Assembly (NCBI RefSeq): GCF_000021945.1
Contig: NC_011831.1
Span: 4,043,353-4,107,352 of the forward strand
Direction: 5' to 3'
Source: Chloroflexus aggregans DSM 9485
GTDB lineage: Bacteria > Chloroflexota > Chloroflexia > Chloroflexales > Chloroflexaceae
DNA: 64,000 nt
Position numbers and translations under genes: made by a program. Positions 1 to 64,000 of the stretch are shown in pieces. Under the pieces are notes generated by a model. The model was not told the DNA's origin. It searched no databases and saw only the letters and a program-made list of their open reading frames with translations. The stretch's first letter is position 1. Each line of letters opens with the position of its first letter.

Positions 1-410
1 TGCTCCTCATCGAGTGCTAGCACGGCCCAACTCAACGTTGTTGGCGTAGGCATGTCAACTAATCCGCGTGGGCGGGTTGCCAAACGTTTGCGGCGTCGCC
101 AACTCCACAACAATTGTGGCAATTGGCGGTACGAATCGATGTCGCGCCGAGCCAGTGCCGTTACCGTATCGCTCCACGACGCGGTGGTCGTCGTTGGTAC
201 AACGATCTCTTGGGCGCCATCGTTCTGCACAGCGGTACCAAGGATCGCAGCGAGTCGGCGAAGTATGGCACTGCCGAGTGGCAGCAGCACCGGTTCACCG
301 TCGTTCAGCGTGCGTAACATCCCTGCCCGCCAGAGCAGTTGAGTGGCAAGTGTATCTGCTTCAGCAGGTGCTTGACGTAGCGTGCGGCCAAACAGGGTAG
401 CTAGTTGCAT
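1..410 (-). CDS. Prolyl-tRNA synthetase-like protein, N-terminal part (runs off the window)
   Basis: The reading frame opens at ATG 410 and stays open to the window edge, giving 136 residues. The start (MQLATLFGRTLRQAPAEAD) and the following stretch with LLWRAGMLR and LLPLGSAILRR match the N-terminus of bacterial-type ProS, where a helix pair leads into a PLG motif and the class II synthetase core. A later RPRGL stretch sits where ProS has class II motif 2, but the surrounding residues are divergent. This could be a true ProS, a second divergent copy, or a ProS-like paralogue with another role; the rest of the gene is outside the window. No good Shine-Dalgarno is visible before the ATG. Confidence 0.6.
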   Translation of the reverse strand, partial: MQLATLFGRTLRQAPAEADTLATQLLWRAGMLRTLNDGEPVLLPLGSAILRRLAAILGTAVQNDGAQEIVVPTTTTASWSDTVTALARRDIDSYRQLPQLLWSWRRRKRLATRPRGLVDMPTPTTLSWAVLALDEE

Positions 411-449
411 TAGTATCGTTCCCTCTTATCCTCTCGCGTTCTAACCATC

Positions 450-1304
450 TCAAAACAAGCCCAACTGTGCCGGTGGCTCATTCGGCTTCGGCTCCGCCTC
501 GGCAATTGGCGCACCACGGTTCCGCAATCGTGCTGTAATATCGCGGCCCAAGCGTGGCGACTGCGCTTCATCGGGGCAGTGCATAAACAGATACATATGC
601 GGGTCAGTTTGTGCCCATTCCGTCACACGCGCTGCCCATTCCTCAAGAAACGGATCGTTACGCTCAAGATCGGGATGCCCGATATAGCGGATCAACGTCG
701 GCCCACCACCGCGTAATGGGCGGAGTGGCACATCGGGTTTACGCTCACGCGCATCATTGAGTAATGCACCACCCGGATCATCCGGGTCACGAATTGGACG
801 CACATCCATCACTACCCGACCGATCCGATAACGGTCGAGCAACGCCATCAGTGGCTCCTCACCCACCGGCACATACCAATCAGGATGCCGTACTTCTACC
901 GCCAACGCCGCTTCTGTCGGCCAACCGGCCAGAAATCGCTCCAGATCGGCCAGTCGCGTCGGCCCGTACCCCGGCGGTAGTTGCAGGAAGAAGGGTCCAC
1001 ACCGTTCACCGAGCCCCTGCATCCGTTCGATAAACGCACGCGCAAGTGGCAATTTCTCGGCCAGTGGCCCACCATGGCTCACCTCACGCGGTAGCTTGCA
1101 GCAAAACCGAAAACCGACCGGCGTCTCGGCGGCCCATCGTGCAACGGTTGCCGGTGATGGTGTGGCGTAGAAGGTCGTATTCCCCTCGACGGTCGTAAAT
1201 TGCCGACTATAAAGCTTAAGAAATTCGCTACTGCGCGTCCCCGGCGGGAAGAGGTCACCCACCCAACCGGGGTACGCCCAGACAGCACAACCAATTCTGA
1301 TCAT
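450..1304 (-). CDS. DUF72 family protein (YecE-like)
   Basis: A 284-residue protein starting MIRIGCAVWAYPGWVGD, which is the typical DUF72 opening (IGxxxWxYPxW). Inside are FTTVEGNTTFYATPSP and a C-terminal YLFMHCPDEAQSP stretch, both family hallmarks; the fold is a TIM barrel of unknown biochemical role. I chose ATG 1304 over an in-frame start at 1334 because GGAG lies about 8 bases before it and the family begins at this methionine. The C-terminal 25 residues are proline and glutamate rich. It lies between the ProS-like gene and pruA with its own short gaps; no functional link to either is evident. Confidence 0.85.
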   Translation of the reverse strand: MIRIGCAVWAYPGWVGDLFPPGTRSSEFLKLYSRQFTTVEGNTTFYATPSPATVARWAAETPVGFRFCCKLPREVSHGGPLAEKLPLARAFIERMQGLGERCGPFFLQLPPGYGPTRLADLERFLAGWPTEAALAVEVRHPDWYVPVGEEPLMALLDRYRIGRVVMDVRPIRDPDDPGGALLNDARERKPDVPLRPLRGGGPTLIRYIGHPDLERNDPFLEEWAARVTEWAQTDPHMYLFMHCPDEAQSPRLGRDITARLRNRGAPIAEAEPKPNEPPAQLGLF

Positions 1305-1365
1305 CGTAGGCTCCAAAGCTCTTCGTGTGGGCACGGCGATGGTATGCCCCTACGGGTGGCGTCCT

Positions 1366-1544
1366 TTGCGCCCTCTGCGCCTTTGCGTTAGTATCCTTTG
1401 CGTTACCGTCCTTTGCGCCTTTGCGTTACCGTCCTTTGCGCCTTTGCGTTACCGTCCTCTGCGCCTTTGCGTTACCGTCCTCTGCGCCTTTGCGTGACCG
1501 CCCTTTGCGCCTTTGCGTGACCGCCCTTTGCGCCTTTGCGTTAA
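1366..1544. repeat. Tandem CTTTGCG-type repeat, about 23 bp period
   Basis: About seven imperfect copies of a unit of the type CCTTTGCGCCTTTGCGTTACC fill the gap and stop one base before the pruA stop codon. Similar but shorter tracts occur at about 17501-17585 and 28850-28895, so this is a dispersed intergenic family. The plus-strand frame through it is open only because the repeat lacks stops; it is not a gene. Confidence 0.85.
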
Positions 1545-3110
1545 CTAAAACCGCTCGCTGATCACCTTTGGCTGAGTGAACAAGCGCAAATAATCACTCC
1601 CACCGGCCTTACTATCGGTACCCGACATATTAAAGCCACCGAACGGCTGGACACCCACCAACGCACCCGTACACTTACGGTTGAAGTACAGATTACCGAC
1701 GTGAAACTCCTCACGCGCACGCTCCAACCGCTCAAGACTACGACTGTACAAACCGCCGGTCAGGCCATATTCAGTATCGTTGGCGATGGCTAGGGCTTCG
1801 TCGAAGTTGGCGGCGCGGATAAACGCCAGCACCGGCCCGAAAATCTCTTCTTGGGCAATGCGGGCATGCGGCTTAACATCGGCGAAGATGGTCGGATTAA
1901 TGAAGAAACCACCATCCTTGACCAGCTCGTGATCGATCACCTCACCACCGCAGACTAAGCGACCTTCTTCCTGCCCAATCGCAATATACTGGCTGATCGA
2001 ATCGAAGGCGCGCTGGTCGATCACTGCACCCATATCGGTCTCAGGTTTTGTCGGATTACCTAGACGCAAAGCTTTCGCTTTCTCAACCACCCGCTGCAAA
2101 ACCTGATCGTAAACCTGTTCAACCACAATTGCCCGCGAGCAGGCGCTGCACTTTTGGCCCTGAAAGCCAAAGGCGCTCACGACAATTCCGGTCGCCGCTG
2201 CTTCGAGATCAGCCGTCTCATCAACGATGATCGCGTCCTTACCACCCATTTCGAGGATCGCGCGCTTAAGCCAATTCTGGCCGGGCTGGCGTACAGCGGC
2301 GCGCTGCTGAATACGCAACCCAACATTCTTCGAGCCGGTGAAGCCGATGAATCGCACCAGTGGGTGATCAACCAGAAAGTCACCGATCACCGCATCTTCA
2401 CCGGTGACGAGATTGACTACTCCCGGCGGCAAGCCGGCCTCTTCCAAAATCTGTACCAACAGATTAGCCATCACCGGTGCTCGCGGTGATGGTTTGAGCA
2501 CCACCGTATTGCCAACCACAATCGGGGCAACGGTCAGCGTTGTTGTGATAGCAAGCGGAAAATTCCACGGCGGAATCGCCAACCCCGGCCCCAGCGGAAT
2601 GTAGCGCAACTCATTAAATTCGCCGGGATAGGGCACGAGCGGTTGCCGCTCGCCTTGCAACGCGAGCGCTTGCCGCGCATACCACTCGCAAAAGTCAATC
2701 GCTTCGGCCACATCAGCATCGGCCTCAACCCAGTTCTTACTCACCTCGTGCATCATCCACGCCGCCAGCTCTTCTTTACGCCGACGCATAATTGCCGCAG
2801 CACGCAGCAAGACCTGCGCCCGCGCGCTCACCGGTGTGCGCGACCATGTCCGAAAGGCAGCATCAGCCGCCAACAACGCCTGATGTGCATGCTCTTGTGA
2901 GGCACTACTTACATAACCAACGACCTTCTTCGGCTCAGCCGGGTTGATCGAGGCCAGCTTGCGCTCGGTGATGATGTGCTCGCCACCGATCACCAGCGGG
3001 TAGGTCCCTCCCTGTTGCCCGGCGACGTGCCGGATCGCGCGTTGCATTGCCGCACGACGGTTGCCGCTGTCAAAATTGCCAAACGGTTCGTTTTGAAAGG
3101 GGGTCAGCAT
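1545..3110 (-). CDS. pruA: L-glutamate gamma-semialdehyde (P5C) dehydrogenase
   Basis: A 521-residue NAD-dependent aldehyde dehydrogenase that oxidises glutamate semialdehyde to glutamate, the second step of proline degradation. Visible hallmarks are the PWNFPL cofactor-entry motif, FTGSKNVG, the general base Glu in EMGGKD (about residue 287) and the catalytic Cys in [10 protein letters not shown] (about 321). Length and the [10 protein letters not shown] form fit the stand-alone PruA of Thermus/Deinococcus type rather than the PutA fusion. Start ATG 3110 is set by AAGGAG seven bases upstream; a longer frame to 3152 exists but lacks this signal. The partner proline dehydrogenase is not in the window. 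Confidence 0.93.
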
Positions 3111-3383
3111 AGCTATTCTCCTTGTCATTGTGGAGCTACCATCGCTGCTCATTGTAGCAGGGAAATGACAGAGTTACATCCATTAGGGAGGACTAGAGCG
3201 AAGGTCACAACCCCTCACGGCAGTCGGATGCTCTATCGCTCTGCTCTACGTGTTGGAGCAAGCAGTATAGTGTTGGTGAGGGCAGTTATATATGAGGTAA
3301 GCATCGAGCTGAGGTACTGGAACGTGGGCCAAGTTCAGTCCTCATATCTGTACACTGTGAGATATACATCACCTCACGTTCAA
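3111..3383. other. Intergenic, no gene seen
   Basis: About 270 bases between the pruA start and the decayed endonuclease. I see no supported reading frame, no hairpin of note and no attC-like palindrome; this is where an attC for the last cassette of the island would be expected. Confidence 0.5.
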
Positions 3384-3913
3384 TTACTCTAGAATGAGTA
3401 CCGGAATATCAATATCCGCAGTGTAGAATACGCTCCATCCCAAAAAACTGTTCAAACTATGAAGCACCTGTAGCTATCGTTTCAGCGAAGTATTTCATCG
3501 GCACAATCTCATATTACTCCTAACGTATGGGAGATGGTTTTTTTGTACAAACGTTGTAGACGATAAAAGCCTACTTTCCAAATTGAACCTCAACACCTAC
3601 TCGATTCTTGCCAAAATCCATCTCGCGAAAAGCTCCCTTTGCCGGACTGTTGGGCACATTGTCAGATACATAATACTGGGTTGGATTGTCGCATTGCAGC
3701 TTATGCTTCTCCCAGCCACACAATTCAAACGCTTTTGTAAAAACCCTGTTCAAAGCTCGCAGGCTATAGAGCATTCTAGCGAGCATTGTCGTTTCTTGGC
3801 TGGTTCATTTTGCATTGTTTGCGGTCGACGGTAGAAATACCTTCCTCTCCTTCTCTGAGTTCCGCCGAGTGTTGGGAACGGATAATCTCCTCACCACGAT
3901 TGAAAATGCTCAT
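3384..3913 (-). pseudogene. BglII-like type II restriction endonuclease, decayed
   Basis: Fragments of one endonuclease lie in order on the minus strand but in different frames. ATG 3913 (SD-like AAGGTG) opens MSIFNRGEEIIRSQH and ends at a stop after about 45 codons; a frame change leads to MLARMLYSLRALNRVFTK and on to MDFGKNRVGVEVQFGK (about 3571-3620), where TAG 3568-3570 interrupts; further fragments spell AFIVYNVC, TISHTLGVI and ADIDIPVLILE before TAA 3384. The D-x8-E-x-Q spacing in DFGKNRVGVEVQ equals that of the BglII active site (Asp84, Glu93, Gln95, from memory). Several frameshifts and stops make it a clear relic. Its ATG overlaps the stop of the small frame upstream, typical of an R-M pair. 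Confidence 0.8.
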
Positions 3914-3999
3914 TTGTATTCACCTTGTTCTTCCAAAAGCCGCACTTGGGAAGGCTCTTTCCATGCTTCCCACATCCCACGCCAGACGCCCTCACCCAT
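3910..3999 (-). pseudogene. 29-residue frame, possibly the C-terminal remnant of a cognate methyltransferase
   Basis: A short frame beginning MGEGVWRGMWEAWKEPSQV and ending GEYK, whose TGA stop overlaps the ATG of the endonuclease relic (ATGA). Translational coupling of this kind is usual for a methyltransferase followed by its endonuclease, and the piece looks like a protein C-terminus. It begins only about 45 bases after the second box of the attC at 4042, so most of the putative methyltransferase is missing. The identity is inference; it could also be an unrelated small coding sequence. Confidence 0.4.
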
Positions 4000-4041
4000 C
4001 AGTCACAGCGCTCACATTTCCTTTTCGATGTTCCATCATGC

Positions 4042-4139
4042 GGCTAACGGCCTGCGCATCACCTGCGGCGAGAAGCCTTGCCCTGAGCGAAGCGAAGGGG
4101 CGGCAAGGTGAAGCCGTCAGGTGGATGCGCGTGTGGGGC
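4042..4139 (-). other. attC site 1
   Basis: Read on the minus strand: first box GCCCCAC, arm GCGCATCCACCTGA, a stem-loop core, second arm CAGGTGATGCGC, then second box GTTAGCC. The first arm has one extra C relative to the second, the position and strand expected for the extrahelical base of attC. The site follows the methyltransferase stop at 4145. Its core contains CCTTGCC...GGCAAGG and a CCCTGAGCGAAGCGAAGGG element that also occurs, degenerate, in site 7. Confidence 0.75.
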
Positions 4140-4144
4140 AGCCT

Positions 4145-4924
4145 TTAAGAAAACGGTCTTTGTCCTATAACAGTAAACAAACGATCTTCGGATTTAACAA
4201 CATCAAATGTAAACTCACTAAACAACCGCACATTCTGGAAGCCTGCTTTTTCAAATAAATCTTTCGCTTGAGATTGACTGTAAGAACGTGTTGCCGGTGA
4301 ACGTTGATGCAATTCTTCCATTACAACCTGCTCATCAATTATTTTTTGATATACATCTTCTGTGTGCTCACATTCGCTAATGGGATCGAACCAAGCGCGA
4401 GCCACTCTGCGAAACGTTACACCATCTGTTTTACGAACGGCTGTCTTCTCCCATGCCGATTCGAGCGGTTCACCTTCTTTCCAGAGAGTCATCATTGATG
4501 CAACTAATATACCACCCGGTAATAAGTGTTCATATAGTCGTTTCATTGCGAGTTCTATCGCTTCTAATTCAGTGATTAATTGCAATGTGCTTGATGGAAC
4601 CAGAATGGTCTTATACTTGCGAGGAAGTTCAAGGCGCTCCAAGTATTGTTTGTATAATGTTGGCCTTAATTTCAATTGGTCTGCTTTATATTGGCATATG
4701 GATAACATCTCTGGCGAATTATCAACACCATCAATATCAACTCCTTGCTGTAAATAGTCTAGCAATAGTCGTCCGGTACCACAGCCTACATCAAGAACGG
4801 GCTGTCCATATTTTTGAATGATTGCGAGATAGAAATGGCGGTCTGCCCAATTTGACGTGTCACCGCGTAACACATCCCAAGCTTCTGCCATTAGCCCTTT
4901 ATATTCGTACTCACGTTGGTTCAT
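4145..4924 (-). CDS. SAM-dependent methyltransferase (class I), small-molecule type
   Basis: A 259-residue protein with the class I Rossmann motif VLDVGCGTGRLLLDY (about residues 44-58), an acidic GVDNSPEML for the SAM ribose and a C-terminal FTVIGQRPFS. There is no DPPY or SPPY motif, so it is not an amino-methyltransferase of DNA; the substrate is unknown. Start ATG 4924 is preferred over ATG 4942 because GAGGAAA lies seven bases upstream. The gene is AT-rich compared with the flanking chromosome and is bracketed by attC sites 2 (upstream) and 1 (directly downstream), making it a single-gene cassette. No partner gene is in the same cassette. Confidence 0.8.
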   Translation of the reverse strand: MNQREYEYKGLMAEAWDVLRGDTSNWADRHFYLAIIQKYGQPVLDVGCGTGRLLLDYLQQGVDIDGVDNSPEMLSICQYKADQLKLRPTLYKQYLERLELPRKYKTILVPSSTLQLITELEAIELAMKRLYEHLLPGGILVASMMTLWKEGEPLESAWEKTAVRKTDGVTFRRVARAWFDPISECEHTEDVYQKIIDEQVVMEELHQRSPATRSYSQSQAKDLFEKAGFQNVRLFSEFTFDVVKSEDRLFTVIGQRPFS

Positions 4925-4949
4925 TGTTGTTTCCTCGGTCATTGCTTGG

Positions 4950-5014
4950 GCCGCTCAGTCGGCACGCGCTTCAGCCGCCCCCGAAAGGCGGTCGGCTGGA
5001 AGCGCGTGTTGGGC
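4950..5014 (-). other. attC site 2
   Basis: Minus strand: perfect first box GCCCAAC (5014-5008), arm ACGCGCTTCCAGCCG, core, second arm CGGCTGAAGCGCGTG. Fourteen base pairs match with a single extra C in the first arm. The second box is degenerate (GTGCCGA) and lacks the GTT triplet, so this site may be recombination-deficient. The frame of the upstream HSDR_N-type gene, read through its stops, ends two bases before the first box. Confidence 0.75.
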
Positions 5015-5016
5015 GA

Positions 5017-6033
5017 TTACTCGACGTTTACCCGTAGTGCAGAACGAAGCTTTGGGTGAACAACGTCACGTGCCAAATCCAATATGTGCCGGATATTCTT
5101 TCAACCATCGTTTGTCCCCATCCACCATCCGGGATAGAGTTCCTGCGTATCACGGGCTATGTATCTCCGTTTCCTTCCATGATTTCTTGATGCAAATCGG
5201 TCAAGAAAACCGGGATCGGCTTTCGCCAACAACTGAACGACCGTTACCATGACCTCTGTCGCCGATGCAGCCTTGTACGTCTTGCCTTCAAACACGAATG
5301 AAAACCTGCCTGTGGTTCTGGATCGAGAAATCTGCTCCCGGTTTTCTGGTGTCCGGCGCATAGACGTTGGTTGATGCGACGGTATCGGATATGCAGAAAC
5401 TACGCCAAGATGGTGATTACACACATCCAAATCCGGCTTATAGCCACAGAGATCTTCAACGTTTTCGGCTCATCATTCCAACAACAATGAATCGGGCGCT
5501 TCAAGCAAACTCGCCCAAGCTCTGGGGAGCGTTGCCTCAATTTCTCTGTCCCGGGCCACGTTTTGATAATCTGCACGTGCAGATTTTAAAGCTTCGCCAG
5601 AACACACTCTTTCATATTGGAGATATCGTTCAAGCCTGCTGACTGCTTCTTCGATCTCACGCTCAAGAAGGTCGAGCTTATATACTCTCCTTTCATCATA
5701 TCGGCCCTGTTCACCGGGAAGATAAAAACTCCACTCTTGTCCATCTGTCAGGACAGCCATTGGAACTCCCGAATGAAAGGCGTATTCGAATAGCTGTCTA
5801 TCAGCTCCTTCAGAAATGCCAACCCTCTTTACCTCAATAAATATCAATGGACGACGGGGAGGATTACATAGTGCAAAATCGACACGTCCCCCTTGGACCG
5901 AGAACTCGGGAACAACCACATTTGTATCAAATACGGGCCATCCCAGTTCATGCAAGGTCGGAAGAAGAATTCCCTGGGAAACAGCAGCCTCAGGACGCTC
6001 TCGAACCTGTTCTATGTGGTTTGACATTGCCAT
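5017..6033 (-). pseudogene. HSDR_N-type PD-(D/E)XK nuclease gene with in-frame TGA codons
   Basis: One continuous frame runs from ATG 6033 (SD AGAAGGTG) to TAA 5017, broken by TGA TGA at 5470-5475 and TGA at 5101-5103. The N-terminal part (186 residues) has GGRVDFALCNPP then FIEVKRVG, the D...ExK signature of HSDR_N-type nucleases, followed by YERVCSGEALKSARADY. The frame then continues AENVEDLCGYKPDLDVCNHH and FVFEGKTYKAASATEVM to HGRKRRYIAR...ELYP and KNIRHILDLARDVVHPK, a C-terminal domain I have seen with such nucleases. The stretch around ELYPGWWMGTN looks shortened. Stops plus an internal loss argue for decay; the N-terminal 186 residues may still be made. It fills the cassette between attC sites 3 and 2. 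Confidence 0.7.
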
Positions 6034-6189
6034 TGATGCACCTTCTTTTTTCACAGGTCATTACGAATATGCTCATGACAAGCTTACGTCACCGACCTGG
6101 CGCTCAACGTGCACGCATGGGCTTTGCTTTTCAACCGGCACGACGTATACGGTGCAATCCGACACCCTTTGTATGCCTGAGAAGAAAAC

Positions 6190-6254
6190 GACCAACGTTC
6201 CGGTTCAGCGGCCCGCCGCGGAACCGACCGTCCGCTGCCCCCGAACCGTTAGGT
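6190..6254 (-). other. attC site 3
   Basis: Minus strand: perfect first box ACCTAAC (6254-6248), arm GGTTCGGGGGCAGCGG, short core, second arm CCGCTGAACCGG, second box GTTGGTC (one mismatch to GTTRRRY). The TAA stop of the upstream methyltransferase lies inside the first box, as in many gene cassettes. The second box is the same as in site 4. Confidence 0.7.
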
Positions 6255-7286
6255 GCCACGTTCCACCTTTGCTTCATCGAACAGCGTGGCCGGTCCGGAA
6301 AGGTCAACAGGGGCGCTCCTTGAACTCACGGACAGTCGGGCGAAGCATGCCGCCACTTCACTTTGCGGAAGGTGCTCCATGAACCGGAGCGCCGAGCCGG
6401 CCACGTAACCCGCGTCTATCTCCATCGCAATCCACCTTCGTCCAAATTGCTCTGCCACTTTCCCCGTCGTGTTTGACCCTGCGAAGATGTCCAGAACCAG
6501 ATCACCCTCAGTCGTGAGCAACTTGATGAAAAACTCCGGGAGTGCAGCAGGAAAGCGCGCAGGATGTGCTTCGATTCCTACGAGCTTGGAGAGCCGCAGA
6601 TAGGAAGAGTTGCTTTCGGTATTGGGAATCTGCAGCAGGTTTGAAGGGATCGCACCACCGTTGTCAGAACCAAAACCCTTGCTGATGTCGTGGCCTGATG
6701 GACGGTTCTTTGGCTTGTAGAACGCATCCGGGTTTTTCAGGAGCGTCTTCATACGCTCGGAGTAAGGGGCAAGAACCTGTCGCACGTCCGCTTTCGGCCA
6801 CTCCGATTTTGAGAACCACCATACAGTGTTTACGGAATCCTTCACCCGGATTTTTCGCTTGTTAACCCATTCAATGGGGGAAGGCAGCTTTGCGGGGTTG
6901 TACCAAAAGAACTCTTCCGCAAGGTAAAAGCCGACCTCATCGCACATCTTCAGGAGCACGCGATATTGATACAGCGACCGTACCGGAACGCCACGTTGAT
7001 ATGCACCACCTAGGTCGAGAACAAAGCTGCCAGTTTCGCGAAGCACACGACGCACTTCCGCGCCGAACCTACAGAGCCACTCGACGTATTCGGATTGATC
7101 CGTATTGCCGTATGCCTTCTGCCGCAGGAGTGCGAATGGAGGAGATGTGACCACAAGGTCAACGCAGTCGTCTGGGAGGCGCTTGAGAAGGTCGAGCGAA
7201 TCGCCGAGGTAACACGCCCCATACCGGGTGGTATAGACCGGCGCTGGTAGTGCTCGAAAAGGGGAGGTGGTGTTGATTCGCGTCAT
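6249..7286 (-). CDS. Type II DNA methyltransferase, N4-cytosine class
   Basis: A 345-residue beta-class DNA methyltransferase: catalytic motif IV VVTSPPF at about residues 45-51 comes before the SAM-binding motif I LDIFAGSNTTGKVAEQF at about 265, and PARFPAALPEFF lies between, as in M.PvuII-like enzymes. SPPF rather than DPPY points to N4-cytosine methylation. ATG 7286 overlaps the stop of the gene upstream by four bases (ATGA), so the two are translationally coupled. They form one cassette bounded by attC sites 4 and 3. Recognition sequence cannot be read from the sequence. It presumably protects DNA from the upstream protein, the candidate nuclease. Confidence 0.88.
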   Translation of the reverse strand: MTRINTTSPFRALPAPVYTTRYGACYLGDSLDLLKRLPDDCVDLVVTSPPFALLRQKAYGNTDQSEYVEWLCRFGAEVRRVLRETGSFVLDLGGAYQRGVPVRSLYQYRVLLKMCDEVGFYLAEEFFWYNPAKLPSPIEWVNKRKIRVKDSVNTVWWFSKSEWPKADVRQVLAPYSERMKTLLKNPDAFYKPKNRPSGHDISKGFGSDNGGAIPSNLLQIPNTESNSSYLRLSKLVGIEAHPARFPAALPEFFIKLLTTEGDLVLDIFAGSNTTGKVAEQFGRRWIAMEIDAGYVAGSALRFMEHLPQSEVAACFARLSVSSRSAPVDLSGPATLFDEAKVERGT

Positions 7287-8800
7287 GGTGTTGCCCTCGG
7301 CGTCCAGTCGTTGGCGATCCAGCTCTCAAGGAAGTTCCAGAGCACGGAGATCGCGTAGTGGACGTCTGGCCGCTTGCTCTGCAGGGCTGCGACATAGGGT
7401 GCGACCGCATCCTTGGAGAGATGCGCTAGCGTCCAAGTCGGCCAGGTAGAGCTAGATCTCTCCGCCAGTGCCGCAATGTCCTTTGCTGGTGCGCCGCGAA
7501 TTCGGCGCAACGTTTCGGCAGCACCCGCGGCGATTGCTGCGGAGGATGCCTCCAGCCCCCTCAAAAGTGCATCGAATCCGACAGCCCCAAGATCAGCGAG
7601 AGCAATGAGTGCCTCTTCACGAATCTCAGGAGCAACATCCGCAAACGCCTGAACGAGAACCTGTGCAGCGTCCCTAGTTCCGTGGCACCCGATGGCCCAA
7701 GCGCAAGCGCTCCTTAAAAAGAGCGGTTGTGTTGCGTCCTCAAGCACGGTGCGTAGGAGATCGAAAGAGGTCGGAGTGCGCGTCTCGGCCAAGGTCACCG
7801 AAGCCTCTAATCGCATCTGTTCGTCGGCATGTCCAAGCAGGATCGCGCGGAACTGATCGTCGGCGGAGTCTCCGGCAACCTCGCAGAGGTACGATTTCGC
7901 CTCCATGCGAACGTAGGCGTCTTCTTCGCTGTCTTCCGCAAGCGCCCGGACTTCATTCACCAGCCCAGCGGCCCTCGCCAACCTGGCAAGTTTGCAGCCT
8001 GTGAAACGAACGGTACGCTCGCGTGACGCAAGCATCTGTAGAATCTTACCTGTGTCGCAACCTCCTACACAGCGAGATGCGGCAGTCGTCATAGGCTCGA
8101 CTTGGCCGGCGAGTACTTGGTTAAGCTGAAAGTAGTCTCCTGCGGCCAAGAATGGTCGCTCATCTGTCGCAAGCCGGAAGTGCCGGGGTTTACTGGGGTC
8201 GTTATCCAGCAGATAGTCAAGGCGCCCGCCATTTGCCGCGACGACTCTCCCGCTGCTGGGCGCGAAGCGGGCCTTCCACTTCACCTGGACCTCAGACCCC
8301 TCACTGACTCCCTTGGGTTTGAGCTGTTTCGGTGCGACACATCTGAAAGACTCCACCGTGAACAAGTTTATCCAACCTTCGACGTGCCAAGTCGTCAACG
8401 TACGTTCTCTCCAGAGTGATCGCTGCTCATGCAGGCCGCCCGCACTCCAGACGCTTTCGTCCGCTGAAAGGATAGGAAAGGCAACCCAGTCCGAGTCGAG
8501 CATACCGTAGTCCCAAGCTCGCTCCGCATCGCTGGGCGAGTGCGACATGCTCAGGTCCGCGTTCGTCTTCGCGCGCGACTCGATGCGGACTCCACATCGC
8601 GTACAACACAGGTCGGGTATTCGAACCCGCTTTCGCTTCACATCGCGCCAAATCCGGGTCGCAAGCGATCCGCGCTCCAGCTCGACGATCTCGTGTCCGA
8701 GCGAATTCAAATATTGTTGAACAGCCCGGGCACCGACGGCGCCGACCGCCAGCATTCGGAAGAAGCTAGTGTTTGTCTTGAAGGCGTTACGCTGTGCCAT
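7283..8800 (-). CDS. Putative restriction endonuclease: PD-(D/E)XK-like N-terminus with C-terminal HEAT repeats
   Basis: A 505-residue protein. Residues about 15-100 contain a helix-rich opening (GARAVQQYLNSLGHEIVEL), then RIPDLCCTRCGVRIESRAK: a PD at 62-63, an E at 74 and a K at 78 in the order of a PD-(D/E)XK nuclease, with a CxxC pair between. Residues about 265-470 are alanine/leucine-rich paired helices (for example EEALIALADLG, MRLEASVTLAET, RSACAWAIGCHG) typical of HEAT repeats. Start ATG 8800 has GAGGAAACC upstream. It precedes and overlaps an N4-cytosine methyltransferase in the same cassette, which is why I read it as the nuclease of an R-M pair. The ESRAK form of the active site is unusual, and a catalytic role is not proven. 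Confidence 0.6.
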   Translation of the reverse strand: MAQRNAFKTNTSFFRMLAVGAVGARAVQQYLNSLGHEIVELERGSLATRIWRDVKRKRVRIPDLCCTRCGVRIESRAKTNADLSMSHSPSDAERAWDYGMLDSDWVAFPILSADESVWSAGGLHEQRSLWRERTLTTWHVEGWINLFTVESFRCVAPKQLKPKGVSEGSEVQVKWKARFAPSSGRVVAANGGRLDYLLDNDPSKPRHFRLATDERPFLAAGDYFQLNQVLAGQVEPMTTAASRCVGGCDTGKILQMLASRERTVRFTGCKLARLARAAGLVNEVRALAEDSEEDAYVRMEAKSYLCEVAGDSADDQFRAILLGHADEQMRLEASVTLAETRTPTSFDLLRTVLEDATQPLFLRSACAWAIGCHGTRDAAQVLVQAFADVAPEIREEALIALADLGAVGFDALLRGLEASSAAIAAGAAETLRRIRGAPAKDIAALAERSSSTWPTWTLAHLSKDAVAPYVAALQSKRPDVHYAISVLWNFLESWIANDWTPRATP

Positions 8801-8839
8801 TTGGTTTCCTCATTGTATCTGTCATCATAATCTCTTGGC

Positions 8840-8900
8840 GACCAACGGCTCGCACATCAGCCGCCGTGCGGAGCGGGTCGGCCGGAGCGAGATGTTGAGC
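8840..8900 (-). other. attC site 4
   Basis: Minus strand: perfect first box GCTCAAC (8900-8894), arm CTCGCTCCGGCCG, core with CCGCTCCGCACGGCGG, second arm CGGCTGATGTGCGAG, second box GTTGGTC. The arms pair less well than at sites 1, 2 and 7. It begins 13 bases after the SfiI-like endonuclease stop. Confidence 0.6.
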
Positions 8901-8913
8901 GGCGCACAGACTT

Positions 8914-9627
8914 TTATGAACTCCAGTAGAATGGTTCTGGTGGCATCGGGATGGTTTGAACACGCCAAGCAGCTTTGTGTTTTAGCCGTGAGAAGCTCAA
9001 GCGCACCCTAAACTCTTCACCTAAAGAAGGAGCATTGCGTCCAGCAGTCCAGATTGTATCTTCAGGGATTGGATTGTATCTATCTTGTAGCATACCATTG
9101 GGGACAGCAGCCACAATTATGCTTTTGAGAATGTGGACGCCACCTTCCTTATCATAGTTGTATTTGACAAATAGAGTTGTTGTCAAGTATTTCTCACCTC
9201 TCAAGGTAATCACCGTCGGCATTTTACCCTGAATGTTTACCGTTTGCCCGGAACGAGTTTGCTTAACAGCCATAGAGAGCTGCGATAGCTGCAAGGTTGC
9301 TGTGCCCTGTCCACCCACTTTCTCCGCTTTTGAGTCCACAAAAAGGGCTTGCTTGAGCGCATAGTCCGGATGAAATACGTAACAAGCACGCTTGTAATCT
9401 ACCTTGCCAAACAGCCTTTGGTCAATCCTAGGCATCCCCAGCCGATCCAGAGCCTCTCGCGTTATATCTTCGCTAATGTCCGCAGCCAAGTCACCTTCTT
9501 GGTGAAAGATTTCGAGCGCAGTCTCTCGGTAATCATAGATCGCCTGTGTCACTAAGCGCAGAGTTGCTTTTTCGATCTCTTCGAGACGATCTAAATCATG
9601 CTTAAGGGTTTCAGGATCGAGCAGCAT
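8914..9627 (-). CDS. SfiI-like type II restriction endonuclease
   Basis: A 237-residue PD-(D/E)XK enzyme. Asp at about 77 in KVDYKRACYVFHPDYA and Asp98/Lys100 in ALFVDSKAEK have the same D-x20-D-x-K spacing as the SfiI active site (Asp79, Asp100, Lys102, from memory), and the text around VDSKAEK is SfiI-like. SfiI itself is 269 residues. Start ATG 9627 lies two bases after the methyltransferase stop; an in-frame start at 9768 would overlap that gene by 139 bases and encodes low-quality sequence. Together with 9630-10673 it forms a methyltransferase-first R-M cassette between attC sites 5 and 4. Cleavage of GGCC-N5-GGCC or a related split site is a guess from family. Confidence 0.72.
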   Translation of the reverse strand: MLLDPETLKHDLDRLEEIEKATLRLVTQAIYDYRETALEIFHQEGDLAADISEDITREALDRLGMPRIDQRLFGKVDYKRACYVFHPDYALKQALFVDSKAEKVGGQGTATLQLSQLSMAVKQTRSGQTVNIQGKMPTVITLRGEKYLTTTLFVKYNYDKEGGVHILKSIIVAAVPNGMLQDRYNPIPEDTIWTAGRNAPSLGEEFRVRLSFSRLKHKAAWRVQTIPMPPEPFYWSS

Positions 9628-9629
9628 TG

Positions 9630-10673
9630 TTATTTCCCCGTACTGAAATGTTCCGCTGCAATTCGTTGGCGTGCCAAGTTTACATATTTTTCCAGAATCT
9701 CTATCCCGATATACTGACGATTCTCGCGTATGGCTGCTACTGCTGTTGTCCCGCTTCCCATGAAACAATCAAGCACAATATCACCAGGATCGGTCAGCAA
9801 TCGAATGACCCTGGTGGGTAACTCTATGGGAAATTTGGCCTCATGATCGTCATTCGCTCTCACCGAGGGAACATACCACACTCCCCTGGAACCCCAATTC
9901 TTCCATTCGTCGGCGGAAAGCCTTTTTCTATCAAATTTGGTAATTCCTGGTTTCCAGAAGAAATACAGGTACTCAAACTCATCGACCGATCGGTAGGAGA
10001 GACTCGCCCACCGCGAGTTTTCCCAAGCAGCATCTTTCACCCAAATGCGACGGTCATACGGATACAACCCGGCACTTAACGCCCACTCTTCCACAAGACC
10101 GCCAACAATCTTGACGCGAGTTTGTGATTCATACTTTCCACCTCGGATGTTGTTGCCGTGCAGCCGACGGTCGATCGTTTGTTCGCTGCATCCAAGCAGC
10201 TTCGCAAGCTGATAACGGTTATAGTCTGGATGTTCGGCCATCGCTTTCAATACATCCGCTTTTGTCACGGGACAACGCTTTCTGGTCACCGCTTCGGCTT
10301 GAATACGAGGCATCGAAGGATCTTTGAACACCAGAATGTCAGCGATGTTGATCACCAGAAACCCTCCAGGTTTGATGATCGGGAAATGAAGATGGATGAC
10401 CGTTCGTAACAGATCCTGCCAATCTTCAAATGACAAGTGCGCCTCATATTCTTTACCAACAAAATAGGGTGGTGACCAAACACTCAACGCAATACTATTA
10501 GGCTCTATGTTTGGTAAGAGCGCTCGAGCATCTCCCACATAGATTTCGTTCGGACGCACGTCATGCAGAGTCCCATTCCCGTTCCCGTTCACATACAGCT
10601 CGCGGAACGTATCTTGCAAACCCTTGGGCAATCGGTCTATCTTGAAGTCCATTTCCTCAATCACACCGCTCAT
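9630..10673 (-). CDS. Type II DNA methyltransferase (N4-cytosine class) with internal helix-turn-helix
   Basis: A 347-residue beta-class methyltransferase with SPPY at 67-70 (N4-cytosine type) and SAM motif LDCFMGSGTT at about 301-310. Between them, about residues 138-174, sits ADVLKAMAEHPDYNRYQLAKLLGCSEQTIDRRL, which reads as a helix-turn-helix inserted in the target-recognition region. Start ATG 10673 has GGAGG upstream. The gene ends two bases before the SfiI-like endonuclease start. An extended -10 promoter and a perfect 12 bp palindrome lie just upstream, so autoregulation through the HTH is possible but not shown. It is the first gene of a two-gene cassette. Confidence 0.87.
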   Translation of the reverse strand: MSGVIEEMDFKIDRLPKGLQDTFRELYVNGNGNGTLHDVRPNEIYVGDARALLPNIEPNSIALSVWSPPYFVGKEYEAHLSFEDWQDLLRTVIHLHFPIIKPGGFLVINIADILVFKDPSMPRIQAEAVTRKRCPVTKADVLKAMAEHPDYNRYQLAKLLGCSEQTIDRRLHGNNIRGGKYESQTRVKIVGGLVEEWALSAGLYPYDRRIWVKDAAWENSRWASLSYRSVDEFEYLYFFWKPGITKFDRKRLSADEWKNWGSRGVWYVPSVRANDDHEAKFPIELPTRVIRLLTDPGDIVLDCFMGSGTTAVAAIRENRQYIGIEILEKYVNLARQRIAAEHFSTGK

Positions 10674-10696
10674 GACCTACCTCCGATGACTTTAGC

Positions 10697-10716
10697 GAAC
10701 AATTGTTCTAATTATA
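10697..10716 (-). promoter_or_regulatory. Extended -10 promoter and palindrome before the SfiI-like R-M cassette
   Basis: On the minus strand TGCTATAAT (extended -10, hexamer at 10716-10711) is followed three bases later by the perfect palindrome GAACAATTGTTC (10708-10697). The palindrome covers the expected transcription start and lies 24 bases before the ATG, a classic operator position. Which protein binds is unknown. Confidence 0.55.
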
Positions 10717-10750
10717 GCATCTCTCTGAGGAGATTACTATGCTTCGGAAA

Positions 10751-10813
10751 GCCGTCTGATGGCTTGCGCTTCCAGCACCGCGGAGCGGCGTCAGGTGTAC
10801 GTGCGTGTTAGCC
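10751..10813 (-). other. attC site 5
   Basis: Minus strand: first box GGCTAAC (one mismatch), arm ACGCACGTACACCTGACGCCGC, core, second arm GCTGGAAGCGCAAGCC. The second box is degenerate (CATCAGA, no GTT). Pairing is only fair; the site is supported mainly by position, 26 bases after the DUF1917 stop. Confidence 0.5.
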
Positions 10814-10838
10814 CGCTTATCCTCTTGCCGGTACATTG

Positions 10839-11267
10839 TTACTCAAAATCGTCGCTAGCGTACAGGCTGGCGCGCTGCTTTTTCTTCGCATACACACCGC
10901 TGAGGGTGGCTTGGTCGGTTTTGTAATACAATCTGCCTGTGATTCCAATGTCTCGCAACGCCGTGAGTACCCTTCCTACGTCGGCTTTGTCTCGGAAGTC
11001 GTATGTGTACACACAAATGACATGAACTGTGGACTTGTATCCACTTGGTCGGCTGGTTGAGACTTTGGCAGATATTCCTAGGTTGCCTGCCTCTACCGCA
11101 CGTCTTATCCGCTCCCATACTTCATCCACATGTTCGTGCGACACAAATACAAGCCATTTTCCTACATATGTCTGTCCGTCTTCGTAACAACCTTCACCCT
11201 TGCCATCAGCATAAATCCACGGTTGAGACGTTTCTTTTGATGGGATAAGCATTCTTCTGCACTTCAT
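10839..11267 (-). CDS. DUF1917 / BLES03-like protein
   Basis: A 142-residue soluble protein. The stretch GKWLVFVSHEHVDEVWERI, then ISAKVSTSRP, VICVYTYDFRDKADVGRVL and YYKTDQATLSGVYAKK matches the DUF1917 (BLES03, C11orf68-like) family, whose biochemical role is not established. ATG 11267 is preferred because GAGGG lies nine bases before it; an in-frame upstream start at 11291 is a non-ATG codon. It is a one-gene cassette between attC sites 6 and 5, so any role in defence is only guilt by association. Confidence 0.7.
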   Translation of the reverse strand: MKCRRMLIPSKETSQPWIYADGKGEGCYEDGQTYVGKWLVFVSHEHVDEVWERIRRAVEAGNLGISAKVSTSRPSGYKSTVHVICVYTYDFRDKADVGRVLTALRDIGITGRLYYKTDQATLSGVYAKKKQRASLYASDDFE

Positions 11268-11313
11268 GGCCCTATTCCCTCGTGTACCCAAAGACTCCCA
11301 TCCGCTGTGAGTG

Positions 11314-11382
11314 GGCTAACGGTGAGCTTTAGCCGCGCGCAGCGCGCCGGTGAAGCAACGCCGCCTACAAGCCGTGTTGGGC
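11314..11382 (-). other. attC site 6
   Basis: Minus strand: perfect first box GCCCAAC (11382-11376), arm GCTTGTAGGCGGC, GC-rich core, second arm GCGGCTAAAGC, then second box GTTAGCC (one mismatch). The first arm has one extra base (GCTTGTAG against GCTT-TAG). About 100 bases separate it from the end of the upstream gene. Confidence 0.65.
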
Positions 11383-11482
11383 GGGCTTGTGTGATGAGCA
11401 GGAATATCGTACCTTGCAGCAGTTTTGCTCTTAAGAGTTCGGTGACGATTCGTTTTCCTCCATCCATGGCTAAACGCAAGTG

Positions 11483-11941
11483 TTACGTCCGCGCTCCGTT
11501 GATCTGACGCATCCACCGGTTGAGATCGGGCACCTGCCAGGCCATCGCATCCGTCGCTCCTTGAGCATTGGTGTACACCACCTTCAATAGCGGCGTCAAG
11601 CGCGATTTGCCCAGAAACGAGGTCGGGTTTTCTAGCGCCTGAATACTTCGGAGCGGGATGCGGAACTCGGTGTTCGGAACCCACAGCTCAAAGATGAGAT
11701 CCGAGTCGGTGAGGATCAACGTGCCATTCCCGCGCATTTGCACGACCCCGCGCGACTCCTGTCCAAAGAAGCTGGCGCGGTCGATCTGCCGCGCGGTCGG
11801 ATAGCGTTCCCGGGCGCTAGCTGCTTTCTGTCGGGCGGTATACCTCAGCACCACGAGTACGCCTGCGAAGACCAGCGCGAAGAAAACTGCTAGCCCAAGC
11901 AGCAGCAGCACCTGACCAATACCAGCGAGCGTTGTTTCCAT
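11483..11941 (-). CDS. Membrane-anchored protein with PH-like domain, unknown function
   Basis: A 152-residue protein with one N-terminal membrane helix (about residues 8-33, LAGIGQVLLLLGLAVFF onward), a charged linker (ARQKAASARERYP) and a beta-rich domain: VVQMRGNGTLILTDSDLIF, EFRIPLRSIQALENP and LLKVVYTNAQG resemble bacterial PH-like or GRAM-type domains. The domain would face the cytoplasm if the N-terminus is outside. Start ATG 11941 has GAGGAGAG upstream. It forms a cassette between attC sites 7 and 6. I do not recognise a named family. Confidence 0.65.
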   Translation of the reverse strand: METTLAGIGQVLLLLGLAVFFALVFAGVLVVLRYTARQKAASARERYPTARQIDRASFFGQESRGVVQMRGNGTLILTDSDLIFELWVPNTEFRIPLRSIQALENPTSFLGKSRLTPLLKVVYTNAQGATDAMAWQVPDLNRWMRQINGART

Positions 11942-12003
11942 ACGATCTCTCCTCTACTTGAATGGAGAACCCTTGCATGAGGCAGTGTTCTTGAAAGGAG
12001 CCT

Positions 12004-12093
12004 GCCTAACGGCTTGCGCATCACCTGCGACGAGCCGACCCTGAGCATAGCGAAGGGGAGGCGAAGCCTGTCGGGTGGATGCGCGTATGGGGC
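12004..12093 (-). other. attC site 7
   Basis: Minus strand: first box GCCCCAT, arm GCGCATCCACCCGAC, core, second arm GTCGCAGGTGATGCGC, then a perfect second box GTTAGGC (12010-12004). One extra C in the first arm, as in site 1, with which it shares most of both arms and part of the core. It lies about 80 bases after the CcrM-like gene. Confidence 0.75.
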
Positions 12094-12175
12094 AGCCTTT
12101 ACGGCCTCAAATACTTTTTCGCCAAAGTGCTATCGCTCTTGATTCCTATCTGAAACAGTCCGGCGAATAATTTGC

Positions 12176-13285
12176 TTAACCTGATCGCTCATTGTAAAGC
12201 CCCTTGTCTACCCGAAACTTTTCTCTCACTTCACCAAGACCGATCATTTGACCATCAACTTCGATAAACCAATGCTCCCATCCATTACAGGGCGCATTGT
12301 TCATGTAATGGCTACCGGCCTGATGGATGCTGCCCTCGAAACCGTCCGCAGTACGGAGCCGAGAATCAGGCTTGATTGTGGCCACTTTCGTTTTGTCTTT
12401 TCCAAAAAACAATCGTTGCCCAGGCTGTACATACCCATGTTCGACCAGAACCGAAAACTCCACTTTAGGAGCAGATTTGGCTTTGCTCTTTACGTCAAAC
12501 GTCGCAGCGTCAAACATTTCTGGTTGCACTGCGTCAATGCGCTTTTGCGCAATCTGGATATATTTTTTCTCTTTTTCAATCCCAATCCAATTTCTATGCA
12601 AGCGTTTGGCGACAACACCTGTTGTTCCGCTTCCAAAAAATGGGTCAAGCACAACATCACCGGGATTGCTGGAGGATAGAATCACCCGATAGAGTAACGC
12701 CTCCGGCTTCTGCGTGGAATGGGCTTTATCGCCATTTTCATTTTTTACCCGTTCCGATCCCGTCGCTAACGGTAAAAGCCACCAATCAGAACGCATTTGC
12801 TTTTCATCGTTCAACCCTTTCATCGCGTAATAGTTGAACGTATATGTTGCATCTTTGCCGGTACTTGCCCAAATGAGGGTTTCATGGGCATTGGTAAACC
12901 GGACACCACGAAAGTTAGGCATCGGATTGAGTTTTATCCAGATAACATCATTGAGGATCCAGAACCCTAAATCCTGCATTATGGCCCCAACACGAAAGAT
13001 ATTATGGTACGTTCCGATAACCCAGATGGTGCCGGTTGGTTTCAAGACCCGCTTACATGCCGTTAACCACGTTCGAGTAAATTCATCATACGCTTGCATC
13101 GACTCGAACTTGTCCCAGTCGTCATCGACAGCGTCCACTTTCGTCATATTTGGTCGATACAGTTCGTTCTGTAATTGTAAATGATAGGGGGGATCGGCAA
13201 AAATAAGGTCAATGGATGTTTCTGGTAACGTATTCAGTATTTCCACGCAATCGCCTTCAATAACCTGATTTAAAGGTAGTGGCAT
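12176..13285 (-). CDS. CcrM/M.HinfI-like N6-adenine DNA methyltransferase with C-terminal RAMA domain
   Basis: A 369-residue beta-class enzyme: FADPPYHLQLQNELYRP at about 29-45 holds the DPPY motif of N6-adenine methylation, and DPFFGSGTTGVVAKR (about 214) binds SAM. The stretches KVDAVDDDWDKFESM, WVIGTYHNIFRVG and NPMPNFRGVRFTNAHETLIWA are near-identical to CcrM-type enzymes, which methylate GANTC. The C-terminal 100 residues (LVEHGYVQPGQRLFF to HWFIEVDGQMIGLGEVRE) match the RAMA domain of this group. Length is close to CcrM (358). No endonuclease is in its cassette (between attC sites 8 and 7), so it appears as an orphan; GANTC specificity is inferred from family. Confidence 0.88.
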   Translation of the reverse strand: MPLPLNQVIEGDCVEILNTLPETSIDLIFADPPYHLQLQNELYRPNMTKVDAVDDDWDKFESMQAYDEFTRTWLTACKRVLKPTGTIWVIGTYHNIFRVGAIMQDLGFWILNDVIWIKLNPMPNFRGVRFTNAHETLIWASTGKDATYTFNYYAMKGLNDEKQMRSDWWLLPLATGSERVKNENGDKAHSTQKPEALLYRVILSSSNPGDVVLDPFFGSGTTGVVAKRLHRNWIGIEKEKKYIQIAQKRIDAVQPEMFDAATFDVKSKAKSAPKVEFSVLVEHGYVQPGQRLFFGKDKTKVATIKPDSRLRTADGFEGSIHQAGSHYMNNAPCNGWEHWFIEVDGQMIGLGEVREKFRVDKGLYNERSG

Positions 13286-13408
13286 AATGATTACTCCAAA
13301 TCACAAGGATGAGGCGATCCAGTTCTCGGAACGTGTTGCATATACAAAGAGGGATGTCTGACAACACTGAATGCACTTCGGTCGGTGGCGGTTGTGTCCA
13401 GTTCGGTT

Positions 13409-13454
13409 CTTCAACGTCACTTGTCGAACAACCAACGAGTCATTGTCGTTAGGC
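13409..13454 (-). other. Possible attC site 8 (weak)
   Basis: Minus strand: perfect first box GCCTAAC (13454-13448) and a second box-like GTTGAAG, only 46 bases apart. The arms (CGACAATGACTCG and CGACAAGTGACG) pair poorly and the site is shorter than usual. It lies about 60 bases after a truncated gene. Confidence 0.35.
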
Positions 13455-13513
13455 TTTCGCCATCCCACGCCAAGACTCGTTTGGGATGTACGTAGATATA
13501 CGGTGAACCTTTG

Positions 13514-13903
13514 TCAATTCTTCTGGAAAGTACTATCCAGGATATTCCATGTTTCGTCGTCAATTTCGTTATCTTGAAGAATGTACGTCGTGCCTTCTAT
13601 GATAACTACTTTTTCTGGGTCGGGTAAATGAACGGCAATATGCGGGTTGTGCAAGATGTTGTTACCCCATGCGGTTTGCATGCTTCCTTCAAAGAAGAGA
13701 CGATGCTCAAACCAAATTCCCCAGACAGGAACGACATGAGGACGACCGTCGGGAAATATGGTGCATATCCAATAATGTCGAGATTGTGACATTTGCTCAG
13801 AGACAAAATCCCAAGAAAGAAGGTTTTCCTTTGTTTCAGGTATGTTATACCCTTGTACTTTTCTTACGGATGTGGCTTCAGGAATGACAATTGGACGCAA
13901 CAT
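13514..13903 (-). CDS. Pyridoxamine 5-phosphate oxidase-like FMN-binding split-barrel protein, C-terminally short
   Basis: A 129-residue protein from ATG 13903 with RHYWICTIFPDGRPHVVPVWG, FFEGSMQTAWGNNI and VHLPDPEKVVIIEGT, the usual order of the PNPOx-like split barrel that binds FMN or F420. Relatives run some 30 residues further to a C-terminal strand; here the protein ends DSTFQKN, close to the possible attC site 8. An in-frame start at 14077 would add 58 residues that read through a simple tandem repeat, so I reject it. The SD before 13903 is poor. It may be a truncated copy or a compact variant; it is the right-most gene of the array. Confidence 0.65.
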   Translation of the reverse strand: MLRPIVIPEATSVRKVQGYNIPETKENLLSWDFVSEQMSQSRHYWICTIFPDGRPHVVPVWGIWFEHRLFFEGSMQTAWGNNILHNPHIAVHLPDPEKVVIIEGTTYILQDNEIDDETWNILDSTFQKN

Positions 13904-13989
13904 AGGTAGTAAATGACCCCTTACTTTATCAATACAGTCACCGACTGTGTTTGGCAAAGAATTCCCCATCCGCGTCCGCTCGCTTACCG

Positions 13990-14090
13990 TGTACACGGAT
14001 GGGACGGATCGAACGGATGAACACGGATCACGCTCCCATCCGTCCCAATCCGTCCCAATCCGTCCCATCCGTCCCATCCGTGTCCCCTCG
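13990..14090. repeat. Short tandem repeat of the CCCATCCGT type
   Basis: About ten copies of an 8-10 base unit (ATCCGTCCCA and variants, with GAACGGATGAACACGGAT on the left side) separate the accessory island from fadD. Units alternate CCCATCCGT and CCCAATCCGT. No promoter or terminator is obvious in it. Confidence 0.75.
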
Positions 14091-14120
14091 CGAAACCGGA
14101 TCGAAGACTACAAAACCACC

Positions 14121-15854
14121 TTACGCGGTCGCCATCGCCGCTTTCTGCTTGGCCTTTTCTTCCTCGACCAGCACGCGGCGCAACACCTTACCGACCAGCG
14201 TCTTGGGCAGCTCGGTGCGGAACTCAACCTCGCGCGGTACTTTGTACGGGGCAAGATGCAGCTTACAGAACTCCTTAATCTCTTCAACCGTCGGCTGCTC
14301 ACCCGGCTTCGGCACAATAAATGCCTTCACCGTATCATCACCGCGCTGCGGGTGCGGAATACCGACGACCACCGCCTCCATCACTTTGGGGTGCATAAAG
14401 AGCACTTCCTCAACGTCACGTGGCAACACCTTCAGACCACCGACGTTGATCATGTCCTTCTTGCGATCGACAATGTAGAAGTAGCCGTCTTTATCGACGC
14501 GGGCAATATCGCCGGTATGCAGCCAACCATCAGCATCGATAGTTTTCGCCGTCTCGTCAGGTCGTTGCCAATACCCCTTCATCACCTGTGGCCCGCGCAC
14601 GCATAGCTCACCGGTCTCGTCACTTCCCGGCTCAATCTCGCGACCGGTATCGAGATCGATGACCTTAGCCTCGGTATCAGGCAGCGGGATACCAATGCTA
14701 CCGGCACGCCGCTCGCCAAAGACCGGGTTACAATGTGTTACCGGACTGGCTTCAGTCATGCCGAAACCTTCTACCAGCCGCCCGCCGGTAAGCTGACCAA
14801 ACTTCTCCTGCACATCCATTGGCAATGGTGCCGATCCGCTAATACACGCTTTCACACTACGCAGATCGTATTCGTTGACCTTCGGGTGGTTAATAATGCC
14901 GATGTACATCGCCGGCACACCGGGGAAGAGCGTGCAACGCTCGTGCTGGATAACGTTCATCACATTGTCGATCGGGCGCGGGCTAGGCACAATCACAATT
15001 TCAGCCCCGATGTGGATGCTGTACAGCATTGCCACCGTCATTCCATAAACGTGGAAGAAGGGGATCGCCGCCATCATCTTTTCGCCACCGGGCTGGCCGC
15101 GCGTCAACCAGGCTGCTACCTGCACGGTGTTAGCGACGAGATTGCGATGGGTTAACATCGCCGCCTTGGGGAGACCGGTCGTTCCGCCGGTATATTGGAA
15201 GAGCGCAATCTCGTCGGCGGTCAAGTTGACCTTCGGCGGGGTAGGGCCATATTTTTCGAGCAGGTGTTGGAAGAAGAAGATGTCCTGCTCCGGCATCACA
15301 TCAACCCACTCCGGCGTCTTCTTCTGCGAACTCTTTACCAGAAAGTTCGAGGGAAAACCAAGAGTGTCGAAGATATGGGCTACGATCACCCGCTTCACCG
15401 GCGTCTCGGCACGTACTTCGCGTAACCGCGGCCAGAACAAATTCAGCAGTACAATCGTCTCGGCGCCTGAGTCGTGCAACTGATGCTGCAATTCGCGCCC
15501 GGTATAGGTTGGGTTTGTATTCACCACAATCGCACCCAACCGCATACACGCAAAGAAGGTGATAATGTAGTGCGGCGAGTTAGGCAGCATCACCGCTACC
15601 CGATCGCCTTTGCGCACCCCGAGCTGGTAGAGCGCGGTTGCCATTCGGTCTACTTTTTCGTTCAACTGCCGATACGTTAACTTACCGCCAACTGTGAATC
15701 GTCCACCGAGCAGATAGCGTAAGACGAAATTGGTTGCAGTATGGTCGGCATACGTCTTTGCGCTGTTGTTCAGCATATCGCTGAGCGTGATCTCAGGATA
15801 CGTCAGCGACTTCGGCACACCCGGCTCGTAGTACGACAACCAGATCTTTTCCAA
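14121..15854 (-). CDS. fadD: Long-chain fatty acid-CoA ligase
   Basis: A 577-residue acyl-adenylate-forming enzyme that activates fatty acids with ATP and CoA. Visible are the P-loop YTGGTTGLPKAAM, the LTHRNLVAN that follows, VEGFGMTEASPVTHCNP, and the hinge GWLHTGDIARVDKDGYFYIVDRKKDMI, with C-terminal lysine in LPKTLVGKVLRR. The start is TTG 15854: AGGAGG lies exactly six bases upstream (15866-15861), whereas the in-frame ATG at 15896 has no SD and adds non-family residues. The gene stands alone downstream of the small membrane protein at 15959. Confidence 0.9.
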   Translation of the reverse strand: MEKIWLSYYEPGVPKSLTYPEITLSDMLNNSAKTYADHTATNFVLRYLLGGRFTVGGKLTYRQLNEKVDRMATALYQLGVRKGDRVAVMLPNSPHYIITFFACMRLGAIVVNTNPTYTGRELQHQLHDSGAETIVLLNLFWPRLREVRAETPVKRVIVAHIFDTLGFPSNFLVKSSQKKTPEWVDVMPEQDIFFFQHLLEKYGPTPPKVNLTADEIALFQYTGGTTGLPKAAMLTHRNLVANTVQVAAWLTRGQPGGEKMMAAIPFFHVYGMTVAMLYSIHIGAEIVIVPSPRPIDNVMNVIQHERCTLFPGVPAMYIGIINHPKVNEYDLRSVKACISGSAPLPMDVQEKFGQLTGGRLVEGFGMTEASPVTHCNPVFGERRAGSIGIPLPDTEAKVIDLDTGREIEPGSDETGELCVRGPQVMKGYWQRPDETAKTIDADGWLHTGDIARVDKDGYFYIVDRKKDMINVGGLKVLPRDVEEVLFMHPKVMEAVVVGIPHPQRGDDTVKAFIVPKPGEQPTVEEIKEFCKLHLAPYKVPREVEFRTELPKTLVGKVLRRVLVEEEKAKQKAAMATA

Positions 15855-15958
15855 GTTGCACCTCCTTGTGCGCCCTCTACCGATCGGGGAGATCAACAGA
15901 TGAGCTGTCTAACTGAGCGGTGAAGGTCACAGCCTTCACCGCAATTCCTTACCATACC

Positions 15959-16129
15959 CTACACATCATCGCGGAGCCAACCCCGCTCGCGAGCAATAAA
16001 CTTAATGGTTGCGTCGTCGGGTGGGTACAGACCCGCTGCCTGATAGGCGTAAGCTAATAATGCTGCGCCACCGATCAGGCCGATAATCAGCCCTAGAAGA
16101 AAGGTGAAAACGCCGAATACCTGTTTCAT
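15959..16129 (-). CDS. Small single-pass membrane protein (56 aa)
   Basis: ATG 16129 with GGGGAGG eight bases... upstream opens a 56-residue frame: MKQVFGVFTFLLGLIIGLIG, a continuing hydrophobic helix to about residue 34, then YPPDDATIKFIARERGWLRDDV. One membrane helix with a short charged tail fits a small membrane protein. The good SD and helix support a real gene despite its size. It sits 104 bases upstream of fadD on the same strand; function unknown. Confidence 0.65.
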   Translation of the reverse strand: MKQVFGVFTFLLGLIIGLIGGAALLAYAYQAAGLYPPDDATIKFIARERGWLRDDV

Positions 16130-16215
16130 AGAACCTCCCCATGCCTATTCCCATCGAGATTGGGGAAATACGCTTCAATTGTACCATATTTTATCAGCCT
16201 TGGAAGTGAATCGGT

Positions 16216-16221
16216 TATAAT
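16216..16221 (+). promoter_or_regulatory. TATAAT -10 element before the aldolase gene
   Basis: TATAAT stands about 109 bases before the aldolase ATG, with TATCAG 18 bases upstream as a weak -35. This is the only good -10 in the gap. Confidence 0.4.
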
Positions 16222-16329
16222 AAGGGTGTTATCGCTCTGCTCTTTCCCAGTTTGTGTTTGCTTGCTACCTTCGTTCACCAGCTTATTGTCCTGGTTGATA
16301 CGCGATTGTTTGCACAAGGAGTTTTATCG

Positions 16330-17370
16330 ATGGCTACAGTAAAAATGACGCGCGGTAAATTCGAGGGGATCAAAGCCTGTGCTGATAACAACGGCATTAT
16401 TGCTGCCGCAGCGATGGATCAGCGCGGTTCGCTAAAAAAGGCGATTGCTAAAGCTCGTGGCGCCGATGCGTCAAATGAGGATTTAACCGTGTTCAAGACG
16501 GCCGTTACTCGTATTCTGACCCGTTATGCGAGTGCGATTCTGATGGACCCAGAGTACGGTTTGCCGGCAATCGCCCAACGTGCTCCGGGTACCGGTGTCT
16601 TGCTGGCTTATGAGAAGACCGGCTACGACGCCTCGGTGCGTGGTCGTTTACCCGACCTGCTCGATGTGTGGAGTGTGCGTCGCTTGAAAGAAGCTGGCGC
16701 TAACGCGATCAAGATTCTGCTTTACTACAATCCCTTCGATGATCCGGCTATCAACGAGATTAAACACGCCTTTATCGAGCGGGTAGGCGCCGAGTGTGCT
16801 GCGAACGATATTCCCTTCTTCCTTGAGCCGATCGCCTACGATGATACGGTTGGCGATGAGAAGAGCTTTGAGTTTGCGCTGGTGAAGCCCAAGTATGTCA
16901 CCGCCTATATGGCCGAGTTCTCGAAGCCGCAGTACGGCGTCGATGTGCTTAAGGTCGAAGTGCCGGTGAATGTGAAGTTTGTCGAGGGGATGCGCGTATT
17001 TAGCGGCCAGAAGGCCTATAGCCGTGAAGAGGCGAAAGAGTATTTCCGGCAGGCTGCTGATGCTGCCCGCAAGCCGTTCATCTACCTGAGCGCCGGTGTA
17101 TCCGACGAAGTTTTCCGTGAGACACTCGAACTTGCCGCCGAAGCCGGTACACCCTTCGCCGGTGTGTTGTGTGGTCGGGCAACGTGGCAAGATGGTATTC
17201 CGGTCTATGCCCAGCAGGGTCTGGCTGCCCTTGAGGCATGGCTTGAGGATCGCGGCGTTGCAAATATTACTGCACTTAACGAGACTCTGGCGAAAGGCGC
17301 CAAGCCGTGGTGGACGATCTACGGTGGGCTTGAGAATATCGAGGTAGTAGATCTGCCGGTTGTAAATTGA
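16330..17370 (+). CDS. LacD-type class I aldolase (tagatose 1,6-bisphosphate aldolase family)
   Basis: A 346-residue protein with AAAAMDQRGSLKKAI near residue 20, ILMDPEYGLPA, ANAIKILLYYNPFDD, and YGVDVLKVEVPVNVKF, whose lysine is the Schiff-base residue in LacD enzymes. The family cleaves tagatose or fructose 1,6-bisphosphate to triose phosphates, and some members act in glycolysis or sugar-sulfonate routes. Start ATG 16330 has AAGGAG eight bases upstream; a longer frame to 16252 adds residues foreign to the family. It stands alone, so the physiological substrate is not settled by context; it may be the main glycolytic aldolase. Confidence 0.82.
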   Translation: MATVKMTRGKFEGIKACADNNGIIAAAAMDQRGSLKKAIAKARGADASNEDLTVFKTAVTRILTRYASAILMDPEYGLPAIAQRAPGTGVLLAYEKTGYDASVRGRLPDLLDVWSVRRLKEAGANAIKILLYYNPFDDPAINEIKHAFIERVGAECAANDIPFFLEPIAYDDTVGDEKSFEFALVKPKYVTAYMAEFSKPQYGVDVLKVEVPVNVKFVEGMRVFSGQKAYSREEAKEYFRQAADAARKPFIYLSAGVSDEVFRETLELAAEAGTPFAGVLCGRATWQDGIPVYAQQGLAALEAWLEDRGVANITALNETLAKGAKPWWTIYGGLENIEVVDLPVVN

Positions 17371-17992
17371 TTGCCGGTATTGGGGTAGGTTCCCGCTCTC
17401 ACGGAAAGCCCCTACCCCCGCCCCCGCAACCCCGACGAGGGTGGGGAGATGAGCGCTCACCGCCGCGGGCGCAGAGAATGGTGATCACTCACAGCCCTTT
17501 GCGCCCCCGGCGTGTTTTACGTCTTGGCGTTAAGCCTCCCTGCGCCTTTGCTTCCTTGGCGTCTTGGCGTTGACCGCCTTTGCTCGCTTTACACCTCTGT
17601 GATGTGCTCTCACTCCCAGCCCCTCTCCTGTCTTACGGCGAGAGAAGTTGGGCTGTTGTATCACTGACCCAGCCACACACTCTGCTGCAAGGTAGTGATC
17701 GCCCCTCTCCCACTGGCACGGGAGAGGGGACGGGGGTGAGGGTCATCGGCCCGCGCTGCGGGCTTCGCCATGGTAGACCCTTCCGGTTCGGGTGCTGCCG
17801 GAGAGTGATTAATCGCCACAAAAAGACACAAAACGCACAAACATATGTTGTTTTGTGTGGCTGTCCAACCTGACTCCCTCTCCCGCCGTGCGAGCGAAGG
17901 GACTGAAGTGAGGCCTATCAGCCCGTGCAGTGGGCTTCATCATGGTTGCGCGGCTCTTCAGGATTCGACCTTGAATCAGCGGCGGCAGGGGA
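17371..17992. repeat. Long intergenic region with dispersed repeats
   Basis: No supported gene in 620 bases. It holds a CTTTGCG-type tract (about 17501-17585, with GTCTTGGCGTT variants), an inverted GAGAGGGG/CCCCTCTC element (about 17701-17730), and two diverged copies of a unit beginning GTGAGG with CATCGGCCCGCGCTGCGGG (about 17736-17800 and 17905-17970). These are dispersed intergenic elements of unknown role. Confidence 0.6.
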
Positions 17993-18244
17993 TTACATTC
18001 CTACAATCCCCATACCACCACGGCCGGCCCGTCGTAGTCGCTCAATCGTATGCCAGCGTGGTGGAACCGGTACCCGCATCGGTGATATTCCTTGGGCAAT
18101 CAGTCGCATCGAGTCGCGCCAGCGCGCCGGTGGTTCAGATGGAGCTAGCGCAACGTGTGATGCCTCTTCAGATAATAACAAAGTGATCGCTGCAATTGCC
18201 GCTGCCGCCTCTTCTTCGGTTGGCGCGCCGGTGGTAATGTGCAT
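17993..18244 (-). CDS. Small protein resembling the acyl-CoA carboxylase epsilon subunit
   Basis: An 83-residue protein beginning MHITTGAPTEEEAAAAIAAI, then a variable linker and RWRDSMRLIAQGI and RWHTIERLRRAGRG. The TEEExAAAIAA helix followed by a W-R region resembles small epsilon-type proteins of biotin carboxylases, but no carboxylase gene is next to it, so the call is tentative. GGAGGAG lies nine bases before ATG 18244, supporting expression. It follows gatD on the same strand with a 33-base gap and may be co-transcribed. Confidence 0.5.
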   Translation of the reverse strand: MHITTGAPTEEEAAAAIAAITLLLSEEASHVALAPSEPPARWRDSMRLIAQGISPMRVPVPPRWHTIERLRRAGRGGMGIVGM

Positions 18245-18277
18245 CGTCGTGACTCCTCCATAATGACAGCGTCCTAC

Positions 18278-19024
18278 TTAGAACCGTCGTAACAAGCGTT
18301 GTACCATCACCCGCTGTGCGGCCAATTCGCGTTCAGCAGGCAACGATAATAACTCGGCTTGTTGACCGTACCGGCGCCGCAACGCCAGACCGATCAGGTG
18401 ATCGGTCAGTTGCGGATTCTTCGGCAACAAGGCGCCGTGCAAATAACACCCAAACGTATTGCGATAGACCGCACCGCCCCAACCGTCTTGCCCATTATCG
18501 CCGTGGCCGGTCAGGACCTTGCCAAACGGACGTACTCGCGCACCATGAAATGTGCGACCGCTATGATTTTCAAATCCGACCAACCGTTGTGGTCCGTGCC
18601 CTAGATCAACTTCGATCACGATATTACCGATCATGCGTCGCTTACCGGCAATCGTATACACATCGAGCACGCCCAACCCGGGCAAGCGCTCGCCGGTGTG
18701 GGTCCGAAAATAGTGGCCGAGCAACTGGTATCCGCCGCAGATTGCCAGCATCACCAGATCGTTCTCAATCGCGGACCGCAACCCCGGCCCCTGCCGCTCA
18801 ATCAGATCGGTGGTAATCAGCGCCTGCCCGCTATCCTGACCACCGCCAAAAAATGCTAGATCGACCGCCGTCCAGTCGATGGTATCACCCGGCTGAACAG
18901 GGATCACCTCTAGATCGATACCGCGCCGTAGACAACGTTGCCGCAACGCGATCACGTTACCACGGTCACCGTAGACATTCATATGATCGGGATAAAGATG
19001 GGCCAGGCGTAGCGTAAAAGTCAT
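18278..19024 (-). CDS. gatD: Lipid II isoglutaminyl synthase, glutaminase subunit GatD-like
   Basis: A 248-residue class I glutamine amidotransferase of the CobB/CobQ type. The sequence opens MTFTLRLAHLYPDHMNVYGDRGN, which is diagnostic for GatD; AICGGYQLLG holds the nucleophilic Cys, and CYLHGALLPKNP the catalytic His. With MurT it amidates the D-glutamate of lipid II. MurT is not in this window, so either it is elsewhere or the protein has another partner. ATG 19024 lies 19 bases after the proA stop; the frame extends to 19072 inside proA but family similarity starts at 19024. Likely co-transcribed with proA. Confidence 0.82.
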   Translation of the reverse strand: MTFTLRLAHLYPDHMNVYGDRGNVIALRQRCLRRGIDLEVIPVQPGDTIDWTAVDLAFFGGGQDSGQALITTDLIERQGPGLRSAIENDLVMLAICGGYQLLGHYFRTHTGERLPGLGVLDVYTIAGKRRMIGNIVIEVDLGHGPQRLVGFENHSGRTFHGARVRPFGKVLTGHGDNGQDGWGGAVYRNTFGCYLHGALLPKNPQLTDHLIGLALRRRYGQQAELLSLPAERELAAQRVMVQRLLRRF

Positions 19025-19043
19025 ACCGGTGTCTGTTCTGCTT

Positions 19044-20312
19044 TCATGCCCGTACCAAATAATCCCCTTCACCGATCCACGTATATGTAGTCAATTCTTG
19101 CAAACCCATCGGCCCACGGGCGTGCAGTCGGTTGGTTGAGATTGCCACCTCAGCGCCTAACCCAAATTGACCACCGTCGTTGAAGCGGGTGCTGGCATTC
19201 ACGAACACCGCAGTTGCGTCAACTTCGCGGGTAAAGCGAGCCGCGCTGGCCGGATCCCCGGTCAAAATCGCTTCCGAATGGCCGCCGTACTGGGCAATAT
19301 GATCGAGGGCTTCATCAATATCGCCCACGACTTTGATCGCCACGATCAGGGCCAGAAACTCACGGCCAAAATCGGCCGGCTCTGCCGGTCGCAACTGCCA
19401 GTTCTCGTGGCCGGGTGCGTCGGCAAGGATAGCAAGTGTTTCTAGATCGCAGCGTAGCTCAACATTGTACTCAGCTAACGCTGCTGCGACCATAGGTAAG
19501 AAGACCGGTGCTGCAGCGCGGTGAACGAGCAAGGTGTCGAGCGCATTGCACGCTCCCGGTCGCTGCACTTTGGCATTGACCACGACCGGCACAGCACGGG
19601 CAAAATCGGCGCTCGGCTCGACATAAATATGACTGACCCCCATCCCACCCACGATTACCGGCACCGTCGCGTTCTCGACGCAAAACCGATGAAGGCTAGC
19701 ACCACCGCGAGGGATGATCATATCCACGTAGCGATCAAGCCGTAGCAACTGCCGCACCAATTCGCGGTCGGGATCGGTGATGCTCTGTACGGCAAATATC
19801 GGGAGACCGGCTTGTTCTAGTGCTTCGGCAATGACGGTCGTAGTGGCAGCCACGCTGCGCGCAATATCGCTCCCGCCACGGAGGATCACGGCATTGCCGG
19901 CCTTGAGACACAGCGCAGCAATGTCAACCGTCACGTTGGGCCGTGCCTCGTAAATGGCGCCGATCACGCCGATTGGGACTCGCCGTTTGTACAAGCGCAA
20001 ACCCGACGGCAATTCACGCCGGTCAAAAATCTCACCTACCGGGTCAGGTAACTCTGCCACCTTCCGGCAATCGTTGGCAATCGTCGCTAGCCGTGCTTCG
20101 GTCAACAGCATGCGATCGACAATCGCCGGCGGTGTGCCGGCTCGTTCGGCATCGGCTACGTCGGCCGCGTTCGCTGACAGAATCTCATCTTGGCGGGCCA
20201 ATAACCCATCGGCAATTGCGTGGAGCGCTGCATTTTTCTGTTCGGTTGATACCTTCGCCAGCGTGCGCGCCGCCGTCTTCGCTCGCCGGCCAATCGTCTC
20301 GAGATCAATCAT
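19044..20312 (-). CDS. proA: Gamma-glutamyl phosphate reductase
   Basis: A 422-residue NADPH-dependent reductase that makes glutamate semialdehyde in proline synthesis. Seen are [29 protein letters not shown], the Cys in [16 protein letters not shown], and [24 protein letters not shown], all in family order. ATG 20312 has GGGGAGG about nine bases upstream and overlaps the end of the small membrane gene by 8 bases. The kinase ProB is not here. pruA, the reverse-direction route, lies 16 kb away. Confidence 0.94.
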
Positions 20313-20640
20313 CGTGCGAACCTCCCCGATCCTGTTCATCGTAACGACGCCGTTCTGCCTCTAGATAGCGCCGGGCGCGCTCGAAGCGATCTTCTAGTTC
20401 TCCGCGTTGGTACGCTTGCCAGAGTAGCCACACTGCGATTAACACCAGCCCGCCGCCGATAACCATCAACGGTGTGAGCGCAGCCGGAATGGCGTTGGCC
20501 GTCGCAACAACGACCATTGCCGCCGCTCCTAATCCCAACGCCCACTGCCGCCGCGAGCCGGTTGTGCTGCGCCGAGCCTGTACGACGAGTAGTACACCGA
20601 TGATTAATGCCACAATAATCCGAATGCTGTCAAGGCCCAT
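20305..20640 (-). CDS. Small integral membrane protein, unknown
   Basis: A 111-residue protein from ATG 20640 with three hydrophobic helices (about residues 3-21, 33-52, 55-75) and a C-terminal charged helix [23 protein letters not shown] that could form a coiled coil. It overlaps the proA start by 8 bases, so the two are translationally linked. I recognise no family. The 290 bases upstream to 20930 hold no supported gene. Confidence 0.6.
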
Positions 20641-20929
20641 CGTGGTGTCCTGTGGTATGCGTCTTTGGCGGCATTGTACCACGCTCTTGGATCACGGTAG
20701 GATGCGCGATACGCGCGAGATAATGCTTGCAGATTCGCAGAAGGAGGTAGAGGCGTAGTCTCGTTACACTCGCGAGGGTACATCTCACTCCTCGCTGGCT
20801 TATTGCCCATCTTGGTGCCCTTCAATCCGTAGCGGCGTCTGTTGCTGTGCTTTCGGTGGTAAACAACAGTAAGTGCGCATCTCACCAATTCACCCTCGCC
20901 TTAACCAAACCTGATGTGCCCGCCCGCGA

Positions 20930-21430
20930 CTATCGCTCTCTGTTGGCTTCACCAGCCACGAACGCCGCCCAAATCAACAACCCAAAACTCACATAGTTGA
21001 TCGGTGTCCGGATCGCATTCAACTGATTCCACGCATCACGCGCTTGTGCCCAATCAGCCGGTGGTGCTACCGGATCCCACGCCAAGACGGTATTGTTGAT
21101 CGGTACGTTCAGCACAATCGTGAAGACACCCACACCAAAGAAGAACAGCGCCCATCCGAGCGCCGTGATCCGCCAGTAGGCTGTATGGCGCTGCGACCAT
21201 AGCCGGACGAGCGGGTACAACGGCAGCCACATCGCGAGATTCGCCACTACGATGACGCCAGTGGGAAAAGCGTCGAGCGCCCGAATCAGGCCCTGTTCGA
21301 TGTGTGTGTACTCGGTAGCGTTCAGTGTTGCCAACGCCGGTATCACTCCTTGCTCGAACGTGTAGAGCAGGCCGGCAAAAAGCCCAATCGCGAACGTGAA
21401 GATGAGATGGATGATCCGGATGCTTAGCAT
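20930..21430 (-). CDS. DUF1772-like membrane protein
   Basis: A 166-residue protein with four hydrophobic segments (MLSIRIIHLIFTFAIGLFAG, TGVIVVANLAMWLPLYPLV, ITALGWALFFFGVGVFTIV, INYVSFGLLIWAAFVAGE) and NVPINNTVLAWDP between helices 3 and 4, the pattern of DUF1772 (anthrone oxygenase-like) proteins. It follows the DUF2269-like gene by 21 bases, in the same direction; both are probably one transcript reading away from the AraC-type gene. Confidence 0.7.
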   Translation of the reverse strand: MLSIRIIHLIFTFAIGLFAGLLYTFEQGVIPALATLNATEYTHIEQGLIRALDAFPTGVIVVANLAMWLPLYPLVRLWSQRHTAYWRITALGWALFFFGVGVFTIVLNVPINNTVLAWDPVAPPADWAQARDAWNQLNAIRTPINYVSFGLLIWAAFVAGEANRER

Positions 21431-21451
21431 ACAATTGCTCCTAGAGTGTGC

Positions 21452-21934
21452 TTACCAAAGCGGCGGTTCAAAAATCTTGAGCGCCAGAATAATGATGACC
21501 AGTATGCCCATGGTGATGCCAACCTGATTGGAACGGCGCGCTAGCGTCTGATACTCCGGGTCGCCGCTCCCTTTGGTATCAAGCGTCTTGATTTGTCGGC
21601 TGAGCAGAGGGGTGTAGACCCCATATGCTAACGCCATTGCTACGAGATAAAGCGCGATTGCCACCCACAAAAACGGTGCAACGTTTTTACCCATGGCAAT
21701 CATAAGTACGCCGGTGATGCCTCCGATGAGATAGCACGGATTAGCAACGTAGTCGTCGATGAACTTGACGCCGCGCAGGGCGAACGGCAAACTGGCTGGA
21801 TCGCGCGTGCCGCGGGCAATCCAGATGGCGTAACTGGCGTTTAAGCCAACCGCTGTCATGGTGGTAAAGATGTGCAGGAAAACCAGCAGTGTGTAGACGA
21901 GGGGCTGTGCCCCTTCCGGTGGTGGATGCATCGG
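21452..21934 (-). CDS. DUF2269-like membrane protein
   Basis: A 160-residue protein with four membrane helices (VYTLLVFLHIFTTMTAVGLN, CYLIGGITGVLMIAMG, FLWVAIALYLVAMALAYGV, VGITMGILVIIILALKIF), the DUF2269 pattern. ATG 21934 follows AGGGGAG by nine bases; an earlier in-frame ATG at 21961 lacks one. Divergent to the interrupted AraC-type gene at 22038, which would be its natural regulator. Confidence 0.7.
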   Translation of the reverse strand, partial: PMHPPPEGAQPLVYTLLVFLHIFTTMTAVGLNASYAIWIARGTRDPASLPFALRGVKFIDDYVANPCYLIGGITGVLMIAMGKNVAPFLWVAIALYLVAMALAYGVYTPLLSRQIKTLDTKGSGDPEYQTLARRSNQVGITMGILVIIILALKIFEPPLW

Positions 21935-21969
21935 CGTTTCTCCCCTTGGCAGACGGCTCATACCGCGAC

Positions 21970-22010
21970 TATAATGGAACAATGTTGGATGATCTATGTT
22001 GATCTATCCA
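21970..22010. promoter_or_regulatory. Divergent promoter region with direct repeats
   Basis: Between the DUF2269-like gene and the AraC-type gene: plus-strand TATAAT at 21970-21975 and two GATCTAT repeats exactly 10 bases apart (21991 and 22001). Direct repeats one helix turn apart would suit an AraC-family binding site; this is inference. Confidence 0.35.
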
Positions 22011-22037
22011 TAAATCTTTGCTAATCGTCCAAACATC

Positions 22038-22934
22038 ATGGATGCACTCACCCAAATCCTTGATATGCTACGCCTTAGGAGCAGTGTCTACTGCCGTTCC
22101 GAACTTGGATCGCCGTGGGGGCTGCATTTTGCGCCGCGTGCGTGCGCGGTCTTTCACGTACTGCATCGTGGCAACAGCTATGTACGGTGAGCAAGCGACG
22201 ATACTCTGCTGCCGGTATGCGAAGGAGATGTGCTGCTCTTACCGGATGGCGATGAGCATACCCTCTGTGAAACACCTACCGCGCCGCTCTTCCACAATCT
22301 TGAGCTGGATCAGTGGGGAGAATGTGCTTTGATGCGCTGGAGTGATCGCCCAACCGCGATCGTGTTGTGTGGAACATTCGATGTTGAGCAACGCGAGGTA
22401 CTGCCAATCTTGCAACAAATGCCCCGTCTCGTTCATATTCCGCGCAGTGAAGCCGGTGCGCTTGCCGGTGTGCTGGCGCTGATGGCCGCAGAAGCCGAAG
22501 CGGCGCGCCCCGGCAAAGAGGCGGTTTTGCGCCGGTTGGCCGATATTCTGTTTATTCAGATCATCCAGCGCTGGGTTGCGTTGCAAGGGGTGGAACGTTG
22601 CGGTTGGCTTGGTGCGCTCCACGATCCACTGATTGGTAAGGCGTTGAGCCTCATCCACAGTCAGCCGCAGCAACGATGGACGGTCACTGCGCTGGCGCGG
22701 GCAGTGGCATCGTCGCGTTCGGCGTTTGCCGCTCGTTTTTCGGCTCTGATCGGCGAAGGGCCAATCGCCTATCTCACTCGCTGGCGTATGCAACTGGCTG
22801 CTCGGTTATTGATCGAATATCCCAATGTGCGGATCAACGAGATTGCCGAGCGGGTTGGCTACCATTCGGAAGCGGCTTTTAGCAAAGCGTTCAAACGCGC
22901 CATAGGTGTCGCACCGAGCAAGTATCGACGATAA
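22038..22934 (+). pseudogene. AraC family regulator (cupin N-terminus) with in-frame TGA
   Basis: The frame from ATG 22038 reads MDALTQILDMLRLRSSVYCR and LGSPWGLHFAPRACAVFHVL, the usual cupin opening of AraC-type regulators, and then meets TGA at 22188 (codon 51). The same frame resumes without shift to GDVLLLPDGDEHTLC and runs to the stop at 22934, with two HTH units (WTVTALARAVASSRSAFAARF and INEIAERVGYHSEAAFSKAFKRAIG) and PSKYRR at the end. One nonsense change therefore splits a 298-codon gene. A GTG at 22230 could start a shorter protein keeping the DNA-binding domain but little of the sensor. It lies divergent to two membrane genes. Confidence 0.75.
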
Positions 22935-23148
22935 TGTGAACATCCGGATCGGTCCGCACGAAAAGCTTCGCAAGCCTGGCTCAATCCTCAGAGACCGGAA
23001 ACCACAATATGGCTTTATCCCCAACGACCTGCGCAGCGGCCTTCACCACCTAAGCCCGGCTTCAGATCGGGTGCCACGATGTACCACTATCAGCGCGCCG
23101 AACCCTATGGGTCGGGACGATCCTGCTCATCACCTTCGTTACTTGTGG

Positions 23149-23199
23149 TACTATACAAGAATAAGGCAGTGATGCCCGTCGGTGTGACGGGCATTTTTG
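23149..23199 (+). terminator. Hairpin with T-run before malic enzyme, behind an extended -10
   Basis: ATGCCCGTC (23172-23180) pairs with GACGGGCAT (23186-23194) and is followed by TTTTT, a textbook intrinsic terminator. TGGTACTAT (extended -10, 23147-23154) lies just upstream, so the hairpin would be at the very start of that transcript. It may end the AraC transcript or attenuate the malic enzyme gene. Confidence 0.6.
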
Positions 23200-23231
23200 T
23201 GTATCTTGAGCCGGAAAACGAGGTGAATGGT

Positions 23232-24650
23232 ATGTCCGTTGGGGTGGCTTATACGCTGACCTTGCGCTGCCAAATTGAAAATCGGCCCGGTATGTTGGGC
23301 CGGCTCACGACCCTGATCGGCGAGGTCGGTGGCGACATCGGCGCGATCGATATTGTTCGCGCTGAACGTAACTTTCTTGTGCGCGATATTACTGTGCGCG
23401 TACAAGATGAACAACACGGTGAGCAACTGGTAGCCGCGATCAACACGCTGCAAAACATTAAAGTGCTTCAGGTGAGCGACCGTGTCCTCCTCACCCACCT
23501 CGGCGGTAAGCTTACTACCCAGAGCCGGGTTCCGCTAAAAACCCGTGATGATCTCTCCCTGGCCTACACGCCCGGCGTGGCTCGTGTCTGCCGTGCAATC
23601 GCCGACGATCCTGAAAAGGTCTATTCACTCACGTGGAAAGGGAATAGCGTTGCCGTGGTCAGCGATGGCTCGGCGATCCTCGGTTTGGGCAATCTTGGCC
23701 CCGAAGCGGCGATGCCGGTGATGGAAGGCAAGGCGATTCTGTTTAAAGAGCTGGCCAATATCGATGCGGTACCGATTTGTCTCCGCTCACAAGACCCCGA
23801 CATTATCGTGCAGACGGTTGAACAGATTGCGCCAAGCTTCGGCGGCATCAATCTCGAAGATATTGCCGCTCCCAATTGCTTTATCGTCGAGGGCCGACTG
23901 GAAGAGAGCCTTGATCTGCCGGTGATGCATGACGATCAGCACGGCACTGCAGTGGTCGTGCTGGCGGCGTTACGCAATGCGCTCCGTCTTGTCGGTAAAG
24001 CGTTGTCCGATGTCCGTGTGGTCATCAACGGTGTCGGTGCTGCCGGCACTGCCATTATTCGCACACTGCTTGAGGCCGGCGTCGGCGAGATTACGGCGGT
24101 GGATCGGTTCGGGATTTTGGTCGAGGGCGATGATGCCCGTCAGACGCCAATGCAACGTATTATCGCTTCCCTCACCAACCGTGAGCGTCGGCGGGGCGAT
24201 TTGGCCGTCGCTCTCCGCGGCGCCGATGTGTTCATCGGGGTGTCGCGCGGGAATATTCTCACCACCGACCACGTGCGCTCGATGAGTGCTGACCCAATAG
24301 TGTTTGCGTTGGCCAATCCTATTCCTGAGGGCGATCCCGACATGCTGCGTCAGTACGCGCGTGTGGTTGCAACCGGACGGAGCGATCAGCCAAATCAGAT
24401 CAATAATGTGCTCAGTTTTCCCGGTATCTTTCGGGGTGCGCTTGATGTTAATGCCCGTCGCATCACCTCGGCGATGCGCCTTGCTGCTGCCGAAGCGCTG
24501 GCAAATGCCGTTCCCATCGAGGAGATGAACGAAGACTATATCGTGCCGAGTGTCTTTAATCGTCAGATTGTGCCGGCCATTGCACATGCGGTGGCACAGG
24601 CTGCCATCGCCGATGGAGTGGCGCGTCGTAATCACTTGCCGGGTGATTAG
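23232..24650 (+). CDS. NAD(P)-dependent malic enzyme with N-terminal ACT domain
   Basis: A 472-residue protein. Residues 1-80 form an ACT domain (TLRCQIENRPGMLGRLTTLIGEVGGDIGAIDIV), a ligand-sensing module. The rest is a short-form malic enzyme: SLAYTPGVARVCRAI, SDGSAILGLGNLGPEAAMPVMEGKA, the metal-binding MHDDQHGTAVV, and the Rossmann VVINGVGAAGTAI. It decarboxylates malate to pyruvate. ATG 23232 has GAGGTG upstream. The ACT fusion suggests allosteric control by an amino acid. Its transcript starts behind a terminator-like hairpin. Confidence 0.9.
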   Translation: MSVGVAYTLTLRCQIENRPGMLGRLTTLIGEVGGDIGAIDIVRAERNFLVRDITVRVQDEQHGEQLVAAINTLQNIKVLQVSDRVLLTHLGGKLTTQSRVPLKTRDDLSLAYTPGVARVCRAIADDPEKVYSLTWKGNSVAVVSDGSAILGLGNLGPEAAMPVMEGKAILFKELANIDAVPICLRSQDPDIIVQTVEQIAPSFGGINLEDIAAPNCFIVEGRLEESLDLPVMHDDQHGTAVVVLAALRNALRLVGKALSDVRVVINGVGAAGTAIIRTLLEAGVGEITAVDRFGILVEGDDARQTPMQRIIASLTNRERRRGDLAVALRGADVFIGVSRGNILTTDHVRSMSADPIVFALANPIPEGDPDMLRQYARVVATGRSDQPNQINNVLSFPGIFRGALDVNARRITSAMRLAAAEALANAVPIEEMNEDYIVPSVFNRQIVPAIAHAVAQAAIADGVARRNHLPGD

Positions 24651-24708
24651 CGCCCGGCACTGCTTCACTTGGGGGACCATAGGGCGCGGTATGCGCCCCG
24701 TCCTCATC

Positions 24709-25530
24709 TCACTCATCGCCTTGCAACCAAGCGCGCCACGCTGCTTCGAGCGTTGCCAGATCGACTCCGTAGATACCGTGATAGTCGGCGCTCCCAACGA
24801 CACCGTTGCCACTGCGGTACACAGCGTCGAAGGCTTCACGCCCATAGGTAACGAGTAAGTACTCGACAAAACTAGCCCATTGGTAATAGAGCATGTTCAT
24901 CTCGGCAACCGGCCTGTCTCGATGAGGAGCGATCAGTGGTAGTGGTGCTTGCCCGCCGAGAAATGTACGAAAATCCTGCGCTCCACTGAGCCAATACCGA
25001 CCCGCACCCCACGTTGCCCACCCTTCGAGCAAGATCGGGTCGCTGCGCAGATGCGCCTCGCCAAAGTAATCGTGCGCGAGTTGATGCACAAACTCGTGGG
25101 CGAGAATGTTGACGGCGCGGGCCGGTGGGATGGCGGCGCACGTGGTGACGTGTACTTCGCGGGTTTGAGTATAGGCGGCGCCGTGCAAGGCGCACTGCGG
25201 ATCGGCAAGGATCTGCACCGTAATCAGGCCCGCCGGCGCTGTGCCGGTGCGCGCGCTAACGTACTCCAGCGCCGTGACCAGCTCCGCCGTGATCGCATCG
25301 AGGCTAGCGCTGGCCGGCAGTGCCTGCGGCGCAACGCTGATCTGCAGCGGGTCAGCCTGCATCGGTAGCATGGCATCGCTGATCACCGGCGCGGCCCCGC
25401 CGCCACTGAAATCAGCGACCAGCGGAGCGAGGCGGCGTGGCTGATGGGTACGGCTAACGGTGATCGCCGTCGCTATGACGATGAGGCCGATGGTTGTCAG
25501 CATCCAGCGCATTCTGCCCGTCAATATCAC
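24709..25530 (-). CDS. Membrane-anchored zinc metallopeptidase-like protein
   Basis: A 273-residue protein. GTG 25530 is the likely start: GGGAGG lies exactly six bases upstream. It gives a short positive tail, a hydrophobic segment (MLTTIGLIVIATAITV) and then an exported domain with NILAHEFVHQLAHDYFGE, a zinc-binding HExxH, with ILLEGWATWGAGRYW 24 residues on, where the E in EGWA is the likely third ligand (gluzincin pattern). Membrane-anchored on the outer face. It is 67 bases downstream of another zincin gene on the same strand, with which it likely forms an operon. Confidence 0.75.
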   Translation of the reverse strand: MILTGRMRWMLTTIGLIVIATAITVSRTHQPRRLAPLVADFSGGGAAPVISDAMLPMQADPLQISVAPQALPASASLDAITAELVTALEYVSARTGTAPAGLITVQILADPQCALHGAAYTQTREVHVTTCAAIPPARAVNILAHEFVHQLAHDYFGEAHLRSDPILLEGWATWGAGRYWLSGAQDFRTFLGGQAPLPLIAPHRDRPVAEMNMLYYQWASFVEYLLVTYGREAFDAVYRSGNGVVGSADYHGIYGVDLATLEAAWRAWLQGDE

Positions 25531-25597
25531 CTGTAACCTCCCGTCAGGGCGCAGGTTGCTGCCCGATCCCCATGAGTAGCGACAACAGCGCTCGCCG

Positions 25598-27598
25598 CTA
25601 TTCGCTGATAACCTCGTATTGCACCCGTTCACTCGTGTGCGGCGTGACGGCAATCACCACCAATACCCCCCGCTCACCGTCATTCAGCGTTGCCGTTGCG
25701 ATACCGTCTTCATCAACCGGCAATGCCTCAACGGTGATCTGTCCATTGGCCGCCGTGCGCACCAGGTGCAAATCCCATTGCTGCGGCAGATCGCCATCGA
25801 CCCGCACAAATCCTGCTGCTTCCCAGCCATTCTCCCCCTCTTCGACGGTATCACGAAAACCGATTTCGGGGATGGTAATGTTATCAATCAAGATACCAGG
25901 TGCATGTACTCCCTGATCATTAATCGACCAAAATCGCAACAACACTTCTTGGCCGACAAACTGGGTTAAATCCATCCGCTCGTTGACCCAACGCCCGCGC
26001 AAGCCGTCTTCAACGTCGGCCTCCGGTCTCCCCGAAACACCGGTCAGACCGTGACCATAATTCACGCCTTGTGGATCATAGTCGGTCGTCCACTTGCCGG
26101 GTAGGGTCTCCCACGTCCGCCCGCCGTCAGTCGAAACAGTGACGAAAGCGTAGTCATAATCGTCTTCGATCTCGAACCACGTGTCGAAGGTGAGTGTCGC
26201 TGAACTGACCCCACGTAGATCAATCTTGCGCGTGAGCGTTGCAATGCTATCATCACTACGGTTGCTCCACCAGGCGTAGCGTCCCTGTGGCATCTGTCCG
26301 GCAATGCGCACGGTAGTGTCGCCACGGAAGGTTATCGAGCGCGCGTTCGCCGGTAATGCAAGGTAATCAACGCCGAACTGCACAATATCGTCTTGATGCC
26401 GCCGCTCGACCGGCGTTGGGCGTACTGTGTGCGGCAGGAGATTCCTCAATTCGGTACCGGTATCGTAGGTGTAACGACCATCGCCTACCCGTGGGTCGTT
26501 AAGTAAGTTGGCGACGGCCCAATCGGCCATGATCTGCCGAAAGTGCGTAATATCGGGTCGAACACGGGCGGCTAACTCGACGAACGCTTCGAGATTGTTA
26601 CCGGCGTTGGCCCGAATCAACGAGCGTAATTGGTCTTTGCCGGCGTATTGGGCATAGATGTAGCGCATAAAGAGGTGAGCAGCGCCGTAATGCACGCCTG
26701 ACTGGCCGGGCGCAAAGCCCCACCCGGTCAATTGAATGTCGGTATTGCGCAGATAGAGCGGAATGAAGCCTTCGCTCTGAAAGCCGTTGAGGTCTTCGGC
26801 CAATTGTGACATTCCCTCGTTGAGCCACAAGGCACTGCCCGGCTGTTCGTGCTGATGGATCATGTGTTGAAATTCGTGGGCCAGCACGTCGAGGTAGGTA
26901 TCGCTATCGAAAGGCATCAGCTCGATGTTCATAAAGAACATCTCACGCTCATTGCTATAGCGGTTGACCTGTTTCGGTAATGAGTCGCTCGACGAATAAT
27001 AACCGAGGATCTGACGACTGCGCTCTACCGCGTTCAGAATGGTAATCCGGTTGTCACCGTCAACCCCGGGTTGTGCCTCACTGCCGAAGATCTCGCGGGT
27101 ACGCGGGTAAATCTCTTGTTCAAAGGTACGCGCAGCACGTTCCAATGCGCCCTGATCAAAAGGTACGCCGGTTTCGACATACATCAACACCACCGGCCCA
27201 ATGTAGCGTAGATCAGCAGTGATTTCGTATTGGCTATCGTTACTAAAATCGGTTACAGAAAAAGATCGGCGTTCGCCAAGCTGCACGTCAGGGGGGATAG
27301 TACGCGCTACATACAGGCATTCCTCTGGTGCCGGGCGACACGCGCCGAGTTGGCGGGCTAGCTCAACTTGATCGCGCGGCAGACGAGCAGCCGCATCGAT
27401 CAGCGCGATTTCATTCACGTCGTTGTTCGGTGCGGGAGTAACCATCGCTACCGGAGTCGGTGGTGGTGGCGGAGCGTGGGCGGTACCGGTAGCGGATCGT
27501 GGTGTCGCCGTAGGTCGGTAGTCTTCCGGTGGTCTCTCGACCGATGGCATACAGCCGGTGATCAGGGTGAGAGCAATAATAAGCAGGAATCGTCTCAT
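25598..27598 (-). CDS. Secreted lipoprotein zinc peptidase with InhA-like C-terminus
   Basis: A 666-residue lipoprotein: MRRFLLIIALTLITGCMPS has a lipobox with Cys16, followed by a proline/threonine-rich linker. The catalytic part has DVLAHEFQHMIHQHEQ (HExxH) and LWLNEGMSQLAEDL, with E in NEGMSQ as third ligand. The C-terminal half holds WWSNRSDDSIATLTRKIDL and TVSTDGGRTWETLPG, as in the domain after the catalytic module of immune inhibitor A (M6) peptidases. It should be anchored outside the membrane. The SD before ATG 27598 is poor; the start is set by the signal peptide. Confidence 0.8.
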   Translation of the reverse strand: MRRFLLIIALTLITGCMPSVERPPEDYRPTATPRSATGTAHAPPPPPTPVAMVTPAPNNDVNEIALIDAAARLPRDQVELARQLGACRPAPEECLYVARTIPPDVQLGERRSFSVTDFSNDSQYEITADLRYIGPVVLMYVETGVPFDQGALERAARTFEQEIYPRTREIFGSEAQPGVDGDNRITILNAVERSRQILGYYSSSDSLPKQVNRYSNEREMFFMNIELMPFDSDTYLDVLAHEFQHMIHQHEQPGSALWLNEGMSQLAEDLNGFQSEGFIPLYLRNTDIQLTGWGFAPGQSGVHYGAAHLFMRYIYAQYAGKDQLRSLIRANAGNNLEAFVELAARVRPDITHFRQIMADWAVANLLNDPRVGDGRYTYDTGTELRNLLPHTVRPTPVERRHQDDIVQFGVDYLALPANARSITFRGDTTVRIAGQMPQGRYAWWSNRSDDSIATLTRKIDLRGVSSATLTFDTWFEIEDDYDYAFVTVSTDGGRTWETLPGKWTTDYDPQGVNYGHGLTGVSGRPEADVEDGLRGRWVNERMDLTQFVGQEVLLRFWSINDQGVHAPGILIDNITIPEIGFRDTVEEGENGWEAAGFVRVDGDLPQQWDLHLVRTAANGQITVEALPVDEDGIATATLNDGERGVLVVIAVTPHTSERVQYEVISE

Positions 27599-27690
27599 AG
27601 TGAAGCCGTTAGGGTGTAGATCGCTCGGTCGGAATGGGTCGCATCCGGTATTAGCGGATTCCACTGTTTATGCTACCTGCATTGTACTGT

Positions 27691-27724
27691 AAAACGGGCG
27701 TCACTCGCCATTGAGTGACGCCCG
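27691..27724 (-). terminator. Intrinsic terminator after htpX
   Basis: Perfect 12-base-pair stem CGGGCGTCACTC / GAGTGACGCCCG with a 6-base loop, followed on the minus strand by TTTTA. It lies 46 bases after the htpX stop. Confidence 0.85.
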
Positions 27725-27769
27725 CTGAAGGGGGAAGGATGGAATCTATATCAACGCGCTGCGTGAGTG

Positions 27770-28663
27770 TCAGGCAACGATAGCGGTGTTCCCGCTACGG
27801 TTAGCCATTGCCCGCAACCGCGAGATACGCTTGTGCGTCTCCGGGTGTGTGCGGAACAGGCTTGCCAGCCCACCCAACACCGGGTTAATGATGTAGAGAT
27901 GGGCTGTTGCCGGACGGGCCTCTTCCATTGGCATACGACCGGCGGCCCACTCGAGCTTCTCAAGCGCGCTGGCAAGCGGCAACGGATTGCCAAGAATTTG
28001 TGCGCCACCGGCATCAGCCATATACTCACGCGAGCGCGAGATCGCCATCTGAATAATCAGCGCCATTATCGGGGCTAACATTGCGGTCAAGACAGCACCG
28101 ACCAGCCCGGCGATGCCGCCGCCTTCCTCCTCATCACTGCCACCCAATCCGGCAAATATCATTCCCCACATCACCATATCGGCCAGCATCCCGATGGCGC
28201 CGGCAATCGTCGCGGCAACTGACGAGATCAGCGTATCGCGGTGCTTGATGTGGGCCAGCTCGTGTGCAATCACGCCGGCTAGCTCCTCACGTGTCAGCAA
28301 GCGGGCAATCCCGGTCGTTACTGCTACGGCACCGTGCGCCGGATCGCGTCCGGTCGCAAAGGCGTTGGGTGCATCAGTATCGATAATATAGACGCGCGGC
28401 TTGGGTATCCCGGCTCGCCGTGACAGCTCCTCGACCATTGCGTGCAATTCAGGTGCTTCGTCTGGGCTGACTTCTTGCGCCCCGCTCATCTTGAGGGCAA
28501 GCGTGTCGGAAAACCACCAGGCTCCCATGTTCATCACGATGGCCAGCACAAACGCAATAATCATACCGATCTGTCCACCGACCGCGCCACCAATGGCGAT
28601 GAACAACCCGGTCAGTAGACCGAGCAGGCCAACAGTCTTTAAACTATTTACTAGCATTGTCAT
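27770..28663 (-). CDS. htpX: Membrane zinc protease HtpX
   Basis: A 297-residue M48 family protease of membrane-protein quality control. It has two N-terminal membrane helices (VGLLGLLTGLFIAIGG, IGMIIAFVLAIVMN), the zinc motif GVIAHELAHIKHRDTL, two more helices in the middle (IAGAIGMLADMVMWGMIF and following) and the third-ligand region SREYMADAGGAQI. ATG 28663 has GGAGG eight bases upstream; an upstream in-frame start at 28747 is not supported. It is monocistronic, ending at the terminator at 27691. Confidence 0.93.
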   Translation of the reverse strand: MTMLVNSLKTVGLLGLLTGLFIAIGGAVGGQIGMIIAFVLAIVMNMGAWWFSDTLALKMSGAQEVSPDEAPELHAMVEELSRRAGIPKPRVYIIDTDAPNAFATGRDPAHGAVAVTTGIARLLTREELAGVIAHELAHIKHRDTLISSVAATIAGAIGMLADMVMWGMIFAGLGGSDEEEGGGIAGLVGAVLTAMLAPIMALIIQMAISRSREYMADAGGAQILGNPLPLASALEKLEWAAGRMPMEEARPATAHLYIINPVLGGLASLFRTHPETHKRISRLRAMANRSGNTAIVA

Positions 28664-28942
28664 AACGCTGCCTCCACAGCCGTATATATTCAGCGCAATA
28701 TCGCACAGTTGCAGAGCTAGTATAGCGAGTCGAGCTGTGAAGGCCAAGGGGGGGCTTTCCTCTGCGAATGGGAAGAAGTTCCCAATGTTCGTATGGAACG
28801 CGCTCTTTCGGTTAACACTGTGACCTATTCCTAGTGTGGGGATGGACTCCTTTGCGCCCTCTGCGCGCTCTGCGCCTTTGCGTTTGCGTGGGGCACCCGG
28901 CCTTGGGGCACCCCGCCGTGTGCCCCTACTGGGTCTTTGCGA
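28664..28942. repeat. Intergenic with CTTTGCG-type tract
   Basis: No gene. About 28850-28895 is a CTTTGCG-type tract like that at 1366, followed by a GGGGCACCCGG/CCTTGGGGCACCCCG element and TGTGCCCCTA up to the regulator stop. Confidence 0.6.
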
Positions 28943-29602
28943 TTACCGCAACTCTGGCGGCGGTACCAGCCCCCGTTGCACCGCCACAATCGCCGCCTGA
29001 GTCCGATTACTCACCCCAAGCTTCTGAAAAATCTCGCTCAAGCGGTTACCGACCGTCTTTTCGGCAAGGCTTAGCTTCAGCGCAATCGCGCGGTTATCGT
29101 CACCTTGGGCAACGAGCGCCAGAATATCCCGTTCACGTGGGGTCAGCACCTCATGCAGCGCCGGTGCGTTATCGTTGCGTCGCAGCAGATCGAGCACGCG
29201 CGCCGCAGCACTGCCGGCCAACGCCGCCTCACCGCGGTACACAACGTGAATCGCCTCGATCAGCTCTGACGCATCTGCATCTTTCAGCAGATAAGCATTG
29301 GCACCTGCCCGTAACGCTTCGAGCACGGTCTGCTCGTCGCGGTGCATCGTCAGCACGACGCAGCGGGTGTGGGGACTGACCTGCCCGATCTGGCGCGCCG
29401 CCTCAATGCCGGTCATGACCGGCATTGAAACATCGAGGAGCGCAACATCGGGTTTTGTCGTTTTCGCCGCTTCGACTGCTGCTGCACCATCACGCACTTC
29501 GGCGACAACCTGGAACCCACCTTTGCGCTCTAGGATCTCGCGTAGGCCTTGCCGGAACATGGTATGGTCATCAGCAATCAGAATCGTGATCGGATTACTC
29601 AT
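28943..29602 (-). CDS. NarL/LuxR-type response regulator
   Basis: A 219-residue two-domain regulator. The receiver domain (about 4-120) has the acidic pair in IADDHTMFRQGL, phosphoacceptor Asp in VALLDVSMPVMTG and Lys in AYLLKDADASEL. The C-terminal LuxR HTH is LTPRERDILALVAQGDDNRAIALKLSLAEKTV followed by KLGVSNRTQAAI. It binds DNA when phosphorylated. No sensor kinase is adjacent, so its input is unknown. ATG 29602 has GGGGAAA upstream. The pyrC stop lies 95 bases upstream in the same direction, but the function is unrelated. Confidence 0.9.
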   Translation of the reverse strand: MSNPITILIADDHTMFRQGLREILERKGGFQVVAEVRDGAAAVEAAKTTKPDVALLDVSMPVMTGIEAARQIGQVSPHTRCVVLTMHRDEQTVLEALRAGANAYLLKDADASELIEAIHVVYRGEAALAGSAAARVLDLLRRNDNAPALHEVLTPRERDILALVAQGDDNRAIALKLSLAEKTVGNRLSEIFQKLGVSNRTQAAIVAVQRGLVPPPELR

Positions 29603-29697
29603 AGCTTTCCCCATTGGTGTTGGTTATTGACTATGAGCATCTTACCACGAGTGCCGTTGAGGGGGCTGGGGAATATGCCCGCTTCTTCTATCCTCCA

Positions 29698-31164
29698 TTA
29701 TGTCTCTTCACTCTCCAAAATACCTTCGAGTCGTGAGGGTTGTGGTGCTGCTTGTCCTTGCCGGCCAAAATTGTCGCGACGGAACACAATCTTGCCGGCA
29801 GCCATCGTCAACATCACCTGTCCCTTCAACCGTTGGCCGCGTAGCGGCGTGTTACGCCCACGTGACCGGAAGTGATCGGGGTCTACCACCCAGCTCCGCT
29901 CAGGATCGAAGATCACGATGTCGGCGGTTGCCCCGGGCCGCAAGTTCGCCGGCGACCGGTTGAGTACCTGCGCCGGCCCCTCGGTGAGTTTCGCAATCAG
30001 GTTGACAATATCCATCTCACCGCGATGGACGAGAGTCAGCGTAAGGGCAAGTGCCGTCTCCAGACCGCTGATGCCGGGTGGGGCAATCCCGTACTCACAC
30101 TCACGGTCAACAAGTGCCAGCGGCGCGTGATCAACTGCAATCGCATCGATCACGCCATCACGCAAGCCGGCCACCAACGCTTCAACATGTTCGATGCTGC
30201 GTAAGGGCGGTTCAACCCGCGTTGAACTGTCGTATGGCGGTAATAGGCTTGGCTCAAGCCACGATGGTAAGCTCAGATCGGGATGGGCACCGGCGCGGCC
30301 GGTTTCGATCTCGTTTCGCTCTTCCAGCCAGCCCAGCAGCCAGCGGTCGGTCAGTGTCAGGTGGTGCGGCGTCACTTCTGCCGTCACCCGCACCCCACGC
30401 GCTCGTGCAGCTCGGATCAGCGCGACGCTGCCGGCCGTACTTACTCGGCTGATGTGCAAATGAGCACCGGTCGCTTCGGCGAGGGCAATATCGCGGGCTA
30501 CAATGGCTTCTTCGGCGGCTGCAGGGATGCCCGGCAGACCTAAACGTACACTCACTGCCCCTTCATGGGCAACACCACCGGCAGCCAACGACGGGTCTTG
30601 ACACGTCACCATCACCGGCAAATTGAGCGCTGCCGCATACGATAACGCATGCCGCATCAGCGCCGCGTCGGCGATGGTCCGTCCACCGTCACTAAACGCA
30701 ATACAGCCGGCTTCGGCCAGTTCGCGCATCTCACTCAAGATCCGCCCTTCGTTCCCCAACGTCAACGCGCCGATCACATCGATCCGCACACTCCCAAAGT
30801 GCGCGACCAATTCACGCAACTGCCGAATTGCCGCCGCGTTATCCGGGGTGGGGTGCGTTGTGGGACGGGCGCACAGCGTGGTAAAGCCGCCAACGGCTGC
30901 TGCCGCGCTCACGCTGGTAATCGTCTCTCGATGTTCTTCACCCGGCTGTCGCAGGTGGGTGTGGAGATCGGTAAAACCCGGTGCGACGACACAGCCACGA
31001 GCATTAATCACTTCCACGTCCGGCCCGATGGGTTCGCGATCGCTGTGGAGATCGGCCAGATCGTACAATCGCTCAACTTTGCCGTCGGCGACCAAAATAT
31101 CACCGATAGTTGCCACTCGGTTGGCCGGATCGATAATTGTGCCGTTTTTTATGAGATACCGCAT
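29698..31164 (-). CDS. pyrC: Dihydroorotase
   Basis: A 488-residue type I dihydroorotase that cyclises carbamoyl-aspartate in pyrimidine synthesis. It has the metal site VVAPGFTDLHTHLRQPGEEHRE, ITAEVTPHHLTLTD, and AIAVDHAPLAL with the catalytic Asp. The C-terminal GATADIVIFDPERSW closes the composite sheet domain. ATG 31164 follows GAGAGGTG by seven bases, 12 bases after the pyrB stop. Third gene of the pyrR-pyrB-pyrC operon. Confidence 0.94.
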   Translation of the reverse strand: MRYLIKNGTIIDPANRVATIGDILVADGKVERLYDLADLHSDREPIGPDVEVINARGCVVAPGFTDLHTHLRQPGEEHRETITSVSAAAAVGGFTTLCARPTTHPTPDNAAAIRQLRELVAHFGSVRIDVIGALTLGNEGRILSEMRELAEAGCIAFSDGGRTIADAALMRHALSYAAALNLPVMVTCQDPSLAAGGVAHEGAVSVRLGLPGIPAAAEEAIVARDIALAEATGAHLHISRVSTAGSVALIRAARARGVRVTAEVTPHHLTLTDRWLLGWLEERNEIETGRAGAHPDLSLPSWLEPSLLPPYDSSTRVEPPLRSIEHVEALVAGLRDGVIDAIAVDHAPLALVDRECEYGIAPPGISGLETALALTLTLVHRGEMDIVNLIAKLTEGPAQVLNRSPANLRPGATADIVIFDPERSWVVDPDHFRSRGRNTPLRGQRLKGQVMLTMAAGKIVFRRDNFGRQGQAAPQPSRLEGILESEET

Positions 31165-31176
31165 CGTTTTCACCTC

Positions 31177-32756
<1,580 letters not shown>

Positions 32757-32766
32757 ACTCAATTCA

Positions 32767-32790
32767 CTCCTTCACAGCCTCACAGGGCTG
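32767..32790 (-). promoter_or_regulatory. PyrR-binding loop (anti-antiterminator) in pyr leader
   Basis: Minus strand CCCTGTGAGGCTGTGAAGG fits the Bacillus PyrR-binding consensus (TCCAGAGAGGCTTGCAAGG): CC-x-G-x-GAGGCT-xxx-AAGG is kept, and CAGCC/GGCTG closes the stem. It lies 46 bases before the terminator, the standard arrangement. Confidence 0.8.
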
Positions 32791-32954
32791 TATTAAAGGT
32801 TGCATTATCGTACCATGGGCTGCCACGTGCGTCAATGGTTTATCGGGAAAACTTCCCGCTATCGTTGAAGGCAAAACATGGTACCATAGCGATAGGTACA
32901 TATTTAGGATGGAACATTCGTGCGCCTCTGTGGCGCCTCGCCGGAGATCATCGT

Positions 32955-34094
32955 ATGCCGCGAGTGCTGATCTTACACGCCTCAGTAGGAACCGGTCATA
33001 AGCGTGCTGCTGAAGCGCTGGCTGCCGCCTTTAGCCGTCGCCAACCTGGTGAAGTGCGTGTCGAGGATGTCCTCGATCACACCTCCCGTCTCTTTCGCTT
33101 CGCATATGCTCGTTCCTATCTTGAATTGACCGACCGCGCGCCGTTGGTGTGGGGCTATTTCTACACACAAACGAACGCCGACCCCAATCTAGCCGAGATC
33201 ACCAACAATATTCGCAAGTTGGTTGAAAGTATCGGGACGAACGGCCTGAAAGAGGTCTTACGCGCCTTTCAGCCAGATGTTATCATTTGTACTCATTTCT
33301 TGCCCATGGAGCTGCTGGTCAGCTACAAACGCAGTGCGCGCCTGACCGAACCGGTCTACTGCGTTATTACCGATTACGCCGCCCATACCTTCTGGACGTA
33401 CACCGAAATCGATGGCTATTTCGTCGGTGATGAACAGACACGCGCACAGCTCATCGAGCGTGGTGTTAGCCCGCAGCAAGTGGTTGTGAGCGGTATTCCA
33501 ATCGATCCATGCTTCGCCCAACCGAACGATAGCCGTGAAGCCCGGATACGTCGTAACTTGCCGCCAGAGGGGACGGTGGTGACGCTGTTTGGTGGTGGGG
33601 TTGACGATGATCACGTGCGGCTGATCGTCAGCCAACTTATGCAAAGCCCACTAAAAGCGACGCTGGTGGTGGTCGCCGGGCGAAATACGACCCTAGTCGA
33701 GTCGTTGAGCGATTTTATTTCGACCCCGAATATCGATCTGCGGGTCTTGGGATTTATCGATTATGTCGATGATCTGATTACGGCGAGCGATTTGGTGATT
33801 ACAAAGGCGGGTGGGCTGATCGTGAGCGAGATTCTCGCCCGTGGTACACCGATGATTATCATTGACCCTATTCTCGGCCAAGAGGAGTGGAACGCCGATT
33901 ACGTCGTCAGTACCGGCAGCGGGATCCAATTGCGCATGTGCGAATCGACCGCACGGGCCGTGCTCAATCTGCTGAACCACCCTACAATGTTGGCTGAAAT
34001 GCGACGGTGTGCAAAGGCGGCGTCGCATCCCAATGCAGCTCTCGATATTGCCGAAAAGGTGATCGCCGATCTTGAGAGTTATCGTCACGCCTAA
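32955..34094 (+). CDS. GT28-type glycolipid glycosyltransferase (MGDG synthase/UgtP-like), first copy
   Basis: A 379-residue protein. The N-terminal SVGTGHKRAAEALA is the glycine-rich acceptor loop of MGDG synthase/UgtP-like enzymes, and VITKAGGLIVSEILARGTPMIII, with the acidic/G-rich nucleotide-sugar site, lies near residue 280. Such enzymes add glucose or galactose from UDP-sugar to diacylglycerol at the inner face of the membrane. ATG 32955 has GGAG about ten bases upstream; the frame open to 32637 overlaps the pyr leader on the other strand and is not coding. Followed by a paralogue 4 bases later. Confidence 0.85.
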   Translation: MPRVLILHASVGTGHKRAAEALAAAFSRRQPGEVRVEDVLDHTSRLFRFAYARSYLELTDRAPLVWGYFYTQTNADPNLAEITNNIRKLVESIGTNGLKEVLRAFQPDVIICTHFLPMELLVSYKRSARLTEPVYCVITDYAAHTFWTYTEIDGYFVGDEQTRAQLIERGVSPQQVVVSGIPIDPCFAQPNDSREARIRRNLPPEGTVVTLFGGGVDDDHVRLIVSQLMQSPLKATLVVVAGRNTTLVESLSDFISTPNIDLRVLGFIDYVDDLITASDLVITKAGGLIVSEILARGTPMIIIDPILGQEEWNADYVVSTGSGIQLRMCESTARAVLNLLNHPTMLAEMRRCAKAASHPNAALDIAEKVIADLESYRHA

Positions 34095-34098
34095 GTGT

Positions 34099-35238
34099 AT
34101 GAATCGTCAACCAATTGATGTGTTATTTGCTATTTCAGATACCGGCGGCGGCCATCGTAGTGCTGCGGTGGCGATTAGTGCCGCGCTCGAACAGTTGTCG
34201 GGTGGTGAGATTACATGGGCCATCGAAGATCTCTTGCAGGCGACCAATGTGCCCGGTATTCGGAGCGCACCCGGTATCTACGACCAGCTTTCCACCCGTT
34301 GGCTGAAGTTGTACAATGTTTCGTTTCAGTTGACCAACTCGCGTTCGACGGTAGGGTTTTTATCGCGGATCGTGTATCTGATTGCCCGCCAAAATCTCGA
34401 ACGCCTGCTCGCCGAACGTCACCCACGCTTGGTGGTCGTCACCCATCCCCTTGTCCATCGTCTTGTCTGTGCCGCTCGCCGTCGCCACAATGCGTTTCGC
34501 GTAGTAACTGTCGTGACCGATCTGGTCACGCTCCACGCCGCCTGGAGTTATCCCGGTGTGGATTTGGCGCTGACCCCCACCGATGAAGCGTATCACCTGA
34601 TGCGCAAACGTGGCATGAAACCGAGTCAGTTGCAGCGCTGCGGCTTCCCGGTCCATCCGAAGTTTGCCGCCGAAAATCGTGATGCTCCCACTGCTCGCCG
34701 CGATTTGGGGTTCGATCCCGATCGCTTTACCGTCTTGCTAACCGCCGGTGGTGTCGGCGCCGGTCGTCTTGGTGAATTGGTTCATTCCCTTGAACAACAG
34801 CTCCCTGATAAGCAGCTCCTCGTTGTGACCGGTAAAAATCGCGCGCTCTACGAGGATTTGCGGCGTGGGCCACGTTTGCCGCATACCCATGTGTTCGGTT
34901 TCGTTCATAACATGGAAGAATTGATGGCCGCAAGTGATGTAGTGGTGACGAAGGCCGGCCCAGGTACGCTGATGGAGGCGTTGGTGATGCGTAAGCCGGT
35001 GATTGTCACCGAAGCGGTTGGGATTCAAGAACACGGTAATATTGATTTTGTGCTGAACTACGAGCTAGGGTTCTTCTGTCCGACGACCGAGCGGATCGTC
35101 GCCGCTATTACCAGTCTCGAAGACCCGGCTCGCTATGCTGCGACGGTCGAACGTCTCAAACATGCCGTCCCCCGTGACGGAGCAATGCAGATTGCACGGG
35201 TTATTCATCAGCAGTTAAGCTTGCGACCGGTACGGTAA
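34099..35238 (+). CDS. GT28-type glycolipid glycosyltransferase (MGDG synthase/UgtP-like), second copy
   Basis: A 379-residue paralogue of the preceding gene, with AISDTGGGHRSAAVAI at the N-terminus, VVTKAGPGTLMEALVMRKPVIVTE in the donor domain and the same length. It starts 4 bases after the first copy stops, with the SD region inside its end, so the two are one transcript. A pair could make mono- and then diglycosyl-diacylglycerol, both of which Chloroflexus membranes are known to contain; which copy does which step cannot be read from the sequence. Confidence 0.85.
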   Translation: MNRQPIDVLFAISDTGGGHRSAAVAISAALEQLSGGEITWAIEDLLQATNVPGIRSAPGIYDQLSTRWLKLYNVSFQLTNSRSTVGFLSRIVYLIARQNLERLLAERHPRLVVVTHPLVHRLVCAARRRHNAFRVVTVVTDLVTLHAAWSYPGVDLALTPTDEAYHLMRKRGMKPSQLQRCGFPVHPKFAAENRDAPTARRDLGFDPDRFTVLLTAGGVGAGRLGELVHSLEQQLPDKQLLVVTGKNRALYEDLRRGPRLPHTHVFGFVHNMEELMAASDVVVTKAGPGTLMEALVMRKPVIVTEAVGIQEHGNIDFVLNYELGFFCPTTERIVAAITSLEDPARYAATVERLKHAVPRDGAMQIARVIHQQLSLRPVR

Positions 35239-35247
35239 CTGTGTATG

Positions 35248-36174
35248 TCATCCGCGTTGCAACAAGCGGGTTAGGAGTTCGTGAACCAGAGGTTGCCCGC
35301 GTAACTGCTGCCGCCAATTGGTGGGAATGCCTTCGATCCCGTAACGGATCCCGGCAATTCCGCCGGCAACGCACGCCGTCGTGTCGGTGTCGTAGCCAAG
35401 GGCGATAGCGAGACGAACAACGTGAGCGTAGTCGCTGCCTTGCGCTACGGTCCACCGCGCCGAACGGAGTGTGTCGACGACATACCCCTTGCCCTCCCCC
35501 GGTACGAGTTTGTCGGGTTCGATATGGGTTTCCAGTTCGATCCGTGCTTGCCCGTTGCCGTAGATGTCGCGCAGCCGCTTGGTAGCGGTGTTCCACGCAT
35601 CTCCGTCGCCCGCTAATTCGTAGCGCGCCCATAGGCAATAGAGGGCGCAACAGACTTGTGACCGGAGATGACCATGGGTGGGCAGTGATTGCAGATGCGC
35701 ATCGGCGACCAACTCGCGGTCATGACCACGATGCCATAACGCCAGCGGCAAGACCCGCATCAGCGCGCCATTACCGTTGTCGAACTCGCCCGCCGGCCCG
35801 GCGCGGTATGGCGGTACACCGCTCTGCAACGCCCGTATCGCGCGCAGCGTTTGCGAACCTACATCGAAGACCGTTCCGTCAGGTGTGTAGGCTCCCTGCT
35901 CGTACCATGCCTGTATCTTGCGGGCAAAATCGTTCAGATCGAGCCGGTCGCACGTCAGCAACGAATCGAGGAGGGCCAGCGCCAGCGCTCCATCGTCCGA
36001 CCATGTTCCCACCGGGATCGTTGGATGACTGCGTGCAAACCCATCCGGCGGCTGTAAATCGATCGCTGTGATCGGTGGCAATGCTTCCGGTGGATGAAAT
36101 TCGTATGGCACACCTAGGGCATCGCCGATGAGCAGACCGAATAATCCACCTGCAATCCGATCATGCCGATTCAT
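35248..36174 (-). CDS. ADP-ribosylglycohydrolase family protein
   Basis: A 308-residue all-helical hydrolase. It begins DRIAGGLFGLLIGDALGVPYEF, with VGTWSDDGALALALLDSL in place of the usual TDDT metal motif, DNGNGALMRVLPLAL, and the second metal site AIALGYDTDTTACVAGGIAGIRYG. The family removes ADP-ribose from proteins or dinitrogenase reductase (DraG). Substrate is unknown; no nif genes are here. It converges on the glycosyltransferase pair with a 9-base gap. Its ATG at 36174 faces a minisatellite. Confidence 0.9.
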   Translation of the reverse strand: MNRHDRIAGGLFGLLIGDALGVPYEFHPPEALPPITAIDLQPPDGFARSHPTIPVGTWSDDGALALALLDSLLTCDRLDLNDFARKIQAWYEQGAYTPDGTVFDVGSQTLRAIRALQSGVPPYRAGPAGEFDNGNGALMRVLPLALWHRGHDRELVADAHLQSLPTHGHLRSQVCCALYCLWARYELAGDGDAWNTATKRLRDIYGNGQARIELETHIEPDKLVPGEGKGYVVDTLRSARWTVAQGSDYAHVVRLAIALGYDTDTTACVAGGIAGIRYGIEGIPTNWRQQLRGQPLVHELLTRLLQRG

Positions 36175-36190
36175 TGCGGTTGCATCCTTA

Positions 36191-36953
36191 CATCACCGGC
36201 CATATCCCACCCGGTAGGGGCGACCCGGTGGGTCGCCCCATCGCCCCGATGGGTCGCCCACGCATCACCGGCCATATCCCACCCGGTACGGTCGACCCGA
36301 TGGGTCGCCCCATCGCCCCGATGGGTCGCCCACGCATCACCGGCCATATCCCACCCGGTAGGGGCGACCCGGTGGGTCGCCCCATCGCCCCGATGGGTCG
36401 CCCACGTATCACCGGCCATATCCCACCCGGTACGGTCGACCCGGTGGGTCGCCCCATCGCCCCGATGGGTCGCCCACGTATCACCGGCCATATCCCACCC
36501 GGTAGGGGCGACCCGGTGGGTCGCCCCATCGCCCCGATGGGTCGCCCACGCATCACCGGCCATATCCCACCCGGTAGGGGCGACCCGGTGGGTCGCCCCG
36601 TCGCCCCGATGGGTCGCCCACGCATCACCGGCCATATCCCACCCGGTAGGGGCGACCCGGTGGGTCGCCCCATCGCCCCGATGGGTCGCCCACGTATCAC
36701 CGGCCATATCCCACCCGGTAGGGGCGACCCGGTGGGTCGCCCCATCGCCCCGATGGGTCGCCCACGCATCACCGGCCATATCCCACCCGGTAGGGGCGAC
36801 CCGGTGGGTCGCCCCATCGCCCCGATGGGTCGCCCACGCATCACCGGCCATATCCCACCCGGTAGGGGCGACCCGGTGGGTCGCCCCATCGCCCCGATGG
36901 GTCGCCCCATCGCCCCGATGGATCGCCCCATCGCCCCGTCGCCCCGCTGCTGC
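36191..36953. repeat. Minisatellite: ten 72 bp tandem units plus tail
   Basis: Units begin at 36191 and every 72 bases to 36839, each of the form CATCACCGGCCATATCCCAC followed by GGTAGGGGCGACCCGGTGG and GTCGCCCCATCGCCCCGATG. They are nearly identical; units two and four carry GGTACGGTCGACCC instead. Each contains the hairpin GGGGCGACCC-GGT-GGGTCGCCCC. The tail (36911-36953) is a short repeat of the last part. Because 72 is a multiple of three and the unit lacks stops, several frames look open for 200-380 codons; these are not genes. Confidence 0.97.
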
Positions 36954-38381
36954 TTACCCGCGTGCCTGTTCCAGCGTATCGGCAGTCGTGCCTTGCGCAT
37001 CGAGCGCTGCTGCAATCCGTTCGCCCGCTCCAACACCGCTAGCCCACGTCTTCGGGATACCGATCCCACCGCGGTAGCTACCGGTCAATTGCAATGTTGG
37101 ACGCCGCTGTTCGAGCCGTTCGAGGGTTGCAATCCGCTCACGATGACCGAGCGTGTATTGTGCAATTGCATGGTGCCAGCGCGTGACGTGGGTCAGCAGC
37201 GGTTGGCCCCGAATGCCCAACACTTCTTGATTGTCACGGATGGCCGATTCGATCAGCGCCTCTTCGCTCTGTTCGGCCACTTCTGGTCGGATCGCACCAC
37301 CCGACAACGTGATCGTTAAGACACGGTCAGGCGGGGCAACGTGTGGGAAAAGGCTAGACGCCCATAGAATCCCCAAAAACTGCCGACGTTCGCTTGAAGG
37401 GGCTAAAACCCCAAATCCGTTCAGTTCGTGCGAGAGCTGATCGCGGCGAAAACCGAGGTGAACGACGGATACCGGTGCGTATGGGATGCTGCGGAGCGCG
37501 CTCGCTGCCGCCGGATCAAGCGCTTCAACGAGTTCGGCGGCGACGTAGGCCGGTGTCGCGATGATCACACTGCGCGTCGTGATCGTCTCAAGACGGCCTG
37601 TTCCATCAACCGTCACTTCCCAATACGTGCCGAGATCACGCAGGCCGACAGCCCTACGCCCCGTCCAGACATTGCCGGTGCCAAGGGCGCGGGCAATAGC
37701 TCGCGGCCAATCGGCTAATCCGCCTTGAAAACTGAAGGTTCGGCTCCGCATCTTGGGTTCGCTGATAAGCGTTTTTTGCTTCGGACGCCTCAGCATCCCG
37801 CGCACGATACTACCACCGCGCTGCACCGCTTCCCACAGCGATGGGAAGACTGCTGCCGCCGACAGTTGATTGGGATCGCCGGCGTAGACTCCGGCCACAA
37901 ACGGATCGAGCAAGTGAGCAACTGCTTCATGGCCGATCCGTCGGCTGAAGAAAGCGGCAACACTCTCTTCACCGGTAGGTGTACCGATATTGACAAATGG
38001 TTCGCCCAGCACACGCAATTTACCACGCCACGAGAGCAAACGGGTCGTGATCAGTCCCACCGGCGACGAGGGAATCTCAATCGGCGTCCCGTTGATCAAA
38101 ATGTATCGTCGTCTGCCACACCGTGCTGCCGGTCTGATCCGATCGCGCAGACCGAGATCGATCAACTCCTGCCACAGACGCACGTCATTCGTCCCAATCG
38201 TATTTGGCCCGCAGTCGAGTGTGAAACCTTCGGGCGTGGTAATGCTGTGGATCACGCCACCGACCCGATTGGCAGCTTCGATCACCAACACGCGGTACCC
38301 TCGTTTATAGAGGGTATAGGCTGCCGCCAACCCGCCAATACCACCCCCGATCACGACACTGTCGTAGTTTGCCATCATCAT
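36954..38381 (-). CDS. hemY: Protoporphyrinogen oxidase (HemY type)
   Basis: A 475-residue FAD enzyme that oxidises protoporphyrinogen IX. The dinucleotide fold is VVIGGGIGGLAAAYTLYKRG (residues 8-27), followed by ANRVGGVIHSI and GFTLDCGPNTIG; the C-terminal part has LQLTGSYRGGIGIPKTWASGVGAGERIA, the FAD-contacting end. The enzyme is oxygen dependent in other bacteria. ATG 38381 follows GAGGAG by five bases, and two further ATG codons follow. Its stop abuts the minisatellite. It is 9 bases downstream of hemN, forming a hemN-hemY pair for haem and bacteriochlorophyll. Confidence 0.92.
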   Translation of the reverse strand: MMMANYDSVVIGGGIGGLAAAYTLYKRGYRVLVIEAANRVGGVIHSITTPEGFTLDCGPNTIGTNDVRLWQELIDLGLRDRIRPAARCGRRRYILINGTPIEIPSSPVGLITTRLLSWRGKLRVLGEPFVNIGTPTGEESVAAFFSRRIGHEAVAHLLDPFVAGVYAGDPNQLSAAAVFPSLWEAVQRGGSIVRGMLRRPKQKTLISEPKMRSRTFSFQGGLADWPRAIARALGTGNVWTGRRAVGLRDLGTYWEVTVDGTGRLETITTRSVIIATPAYVAAELVEALDPAAASALRSIPYAPVSVVHLGFRRDQLSHELNGFGVLAPSSERRQFLGILWASSLFPHVAPPDRVLTITLSGGAIRPEVAEQSEEALIESAIRDNQEVLGIRGQPLLTHVTRWHHAIAQYTLGHRERIATLERLEQRRPTLQLTGSYRGGIGIPKTWASGVGAGERIAAALDAQGTTADTLEQARG

Positions 38382-38390
38382 CGTGACTCC

Positions 38391-39764
38391 TCATACTGTG
38401 CTCGAAAAGAGTGGCCGTGTCGTTGCCTGCTGGAGATAGCGATCCAATTCCATTGCCAGATTACGTACAAAAAACCGTCCACGTTCGGTTACCCGCAAGC
38501 GGTGTGGTTCAACCTCGATCAAGCCATCATCAGCGTATGCCGCAATTCGCTCGATTTCGGCAGGAAAAACATCATCAAGACGTTGACCTGTTGGAGGTAG
38601 TTTCAGATCAAACGGTACTTCAAGGTTGCACATCAGATGCATGATCGCCTTCCGCCGCATCAGATCATCATCGCTCAGCCGCATACCGCGCGTGATCGGT
38701 AACCGTCCGGCGTCAATTGCGCGCTGGTAATGGCCGAGGTGCGCATCATTTTGGGCATACCGACCGGCCAAATCACCGATAGCACTCATACCGAAACCGA
38801 TCTGGTGTGGCGCAGGTAAAACGGTATACCCCATAAAATTGCGTTGTAACCGTCGCTCACGGGCTGCAATTGCCAATTCATCATCGGCCAACGCGAAGTG
38901 ATCCATACCGATCCAGTCGTATCCAACTGCGGTCAGCGTATCAATTGCTTGCCGGAAAAGCTGGAACTTCTCGTAACCGGTCGGTAGTTGACGCGCATCG
39001 ACCCGTTTCTGATTCGGGCGCGCTTGCGGTAGGTGCGCATAGCTAAAACAGGCAATGCGGTCGGGGCGTAAATCAATGATCGCCTGTAATGTCGTGGCAA
39101 AGCTTGTTGGTGTCTGATACGGCAACCCATACACGAGATCGATGTTGATACTGGTAAATCCGGCATCTCGGGCAGCATAGACAACCGTTTGGGTCTGGCT
39201 GAGTGGTTGGATGCGCCCAATGGCCACTTGCACGTCGTGAGCAATGTCTTGTACCCCAAAACTGATCCGGTTAAACCCTAATTCGCGGAAGAGAAAGATT
39301 TGCTCGCGACTGCCGATGCGCGGATCGACTTCTAATGCGACCTCTGCCGCCGGATCAATGGTAAAGGCGGTGTGCAGCAGTTTCATCAGGCGTCGGCTCT
39401 GCGCTTCGTTCAAGAAATTGGGCGTGCCACCACCCCAATGTAATTGTACCACCTGCCGCCCTGTACCTAACGTCGCCGTGACCAATTCGAGTTCGCGCTC
39501 TAGCCGGTCGAGGTAGTGATCGACGACCTCTGTCCGTTTGGTTGCAGTGGCATTGCATCCGCAATAGGCGCATCGTTCCGCACAGAAGGGTAGATGGACA
39601 TAGACGCTGATGGGGTCGGTCGTAGTGGCGACTTCGCGGAGGGCTGCCAGGTAATCCTCGGCGGTAAAGTCGCTTTGCCAATGGGGAACGGTCGGGTAGC
39701 TGGTGTAGCGCGGTCCGGGACGGTTGTAGCGGTCGATCGTTGCGCGGGTGATCTCAACAGTCAT
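38391..39764 (-). CDS. hemN: Oxygen-independent coproporphyrinogen III oxidase (radical SAM)
   Basis: A 457-residue radical SAM enzyme. YVHLPFCAERCAYCGCNATATKR holds CxxxCxxCxC, the form that marks true HemN rather than HemW. LHWGGGTPNFL and NIDLVYGLPYQT are in order. It decarboxylates coproporphyrinogen III without oxygen, fitting an anaerobically phototrophic host. ATG 39764 has AGAGGGG upstream; the frame extends to 39827 without an SD. Its end overlaps the hemY SD, so the two are one operon. Confidence 0.94.
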   Translation of the reverse strand: MTVEITRATIDRYNRPGPRYTSYPTVPHWQSDFTAEDYLAALREVATTTDPISVYVHLPFCAERCAYCGCNATATKRTEVVDHYLDRLERELELVTATLGTGRQVVQLHWGGGTPNFLNEAQSRRLMKLLHTAFTIDPAAEVALEVDPRIGSREQIFLFRELGFNRISFGVQDIAHDVQVAIGRIQPLSQTQTVVYAARDAGFTSINIDLVYGLPYQTPTSFATTLQAIIDLRPDRIACFSYAHLPQARPNQKRVDARQLPTGYEKFQLFRQAIDTLTAVGYDWIGMDHFALADDELAIAARERRLQRNFMGYTVLPAPHQIGFGMSAIGDLAGRYAQNDAHLGHYQRAIDAGRLPITRGMRLSDDDLMRRKAIMHLMCNLEVPFDLKLPPTGQRLDDVFPAEIERIAAYADDGLIEVEPHRLRVTERGRFFVRNLAMELDRYLQQATTRPLFSSTV

Positions 39765-40322
39765 AACAACCCCTCTTGCCGGCTGATTCTGTAGTTCCGT
39801 TTGCAAACTACGTAGACAAGAAAGCAAAAACCAAACCTAGAGCTTTCCCAAAGACGCATGATCGACTCTGATTGTAGCATGATAGTCAATCATTTGATGA
39901 TTTGAGTGATTTGTCAGCAGGGTATGGGCAAAGCGGTTTTGGTTGATAAGAATGAGGAATACGCGCTTGTGAGCAGTGACTTGCGTTGCGAAAGCATAAC
40001 TGTGATGAGAAACTTTTTCTGTGATCTCGAGGTTCAGCTTGTCTGTAAAGCTATTGCATGATCGTGCTATAATAAGGCGGTGATGAGTAATTTCTCTTTC
40101 TCTGCAACGCATGCTACTCAATACATGCTTGCTCGCCTCACCTAAAGGGCATGCTAGGATGTGGTACAGTAACTTGTTGCTTCGCCTCATCTGAAATTAA
40201 TAATGAGCCTGAGATGGCAACGACGCCGTTCAAATCATCCATTATGGGAACCAAATGCGTTGCTGATCCGCCTTGATCATATGAGGTTTGCTTAGAGAGC
40301 GTATCAAACAGGTTATTGTTCC
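39765..40322. other. Intergenic, no gene; promoter for the GT4 gene
   Basis: About 560 AT-richer bases. On the plus strand an extended -10 TGCTATAAT (40065-40073) lies about 250 bases before the glycosyltransferase start. A 20-codon frame (40083-40145) follows directly but lacks support. I see no RNA gene. Confidence 0.4.
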
Positions 40323-41591
40323 ATGCGCGTACTTTACATCTTGCCTCACTACAGTCAGTCGGCAATGGGTAATCGCATCCATGCCGAGCTGATTGAGGAG
40401 TGGCGTAACCATGACGTTGATACCGAAGTGCTCAGCTTTTCAGCTTCCCTGCGTCGGCCTACTCGCACCTTTGAAGAAGGAATTGTCGTTCACCGTTTGC
40501 CGGCAAGCGGCTCATTGCCCGCCAAGATCGCCAATACTCTTACTGCCCGTATCTTCCCATACCCTTATCTTGCCAGCTTCATCATAGGCTTCGGGCGCTT
40601 TTTTGCCGAACATACCTACGATCTTTGCCATATCGAGACCGCGTTTCCGCTAGCGTGGGCGGCAGTGCTAGCTGGTAAACGTGTGCCGCCACTTGCTCTG
40701 ACCCTGCCCGGTGCCGATGTCATGGCTGAGCCAGAATTCGACTACGGCTACGCTCGCTTTCGCAGCGTTCGCGCTATCTTACCGATCGTTTTCCGCCGCG
40801 CGTTGGTGATACGAGCCGACTCGCCTCAGATTCGTGAAGCAGCGATCGCGCTTGGCGCTGCGCCCGACAAGGTGAAGGTTATTCCCTACAATATTACGAA
40901 TAGTAGTTTTCCGCCTGTAGGCGAAGATCTTGATGCTTTGCGCGCGCGCAGCCGTGCCGCATTGGTGGCGCGTTACCACCTTGATCCGCGTCGCCCGATT
41001 GTGGTTGGCCTCAACCGGTTGCATCCGTTCAAAGGTATGGCGTACCTTGTTGAAGCCGTGCCTACCGTTCGTGCTGCCGGAATTGAGCCGCAAGTGTTAA
41101 TTGTTGGTCCCAATCGCGCCACGCCGCGTTTTGGTGATTATGGCGCGTTTTTATCGCGACGAGCCGCTGAATTGGGATTGTCTAATCATGTTCTGCTGAC
41201 CGGCGGTGTTCCTCACACCGAAGTGCTGACCCATTTGGCTGGCGCTGATGCAGCAGTGGTTCCGTCAGTCGCCGAGGCGTTCAGCCGGGTCGTCATCGAG
41301 GCATGTGCCGTGGGAACGCCACCAGTTGTCACACGCACAACCGGGGCAAGTGCGTACGTCGCGGCTGCGCGGGCCGGTGTCGTGGTCGAGCCGCGCTCTG
41401 GGCCGGCGATTGGCGCTGCACTGGTTGAGTTGTTAGGGGATCCAGTGAGCTGGCGTGAGTATAGTACGCGCGCTGTTACATTGGCGCTGGCGTTTTCGTC
41501 AGCCCGGATTGCAGCCGATCTGATCGACTTGTACCGTGCGGCAATGGCTTCACGCCAGCCGCTGGCATCGCTCGCAGCACAGGATCGGTAA
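40323..41591 (+). CDS. Glycosyltransferase family 4 protein
   Basis: A 422-residue GT-B enzyme. The N-terminal MRVLYILPHYSQSAMGNRIHAEL is the acceptor domain, and the C-terminal domain has GLNRLHPFKGMAYLVEAV, LTGGVPHTEVLTHLAGADAAVVPSVAEAFSRVVIEACAVGTP, where the EAFSRVVIE segment is the EX7E donor site. It would act at the cytoplasmic face, adding a sugar to a lipid or polysaccharide. It has 47 bases to the next gene, in the same direction. Acceptor is unknown. Confidence 0.85.
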   Translation: MRVLYILPHYSQSAMGNRIHAELIEEWRNHDVDTEVLSFSASLRRPTRTFEEGIVVHRLPASGSLPAKIANTLTARIFPYPYLASFIIGFGRFFAEHTYDLCHIETAFPLAWAAVLAGKRVPPLALTLPGADVMAEPEFDYGYARFRSVRAILPIVFRRALVIRADSPQIREAAIALGAAPDKVKVIPYNITNSSFPPVGEDLDALRARSRAALVARYHLDPRRPIVVGLNRLHPFKGMAYLVEAVPTVRAAGIEPQVLIVGPNRATPRFGDYGAFLSRRAAELGLSNHVLLTGGVPHTEVLTHLAGADAAVVPSVAEAFSRVVIEACAVGTPPVVTRTTGASAYVAAARAGVVVEPRSGPAIGAALVELLGDPVSWREYSTRAVTLALAFSSARIAADLIDLYRAAMASRQPLASLAAQDR

Positions 41592-41638
41592 ATGTTCTGG
41601 CACCAATGTCGCCTGAGTGTATGTCAAGGAGGATCTTC

Positions 41639-42409
41639 ATGAAACGCACGCCTCGTCTACTGCCGTGGGTGGCGATAACCTTCACGCTGATTGCGGTCGT
41701 GGCAGCGCTTTTCTTTGCGCTCCGCCCAGGTCAGGCCGAAGAGGGTGGCCCGCTGTTGCAGTACCCGCCCGAACCGCCGGCGCCGACGATTGGCCCCAAT
41801 CCGACCGTGCCCGCCGGCTTGGCCTCCGGCCCACGCTTTGTCGCCGATTTTACCGCGGCGGATAGCTTGAATGGCTGGCAAATCGTCGATCTCGATTTCA
41901 TCATGCCTGAAGACCGGGCGAATTGGATCGTGGCCGATGGTCGTTTGCAACAGTACTTTGCCGGTGAGTTCAACGACAGCCGCCCGTTCCAGACGGTGGC
42001 GCTCGCGCCCGGTGAGTACACGGATGCGATGGTGCGCGTAAGCTTCTACGATGCGTTTAACGGGGTGGCCGGACTGGTGGCGCGCTATCAGGGGGAGGTT
42101 GGGTACGAAGCGAGCTACTACCGGTTGCGGTTGCTGAAGCATGAGTACGAGGCGACGCCGAAGTACGTGCTGGAAAAGGTGGTGGATGGTGTGGCGACGC
42201 CGCTGGCGACGCTGGAGGGGCCGGGGTTTGCGCCGCGCCAGTGGCACGTGATCGAGTTGGATGTCCGTGGGGGCGCACTGGTGGCGCGGCTCAACGGGAA
42301 GGTGCTCTTGCAGGCGACCGACTCGCAACCGCTGCCGGCAGGCCGGGTGGGGGTCTATTCCCGCGCCCTCGGCGGGATGCTCTTTGATGATTTTCTGGTT
42401 ACTCCGTAA
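41639..42409 (+). CDS. Exported protein with a LamG/DUF1080-like domain, copy 1
   Basis: A 256-residue protein with an uncleaved or signal-type N-terminal helix (MKRTPRLLPWVAITFTLIAVV to about residue 27), a proline-rich linker and a jelly-roll domain: FVADFTAADSLNGWQIVDLDF, WIVADGRLQQYF, YTDAMVRVSFYD, GVAGLVARYQ, and WHVIELDVRGGALVARLNGKVL. This layout is typical of concanavalin-like carbohydrate or surface-binding modules. ATG 41639 has GGAGG. From 41718 the DNA matches copy 2 (45086 onward) base for base. It is followed by a sialidase-like gene 39 bases later. Confidence 0.8.
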   Translation: MKRTPRLLPWVAITFTLIAVVAALFFALRPGQAEEGGPLLQYPPEPPAPTIGPNPTVPAGLASGPRFVADFTAADSLNGWQIVDLDFIMPEDRANWIVADGRLQQYFAGEFNDSRPFQTVALAPGEYTDAMVRVSFYDAFNGVAGLVARYQGEVGYEASYYRLRLLKHEYEATPKYVLEKVVDGVATPLATLEGPGFAPRQWHVIELDVRGGALVARLNGKVLLQATDSQPLPAGRVGVYSRALGGMLFDDFLVTP

Positions 42410-43662
42410 TCGCAACACATCGTAAGGAGATTTCACAGGAGATTGTCCATGACGATACTATCCCGAACCATGCTTGTGCTGCTGACGATGCTGGCGTTGA
42501 TAGCGGTCACGGCACCGATAGGGCTGCCACTAGCAGCTCAGGATACGGTGCGTCTGATCGCTGAGTTCAATATCCCCAACAGCTCATATCTGAAGCAGCC
42601 GAAGGTTGCGACCTTTAAGGACCAGGTCTATGCCTTTGGTATCGCTGATGCTAATAGTAATGCTGGTGGCCGGGCGCGATTATGGACGAAGCGTGAAGCG
42701 GCGCCAGACTTTCCTGCCCCGTTTGAGGTCGGTACAACCACTCAGTATCCGAAGGATCCACTCTATGTCAATGCCGGGATAACGACCACGCCGGCCGGTG
42801 ATGTGATCACAATCTGGGTTGATCAGGCGGCCAATATCATCTACAGCCGCCGACGCGATCCGTCCGGTACCTGGGGGCCGATCGTCGAAGTGACGCGGCG
42901 TGAAATTTTTGCATGGGAGCCGGCGTTGACGGTCGTAACCGGCGGGCCGCAAAATGGCCGCATTATTGCGGTGTGGCGCGATGATGAAGTTGAGAACGCG
43001 GATAATAACGGCATTTATTACACCTTCTCTGACAACAACGGCGCGTCGTGGGTACCGGTGCGGCGCGCCTTTGCGATGAAGGTGTTTCGCACCTCGCCGG
43101 TGTTAGCATCAGGGCCAAATGGCGAAGTGGCGTTGACCTTTATCCGCGATGCTCCGCGCCCAATTCATGTCATGTTGGCCATGTGGACCGGTGATGGCTT
43201 CAGCGTGCCGGTTGATATCAATGTGGGTAGTGATATGAGCTTCACGGATAGTACGGTGGCGATCGATAACGATCGGATTTACGTTGGCTATCGCCATGTT
43301 GATCAAGGGATCTATTATGTTGAAAAGCCCCTGAGCGATGCGCTGAATAACCAACCGTGGCCGCGTGCGACACTCCTGAATGAGCATGGCGATGGCCGGG
43401 TTATGGTTGTTACCGACCGCTTGGGTAATCTGCACATCACATGGATCAGGCGTGCCACCGTGGGTGGCTCGCGTAATCAAAACCGGATCGGCTATGCCGT
43501 CCGTTTAGCCGATGGGCGTTTCTTTGGCCCGATCGAATCGACCAATAACGGCACAGTCTTCAACCCGTGGGCGGCGGCTAGCACCGAGACCGGCATCTAT
43601 CTCCATGCCGTGTATGATGCGTTTAGTGGTGACATACCCATCCCCCGCTATGCGCTCTTCCG
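41718..43662 (+). repeat. 1945 bp direct repeat, copy 1
   Basis: Matches 45086-47030 at a constant offset of 3368 with no difference that I could find. It starts inside the LamG-like gene and ends inside the sialidase-like gene. Outside these limits the flanking sequences are clearly different. Confidence 0.93.
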
Positions 43663-44806
43663 TGCCCCTGGATCGCCGTTTGGTTCTTCACCGTTGATCG
43701 AGGGCGGCGTTGCACGTGTTGGCGGTGATGGTCGCACGACAATGAAAGTGACCTTCCCCGATCTGAGCTCCATTCCGCAGAGTTTGAGCGTGCGCTGGCG
43801 CTGGGGTGCGCCGCCGACCGATACCGAAAATGATTCGGGCGGCTGGGTTTTACTCTCGACGGAGGCGACATCGAGCACCGAATTGACCGTGCCAATCCCT
43901 CCAGCCTTCCTGACAGCGAATGATTGCACTCCTCGCGCACTCTTTACCCAGTTGCGGCGTAATAGCGACAATGTGGTTGAGACAGTTGTCCGCAATGCGG
44001 CGGTGACGATCGATACCACAGTGGTAGCGTCGGTTGAAGTCGGTAATCCAATTGCGATGGATCCGTCAAGCTGGTACGACGGCAACTTTACGGTGCGCGA
44101 TCTCGATCCTCATAGCACGCCGGTGCCACAGGTGATGCTCATGGTGCATGATGGCGGTGATTGTAGCGGTTTGGCTCGCGTGCAGATCGCAAATAATTCG
44201 GCTGCACTGGCATTCAATAGCGACCTCGATGTCGATGGTGATTTGACTGCCATCATTCCGCTGCCCGGTTTTACCTTCTTTCCACCGTCGCCTGATGGCA
44301 ACTACAACGTGGTGGTGCGGGTGTACGACAAGCTCGGTAACTCGCAGACCGTTACCACGACCATCCGGCTCGATCGCACGCCGCCGCAGCTCGCGCTGAG
44401 CGGCAGTGAAGTAATTACTGCAACCGACTCGCCGTTGGGTGATATCTTGCAAGACCTGACATTCGATCTCTCATCAGCCACGATTACCGAAACGAATGGT
44501 ATTCACGGTCTTATGCTTGCAGTGAGTCCCACGCCGGTGACGAGTACGGTCGGGCTGTCGTCACTGCGTTGGATTTTCGCTCCGGCCACTGCGAGCAGTG
44601 GCCGATTTACGGTGTCGTCGTGGAGTATGGCGAACGCTCCCGGTGTGACGATGGCGACAACTAGTGCTACTGAGCAAACGTTCTCTATCTATGCGCTCTT
44701 GATCGATCGGGCCGGAAATATCAGCTCGTTTGATACGGTGCTGGAAACGACGGCGACAAGTACGCTAACTCCAATGCGAACGTATCTGCCGTTGGTGAAT
44801 CGTTGA
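42449..44806 (+). CDS. Exported sialidase-like (BNR) protein, copy 1
   Basis: A 785-residue secreted protein with a signal helix (MTILSRTMLVLLTMLALIAV...) and a beta-propeller-like part with repeats of SDNNGASWVPV, DRLGNLHITWIRRA and YSRRRDPSGTWGP, the kind of Asp-box/BNR repeats of sialidases. C-terminal residues from about 405 form beta-rich modules (RWRWGAPPTDTENDSGGW, then YDKLGNSQTVTTTIRLDRTPP) and end in MRTYLPLVNR. ATG 42449 follows AGGAG. Catalytic residues of a sialidase are not evident, so it may be a surface or adhesin protein. It overlaps the duplicated block up to 43662. Confidence 0.78.
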   Translation: MTILSRTMLVLLTMLALIAVTAPIGLPLAAQDTVRLIAEFNIPNSSYLKQPKVATFKDQVYAFGIADANSNAGGRARLWTKREAAPDFPAPFEVGTTTQYPKDPLYVNAGITTTPAGDVITIWVDQAANIIYSRRRDPSGTWGPIVEVTRREIFAWEPALTVVTGGPQNGRIIAVWRDDEVENADNNGIYYTFSDNNGASWVPVRRAFAMKVFRTSPVLASGPNGEVALTFIRDAPRPIHVMLAMWTGDGFSVPVDINVGSDMSFTDSTVAIDNDRIYVGYRHVDQGIYYVEKPLSDALNNQPWPRATLLNEHGDGRVMVVTDRLGNLHITWIRRATVGGSRNQNRIGYAVRLADGRFFGPIESTNNGTVFNPWAAASTETGIYLHAVYDAFSGDIPIPRYALFRAPGSPFGSSPLIEGGVARVGGDGRTTMKVTFPDLSSIPQSLSVRWRWGAPPTDTENDSGGWVLLSTEATSSTELTVPIPPAFLTANDCTPRALFTQLRRNSDNVVETVVRNAAVTIDTTVVASVEVGNPIAMDPSSWYDGNFTVRDLDPHSTPVPQVMLMVHDGGDCSGLARVQIANNSAALAFNSDLDVDGDLTAIIPLPGFTFFPPSPDGNYNVVVRVYDKLGNSQTVTTTIRLDRTPPQLALSGSEVITATDSPLGDILQDLTFDLSSATITETNGIHGLMLAVSPTPVTSTVGLSSLRWIFAPATASSGRFTVSSWSMANAPGVTMATTSATEQTFSIYALLIDRAGNISSFDTVLETTATSTLTPMRTYLPLVNR

Positions 44807-44830
44807 CGCTGTTCCCTCGTCTGGCTAACC

Positions 44831-44870
44831 GGACTGCTACTCATATTGATAGTAGCAGTCCTTCTTTTTT
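44831..44870 (+). terminator. Intrinsic terminator after copy 1
   Basis: GGACTGCTACT pairs perfectly with AGTAGCAGTCC (11 base pairs), followed by TTCTTTTTT. It ends the first module, 24 bases after its stop. Confidence 0.9.
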
Positions 44871-45006
44871 CGCTTCGCTCCCAAAATTTTGCAAAAAATG
44901 TTACCGTTTTTGGCCCATTTTTGTCGTATCCTATCTGTACACCATGGTGCCGGTAGCATTGTACAATTCAACTACCTTGGATCGACATCGACAAGGAGCT
45001 TCTCCA

Positions 45007-45777
45007 ATGCAACAACGTCAATTATCTCTTCTGCGCCTATCGCTTACCATGATCCTTGTCGCAATCGTAGGCAGAATCTGGCTTTCGCTCCGCCCAGGTC
45101 AGGCCGAAGAGGGTGGCCCGCTGTTGCAGTACCCGCCCGAACCGCCGGCGCCGACGATTGGCCCCAATCCGACCGTGCCCGCCGGCTTGGCCTCCGGCCC
45201 ACGCTTTGTCGCCGATTTTACCGCGGCGGATAGCTTGAATGGCTGGCAAATCGTCGATCTCGATTTCATCATGCCTGAAGACCGGGCGAATTGGATCGTG
45301 GCCGATGGTCGTTTGCAACAGTACTTTGCCGGTGAGTTCAACGACAGCCGCCCGTTCCAGACGGTGGCGCTCGCGCCCGGTGAGTACACGGATGCGATGG
45401 TGCGCGTAAGCTTCTACGATGCGTTTAACGGGGTGGCCGGACTGGTGGCGCGCTATCAGGGGGAGGTTGGGTACGAAGCGAGCTACTACCGGTTGCGGTT
45501 GCTGAAGCATGAGTACGAGGCGACGCCGAAGTACGTGCTGGAAAAGGTGGTGGATGGTGTGGCGACGCCGCTGGCGACGCTGGAGGGGCCGGGGTTTGCG
45601 CCGCGCCAGTGGCACGTGATCGAGTTGGATGTCCGTGGGGGCGCACTGGTGGCGCGGCTCAACGGGAAGGTGCTCTTGCAGGCGACCGACTCGCAACCGC
45701 TGCCGGCAGGCCGGGTGGGGGTCTATTCCCGCGCCCTCGGCGGGATGCTCTTTGATGATTTTCTGGTTACTCCGTAA
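45007..45777 (+). CDS. Exported protein with a LamG/DUF1080-like domain, copy 2
   Basis: A 256-residue protein, the same as copy 1 after residue 27 but with a different N-terminal helix (MQQRQLSLLRLSLTMILVAIVG). ATG 45007 has AAGGAG eight bases upstream. The signal region is thus divergent while the mature part is apparently identical at DNA level. It has its own upstream region after the terminator at 44831. Confidence 0.8.
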   Translation: MQQRQLSLLRLSLTMILVAIVGRIWLSLRPGQAEEGGPLLQYPPEPPAPTIGPNPTVPAGLASGPRFVADFTAADSLNGWQIVDLDFIMPEDRANWIVADGRLQQYFAGEFNDSRPFQTVALAPGEYTDAMVRVSFYDAFNGVAGLVARYQGEVGYEASYYRLRLLKHEYEATPKYVLEKVVDGVATPLATLEGPGFAPRQWHVIELDVRGGALVARLNGKVLLQATDSQPLPAGRVGVYSRALGGMLFDDFLVTP

Positions 45778-47030
45778 TCGCAACACATCGTAAGGAGATT
45801 TCACAGGAGATTGTCCATGACGATACTATCCCGAACCATGCTTGTGCTGCTGACGATGCTGGCGTTGATAGCGGTCACGGCACCGATAGGGCTGCCACTA
45901 GCAGCTCAGGATACGGTGCGTCTGATCGCTGAGTTCAATATCCCCAACAGCTCATATCTGAAGCAGCCGAAGGTTGCGACCTTTAAGGACCAGGTCTATG
46001 CCTTTGGTATCGCTGATGCTAATAGTAATGCTGGTGGCCGGGCGCGATTATGGACGAAGCGTGAAGCGGCGCCAGACTTTCCTGCCCCGTTTGAGGTCGG
46101 TACAACCACTCAGTATCCGAAGGATCCACTCTATGTCAATGCCGGGATAACGACCACGCCGGCCGGTGATGTGATCACAATCTGGGTTGATCAGGCGGCC
46201 AATATCATCTACAGCCGCCGACGCGATCCGTCCGGTACCTGGGGGCCGATCGTCGAAGTGACGCGGCGTGAAATTTTTGCATGGGAGCCGGCGTTGACGG
46301 TCGTAACCGGCGGGCCGCAAAATGGCCGCATTATTGCGGTGTGGCGCGATGATGAAGTTGAGAACGCGGATAATAACGGCATTTATTACACCTTCTCTGA
46401 CAACAACGGCGCGTCGTGGGTACCGGTGCGGCGCGCCTTTGCGATGAAGGTGTTTCGCACCTCGCCGGTGTTAGCATCAGGGCCAAATGGCGAAGTGGCG
46501 TTGACCTTTATCCGCGATGCTCCGCGCCCAATTCATGTCATGTTGGCCATGTGGACCGGTGATGGCTTCAGCGTGCCGGTTGATATCAATGTGGGTAGTG
46601 ATATGAGCTTCACGGATAGTACGGTGGCGATCGATAACGATCGGATTTACGTTGGCTATCGCCATGTTGATCAAGGGATCTATTATGTTGAAAAGCCCCT
46701 GAGCGATGCGCTGAATAACCAACCGTGGCCGCGTGCGACACTCCTGAATGAGCATGGCGATGGCCGGGTTATGGTTGTTACCGACCGCTTGGGTAATCTG
46801 CACATCACATGGATCAGGCGTGCCACCGTGGGTGGCTCGCGTAATCAAAACCGGATCGGCTATGCCGTCCGTTTAGCCGATGGGCGTTTCTTTGGCCCGA
46901 TCGAATCGACCAATAACGGCACAGTCTTCAACCCGTGGGCGGCGGCTAGCACCGAGACCGGCATCTATCTCCATGCCGTGTATGATGCGTTTAGTGGTGA
47001 CATACCCATCCCCCGCTATGCGCTCTTCCG
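45086..47030 (+). repeat. 1945 bp direct repeat, copy 2
   Basis: Partner of 41718-43662. Copy 2 differs from copy 1 immediately after 47030 (CGCGCCGGG against TGCCCCTGG). Confidence 0.93.
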
Positions 47031-48165
47031 CGCGCCGGGTGGGTTCCCCGACTCACCACCACTCATTCAAAACGGTGCCCCAATCATTGGTGGCGTGGGC
47101 ATAAGCACGGTGAATGTCACCTTCCCCAATCTCCCGACGACGAACCTTCCCGATCAGGTGCGCTGGCGGTGGGGTGCGCCACCGACCGATACCGAGAACG
47201 ACTCGGGTGGTTGGCAACCGTTTGCCCCGACCGGTCCGACCAGTGTCTTGACCGTCCCCATTCCGGCGGCATTGCAAACCGACATCGGCTGTGTCGAACG
47301 GGTGTTGTATACCCAGCTCCGTCGCTCGACCGACGGCTTGGCCGGTCAGGTTCAGGCTGATGGTGTGATCATCGACACATCTGTCTTGGGTGGTATCGTG
47401 ATAGCCAATCCCTTCTCCCGCTGGAAGACTTCACCGTTTACCTCGGTGACACTCGCCGATCTGATCGGTGAGGGCGGCGCGAGCGATGGACACCCCGATT
47501 ATACCCGTGTGCCGGCGCTCTTCGTCGAAGCGCGTAGTCTCGGTGATTGCAGCGGGTTACAACGCTTGGCCCTTGCCCCCAACACGGCAGCGTTGAATAG
47601 CGTGAATAATCTGGAGATTAGCGGTAGTCGGTTTGCCAACGTGCTGCCCTATCCCGGTACCATCAGTGAAGGCCCCATGCCGGTTGCTGTGCAAATGCGT
47701 GACGCCCTTGGAAATACCATGCAAGCCACGCGCACCTTGACCTACGATGTCACACCACCGGTGCTGAATGGTGGTAACCTCCAGGCACTCGCCATTCCCG
47801 CTGCGCCAACGATCTTGGTTGAACTGCAATTTACCAGTCTCAGTGTGACCGATAACCTCTACCCCGGTCGTGGGTTCTGGGGAGTGTGGCTGGCCAATAG
47901 CCGAACCCCGGTCGCCAATCCTGCCGCTGATCCCACTCTGGTGTGGGTACCGGTCGAAGTGCCGGGTGATAGCAACAATTTTAGTATCGTCTGGAGTCCG
48001 GTAAGTGGGTTGCCGGAAGCGCAACGCACACCGGGAACCTATTACATCTATGCCCGCGTGCTCGATGGAGCCGGTAATCCGAGTGCGACGGTGTTGCCGG
48101 TAACAACTATCACACTTGATCAAGTGACATTCCCGCAGGTATTCCTCCCAATGGTGCAGCGGTAG
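45817..48165 (+). CDS. Exported sialidase-like (BNR) protein, copy 2
   Basis: A 782-residue protein, identical to copy 1 for about the first 405 residues. The C-terminal half is homologous but diverged: it shares RWRWGAPPTDTENDSGGW and similar modules and ends in VFLPMVQR. The shared C-terminal end form (LPxV-x-R) could be a surface-retention or secretion signal. Divergence of only the C-terminal half suggests different surface partners, with the propeller kept uniform. Confidence 0.78.
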   Translation: MTILSRTMLVLLTMLALIAVTAPIGLPLAAQDTVRLIAEFNIPNSSYLKQPKVATFKDQVYAFGIADANSNAGGRARLWTKREAAPDFPAPFEVGTTTQYPKDPLYVNAGITTTPAGDVITIWVDQAANIIYSRRRDPSGTWGPIVEVTRREIFAWEPALTVVTGGPQNGRIIAVWRDDEVENADNNGIYYTFSDNNGASWVPVRRAFAMKVFRTSPVLASGPNGEVALTFIRDAPRPIHVMLAMWTGDGFSVPVDINVGSDMSFTDSTVAIDNDRIYVGYRHVDQGIYYVEKPLSDALNNQPWPRATLLNEHGDGRVMVVTDRLGNLHITWIRRATVGGSRNQNRIGYAVRLADGRFFGPIESTNNGTVFNPWAAASTETGIYLHAVYDAFSGDIPIPRYALFRAPGGFPDSPPLIQNGAPIIGGVGISTVNVTFPNLPTTNLPDQVRWRWGAPPTDTENDSGGWQPFAPTGPTSVLTVPIPAALQTDIGCVERVLYTQLRRSTDGLAGQVQADGVIIDTSVLGGIVIANPFSRWKTSPFTSVTLADLIGEGGASDGHPDYTRVPALFVEARSLGDCSGLQRLALAPNTAALNSVNNLEISGSRFANVLPYPGTISEGPMPVAVQMRDALGNTMQATRTLTYDVTPPVLNGGNLQALAIPAAPTILVELQFTSLSVTDNLYPGRGFWGVWLANSRTPVANPAADPTLVWVPVEVPGDSNNFSIVWSPVSGLPEAQRTPGTYYIYARVLDGAGNPSATVLPVTTITLDQVTFPQVFLPMVQR

Positions 48166-48188
48166 CCCGGCATACCATCATCCCTGAC

Positions 48189-48231
48189 CAACAGATGGAC
48201 GCTATCATGGTGTCCATCTGTTGACATTTTT
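48189..48231 (+). terminator. Intrinsic terminator after copy 2
   Basis: CAACAGATGGAC pairs with GTCCATCTGTTG (12 base pairs, 11-base loop), followed by ACATTTTT. Confidence 0.8.
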
Positions 48232-48371
48232 GCTGCCTGCAGTGCAGCGTTGGTGATGATTCGTCGTACAATAGCAAACGAGTTGCTATTACCGTACTAC
48301 CGGCGTCACCAAGCTGTGTGTTTACCAGACTGTCCTTATTCGTTTTTGTTTTGTTCTTGTTAAAGGACTGT

Positions 48372-49871
48372 ATGCCAACCTTCGTTCGTACTCGGCTCGT
48401 GAGATGGATGGAACCGATACGCACGTTCTTGACGGGGCGCGAGTTTGGGCCATTCGTGATCGTGTTGGTCTTTGTCGTGATCTTGCCTATCAGCCTACCA
48501 CGCATTGCGCTGAGCGATGAGGTACAGTATTACGCCTATCTGCGCTCGCTCTACTTTGATCACGATCTCGATTTTTATAATGAGTATCAACACTTTGCCA
48601 CAATCGGGCTACAACGCAACGATCCGGCGGTATTCAACGCCCTGCTGCGCCCCGATGCTGCCAACCCCAACCCGGTGACCGGCAAACTGCGCAACGTTGC
48701 CCCCGTTGGTTCGGCAATTCTTTGGTTACCCGGCTTTTTCCTGGCCGATGTATGGGTGCAGGTGGCGAACACGTTCGGTGCGGAGATAGCGCGTGATGGT
48801 TTCAGTCCGCCCTACCTTACTGCCGTTTGCTTCATGTCGGCGCTGTATAGTTTAGCCGGCCTACTTCTGACCTACCGGCTCGCACGTATCTACACCGGTC
48901 AGTTACCGGCTTTGCTGGCTACACTCACTATCTTTCTCGCTACTCCGCTGGTCTTCTATACCTATCTCGCCATGGCGTGGTCGCATGCCAATGGATTTTT
49001 TTTGTTTGCCCTCTTTCTCACGATCTGGCTCCGTGGGCGTGAGGGGAACATCGGCCAAAGTGATGGGCGACGGCATTGGAGTGTCTGGCTTGCCTTGGGT
49101 ATTGTTGCCGGATTAATGGTTATGACCCGTGAGCAGTTGGGGTTGCTCTTAATCATTCCGGCATTCGAGGCGCTGGCGGCCTATATTGGGGCATTGCGCC
49201 GCCGGCAATGGGCGGTGATGCGTGAGTTGATTGCCGGCCATGCCGTGTTTGTCGGGGTTTTCATACTGGCGCTGACGCCACAACTGGCTGCATATTGGGT
49301 GCTCAACGGCCGACTCGGACCATCAACCACGGTGGGCAGTAAGTTGGCGGTGGTGAATCTTGGCCCGTTTCCGCTCCTTGTTAGCCCCCGCTTTTTCGAT
49401 ACCCTCCTCGATCCTGCTCATGGTGCGTTCCTGTGGAGTCCGATCCTCGTTGTCGCCCTCATCGGACTCCTCTGGCTCTTTTGGCGTGATGGTCCGTTAG
49501 CGTTACTTCTTTTGACCGGTTTTCTGGCTCAAGTCTATATCAACGGTGCCTTCGGCACTACGTGGCATCTGAGTGGCTCATTCGGGTTTCGGCGTCTCAT
49601 TGAGTGTACGCCGATCTTCACCCTCGGATTGGCAGCATTGATCGCTTGGCTTCAGTCGCGGGTGGGTTGGAAACCATTGCTGATCGGTTCACTTATTTTC
49701 GTCGCGTGGAATGTGGGGTTAATTGCTCAGTGGACATTTCTTCGCACCGAGTTGCGGAAGGGGCTGATCTGGGAGGGAATGCTGTATTATCAATTACAAG
49801 TTCCGCTCCAGATTCTCTTGCGGCTCTCCGATATTCTGTTCAATCGCTGTCGCTTGATCATCAATTGCTGA
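48372..49871 (+). CDS. Polytopic membrane protein, probable GT39/PMT-like glycosyltransferase
   Basis: A 499-residue protein with about ten membrane helices. After the first helix (FGPFVIVLVFVVILPISL) comes RIALSDEVQYYAYLRSLYFDHDLDF, an acidic outer-loop motif like that of PMT and ArnT glycosyltransferases. GLMVMTREQLGLLLIIPA and AFLWSPILVVALIGLLW follow. It would transfer a lipid-linked sugar at the outer face. ATG 48372 has AAAGGA; a non-ATG upstream start at 48318 is possible. Substrate is unknown. Confidence 0.65.
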   Translation: MPTFVRTRLVRWMEPIRTFLTGREFGPFVIVLVFVVILPISLPRIALSDEVQYYAYLRSLYFDHDLDFYNEYQHFATIGLQRNDPAVFNALLRPDAANPNPVTGKLRNVAPVGSAILWLPGFFLADVWVQVANTFGAEIARDGFSPPYLTAVCFMSALYSLAGLLLTYRLARIYTGQLPALLATLTIFLATPLVFYTYLAMAWSHANGFFLFALFLTIWLRGREGNIGQSDGRRHWSVWLALGIVAGLMVMTREQLGLLLIIPAFEALAAYIGALRRRQWAVMRELIAGHAVFVGVFILALTPQLAAYWVLNGRLGPSTTVGSKLAVVNLGPFPLLVSPRFFDTLLDPAHGAFLWSPILVVALIGLLWLFWRDGPLALLLLTGFLAQVYINGAFGTTWHLSGSFGFRRLIECTPIFTLGLAALIAWLQSRVGWKPLLIGSLIFVAWNVGLIAQWTFLRTELRKGLIWEGMLYYQLQVPLQILLRLSDILFNRCRLIINC

Positions 49872-49923
49872 TCGCCGGTGCGGATCGGAGCAACCACCGA
49901 TTGCTCCGATCTGCTGCCCACTG

Positions 49924-50565
49924 TTACAACGCATGCTGCTGTTCGCGCGTTGTTGCCAAATGACCAAGGTGGCATGCCTCGCTGAGACTAACCAGATAGG
50001 GGAGATCGTCGCCGTATTCGATCACGCTAATACTGGCATTCGTTACCCAAATCCGATTAATTCGGTCCATATTCATCCCTAGCGCATCGGCGACCAAAAT
50101 CTTGACGATCACATCGTGTGTACTGATTAAGACGGTTTGGTTCGCATGCTCAACACAGATCCGCTCACGAAAATCGAGGACACGCTTCAGTACATTCGAG
50201 AAGCTCTCGCCGCCCGGCATCTGTGAGCGGGTAGGGTGTTGTCGCCACTCACGCAATCCATCGGCGTATTTCTCCATGATCTCGTGGACATACTTCCCTT
50301 CCCACTCGCCGTGATTGATCTCAAGTAAGGCGTCATCGTAAATGATGTTGAGGCCGGGGTGATAGGCAACGATGGCTTGCGCAGTATGGGCGGCTCGTTG
50401 GAGCCGGCTGCTGTATACCACATCGATCTTTTCGTGGCGGAGGCGCTCGCCCAATGCCAGCGCCTGCTGCCGGCCTAATTCAGAGAGCGGTGCGTCTTGT
50501 TGACCTTGATATCGATTAATCCGGTTCCATTCGCTCTCGCCGTGGCGTACAATAATCAGTCGCAT
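49924..50565 (-). CDS. Histidine phosphatase family protein (phosphoglycerate mutase-like)
   Basis: A 213-residue protein with RLIIVRHGESEWNRINRYQGQQDAPLS, holding the RHGE phosphohistidine, and LLEINHGEWEGKY and VLISTHDVIVKILVADALG with the second His. The small size and GEWEG form suggest a cofactor-dependent phosphatase (GpmB/CobC type) rather than a glycolytic mutase. The start ATG 50565 is preferred to 50646, which adds non-family residues. It is divergent from dgkA. Confidence 0.88.
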   Translation of the reverse strand: MRLIIVRHGESEWNRINRYQGQQDAPLSELGRQQALALGERLRHEKIDVVYSSRLQRAAHTAQAIVAYHPGLNIIYDDALLEINHGEWEGKYVHEIMEKYADGLREWRQHPTRSQMPGGESFSNVLKRVLDFRERICVEHANQTVLISTHDVIVKILVADALGMNMDRINRIWVTNASISVIEYGDDLPYLVSLSEACHLGHLATTREQQHAL

Positions 50566-50747
50566 AGGTACCGTACCCTTAGTGTAGTGAAGCTGTAGAT
50601 CATGCAGCGCTATTATAGCTGAAGGTGGTATCTCACGTATGTTCATTACGAGTGTTGCGAGGCAGAGCGCACAGAGCGAGTAGTGGCATCGTTTCCAGCC
50701 GTATTTGGTATCATAGACACGATGCTATCGTCATTGCCAGGAGAGGA

Positions 50748-51152
50748 ATGATCAGTATGGCTGCGCCGATCGATCGCAGCACACGTCGTTTATTAGCCGC
50801 ATTCCGCTACGCCTTTGCCGGGATTGGCTATCTGGCGCGTACTCAACGTAACTTTCAGATCCATCTCATCATCGGATCAATCGCGATTGCCCTCGGCGTT
50901 GTCCTCCGCATTACGCGCGTGGAATGGATGATCTTAAGCCTGACGATTGGGATGGTTTTGGCGGCAGAGGGTTTTAATAGCGCAATCGAAGCGGTTGTCG
51001 ATTTGGCGACCCGCGAACGTCATCCACTGGCCCAGATCGCCAAAGACGTAGCTGCCGGCACCGTCTTAATCTGTGCCTGTATCGCCGTTGTGATCGGTAT
51101 CTTCATGTTTGGGCCGCGTTTGTGGATGCTGTGGCTGATCCTAACGGTGTGA
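50748..51152 (+). CDS. dgkA: Diacylglycerol/undecaprenol kinase family protein
   Basis: A 134-residue small membrane kinase with three helices. SFRYAFAGIGYL-like AFRYAFAGIGYLARTQRNFQIHL opens the family domain, and AEGFNSAIEAVVDLATRERHPLAQIAKDVAAGTVL holds the catalytic Glu and metal Asn-Glu motif. In Gram-positives this type acts on undecaprenol. ATG 50748 has AGGAGAGG upstream; ATG 50757 is an alternative. It is followed by the ABC1-type kinase after 95 bases. Confidence 0.92.
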   Translation: MISMAAPIDRSTRRLLAAFRYAFAGIGYLARTQRNFQIHLIIGSIAIALGVVLRITRVEWMILSLTIGMVLAAEGFNSAIEAVVDLATRERHPLAQIAKDVAAGTVLICACIAVVIGIFMFGPRLWMLWLILTV

Positions 51153-51247
51153 AGCCAAAATCAACCGTACAGCGCGATAACATCACCACTTCCGGCCAAA
51201 ACTAGAGTATACTACCCGTGCAGATGTACGTACCCCGCTAATCGAGC

Positions 51248-52990
51248 GTGAAGCCACCGGTGTCGCTTTGGTATGACTGTGGTTTCGCGTTATTGGGCTA
51301 TCAGGTAAAACAACGTATGTGGCCACTCGTTCGGCAGGCCCGCCATCTTGGCCGTTACCGTGAGATCGTGCAAGTCTTAGTTCATCACGGTTTTGGCTAT
51401 CTGGTCGATCAGCTCGGATTAACCTCTCTTTTATCGCTACCACGTCGCGTGATCCTTCGCGCACCGACACCGCCTCCGCTCAACAATGCCGAGCGCCTCC
51501 GTGAGGCTTTGATCGAACTCGGACCGACGTTTGTCAAATTAGGGCAGGCCTTGAGTACTCGTCCCGATCTACTCCCTGCCGATCTGATCGCCGAGTTGAG
51601 CAAACTGCAAGACACAGTGCCTCCGTTCCCCGGCGAACAGGCGATCAACCTGATCGAAACCACGTTCGGTCGACCAATCGAACAGCTCTTTCAAACCTTT
51701 GATCCGCAGCCCCTCGCAGCCGCTTCGTTAGGGCAAGTTCATGCTGCCACTCTATCCGACGGTACAGCGGTGGTGGTGAAGGTGCAGCGACCCGATATTG
51801 CGGCACGTATTCAGACCGATTTGGCGATTCTGGCTGATTTGGCTGCCTTGGCCCAAGAACGACTCGCGTTCGCCGCTCAGTACAATCTGAGCGAGATCGT
51901 TTGGGAGTTCAGTGCTACCCTGCGCGCCGAACTTGATTACGTGCGCGAAGCGCGCAACGCCGATCGCTTTCGCCAGATGTTTTGCGCCAATCCGCATATC
52001 TACATTCCGTGTGTCTACTGGGAGTATACTGACACGCGCATCTTGACGACCGAGCGGGTGTTCGGCATTAAACTGAACGATATGCCGGCCCTTCGTGCTG
52101 CTGGTGTTGATTTGGCGCGGTTGGCGCGGGCCAGTGTGGACATTACGTTGACCGAGATCTTTGAATATGGCTTCTTTCATAGCGATCCCCATCCGGGCAA
52201 CTTTTTTGTGATCGATGGCGAGGTACTCGGAGTGGTCGATTTTGGTCAGGTTGGCACGCTGGATCAGACCACGGTGCAGGGCTTGTTGTGGATGATGGGT
52301 GCGTTAGTTAACCACGATAGTCAAGCGCTCCTTCGCGCTCTTGAACGGCTTGGCGTCATCCAACGTCGTACAGCCACGGCAGCATTGCGGCGCGATTTAG
52401 AACGCTTCGTGGAGGGATTTGTCGACCGCCCACTCGGCATGATATCGGCTCGTGAAACGTTTGATGGTCTTACTACACTTCTCCGTCGGCACCGACTGGT
52501 CATTCCCGGTCCCCTGGCCACACTCCTAAAGACGGTGGTGATGATGGAAGGATTGGGCATGCAGCTCGATCCGACCTTGAACGTGTTCGAGGCTGCCCGT
52601 CCCTACATTCAGCAAGCGCTGCGTGAACAGGTCTCGCCGGCTGTTTTGGGGGCGCAGGCTTTGGCGAGTGGGCGTGAACTCGGTGAGTTAGCATTTGAAA
52701 TACCCGAGCAGATTAGCCAAAGTCTCCACCGCCTCAACGAGGGTGAGCTGCGTCTGCAAACCCGCGAATTGGAGTTACGCCGGGTGGCCGGTGCGCTAAT
52801 CGGTGCGGCCAACCGCCTGGCGCTCGCGATCGTGGTTTCGGCGTTTATTATCGGCGTGGCCGTCGTGGCGGTAGCAATGCGTATGCTCGATTGGTACGGT
52901 ATTTTACCGTGGACACTCCTGTTTGTCGGGGTCGGTGGGGTGGTGACCGGTGGAATTATGCTGACGTTGGCTTTGTTGCGCCGTGAATAA
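51248..52990 (+). CDS. ABC1/UbiB-family atypical kinase (AarF-like)
   Basis: A protein of up to 580 residues. The family motif LGPTFVKLGQALSTRPDLLP (KxGQ) is at about 99-118, followed by AASLGQVHAATLSDGTAVVVKVQRPD, FHSDPHPGNFF and VVDFGQVGTL, the ATP and Mg sites. The last 60 residues form two membrane helices. In the family it supports quinone biosynthesis, probably by ATP-driven lipid extraction, here perhaps menaquinone. The start is unclear: GTG 51248 fits the frame; ATG 51317 fits the usual family opening. Neither has a strong SD. Confidence 0.86.
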   Translation: MKPPVSLWYDCGFALLGYQVKQRMWPLVRQARHLGRYREIVQVLVHHGFGYLVDQLGLTSLLSLPRRVILRAPTPPPLNNAERLREALIELGPTFVKLGQALSTRPDLLPADLIAELSKLQDTVPPFPGEQAINLIETTFGRPIEQLFQTFDPQPLAAASLGQVHAATLSDGTAVVVKVQRPDIAARIQTDLAILADLAALAQERLAFAAQYNLSEIVWEFSATLRAELDYVREARNADRFRQMFCANPHIYIPCVYWEYTDTRILTTERVFGIKLNDMPALRAAGVDLARLARASVDITLTEIFEYGFFHSDPHPGNFFVIDGEVLGVVDFGQVGTLDQTTVQGLLWMMGALVNHDSQALLRALERLGVIQRRTATAALRRDLERFVEGFVDRPLGMISARETFDGLTTLLRRHRLVIPGPLATLLKTVVMMEGLGMQLDPTLNVFEAARPYIQQALREQVSPAVLGAQALASGRELGELAFEIPEQISQSLHRLNEGELRLQTRELELRRVAGALIGAANRLALAIVVSAFIIGVAVVAVAMRMLDWYGILPWTLLFVGVGGVVTGGIMLTLALLRRE

Positions 52991-53003
52991 ACGTAGCGGG
53001 TTG

Positions 53004-53621
53004 TTATCCCAGTAATCGATTTACCGTCTCTACAATCAACCGTCGTTCCACTGTTTTGATCCGCTCGTGGAGCGACTCAACAGTGTCATCGGGGAGAACC
53101 GGCACTTCAGCCCTTGCCAAGACGGGGCCATCGTCTACCCGTGGTGTCACCCGATGGATCGTGCAACCGGTTACCGGCAACTTAAGACGGATAGCGTCGG
53201 CGACGACGTGGGCACCACGTAGGGCCGGAATCACGATTCCACTGCTGGTTGTGACCGTATCACCGCCGTCGGTGGGCAATAGGGCCGGATGTTGATTGAT
53301 GACCTTGTCGGGAAACCGTTCGAGAAATACCGGCGAAAGTACGCGCATAAAACCGGCCAGCACGATCAGATCTGGCTCGAAGCAAGCGACCACGCCGGCC
53401 AAGCGCCGTTCCCATTGCTGGCGCAGCGGGCCGCGCGGCGCGCTGAGCGGCACGTGCGCGGCGGCAATCCCGGCGTTGAGCGCCCGTTGCAAGCCGTATG
53501 CTTGGGCGCGGTCACTGACCACCAACGTCACTTCGCCCGCCAGCTCACCGGCAGCCTGCGCATCGAGCAGCGCCTGCAAGTTGCTGCCGCTGCCGCTCAA
53601 CAACACCGCAATGCTTGGCAC
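53004..53621 (-). CDS. purN: Phosphoribosylglycinamide formyltransferase
   Basis: A 205-residue GART. VLLSGSGSNLQALLDA is the phosphate loop, and VLAGFMRVLSPVFLERFPDKVINQHPALLP holds the conserved Asn and His of the active site; GCTIHRVTPRVDDGPVLARAEVPV follows. The segment after HPALLP (TDGGDTVTTSSGIVIPALRGAHVV) is longer than in E. coli. It uses GTG 53621 with AGGAG six bases upstream, 3 bases after the purD stop. It performs the third step of IMP synthesis. Confidence 0.92.
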   Translation of the reverse strand: MPSIAVLLSGSGSNLQALLDAQAAGELAGEVTLVVSDRAQAYGLQRALNAGIAAAHVPLSAPRGPLRQQWERRLAGVVACFEPDLIVLAGFMRVLSPVFLERFPDKVINQHPALLPTDGGDTVTTSSGIVIPALRGAHVVADAIRLKLPVTGCTIHRVTPRVDDGPVLARAEVPVLPDDTVESLHERIKTVERRLIVETVNRLLG

Positions 53622-53624
53622 AAC

Positions 53625-54869
53625 CTACTCCTGACCAATATCGCGGCGGAAATGCTTACCCTCGAAGCGGATCTGCTCGACAGCCGTGTAGGTTCGTTCG
53701 CGTGCTTGTTTCAGCGTTGAGCCGAGGCCGGTTACGCCGAGCACACGTCCGCCGGCGGTGCAGAGACCGTTCGGGCCAACCGCAGTTCCTGCGTGGAAGA
53801 CCAATACCTGATCCTCGTCGAGTGCCTCAACTCCGCGGATCAGATCACCCTTCCGCGGACGACCGGGGTAACCGGCGGCACACAACACGACACAGACGGC
53901 ATACCGTTTGCGCCAGCGGAGCATATCCGGCTGCAATTGGCCGGTAGCACAAGCGTACAAAGCACCGAGAAAATCACCTTCTAGTAGCGGCAACACCGTC
54001 TGTGCTTCCGGATCACCAAACCGTGCGTTGAACTCCAGTACTTTCGGGCCGTCGGCGGTGAGGATAATGCCGGCGTATAACAGGCCACGGAACGGCGTCC
54101 CCCGTCGGGCCAGCTCATTAACGACCGGCTGCATACAGCGATTGACGATTTCATCGAGCAGCGCCGGTGTCACCTCATCAACCGGAGCGATCACTCCCAT
54201 CCCACCGGTGTTGGGTCCGCGGTCGCCCTCTTCCAGTCGCTTGTGATCGCGAGCCGGTGGTAATGGCCACAACCGTGTACCATCGCAAAGCGCCTGCACC
54301 GACACTTCCCGCCCGTACAAACGCTCCTCGAGCAAGAGATGATGCCCTGCGGGAATGGTACTCAGTTTGGCAATTGCTTCTATCGTCTCGTCAAGTGTCT
54401 CAGCTACGATCACGCCTTTGCCAAGCGCCAGGCCATCGGCTTTGACGACCCAAGCCTTGCCGCTGGCGCGGGCAAACTCGGTAGCTTCGGTAGCCGAAGC
54501 AAAGACATGGCTTTGCGCAGTTGGTACGCCGGTCGCCGCCATGATCTCTTTAGCGAACGATTTACTACTTTCAATCCGGGCCGCGGCGGCTGTTGGACCG
54601 AATGCCGGGATACCAGCAGCTTGAAATGCATCGACGATTCCATCGGCGAGCGGGTTATCAGGGCCGACTACTACCAGATCGATCTTTTCTTGCTGAGCGA
54701 GGTCGATCAGTGCGGGGTGATCGTCAAGCGGGAAAGGAACATTCCGGCCATACCTTCCAGTACCGGGATTGCCAGGGATGGTGAGAAGTTTGGTAAAGTT
54801 AGGTGAGTTGGCAATTTTCCACGCCAATGCGTGCTCGCGTCCGCCGGAACCAATAAGTAGTACGTTCAT
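53625..54869 (-). CDS. purD: Phosphoribosylamine-glycine ligase
   Basis: A 414-residue ATP-grasp enzyme. It begins MNVLLIGSGGREHALAWKI, and has VVGPDNPLADGIVDAF, AWVVKADGLALGKGVIVAET, GPNTGGMGVIAPVDEVTPAL and KVLEFNARFGDPEAQTVLPLL with the metal Glu and Asn. Second step of IMP synthesis. The start ATG 54869 is set by the family; the SD is weak (GAAAAG). An extension to 55040 is not supported. Operon with purN. Confidence 0.95.
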   Translation of the reverse strand: MNVLLIGSGGREHALAWKIANSPNFTKLLTIPGNPGTGRYGRNVPFPLDDHPALIDLAQQEKIDLVVVGPDNPLADGIVDAFQAAGIPAFGPTAAAARIESSKSFAKEIMAATGVPTAQSHVFASATEATEFARASGKAWVVKADGLALGKGVIVAETLDETIEAIAKLSTIPAGHHLLLEERLYGREVSVQALCDGTRLWPLPPARDHKRLEEGDRGPNTGGMGVIAPVDEVTPALLDEIVNRCMQPVVNELARRGTPFRGLLYAGIILTADGPKVLEFNARFGDPEAQTVLPLLEGDFLGALYACATGQLQPDMLRWRKRYAVCVVLCAAGYPGRPRKGDLIRGVEALDEDQVLVFHAGTAVGPNGLCTAGGRVLGVTGLGSTLKQARERTYTAVEQIRFEGKHFRRDIGQE

Positions 54870-54973
54870 AAGCTTTTCAATCACGTTGAACGGCCGGTTG
54901 CTATACAATCGCCGTAAGTATAGCATGGGTCTAGCGATTATTCGACAATCGATGTGACCGGAGTAGCAACTAC

Positions 54974-55435
54974 ATGGAAGTCTTTGCCGTAGCGCCGGGT
55001 ATGGTGAGCGAACTGCCGTACCTACGCACGTCAGGCACATATATCTTACATCTACGCTTACCCCAACCGCTCAACCAGCTTGCAATCGGGCGACTGGGCA
55101 GGTTTGATCTGGCTGCCGGTCACTATTACTATGTCGGCAGTGCGTTTGGGGCAGGTGGCCTGGCGGCGCGTCTCCGGCGACATTGTCTCGTGAACAAACG
55201 TCCGCATTGGCATATCGATTATCTACGCCCCTATCTCGAACTCGAAATGATATGGGTAGCGACGGGGAAAGAGCGGTTGGAGTGCCGTTGGTGTACTGCT
55301 TTAGCAACGGTACCTGGGTTAGTGCGGCCTATTCCACACTTCGGAGCCTCTGATACGGGTTGTGGCGGGCATCTGTTTTACGCTACGATGGCTGTACCGA
55401 ACATTGCTATGTGGCTGGCCGGTAATCGCCAATAA
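54974..55435 (+). CDS. DUF123 (GIY-YIG-like) nuclease family protein
   Basis: A 153-residue protein with SGTYILHLRLPQPLNQL, HYYYVGSAFGAGGLAARLRRHC, KRPHWHIDYLRPYLEL and GASDTGCGGHLFYA, in the order of DUF123 proteins, which are related to GIY-YIG nucleases (the YVGSA is the degenerate second half of the motif). The family is known in endonuclease III-linked and archaeal proteins; function is unproven. It converges on actG, with a shared hairpin between them. Confidence 0.82.
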   Translation: MEVFAVAPGMVSELPYLRTSGTYILHLRLPQPLNQLAIGRLGRFDLAAGHYYYVGSAFGAGGLAARLRRHCLVNKRPHWHIDYLRPYLELEMIWVATGKERLECRWCTALATVPGLVRPIPHFGASDTGCGGHLFYATMAVPNIAMWLAGNRQ

Positions 55436-55437
55436 TA

Positions 55438-55464
55438 CAGGAGTGGGTAGTAAACCCACTCCTG
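55438..55464. terminator. Hairpin between convergent genes (possible bidirectional terminator)
   Basis: CAGGAGTGGGT pairs perfectly with ACCCACTCCTG over a 5-base loop, 3 bases after the DUF123 stop and 42 bases after the actG stop on the other strand. No long T-run is present, so efficiency is uncertain. Confidence 0.6.
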
Positions 55465-55505
55465 CACGTATCCGAAACAGATCTACGCCTTGTCGGATCT
55501 TCGCC

Positions 55506-55832
55506 CTACTCACGTACCGGCAAGCCGCGTTCAACGATCAGATCCATCGCCCGATCGATTGGGATATGCACCTTACCCTCCATCGTATAGCCATAGCTAT
55601 TGAGGAGTGTCCGCGCCTCGGTGACATAACTGCGATAGGTATTCCCCGTCACCGGTGCCGGTTGTGGGGTGAAGGGTACACGTCCTGCCAGCAATACCAC
55701 TAGGCTTAACATAATAAACACCATTAAACCGGCAATCATCAGGCGGCTCAGAGGTGGTTCAGCCATCGTGCGGATCTGCTGAGCCGGTCGTGGCGCATAC
55801 CGTGGTGCAGAATAGGTTGGGCGATAGCTCAT
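55506..55832 (-). CDS. actG: Alternative Complex III subunit ActG
   Basis: A 108-residue protein with one membrane helix (about residues 30-52, LMIAGLMVFIMLSLVVLLAG) and a periplasmic tail TYRSYVTEARTLLNSYGYTMEGKVHIPIDRAMDLIVERG. It is the last gene of the act operon, 23 bases after actF, and fits ActG of Chloroflexus in place and topology. In the cryo-EM complex the homologue contacts the core; the particular role is not clear. ATG 55832 is taken as the start. Confidence 0.85.
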   Translation of the reverse strand: MSYRPTYSAPRYAPRPAQQIRTMAEPPLSRLMIAGLMVFIMLSLVVLLAGRVPFTPQPAPVTGNTYRSYVTEARTLLNSYGYTMEGKVHIPIDRAMDLIVERGLPVRE

Positions 55833-55855
55833 AATCGTCTCTCCTCAGCATTAGG

Positions 55856-57091
55856 TTAGTGATGACCGCTATTCTGCAACTGCTCCATATTGGGATCACG
55901 CAGCGGTAACAGCGGTGCCTGTTGCACATTAGCAGCAAAGAGGGCAACTACCAACCCGATCAAACCAATCGGTGCGGCAATATCGGTCAAGGTAATGTCC
56001 CACACATGCTCGCGGAACTCCGGGAGCACGATCCACGCCATATCAACGAAGCGCATAAAGACAATCCAACCGGCAATTGTCGCGAGGGTTGTCAGATTGC
56101 GCTTGGTACCACGGAACAGTAAGACGAAGAAGGGCAATGCAAACGCAAACAGCATCAGGGCCAACGCCACAAAGACCCAACCGTGCTGCGTGCGATGCAT
56201 GTACCATGGCGTAAATTCAGCCACATCACCCGACCAGATAATCACCAACTGACCGTAAGACATATACGTCCACAACACGGTAAAGGCAAACATCAGCTTG
56301 CCAATGTCGTGGATCGGCTTCACCGACACGTATTCACGGAAGAGGCTCGCATCGCGCACGCGGCTCATCATCAACGCAAGGAATGCCAGCGTCATGAGGC
56401 CGGCGTTGGTCATGTAATGTGCGCCGTAAATGGTCGAGAACCAATGCGGATCGAGTGACATCGAGACATCGAACGAGAAGAAGGTTACGGTGATGACAAA
56501 TAGAGCCACGCCGATACCGCTCAGTCGGCGCATGCGGGTCGCCAACTTCTTCGGATCACCACCGGCGTCCTGCTGGCGTGACCAGCTCCGCAGCGTATAG
56601 GCGAGCAGCGTCCAGATCACGAAGAAAATGGCAATACGAGCGGTGACCCAGATCGGGCTGAGCCATGGCACCTTGTGCGCGATAATCGGGTCGTACTCAG
56701 CACCACTAGGGTTCACGATTTCGGGGTTAGCCCACTCGTACAGTGGGTGTTCAAGCCCAAGCGCCTTGTACGTATCGAAATATCCGAGCGCAATCGGAAT
56801 GAAGAGCAGCCCCATGATCGGCAGGGTTGCTGCACCGGCTTCGAGCATCCGCCGCACGGTAACACCCCACGCGCCACCCGTCAGATGTTGTACCATCAGG
56901 AAGCCGAGGCAACCGAGCGGGATAGTCATCGCTACATAGTAGCCATAGATATACGACTCGAAAAACGAGGTCGGGTTGAGAAAATACCCGGCAACCAAAA
57001 CACCGATTCCTATCACGGCAGCGGTCAGGCCGAGTACCTGCACCTGCCCAAGCTGAGGAATGCGGGTCTGCGAGATACTTGTCGTCGCCAT
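55856..57091 (-). CDS. actF: Alternative Complex III subunit ActF (NrfD/PsrC-like)
   Basis: A 411-residue integral membrane protein of about ten helices, a paralogue of ActC (both PsrC/NrfD-type), including GQVQVLGLTAAVIGIGVLVAGYFL, YGYYVAMTIPLGCLGFLMVQHLTGGAWG and SMSLDPHWFSTIYGAHYMTNAGL. It likely supports the membrane core; ActC is the main quinol site. It follows actE by 18 bases. Start ATG 57091. Confidence 0.92.
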   Translation of the reverse strand: MATTSISQTRIPQLGQVQVLGLTAAVIGIGVLVAGYFLNPTSFFESYIYGYYVAMTIPLGCLGFLMVQHLTGGAWGVTVRRMLEAGAATLPIMGLLFIPIALGYFDTYKALGLEHPLYEWANPEIVNPSGAEYDPIIAHKVPWLSPIWVTARIAIFFVIWTLLAYTLRSWSRQQDAGGDPKKLATRMRRLSGIGVALFVITVTFFSFDVSMSLDPHWFSTIYGAHYMTNAGLMTLAFLALMMSRVRDASLFREYVSVKPIHDIGKLMFAFTVLWTYMSYGQLVIIWSGDVAEFTPWYMHRTQHGWVFVALALMLFAFALPFFVLLFRGTKRNLTTLATIAGWIVFMRFVDMAWIVLPEFREHVWDITLTDIAAPIGLIGLVVALFAANVQQAPLLPLRDPNMEQLQNSGHH

Positions 57092-57109
57092 GGATCCTAA
57101 CCTTCCAGC

Positions 57110-57727
57110 TTAATTGCCGAGCTTTGCGCGCTCAGCGGGAGGCACGTCATCGATAGTTGCATTCTGGCTCAGTTGCAAAGCCCGGATGTATGCGGCAATC
57201 GCCCAGCGGTCTTCCGGCGTAATGCGCGAGGCATAGCTATACATTGACTGATAACCGCCGTTGTTCGGATCGCCGCGATACACACCGTTCGTTATAATCA
57301 CGAAGAAATGGCTGAGCGGTGCTTCACGCAAGCGCTGTTGATGGAAATTCGCCGGCACAATGCCGCCATACTCGGCCACCATACTCGCTCCGTAGCCCGA
57401 CTCGCCGTGGCAGACGGCACAGTAAATGTTATACTTCAGTTGCCCGCGGAGCAACAAGTCTTTCGTCACCGGGAAGGGCATCGCGTCCACTTCCTTGCCA
57501 TCGACGAGACCGGTGTAGAGAAACTCATCGGTCTTAATCACCTCATACGGGATTGCCCCCGGTACATTTGGCCGCGACGAACGGCCATCGGCGAAAAAGC
57601 TGCTCGGTTCGTAGGTGGTGTACTTCTGCTGGTCGTACATATCTTGGTGACATGCAGTCAACAAGAACACCAACAGGCCAATCCAACCAAAGCGAATAAT
57701 GCGCGATGTGAGGCGAGGCGTCTGCAT
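57110..57727 (-). CDS. actE: Alternative Complex III subunit ActE (mono-haem cytochrome c lipoprotein)
   Basis: A 205-residue protein with a lipobox (LTAC, Cys26), so it is a periplasm-facing lipoprotein, and one haem site CAVCH at 103-107. The Met ligand is probably in YQSMYSYASRI. It passes electrons from the core to soluble carriers such as auracyanin. It follows actD by 9 bases. Confidence 0.93.
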   Translation of the reverse strand: MQTPRLTSRIIRFGWIGLLVFLLTACHQDMYDQQKYTTYEPSSFFADGRSSRPNVPGAIPYEVIKTDEFLYTGLVDGKEVDAMPFPVTKDLLLRGQLKYNIYCAVCHGESGYGASMVAEYGGIVPANFHQQRLREAPLSHFFVIITNGVYRGDPNNGGYQSMYSYASRITPEDRWAIAAYIRALQLSQNATIDDVPPAERAKLGN

Positions 57728-57736
57728 GGGTTTCCC

Positions 57737-58276
57737 TCAGTATGGCACTTCTGAAACCTGCATCGGATTGAGTGAGCGCAGGAATTGCGAAGTGCGCGAA
57801 CGATCAAACAGCGGATCCGTCGACTCAATGCACAAGAAGAAGGCGTCTTGCGACGCATACTGGAACCGGGGTACATTAAAGACCGGGTGGTACGGAGCCG
57901 GCAGGCCATTGAGCACCACCATCCCAATCGCCGAGGCAAATGACGCGAGCAGAATCCCACTCTCGAAGGTGATCGGGATCATTGCCGGCCAGTTGGTAAT
58001 ATCGAGAGGGCGCCCACCGATGTTCAATGGGTAATCAATCAAATTACCGATATACTGGAGAATAAAGCCGGTAGCGGCACCGATCAAGCCAAACAGTAGC
58101 ACTAGACGTGGCACACCGGTATCGCCGTGGGCAATCTCTTCAATCACCTCTTCGATTGGGAAGGGTGAGAAGGCGTCCATCTTCGTGTAGCCTGCTGCTT
58201 TGGCTTTCCGGGTTGCTTCGATCAACGCTTCGGGCGTAGGGAATTCTGCTATCACGCCGTAGACATCGTTACGCAT
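57737..58276 (-). CDS. actD: Alternative Complex III subunit ActD (DUF3341)
   Basis: A 179-residue protein with a soluble N-terminal domain (MRNDVYGVIAEFPTPEALIEATRKAKAAGY...) and two membrane helices (LVLLFGLIGAATGFILQYIG and AMIPITFESGILLASFASAIG...), with DYPLNIGGRPLDITNWPAM between them, which is the DUF3341 signature. Follows actC by 12 bases. Confidence 0.93.
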   Translation of the reverse strand: MRNDVYGVIAEFPTPEALIEATRKAKAAGYTKMDAFSPFPIEEVIEEIAHGDTGVPRLVLLFGLIGAATGFILQYIGNLIDYPLNIGGRPLDITNWPAMIPITFESGILLASFASAIGMVVLNGLPAPYHPVFNVPRFQYASQDAFFLCIESTDPLFDRSRTSQFLRSLNPMQVSEVPY

Positions 58277-58288
58277 CGTTCTACTCCT

Positions 58289-59749
58289 CTAGTCTGCCGA
58301 GGCTACACCGTGGGCCGGGCTGTGATCGTGGCCATGGCTGTGTGCACCGTGTTCTGCCCGCTGCTTCGCCCTCTCTGTCTCTTGATGGAGGAACAGCCGC
58401 ATCTCAAAGATGTTGATCATCGGTAAGACGCGGATGAAGAGGAAGAGCAGGGTAAAGAAGAGACCAAAGGTACCAAGGTAGAGCGACCAGTCCCAAATCG
58501 TCGGAATATAGATGTCCCACGACGAAGGCAAGAAGTCACGCTCGAGCGAGATGACAATAATCACGTAGCGCTCCAGCCACATACCAACACTGACGATTAG
58601 TGAGATGATCAACAAGGCTGGGACATTCTGACGCACCTTCTTAAACCACAAGGGTTGAATGGCTACCGCGTTGCAGAAGAGCAGGCCCCAGTAGGCCCAC
58701 GAGCTTGGCCCGAAGAGGCGGTTGTAGAGGAGGTATTCCTCGAATTCATTGCCGCTGTAAAGCGAGGCGAAGACCTCCATAAAGTAGCCGTAAACGACGA
58801 TCATACCGGTAGCGAGCATCACTTTCGCCATCACATCGAGGTGATGGATGGTGATGTAGCTCTCAAAGCCGTAGAAGGTGCGTACCGGGATCATCAGGAG
58901 GAGCACCATCGCAAACCCGGCAAACACGGCGCCGGCCACGAAGTAGGGCGGGAAGACCGTGACTTGCCAGCCGGGGACTTGCGAAATGGCGAAGTCGAGT
59001 GAAATGATCGAGTGAACTGAGACCACCAGTGGGGTCGAGAGACCGGCCAGCAAGATCGAGGCTATCTCATAGCGGTGCCAGTGGCGGGCCGATCCACGCC
59101 AACCAAGGGCCGCAATGCCGTAGAGGCGCTTGACCCAGATGTTCTTGGCCCGATCACGGAGCGTCGCAAAGTCGGGGATCAGACCGACCAGCCAGAACAC
59201 CAGCGACACCGTAGCGTAGGTCGAGATCGCAAATACGTCCCACGCCAGTGCGCTGCGGAACTGTGGCCACATGCCGTGCGTGTTCGGGTACGGGATCAAC
59301 CAGTAGAACAGCCATGGTCGACCGAGGTGCAGGATCGGGTAGAGACCGGCGCACGCCACCGCAAACAGCGTCATCGCTTCGGCGAAGCGGTTGATCGAGT
59401 TGCGCCAACCCTGATTAAGCAGCAACAGAATGGCCGAGATAAGCGTACCGGCGTGGCCGATACCGATCCACCACACGAAGTTGATGATGTCCATACCCCA
59501 GCCGACCGGGATATTAATACCCCAGATACCGACGCCGCGGATGAACAGCCACGTCACCGACACGAAGAAGATCATTAACAAGAAGAACGCCACGCTAAAG
59601 CCGGCCAACCAGCCCTTTGGGGTCTTCAGCGGCGGCGTTAACGGGACATCGCCGATCTTTTGCGTGATCGACGTGTAGGTTTCCCCCGGCAGCAAGTACG
59701 CTTCACCGTCATCGACGGGCCGGGTTCGGAGTGGTTGCGCCTGTGCCAT
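58289..59749 (-). CDS. actC: Alternative Complex III subunit ActC (NrfD/PsrC-like quinol site)
   Basis: A 486-residue integral membrane protein of about ten helices, starting [19 protein letters not shown]. Helices include [18 protein letters not shown] and [23 protein letters not shown]; the latter belongs to the region that lines the quinol site in the known structure. The C-terminal tail is His-rich ([15 protein letters not shown]), possibly a metal-binding sequence. It starts 2 bases after the actB stop. Confidence 0.94.
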
Positions 59750-59751
59750 CG

Positions 59752-62700
59752 CTAGCCTTCCACCTTTTCTAGATCTTCAGACGGGTTGCGGACACGGGCC
59801 AGATATGTCGTGCGCGGTAAGGTGTTGAGGAAGCCGAGGAGGCTATAGTTGTGACCTTCCGCCTTCCACTTTGCGACACGGCTGCTCGGATCGTTGATGT
59901 CGCCGAACACGATTGCACCGGTCGGACATGCCTGTTCACAAGCGGTTTGAATGGCGCCATCGCTGATGACATACGACGATTGTCCAGCCTGTACCGCAGC
60001 GCGTTTGGCGGCAATGCGTGCGCCGCTAATGCGTTGCACACAGTAGGTACACTTCTCCATCACACCTCGGATACGCACCGTCACATCTGGGTTGAACGCG
60101 AGCTTGAAGGTCTCGGTTGTCGTATCGCTGTATTGCAAGAAGTTGAACCGCCGTACTTTATACGGGCAGTTGTTCGAGCAATACTTCGTGCCGACACAGC
60201 GATTATACACCATGTTGTTCAGACCCTCGTAATCATGCACGGTGGCAGCAACCGGGCAAACGACCTCACACGGTGCCTTTTCACACTGCATACAGTTGAC
60301 AGGCATCATGTAGATGGCCGGGTTGTCGAGATCTTCACCCGCGAAGTACCGGTCGATGCGGATCCAGTGCATTTCGCGACCGCGTGAGACTTGATCTTTA
60401 CCGACGACAGCGATGTTGTTTTCCGCTTGGCAAGCGACAACGCAGGCATTGCAGCCGATACACGCATTGAGGTTGATGGTCATACCCCAGGCGTTGCGTC
60501 CGGCGTAGTTATCGCCGGGTTGTAACGAGAGATACGTGGGAGCTTCGCGACCATACTCCTCTTTGTATACCTCTTTGGCGATGTACTTGGGGTCTTCCTT
60601 GAACTTCTTAAACTCGCCAACGCGATAGATATCGCGTCCTTCGAGCGTCCAGTGATCTTGAGTGCTGACCAGCAAGTAAGTGCTGCCGGTGTTGGTGACA
60701 CGCGCACCGGCGCCAAACCATGGGCTATCGCTCGTGCGGATGGGGTAGACATTAATCCCCACGCCATTGCCGACCCGGCCCGCATTGGTGCGGCCATAAC
60801 CGAGGTTCAGCGTAATCGAGTCTTCGGCGTGGCCGGGGAGGAGCCAGATGGGCAGTTCTACAACTCCACCACGGTACTCGATCCGTGCAATCGTCCCGTT
60901 GACTTTCGAGAGTTGTTCGAGGTAGCGTTGGCGCTCGCGGTCATCGGCTTCGTTGCCTACCAGTCGGTCGGCACTGAAGGGTAAACCAAGGAGCTTGATC
61001 GCAGTCCGTGGACTCATCAACGCGGCGTTATCCCAAACCAGCTTGGTGAGCGGGCGTGGTAGCTCTTGTAGCCAACCGTTATTTGCATAGAAGCCATCGA
61101 AAACTGATGGATCTGGCCGGAAGACGATTTCAACACCGTCACCGGGTTGGGGGATCGCAGTGGCGCGAATCGCTGCTTCGTTGAGAGTTGGATTAATCAC
61201 CGGAGCAGATGTATCGGCGATCACGCCGGTGGCCAGTGCCACATTCCAATTGGTATTGCCGATCCGTTCCTCCCAGTAACCGCGCACCAGATCGTAGCTT
61301 TCCGCATCGGGTTGACCGAGCATTGCTGCCAGCAACTCGTTGGCCGTTTTACCGCCGTAGAGTGGCTCAATCAGTGGTTGCACGATACTGGCCGTCCCGT
61401 CAAAGGCACGCGCATCCCCCCAGCTTTCCAGTGGGTGGGCCTGCGGAATATGCCACGTCGCCTGTACCGAAGTCTCGTCGACGAACTGGCTTAAGTGAAC
61501 GGTCAGCGGGACCGTGGCCATCCGTTCGGCAAAACGCAGGTCGCCAGGAGCGTTGTAGACCGGGTTGCCGCCGATCATAACGAGCAGCTCCACTCGACCG
61601 GCAGCCATCTCGCTGACCAGCGTTACCAGCTCGTTTGTTTGATTAGTCGGACGGGCTTCCACCGGTTCGTGATAGAAGACCGTCTTGCCGACGTTGCCCA
61701 GCTCAGCGTTGATCAGGTGGGCCAGGGCATGCACAATAGGTGGCTGCTGGTCGCCGGCAATGACTACCGAGCGCCCACGGTGCTCTTCAAGGTCTTTGGC
61801 TATCGCCTTCAAGAACTCTTCAGCTTTCGCAGCAAGGGTTGCCGGTGCTCCACCAATACCGAGTTCGTGGGCCAGAGCGCCGGCAAACGCGGCGATCGCA
61901 TCGGCCCGTAGCGCCAGTCGGTGATCGGCTGCCGTGCCGGTCGTCGAGGGGCTTGCCTCGATCACGTACAGCCGGTTCATACCGGTGCTATCTTTCCGCA
62001 CCTTACGGCCATCGGCAAAGGCGCGGGCATATGCGATGAAGCCGGGGCCGGGCGCGAGGAAGTCGGCGTCGAGGCTGACAATTACCTGGGCGGCTGCCAA
62101 ATCGTAGCGCGTGGTAACATCACGGCCAAACGCAAGGCGTGCGCCTTCCACGACATTATCGCGATTAACCGGCTCGTACTGATACCAGCGTGCCTGTGGA
62201 TAAGCCTGCAAGAACTGCTCAATTTGGGCAGCCAGCGACGGCGACGTCACCGTCGTGGTCAAGAGACGCACGCCAGCGCCTTGTGTTGCCTGCGCTGCCG
62301 TCAATGCATTCGCGAGGGTCGTGGTAAATTCGGCCCACGTACTTGGTACCCCTTGGCGCAGCACCGTCGTTGAGCGATCAGGGTCGTACATCGTCAGAAT
62401 CTCGGCCTGAGCAAACAGATCGGTGCTGCCGAGACTGGCCGGGTGGCGCGGGTTCCCCTCAACCTTCGTCGGGCGGCCCTCATTCGCGCGTACCAGTACG
62501 CCGGTACCGTAGCCACCGAGCGTCAGTGTCGACGCGAAGTATTGTGGTACTCCGGGAATACGCCCTTCGGGTTGGCGATCGAATGGCGCGATATACTGGC
62601 GTGGCTGATAGGTACAAGCCGTCACACCGGCTAGCGCTAGTGAGGCACCCATCAGCTTGAGGAACGTGCGCCGGCTCATTCCATCGCTCATCTCGCTCGC

Positions 62701-62841
62701 GCCGCGCGGAAATTCGCGCTCCACTAATTCACGGAACGCCGGCGAATCGGCCAGTTGGTCGAGCGAACGCCAGAACTGTGGTCCGCGCGCGTCGCGCAAC
62801 TGAGCGCGAATGGCCTCGAGATCAGATTGATGCTGTGTCAT
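59752..62841 (-). CDS. actB: Alternative Complex III subunit ActB (molybdopterin-like and iron-sulfur domains)
   Basis: A 1029-residue protein with a Tat signal (SRRTFLKLMG at 56-65), then a molybdopterin-oxidoreductase-like domain that in this family carries no Mo cofactor, and a C-terminal iron-sulfur domain with CIGCNACVVACQAEN, CMQCEKAPCEVVCPV, CVGTKYCSNNCPYK and CTYCVQR...CEQACPTG, enough for three 4Fe-4S and one 3Fe-4S or four clusters. It carries electrons from the quinol site to haem. ATG 62841 is the start; 83 bases separate it from actA. Confidence 0.95.
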   Translation of the reverse strand: MTQHQSDLEAIRAQLRDARGPQFWRSLDQLADSPAFRELVEREFPRGASEMSDGMSRRTFLKLMGASLALAGVTACTYQPRQYIAPFDRQPEGRIPGVPQYFASTLTLGGYGTGVLVRANEGRPTKVEGNPRHPASLGSTDLFAQAEILTMYDPDRSTTVLRQGVPSTWAEFTTTLANALTAAQATQGAGVRLLTTTVTSPSLAAQIEQFLQAYPQARWYQYEPVNRDNVVEGARLAFGRDVTTRYDLAAAQVIVSLDADFLAPGPGFIAYARAFADGRKVRKDSTGMNRLYVIEASPSTTGTAADHRLALRADAIAAFAGALAHELGIGGAPATLAAKAEEFLKAIAKDLEEHRGRSVVIAGDQQPPIVHALAHLINAELGNVGKTVFYHEPVEARPTNQTNELVTLVSEMAAGRVELLVMIGGNPVYNAPGDLRFAERMATVPLTVHLSQFVDETSVQATWHIPQAHPLESWGDARAFDGTASIVQPLIEPLYGGKTANELLAAMLGQPDAESYDLVRGYWEERIGNTNWNVALATGVIADTSAPVINPTLNEAAIRATAIPQPGDGVEIVFRPDPSVFDGFYANNGWLQELPRPLTKLVWDNAALMSPRTAIKLLGLPFSADRLVGNEADDRERQRYLEQLSKVNGTIARIEYRGGVVELPIWLLPGHAEDSITLNLGYGRTNAGRVGNGVGINVYPIRTSDSPWFGAGARVTNTGSTYLLVSTQDHWTLEGRDIYRVGEFKKFKEDPKYIAKEVYKEEYGREAPTYLSLQPGDNYAGRNAWGMTINLNACIGCNACVVACQAENNIAVVGKDQVSRGREMHWIRIDRYFAGEDLDNPAIYMMPVNCMQCEKAPCEVVCPVAATVHDYEGLNNMVYNRCVGTKYCSNNCPYKVRRFNFLQYSDTTTETFKLAFNPDVTVRIRGVMEKCTYCVQRISGARIAAKRAAVQAGQSSYVISDGAIQTACEQACPTGAIVFGDINDPSSRVAKWKAEGHNYSLLGFLNTLPRTTYLARVRNPSEDLEKVEG

Positions 62842-62924
62842 GGTTGTTTACCACCACCGTTGTTAATGAATCCAGCGGGCACATCGGCACACATTTCCCT
62901 TTGAAAGGTGTGCAAGCGGGCGAT

Positions 62925-63584
62925 CTAGCGATGGCACACGTAGCAGTTGGTCAACTGCTCCGGCGGCATAATTCCATACTCGGCCACCAACCGGCGCCCA
63001 ATCTCCACCTGATTCGCCGGCGGGACGTAGTCCATGTTGTAGACCTCCTCCCGTGGCCGAACGTAGAGTTCTGGGTTACGATGGCAGTTCAAGCACCAGC
63101 CCATATAGAGCGCCTGCTGCTGCCATACCACCGGCATATTGTTCACCTGGCCGTGGCACGTCGAACAGCCAATGCCTTTGTTGACGTGGATCGAGTGGTT
63201 GAAGTAAACGAAGTTGGGGAGATCGTACACCTTGACCCACTCAATCGGTTTACCGGTAGCGTAGCTCTCGCGCACCTTCTCCAACAGGGGACTGTAGGTC
63301 TTGATTTGTGAGTGGCAGGTCATGCAGGTTTCGGTGGCCGGAATGTTGGCAAAGTAGGATTGGTCGACCGAGACGTGACAGTAGCGACAATCTATACCGA
63401 CCACGTTGACATGCAGTTGGTGGCTGAACGCCACCGGCTGCTCAATGGCCACATTGACCTGCCGGAAGTAGTTGGAACGGAAATAGACGCCGAGAATCAA
63501 GATACCTTCGACGACGAGCAAGACGAGCGCGAAGATGCTGAGACGGGCAAGAAGATTGGCGTTGCGGGGAAAGATCTGTGCCAT
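62925..63584 (-). CDS. actA: Alternative Complex III subunit ActA (penta-haem cytochrome c)
   Basis: A 219-residue protein with an N-terminal membrane anchor (LSIFALVLLVVEGILILGVYF) and five CxxCH sites: CRYCH 66-70, CMTCH 87-91, CSTCH 140-144, CLNCH 164-168 and CYVCH 214-218. The count and spacing match ActA of Chloroflexus. It forms the periplasmic haem wire of the complex. First gene of the operon, 51 bases downstream of the promoter's -10. Confidence 0.96.
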   Translation of the reverse strand: MAQIFPRNANLLARLSIFALVLLVVEGILILGVYFRSNYFRQVNVAIEQPVAFSHQLHVNVVGIDCRYCHVSVDQSYFANIPATETCMTCHSQIKTYSPLLEKVRESYATGKPIEWVKVYDLPNFVYFNHSIHVNKGIGCSTCHGQVNNMPVVWQQQALYMGWCLNCHRNPELYVRPREEVYNMDYVPPANQVEIGRRLVAEYGIMPPEQLTNCYVCHR

Positions 63585-63634
63585 GCTGCGTTACCCTATC
63601 CAGGAAGCGAATTGCACGGTGTCAGCCTGTCAGT

Positions 63635-63663
63635 ATTATAGACCTGTTTTGCTTTTGCGTCAA
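63635..63663 (-). promoter_or_regulatory. Promoter of the act operon
   Basis: On the minus strand TTGACG (63663-63658), 17 bases, then TATAAT (63640-63635). This is close to a perfect sigma-70-type promoter; the ATG of actA is 50 bases downstream of the -10. Confidence 0.85.
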
Positions 63664-63922
63664 ATGCTCGGACGCGGACTCGTTATTTTTGCCTGATCTG
63701 ATGCCGAAAATACGAAATAGACAACGCGGTTTAGGTTACAGGTTTTTGCATATTTTGCATTGACCGTCGGTGGCTTGTCATATCTACCCTTCGTTGTGTC
63801 CCATGACGATGACCAACTCTTGTTCCTATAGTACCACAATTTTGTGTGCAAAATATCTGCAATCCTGTGACAATTGTCGCAAATTTGACGGGCCGGTCGC
63901 ACCGGAATTGGGCTGAAAGTTA

Positions 63923-63931
63923 TGGTATAGT
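63923..63931 (+). promoter_or_regulatory. Extended -10 promoter for the right-edge GTPase gene
   Basis: TGGTATAGT, an extended -10 without clear -35, 38 bases before ATG 63969 and divergent from the act promoter. The 300 bases between show no other feature. Confidence 0.5.
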
Positions 63932-63968
63932 GGTGCAGCGATGAACCGCAGTCCACGAGGAACGTCCG

Positions 63969-64000
63969 ATGAAAATTGCGATTATTGGCTTAGCGAACAG
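63969..64000 (+). CDS. P-loop GTPase, probably YchF-like, first 10 codons
   Basis: ATG 63969 with GAGGA seven bases upstream reads MKIAIIGLAN before the window ends. IxIIGxxNSGKT is the opening of YchF/Obg-type GTPases; only ten residues are visible, so the call is tentative. Confidence 0.45.
   Translation, partial: MKIAIIGLAN

Follow-up and report, generated by a model that had tools for sequence, protein, structure and literature searches.

Two tandem copies of a two-gene unit (lec and prop) in the photosynthetic bacterium Chloroflexus aggregans DSM 9485 share a middle segment that is identical to the last base, and the sequences on either side of that segment are distinct between the copies and conserved by position in other species. 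Very probably, this pattern results from recurrent recombination between old tandem copies, in which the lec-propeller segment of copy 1 overwrote that of copy 2; this reading comes from comparison of sequences. The features of the locus, which lies in a stretch of 64,000 nucleotides (the window), are collected in Table 1.

The identical blocks and the genes that carry them

An earlier note had claimed that two 1945 bp blocks are identical at constant offset. Base-level comparison bears this out, since the blocks form a maximal exact match of 1,945 out of 1,945 bases with an offset of 3368, and their ends are abrupt. The length alone excludes chance. On the 5' side, the identity of 60-bp windows drops to chance level within ~60 bp. 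On the 3' side it stays at ~53-67% for ~220 bp, where the homologous tails begin, and then also falls to chance. Each block extends from codon 27 of lec, just past the membrane anchor, across the gap between the genes to codon 407 of prop. The single-contig genome (4,684,931 bases) contains these two copies only, and a search of the whole genome found no third copy of the block, lec, core or tail. Further cassettes of C-terminal modules, which the earlier note had proposed to look for, are thus absent from this genome.

Table 1. Features of the tandem lec-prop locus (positions are those of the window).
Feature	Position	Strand	Evidence
GT4-type glycosyltransferase, conserved left neighbour	40323..41591	+	Pfam Glycos_transf_1, E 2e-26
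lec1, secreted protein with a membrane anchor and a weakly matching 3-keto-disaccharide-hydrolase/ConA-like domain	41639..42409	+	PF06439, E 1.5e-5; orthologues
Identical block copy 1, putative donor	41718..43662	+	exact match; core groups with type-1 cores
prop1, secreted beta-propeller (to residue ~407) with Ig-like tail type 1	42449..44806	+	AF2 model; VIA-align/Foldseek propeller matches
Tail of type 1, specific to copy 1	43663..44806	+	identity to position-1 tails
Stem-loop then T-run between copies 1 and 2	44831..44861	+	11-bp stem, z -3.33; kept in C. islandicus
lec2, ectodomain as lec1, N-terminal anchor different	45007..45777	+	body identical to lec1
Identical block copy 2, putative recipient	45086..47030	+	exact match; flanks type 2
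prop2, propeller identical to prop1, Ig-like tail different	45817..48165	+	exact match; NF053834 match
Tail of type 2, specific to copy 2	47031..48165	+	identity to position-2 tails
Terminator-like hairpin after prop2	48189..48223	+	16-pair stem
PMT_2-type glycosyltransferase, right neighbour	48318..49871	+	PF13231, E 1.6e-6

The lec proteins consist of an N-terminal membrane anchor, an LRPGQAEEGG motif and a PF06439-like domain whose scores (25.6 and 24.9 bits) lie under the gathering cutoff of 26.8; their structure model is poor (pLDDT 50). Translation of lec1 is placed at the ATG that follows AAGGAGG, the longest ORF beginning at 41606. For prop1, an AF2 model built from 11 sequences (pLDDT 78.9) predicts a beta-propeller at residues ~34-411 followed by Ig-like strands. 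A PDB sequence search gave no matches; the best structural matches from VIA-align and Foldseek are the propellers of CylK, the PLL/PHL lectins and a PL27 lyase. The predicted structure and these fold matches are in keeping with the constant propeller proposed earlier, as the shared block includes it. The prop1 protein ends in TYLPLVNR and prop2 in VFLPMVQR, both of them YLP-like motifs; prop2 scores 12.0 bits against NF053834 (curated cutoff 10) but with an E value of 0.18, and prop1 is not among the matches listed.

The 3' junction of the tract sits in the RYALFRAPG codons, which are common to both types of prop gene. To the right of it, copy 2 continues with type-2 sequence, CGCGCGCCGGGT, which copy 2 of C. 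islandicus also has. The end of the tract coincides with the last predicted propeller strand (398-407), and a tract in G054, a genome of another genus, stops at the same core/tail junction.

Turning to the surroundings, the left glycosyltransferase is also a neighbour in G003, G006, G007, G001, G004 and G005, and the PMT_2-type glycosyltransferase also adjoins the pair in G006 and a unit in G004. In the latter genome, two contigs each carry a glycosyltransferase-lec-prop unit with a type-2-like propeller (L052 on contig C19, 2301-6798; L051 on contig C93, 713-4377), which suggests a duplication of all three genes as one unit. To judge from its sequence, the hairpin between copies 1 and 2 is a probable intrinsic terminator; a strong hairpin with a T-run in this position suggests that the two units are probably transcribed apart. 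Elsewhere in the window, a tandem array at 36163-37000, between ADP-ribosylglycohydrolase-like and protoporphyrinogen-oxidase-like genes, holds ~11 repeats of 72 bp; those in the middle match each other at 94-97%. Several frames are open on both strands, and the repeat is probably a non-coding minisatellite.

Age of the tandem and probable direction of copying

The order glycosyltransferase, lec1, prop1, lec2, prop2 is common to G003, G006 and G007, the last being Chloroflexus islandicus isl-2; most of the comparison genomes are drafts. Compared with these three genomes, tail 1 of the window has 71-77% identity with position-1 tails and 38-41% with position-2 tails; for tail 2 the figures are 70-75% with position-2 tails and 35-38% with position-1 tails. 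Likewise, the 280 bases 5' of the copy-2 block, including the lec2 anchor, have ~90% DNA identity to the corresponding stretch of C. islandicus and do not resemble the region before lec1. Since the tails and the region before lec2 are orthologous by position, the duplication is ancient and the middle alone is young. Tandem pairs with both tail types reach other genera of the family. The tail tree groups by position, with both tail types supported 100/100 within the genus; a family-wide position-2 tail clade is weakly supported (69/31) and is not rejected by the tail alignment. The earlier view that a simple recent duplication does not explain the locus therefore stands. The accompanying proposal of a variable, diversifying tail does not, as each tail belongs to one of two orthologous, conserved types, with 70-77% identity to relatives.

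The propeller cores suggest which copy was overwritten. Within each of G003, G006 and G007, the two cores share 43-47% identity, and cores of the same type share 72-79% across these species. The window core, in both copies, is 53-54% identical to type-1 cores and 38-42% to type 2, and the core tree places the identical pair inside type 1. Because both window cores have the same sequence and fall within type 1, the copy-1 core appears to have replaced a type-2 core in copy 2. Copying from copy 1 to copy 2 is thus the likely direction, given the type-1 similarity of a core with a long branch.

That branch is a separate observation. The window core (42449-43662, 45817-47030) has a branch ~4x longer than the type-1 cores of other Chloroflexus, which is not so for the tails. 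The core may have been imported before or during copying, and its donor could lie outside the genome; among 158 genomes of the class and the genome collection, no donor closer than the type-1 cores (54-57%) was found. At silent sites the core has a lower identity than tail 1 (36% and 61%, p 4e-5); this was considered as proof of import and rejected, since neighbouring genes are at 41-50% and the core is therefore near background. The parts that are unusually alike between the window genome and C. islandicus are the end of tail 1, the intergenic region and lec. Protein identity is what makes an import of the core possible. Over 44200-45085 and the equivalent L082 stretch, the second half of tail 1 has 72% fourfold identity to C. 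islandicus (neighbouring genes 41-50%) and the intergenic stretch with the lec2 anchor has ~90% DNA identity, and the excess likeness of the two genomes here suggests either interspecies exchange or strong constraint.

Recurrence in relatives and rival explanations

Homogenisation of the pair extends beyond the window genome. The lec bodies within a genome are 100% identical as proteins in G007, 98% in G006 and 94% in G003, as against 70-85% between species. At fourfold sites the within-genome identity of lec is 100% in the window, 91% in G007, 94% in G006 and 65% in G003, compared with 34-64% between Chloroflexus genomes. The lec paralogues within a genome are therefore more alike at silent sites than orthologues between genomes, and selection at the protein level is no explanation for their likeness. 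Within Chloroflexus the lec tree groups by genome. The tracts of G003, G006 and G007 cover lec only, with the same 5' edge after the anchor and an end at the end of the gene; identities in the same segment of relatives are graded (~86%, 95-100% and 99%). In contigs of G054, lec is ~99% and the core ~85% identical between copies, with tails of two different types, and this lec and core tract is, on the evidence of its sequence, a separate and independent event. Trees indicate that G012 has its own pairing of lec and core. Overall, the lec body is the part most often homogenised, and the propeller joins in the window genome and G054.

The flanking tails keep the older position-based phylogeny while the core and lec trees reject a position-2 clade. 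For the core alignment, rejection has p 1e-41, and p 2.7e-6 in a reduced set that leaves out the rows of the window and genus g6 (G054, G012 and two related genomes); for lec, p is 1.5e-4, and 1e-85 in a subset. Rejection by the reduced core set points to an earlier event in the Chloroflexus stem. Since genus g5 keeps both lec and core by position, homogenisation is not inevitable. Together with the position-orthologous flanks, these recurrent tracts support the earlier suggestion that the shared core undergoes conversion.

In the proposed mechanism, a unit of two genes was duplicated in tandem long ago. Its first gene, lec, would code for a membrane-anchored ConA-like secreted protein; its second, prop, for a secreted beta-propeller protein whose Ig-like tail is followed by a C-terminal motif of the YLP sorting type. 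The direct copies have since very probably undergone homologous recombination, through pairing in the almost identical lec genes, so that sequence was repeatedly carried from one copy to the other. Here the last such event very probably began at lec codon 27, crossed the intergenic gap, took in the complete propeller and stopped in the RYALFRAPG codons. Since the anchors, upstream region and tails stay private to each copy, the two resulting proteins would share their head and differ in their tails. The identity, the age of the tandem, the position-orthology of the flanks and the recurrence in other genomes are demonstrated at the level of sequence. RecA-type conversion, as opposed to unequal exchange and subsequent deletion with the same product, is what we infer, as are a surface location of the products and selection for matched heads.

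Unequal sister-chromosome exchange is a possible but less likely route. A crossover between lec1 and lec2 would give rise to a short-lived third unit, and the old type-2 core would then be lost in another recombination where the propeller ends, leaving the product of one conversion tract. Crossing over is feasible for direct repeats separated by 3.4 kb, and the draft G005 has a self-overlapping contig and a lec-to-type-2-core join that resemble excision or deletion products. However, two events are needed, and the contig has a 54-N gap inside lec and ~2.7x coverage vs 4.9x as given in the record titles, making a scaffolding artefact likely. This contig, C143 (L083 / L049, 1-3685), has 3,685 bases, ends that overlap by 363 bases (99.7%) and the layout tail1-anchor2-lec-core1-tail1, with the look of either an excised circle or a scaffolding artefact. 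Because of the N gap, the G005 contigs were set aside as evidence of excision or deletion.

It is very improbable that assembly merged middles that really differ. Zero differences over 1,945 bp, in repeats long enough to trouble short-read assembly, would fit such an artefact, but the genome is a single contig with distinct sequence on both sides of each copy. Relatives also speak against it, since their identities in the same segment are graded: C. islandicus has identical lec protein bodies with 91% fourfold identity on one contig, and the lec fourfold identities of G006 and G003 are 94% and 65%. Two further readings can hardly be credited: a recent duplication of the whole unit with rapid divergence of tails and anchors fits the tandem layout but not the separate orthologues of both tails, anchor 2 and the lec2 upstream region in other species and genera, and purifying selection on protein or RNA fits the well-conserved lec protein but not the identity of fourfold sites and the gene gap, which are near saturation between species.

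Significance and comparison with known systems

One tentative and rather doubtful idea is that domain-aligned endpoints reflect selection, with matched lec-propeller heads being required, perhaps because they co-assemble or bind one glycan, and tails and anchors placing the units at different sites. If this were true, conversion that equalises heads and spares tails would have persisted for as long as the family has existed, and the long-branched window core would be a replaced head that spread to both units. The locus lends itself to a test of what sets conversion endpoints, homology or selection acting on protein modules. In a photosynthetic bacterium that is not a pathogen, it preserves a clean record of natural segmental gene conversion, holding tracts of several ages in sister species and the same propeller-end stop in two genera. 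It also draws attention to a secreted-protein pair of mat-forming Chloroflexus that is seemingly unstudied, as a literature search found no paper on the lec-prop locus.

Among known systems, the homA/homB and babA/babB genes of Helicobacter pylori have one segment that clusters by strain through intragenomic conversion and another that clusters by gene (PMC2795765), a segment-wise concerted evolution like that of the Chloroflexus locus. Those are single adhesin-type genes with strain-level polymorphism, whereas the Chloroflexus pair is a tandem two-gene unit with a two-gene tract, a domain-boundary endpoint, a time scale from genus to family, and private parts that are conserved and not polymorphic. 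For the duplicate tuf genes of Salmonella, conversion between duplicates is reported, with tracts bounded by homology and with tract kinetics (PMC5485169); there whole genes are homogenised, unlike the Chloroflexus pair, where flanks and tails stay private. Cassette-fed antigenic variation needs an archive of partial or silent copies, and since this genome is without any, the locus falls outside its definition. With respect to fold, the predicted prop core resembles the seven-bladed propellers of the PLL/PHL lectins, the PL27 rhamnose-glucuronate lyase and the CylK domain (VIA-align Z 28-32, ~300-347 residues aligned, rmsd 2.8-3.8, 10-14% identity), to which prop adds Ig-like tails and a YLP-type C-terminus. 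The process is of a known kind; what is new is the locus, the phylum, the two-gene tract and the recurrent domain-aligned endpoint.
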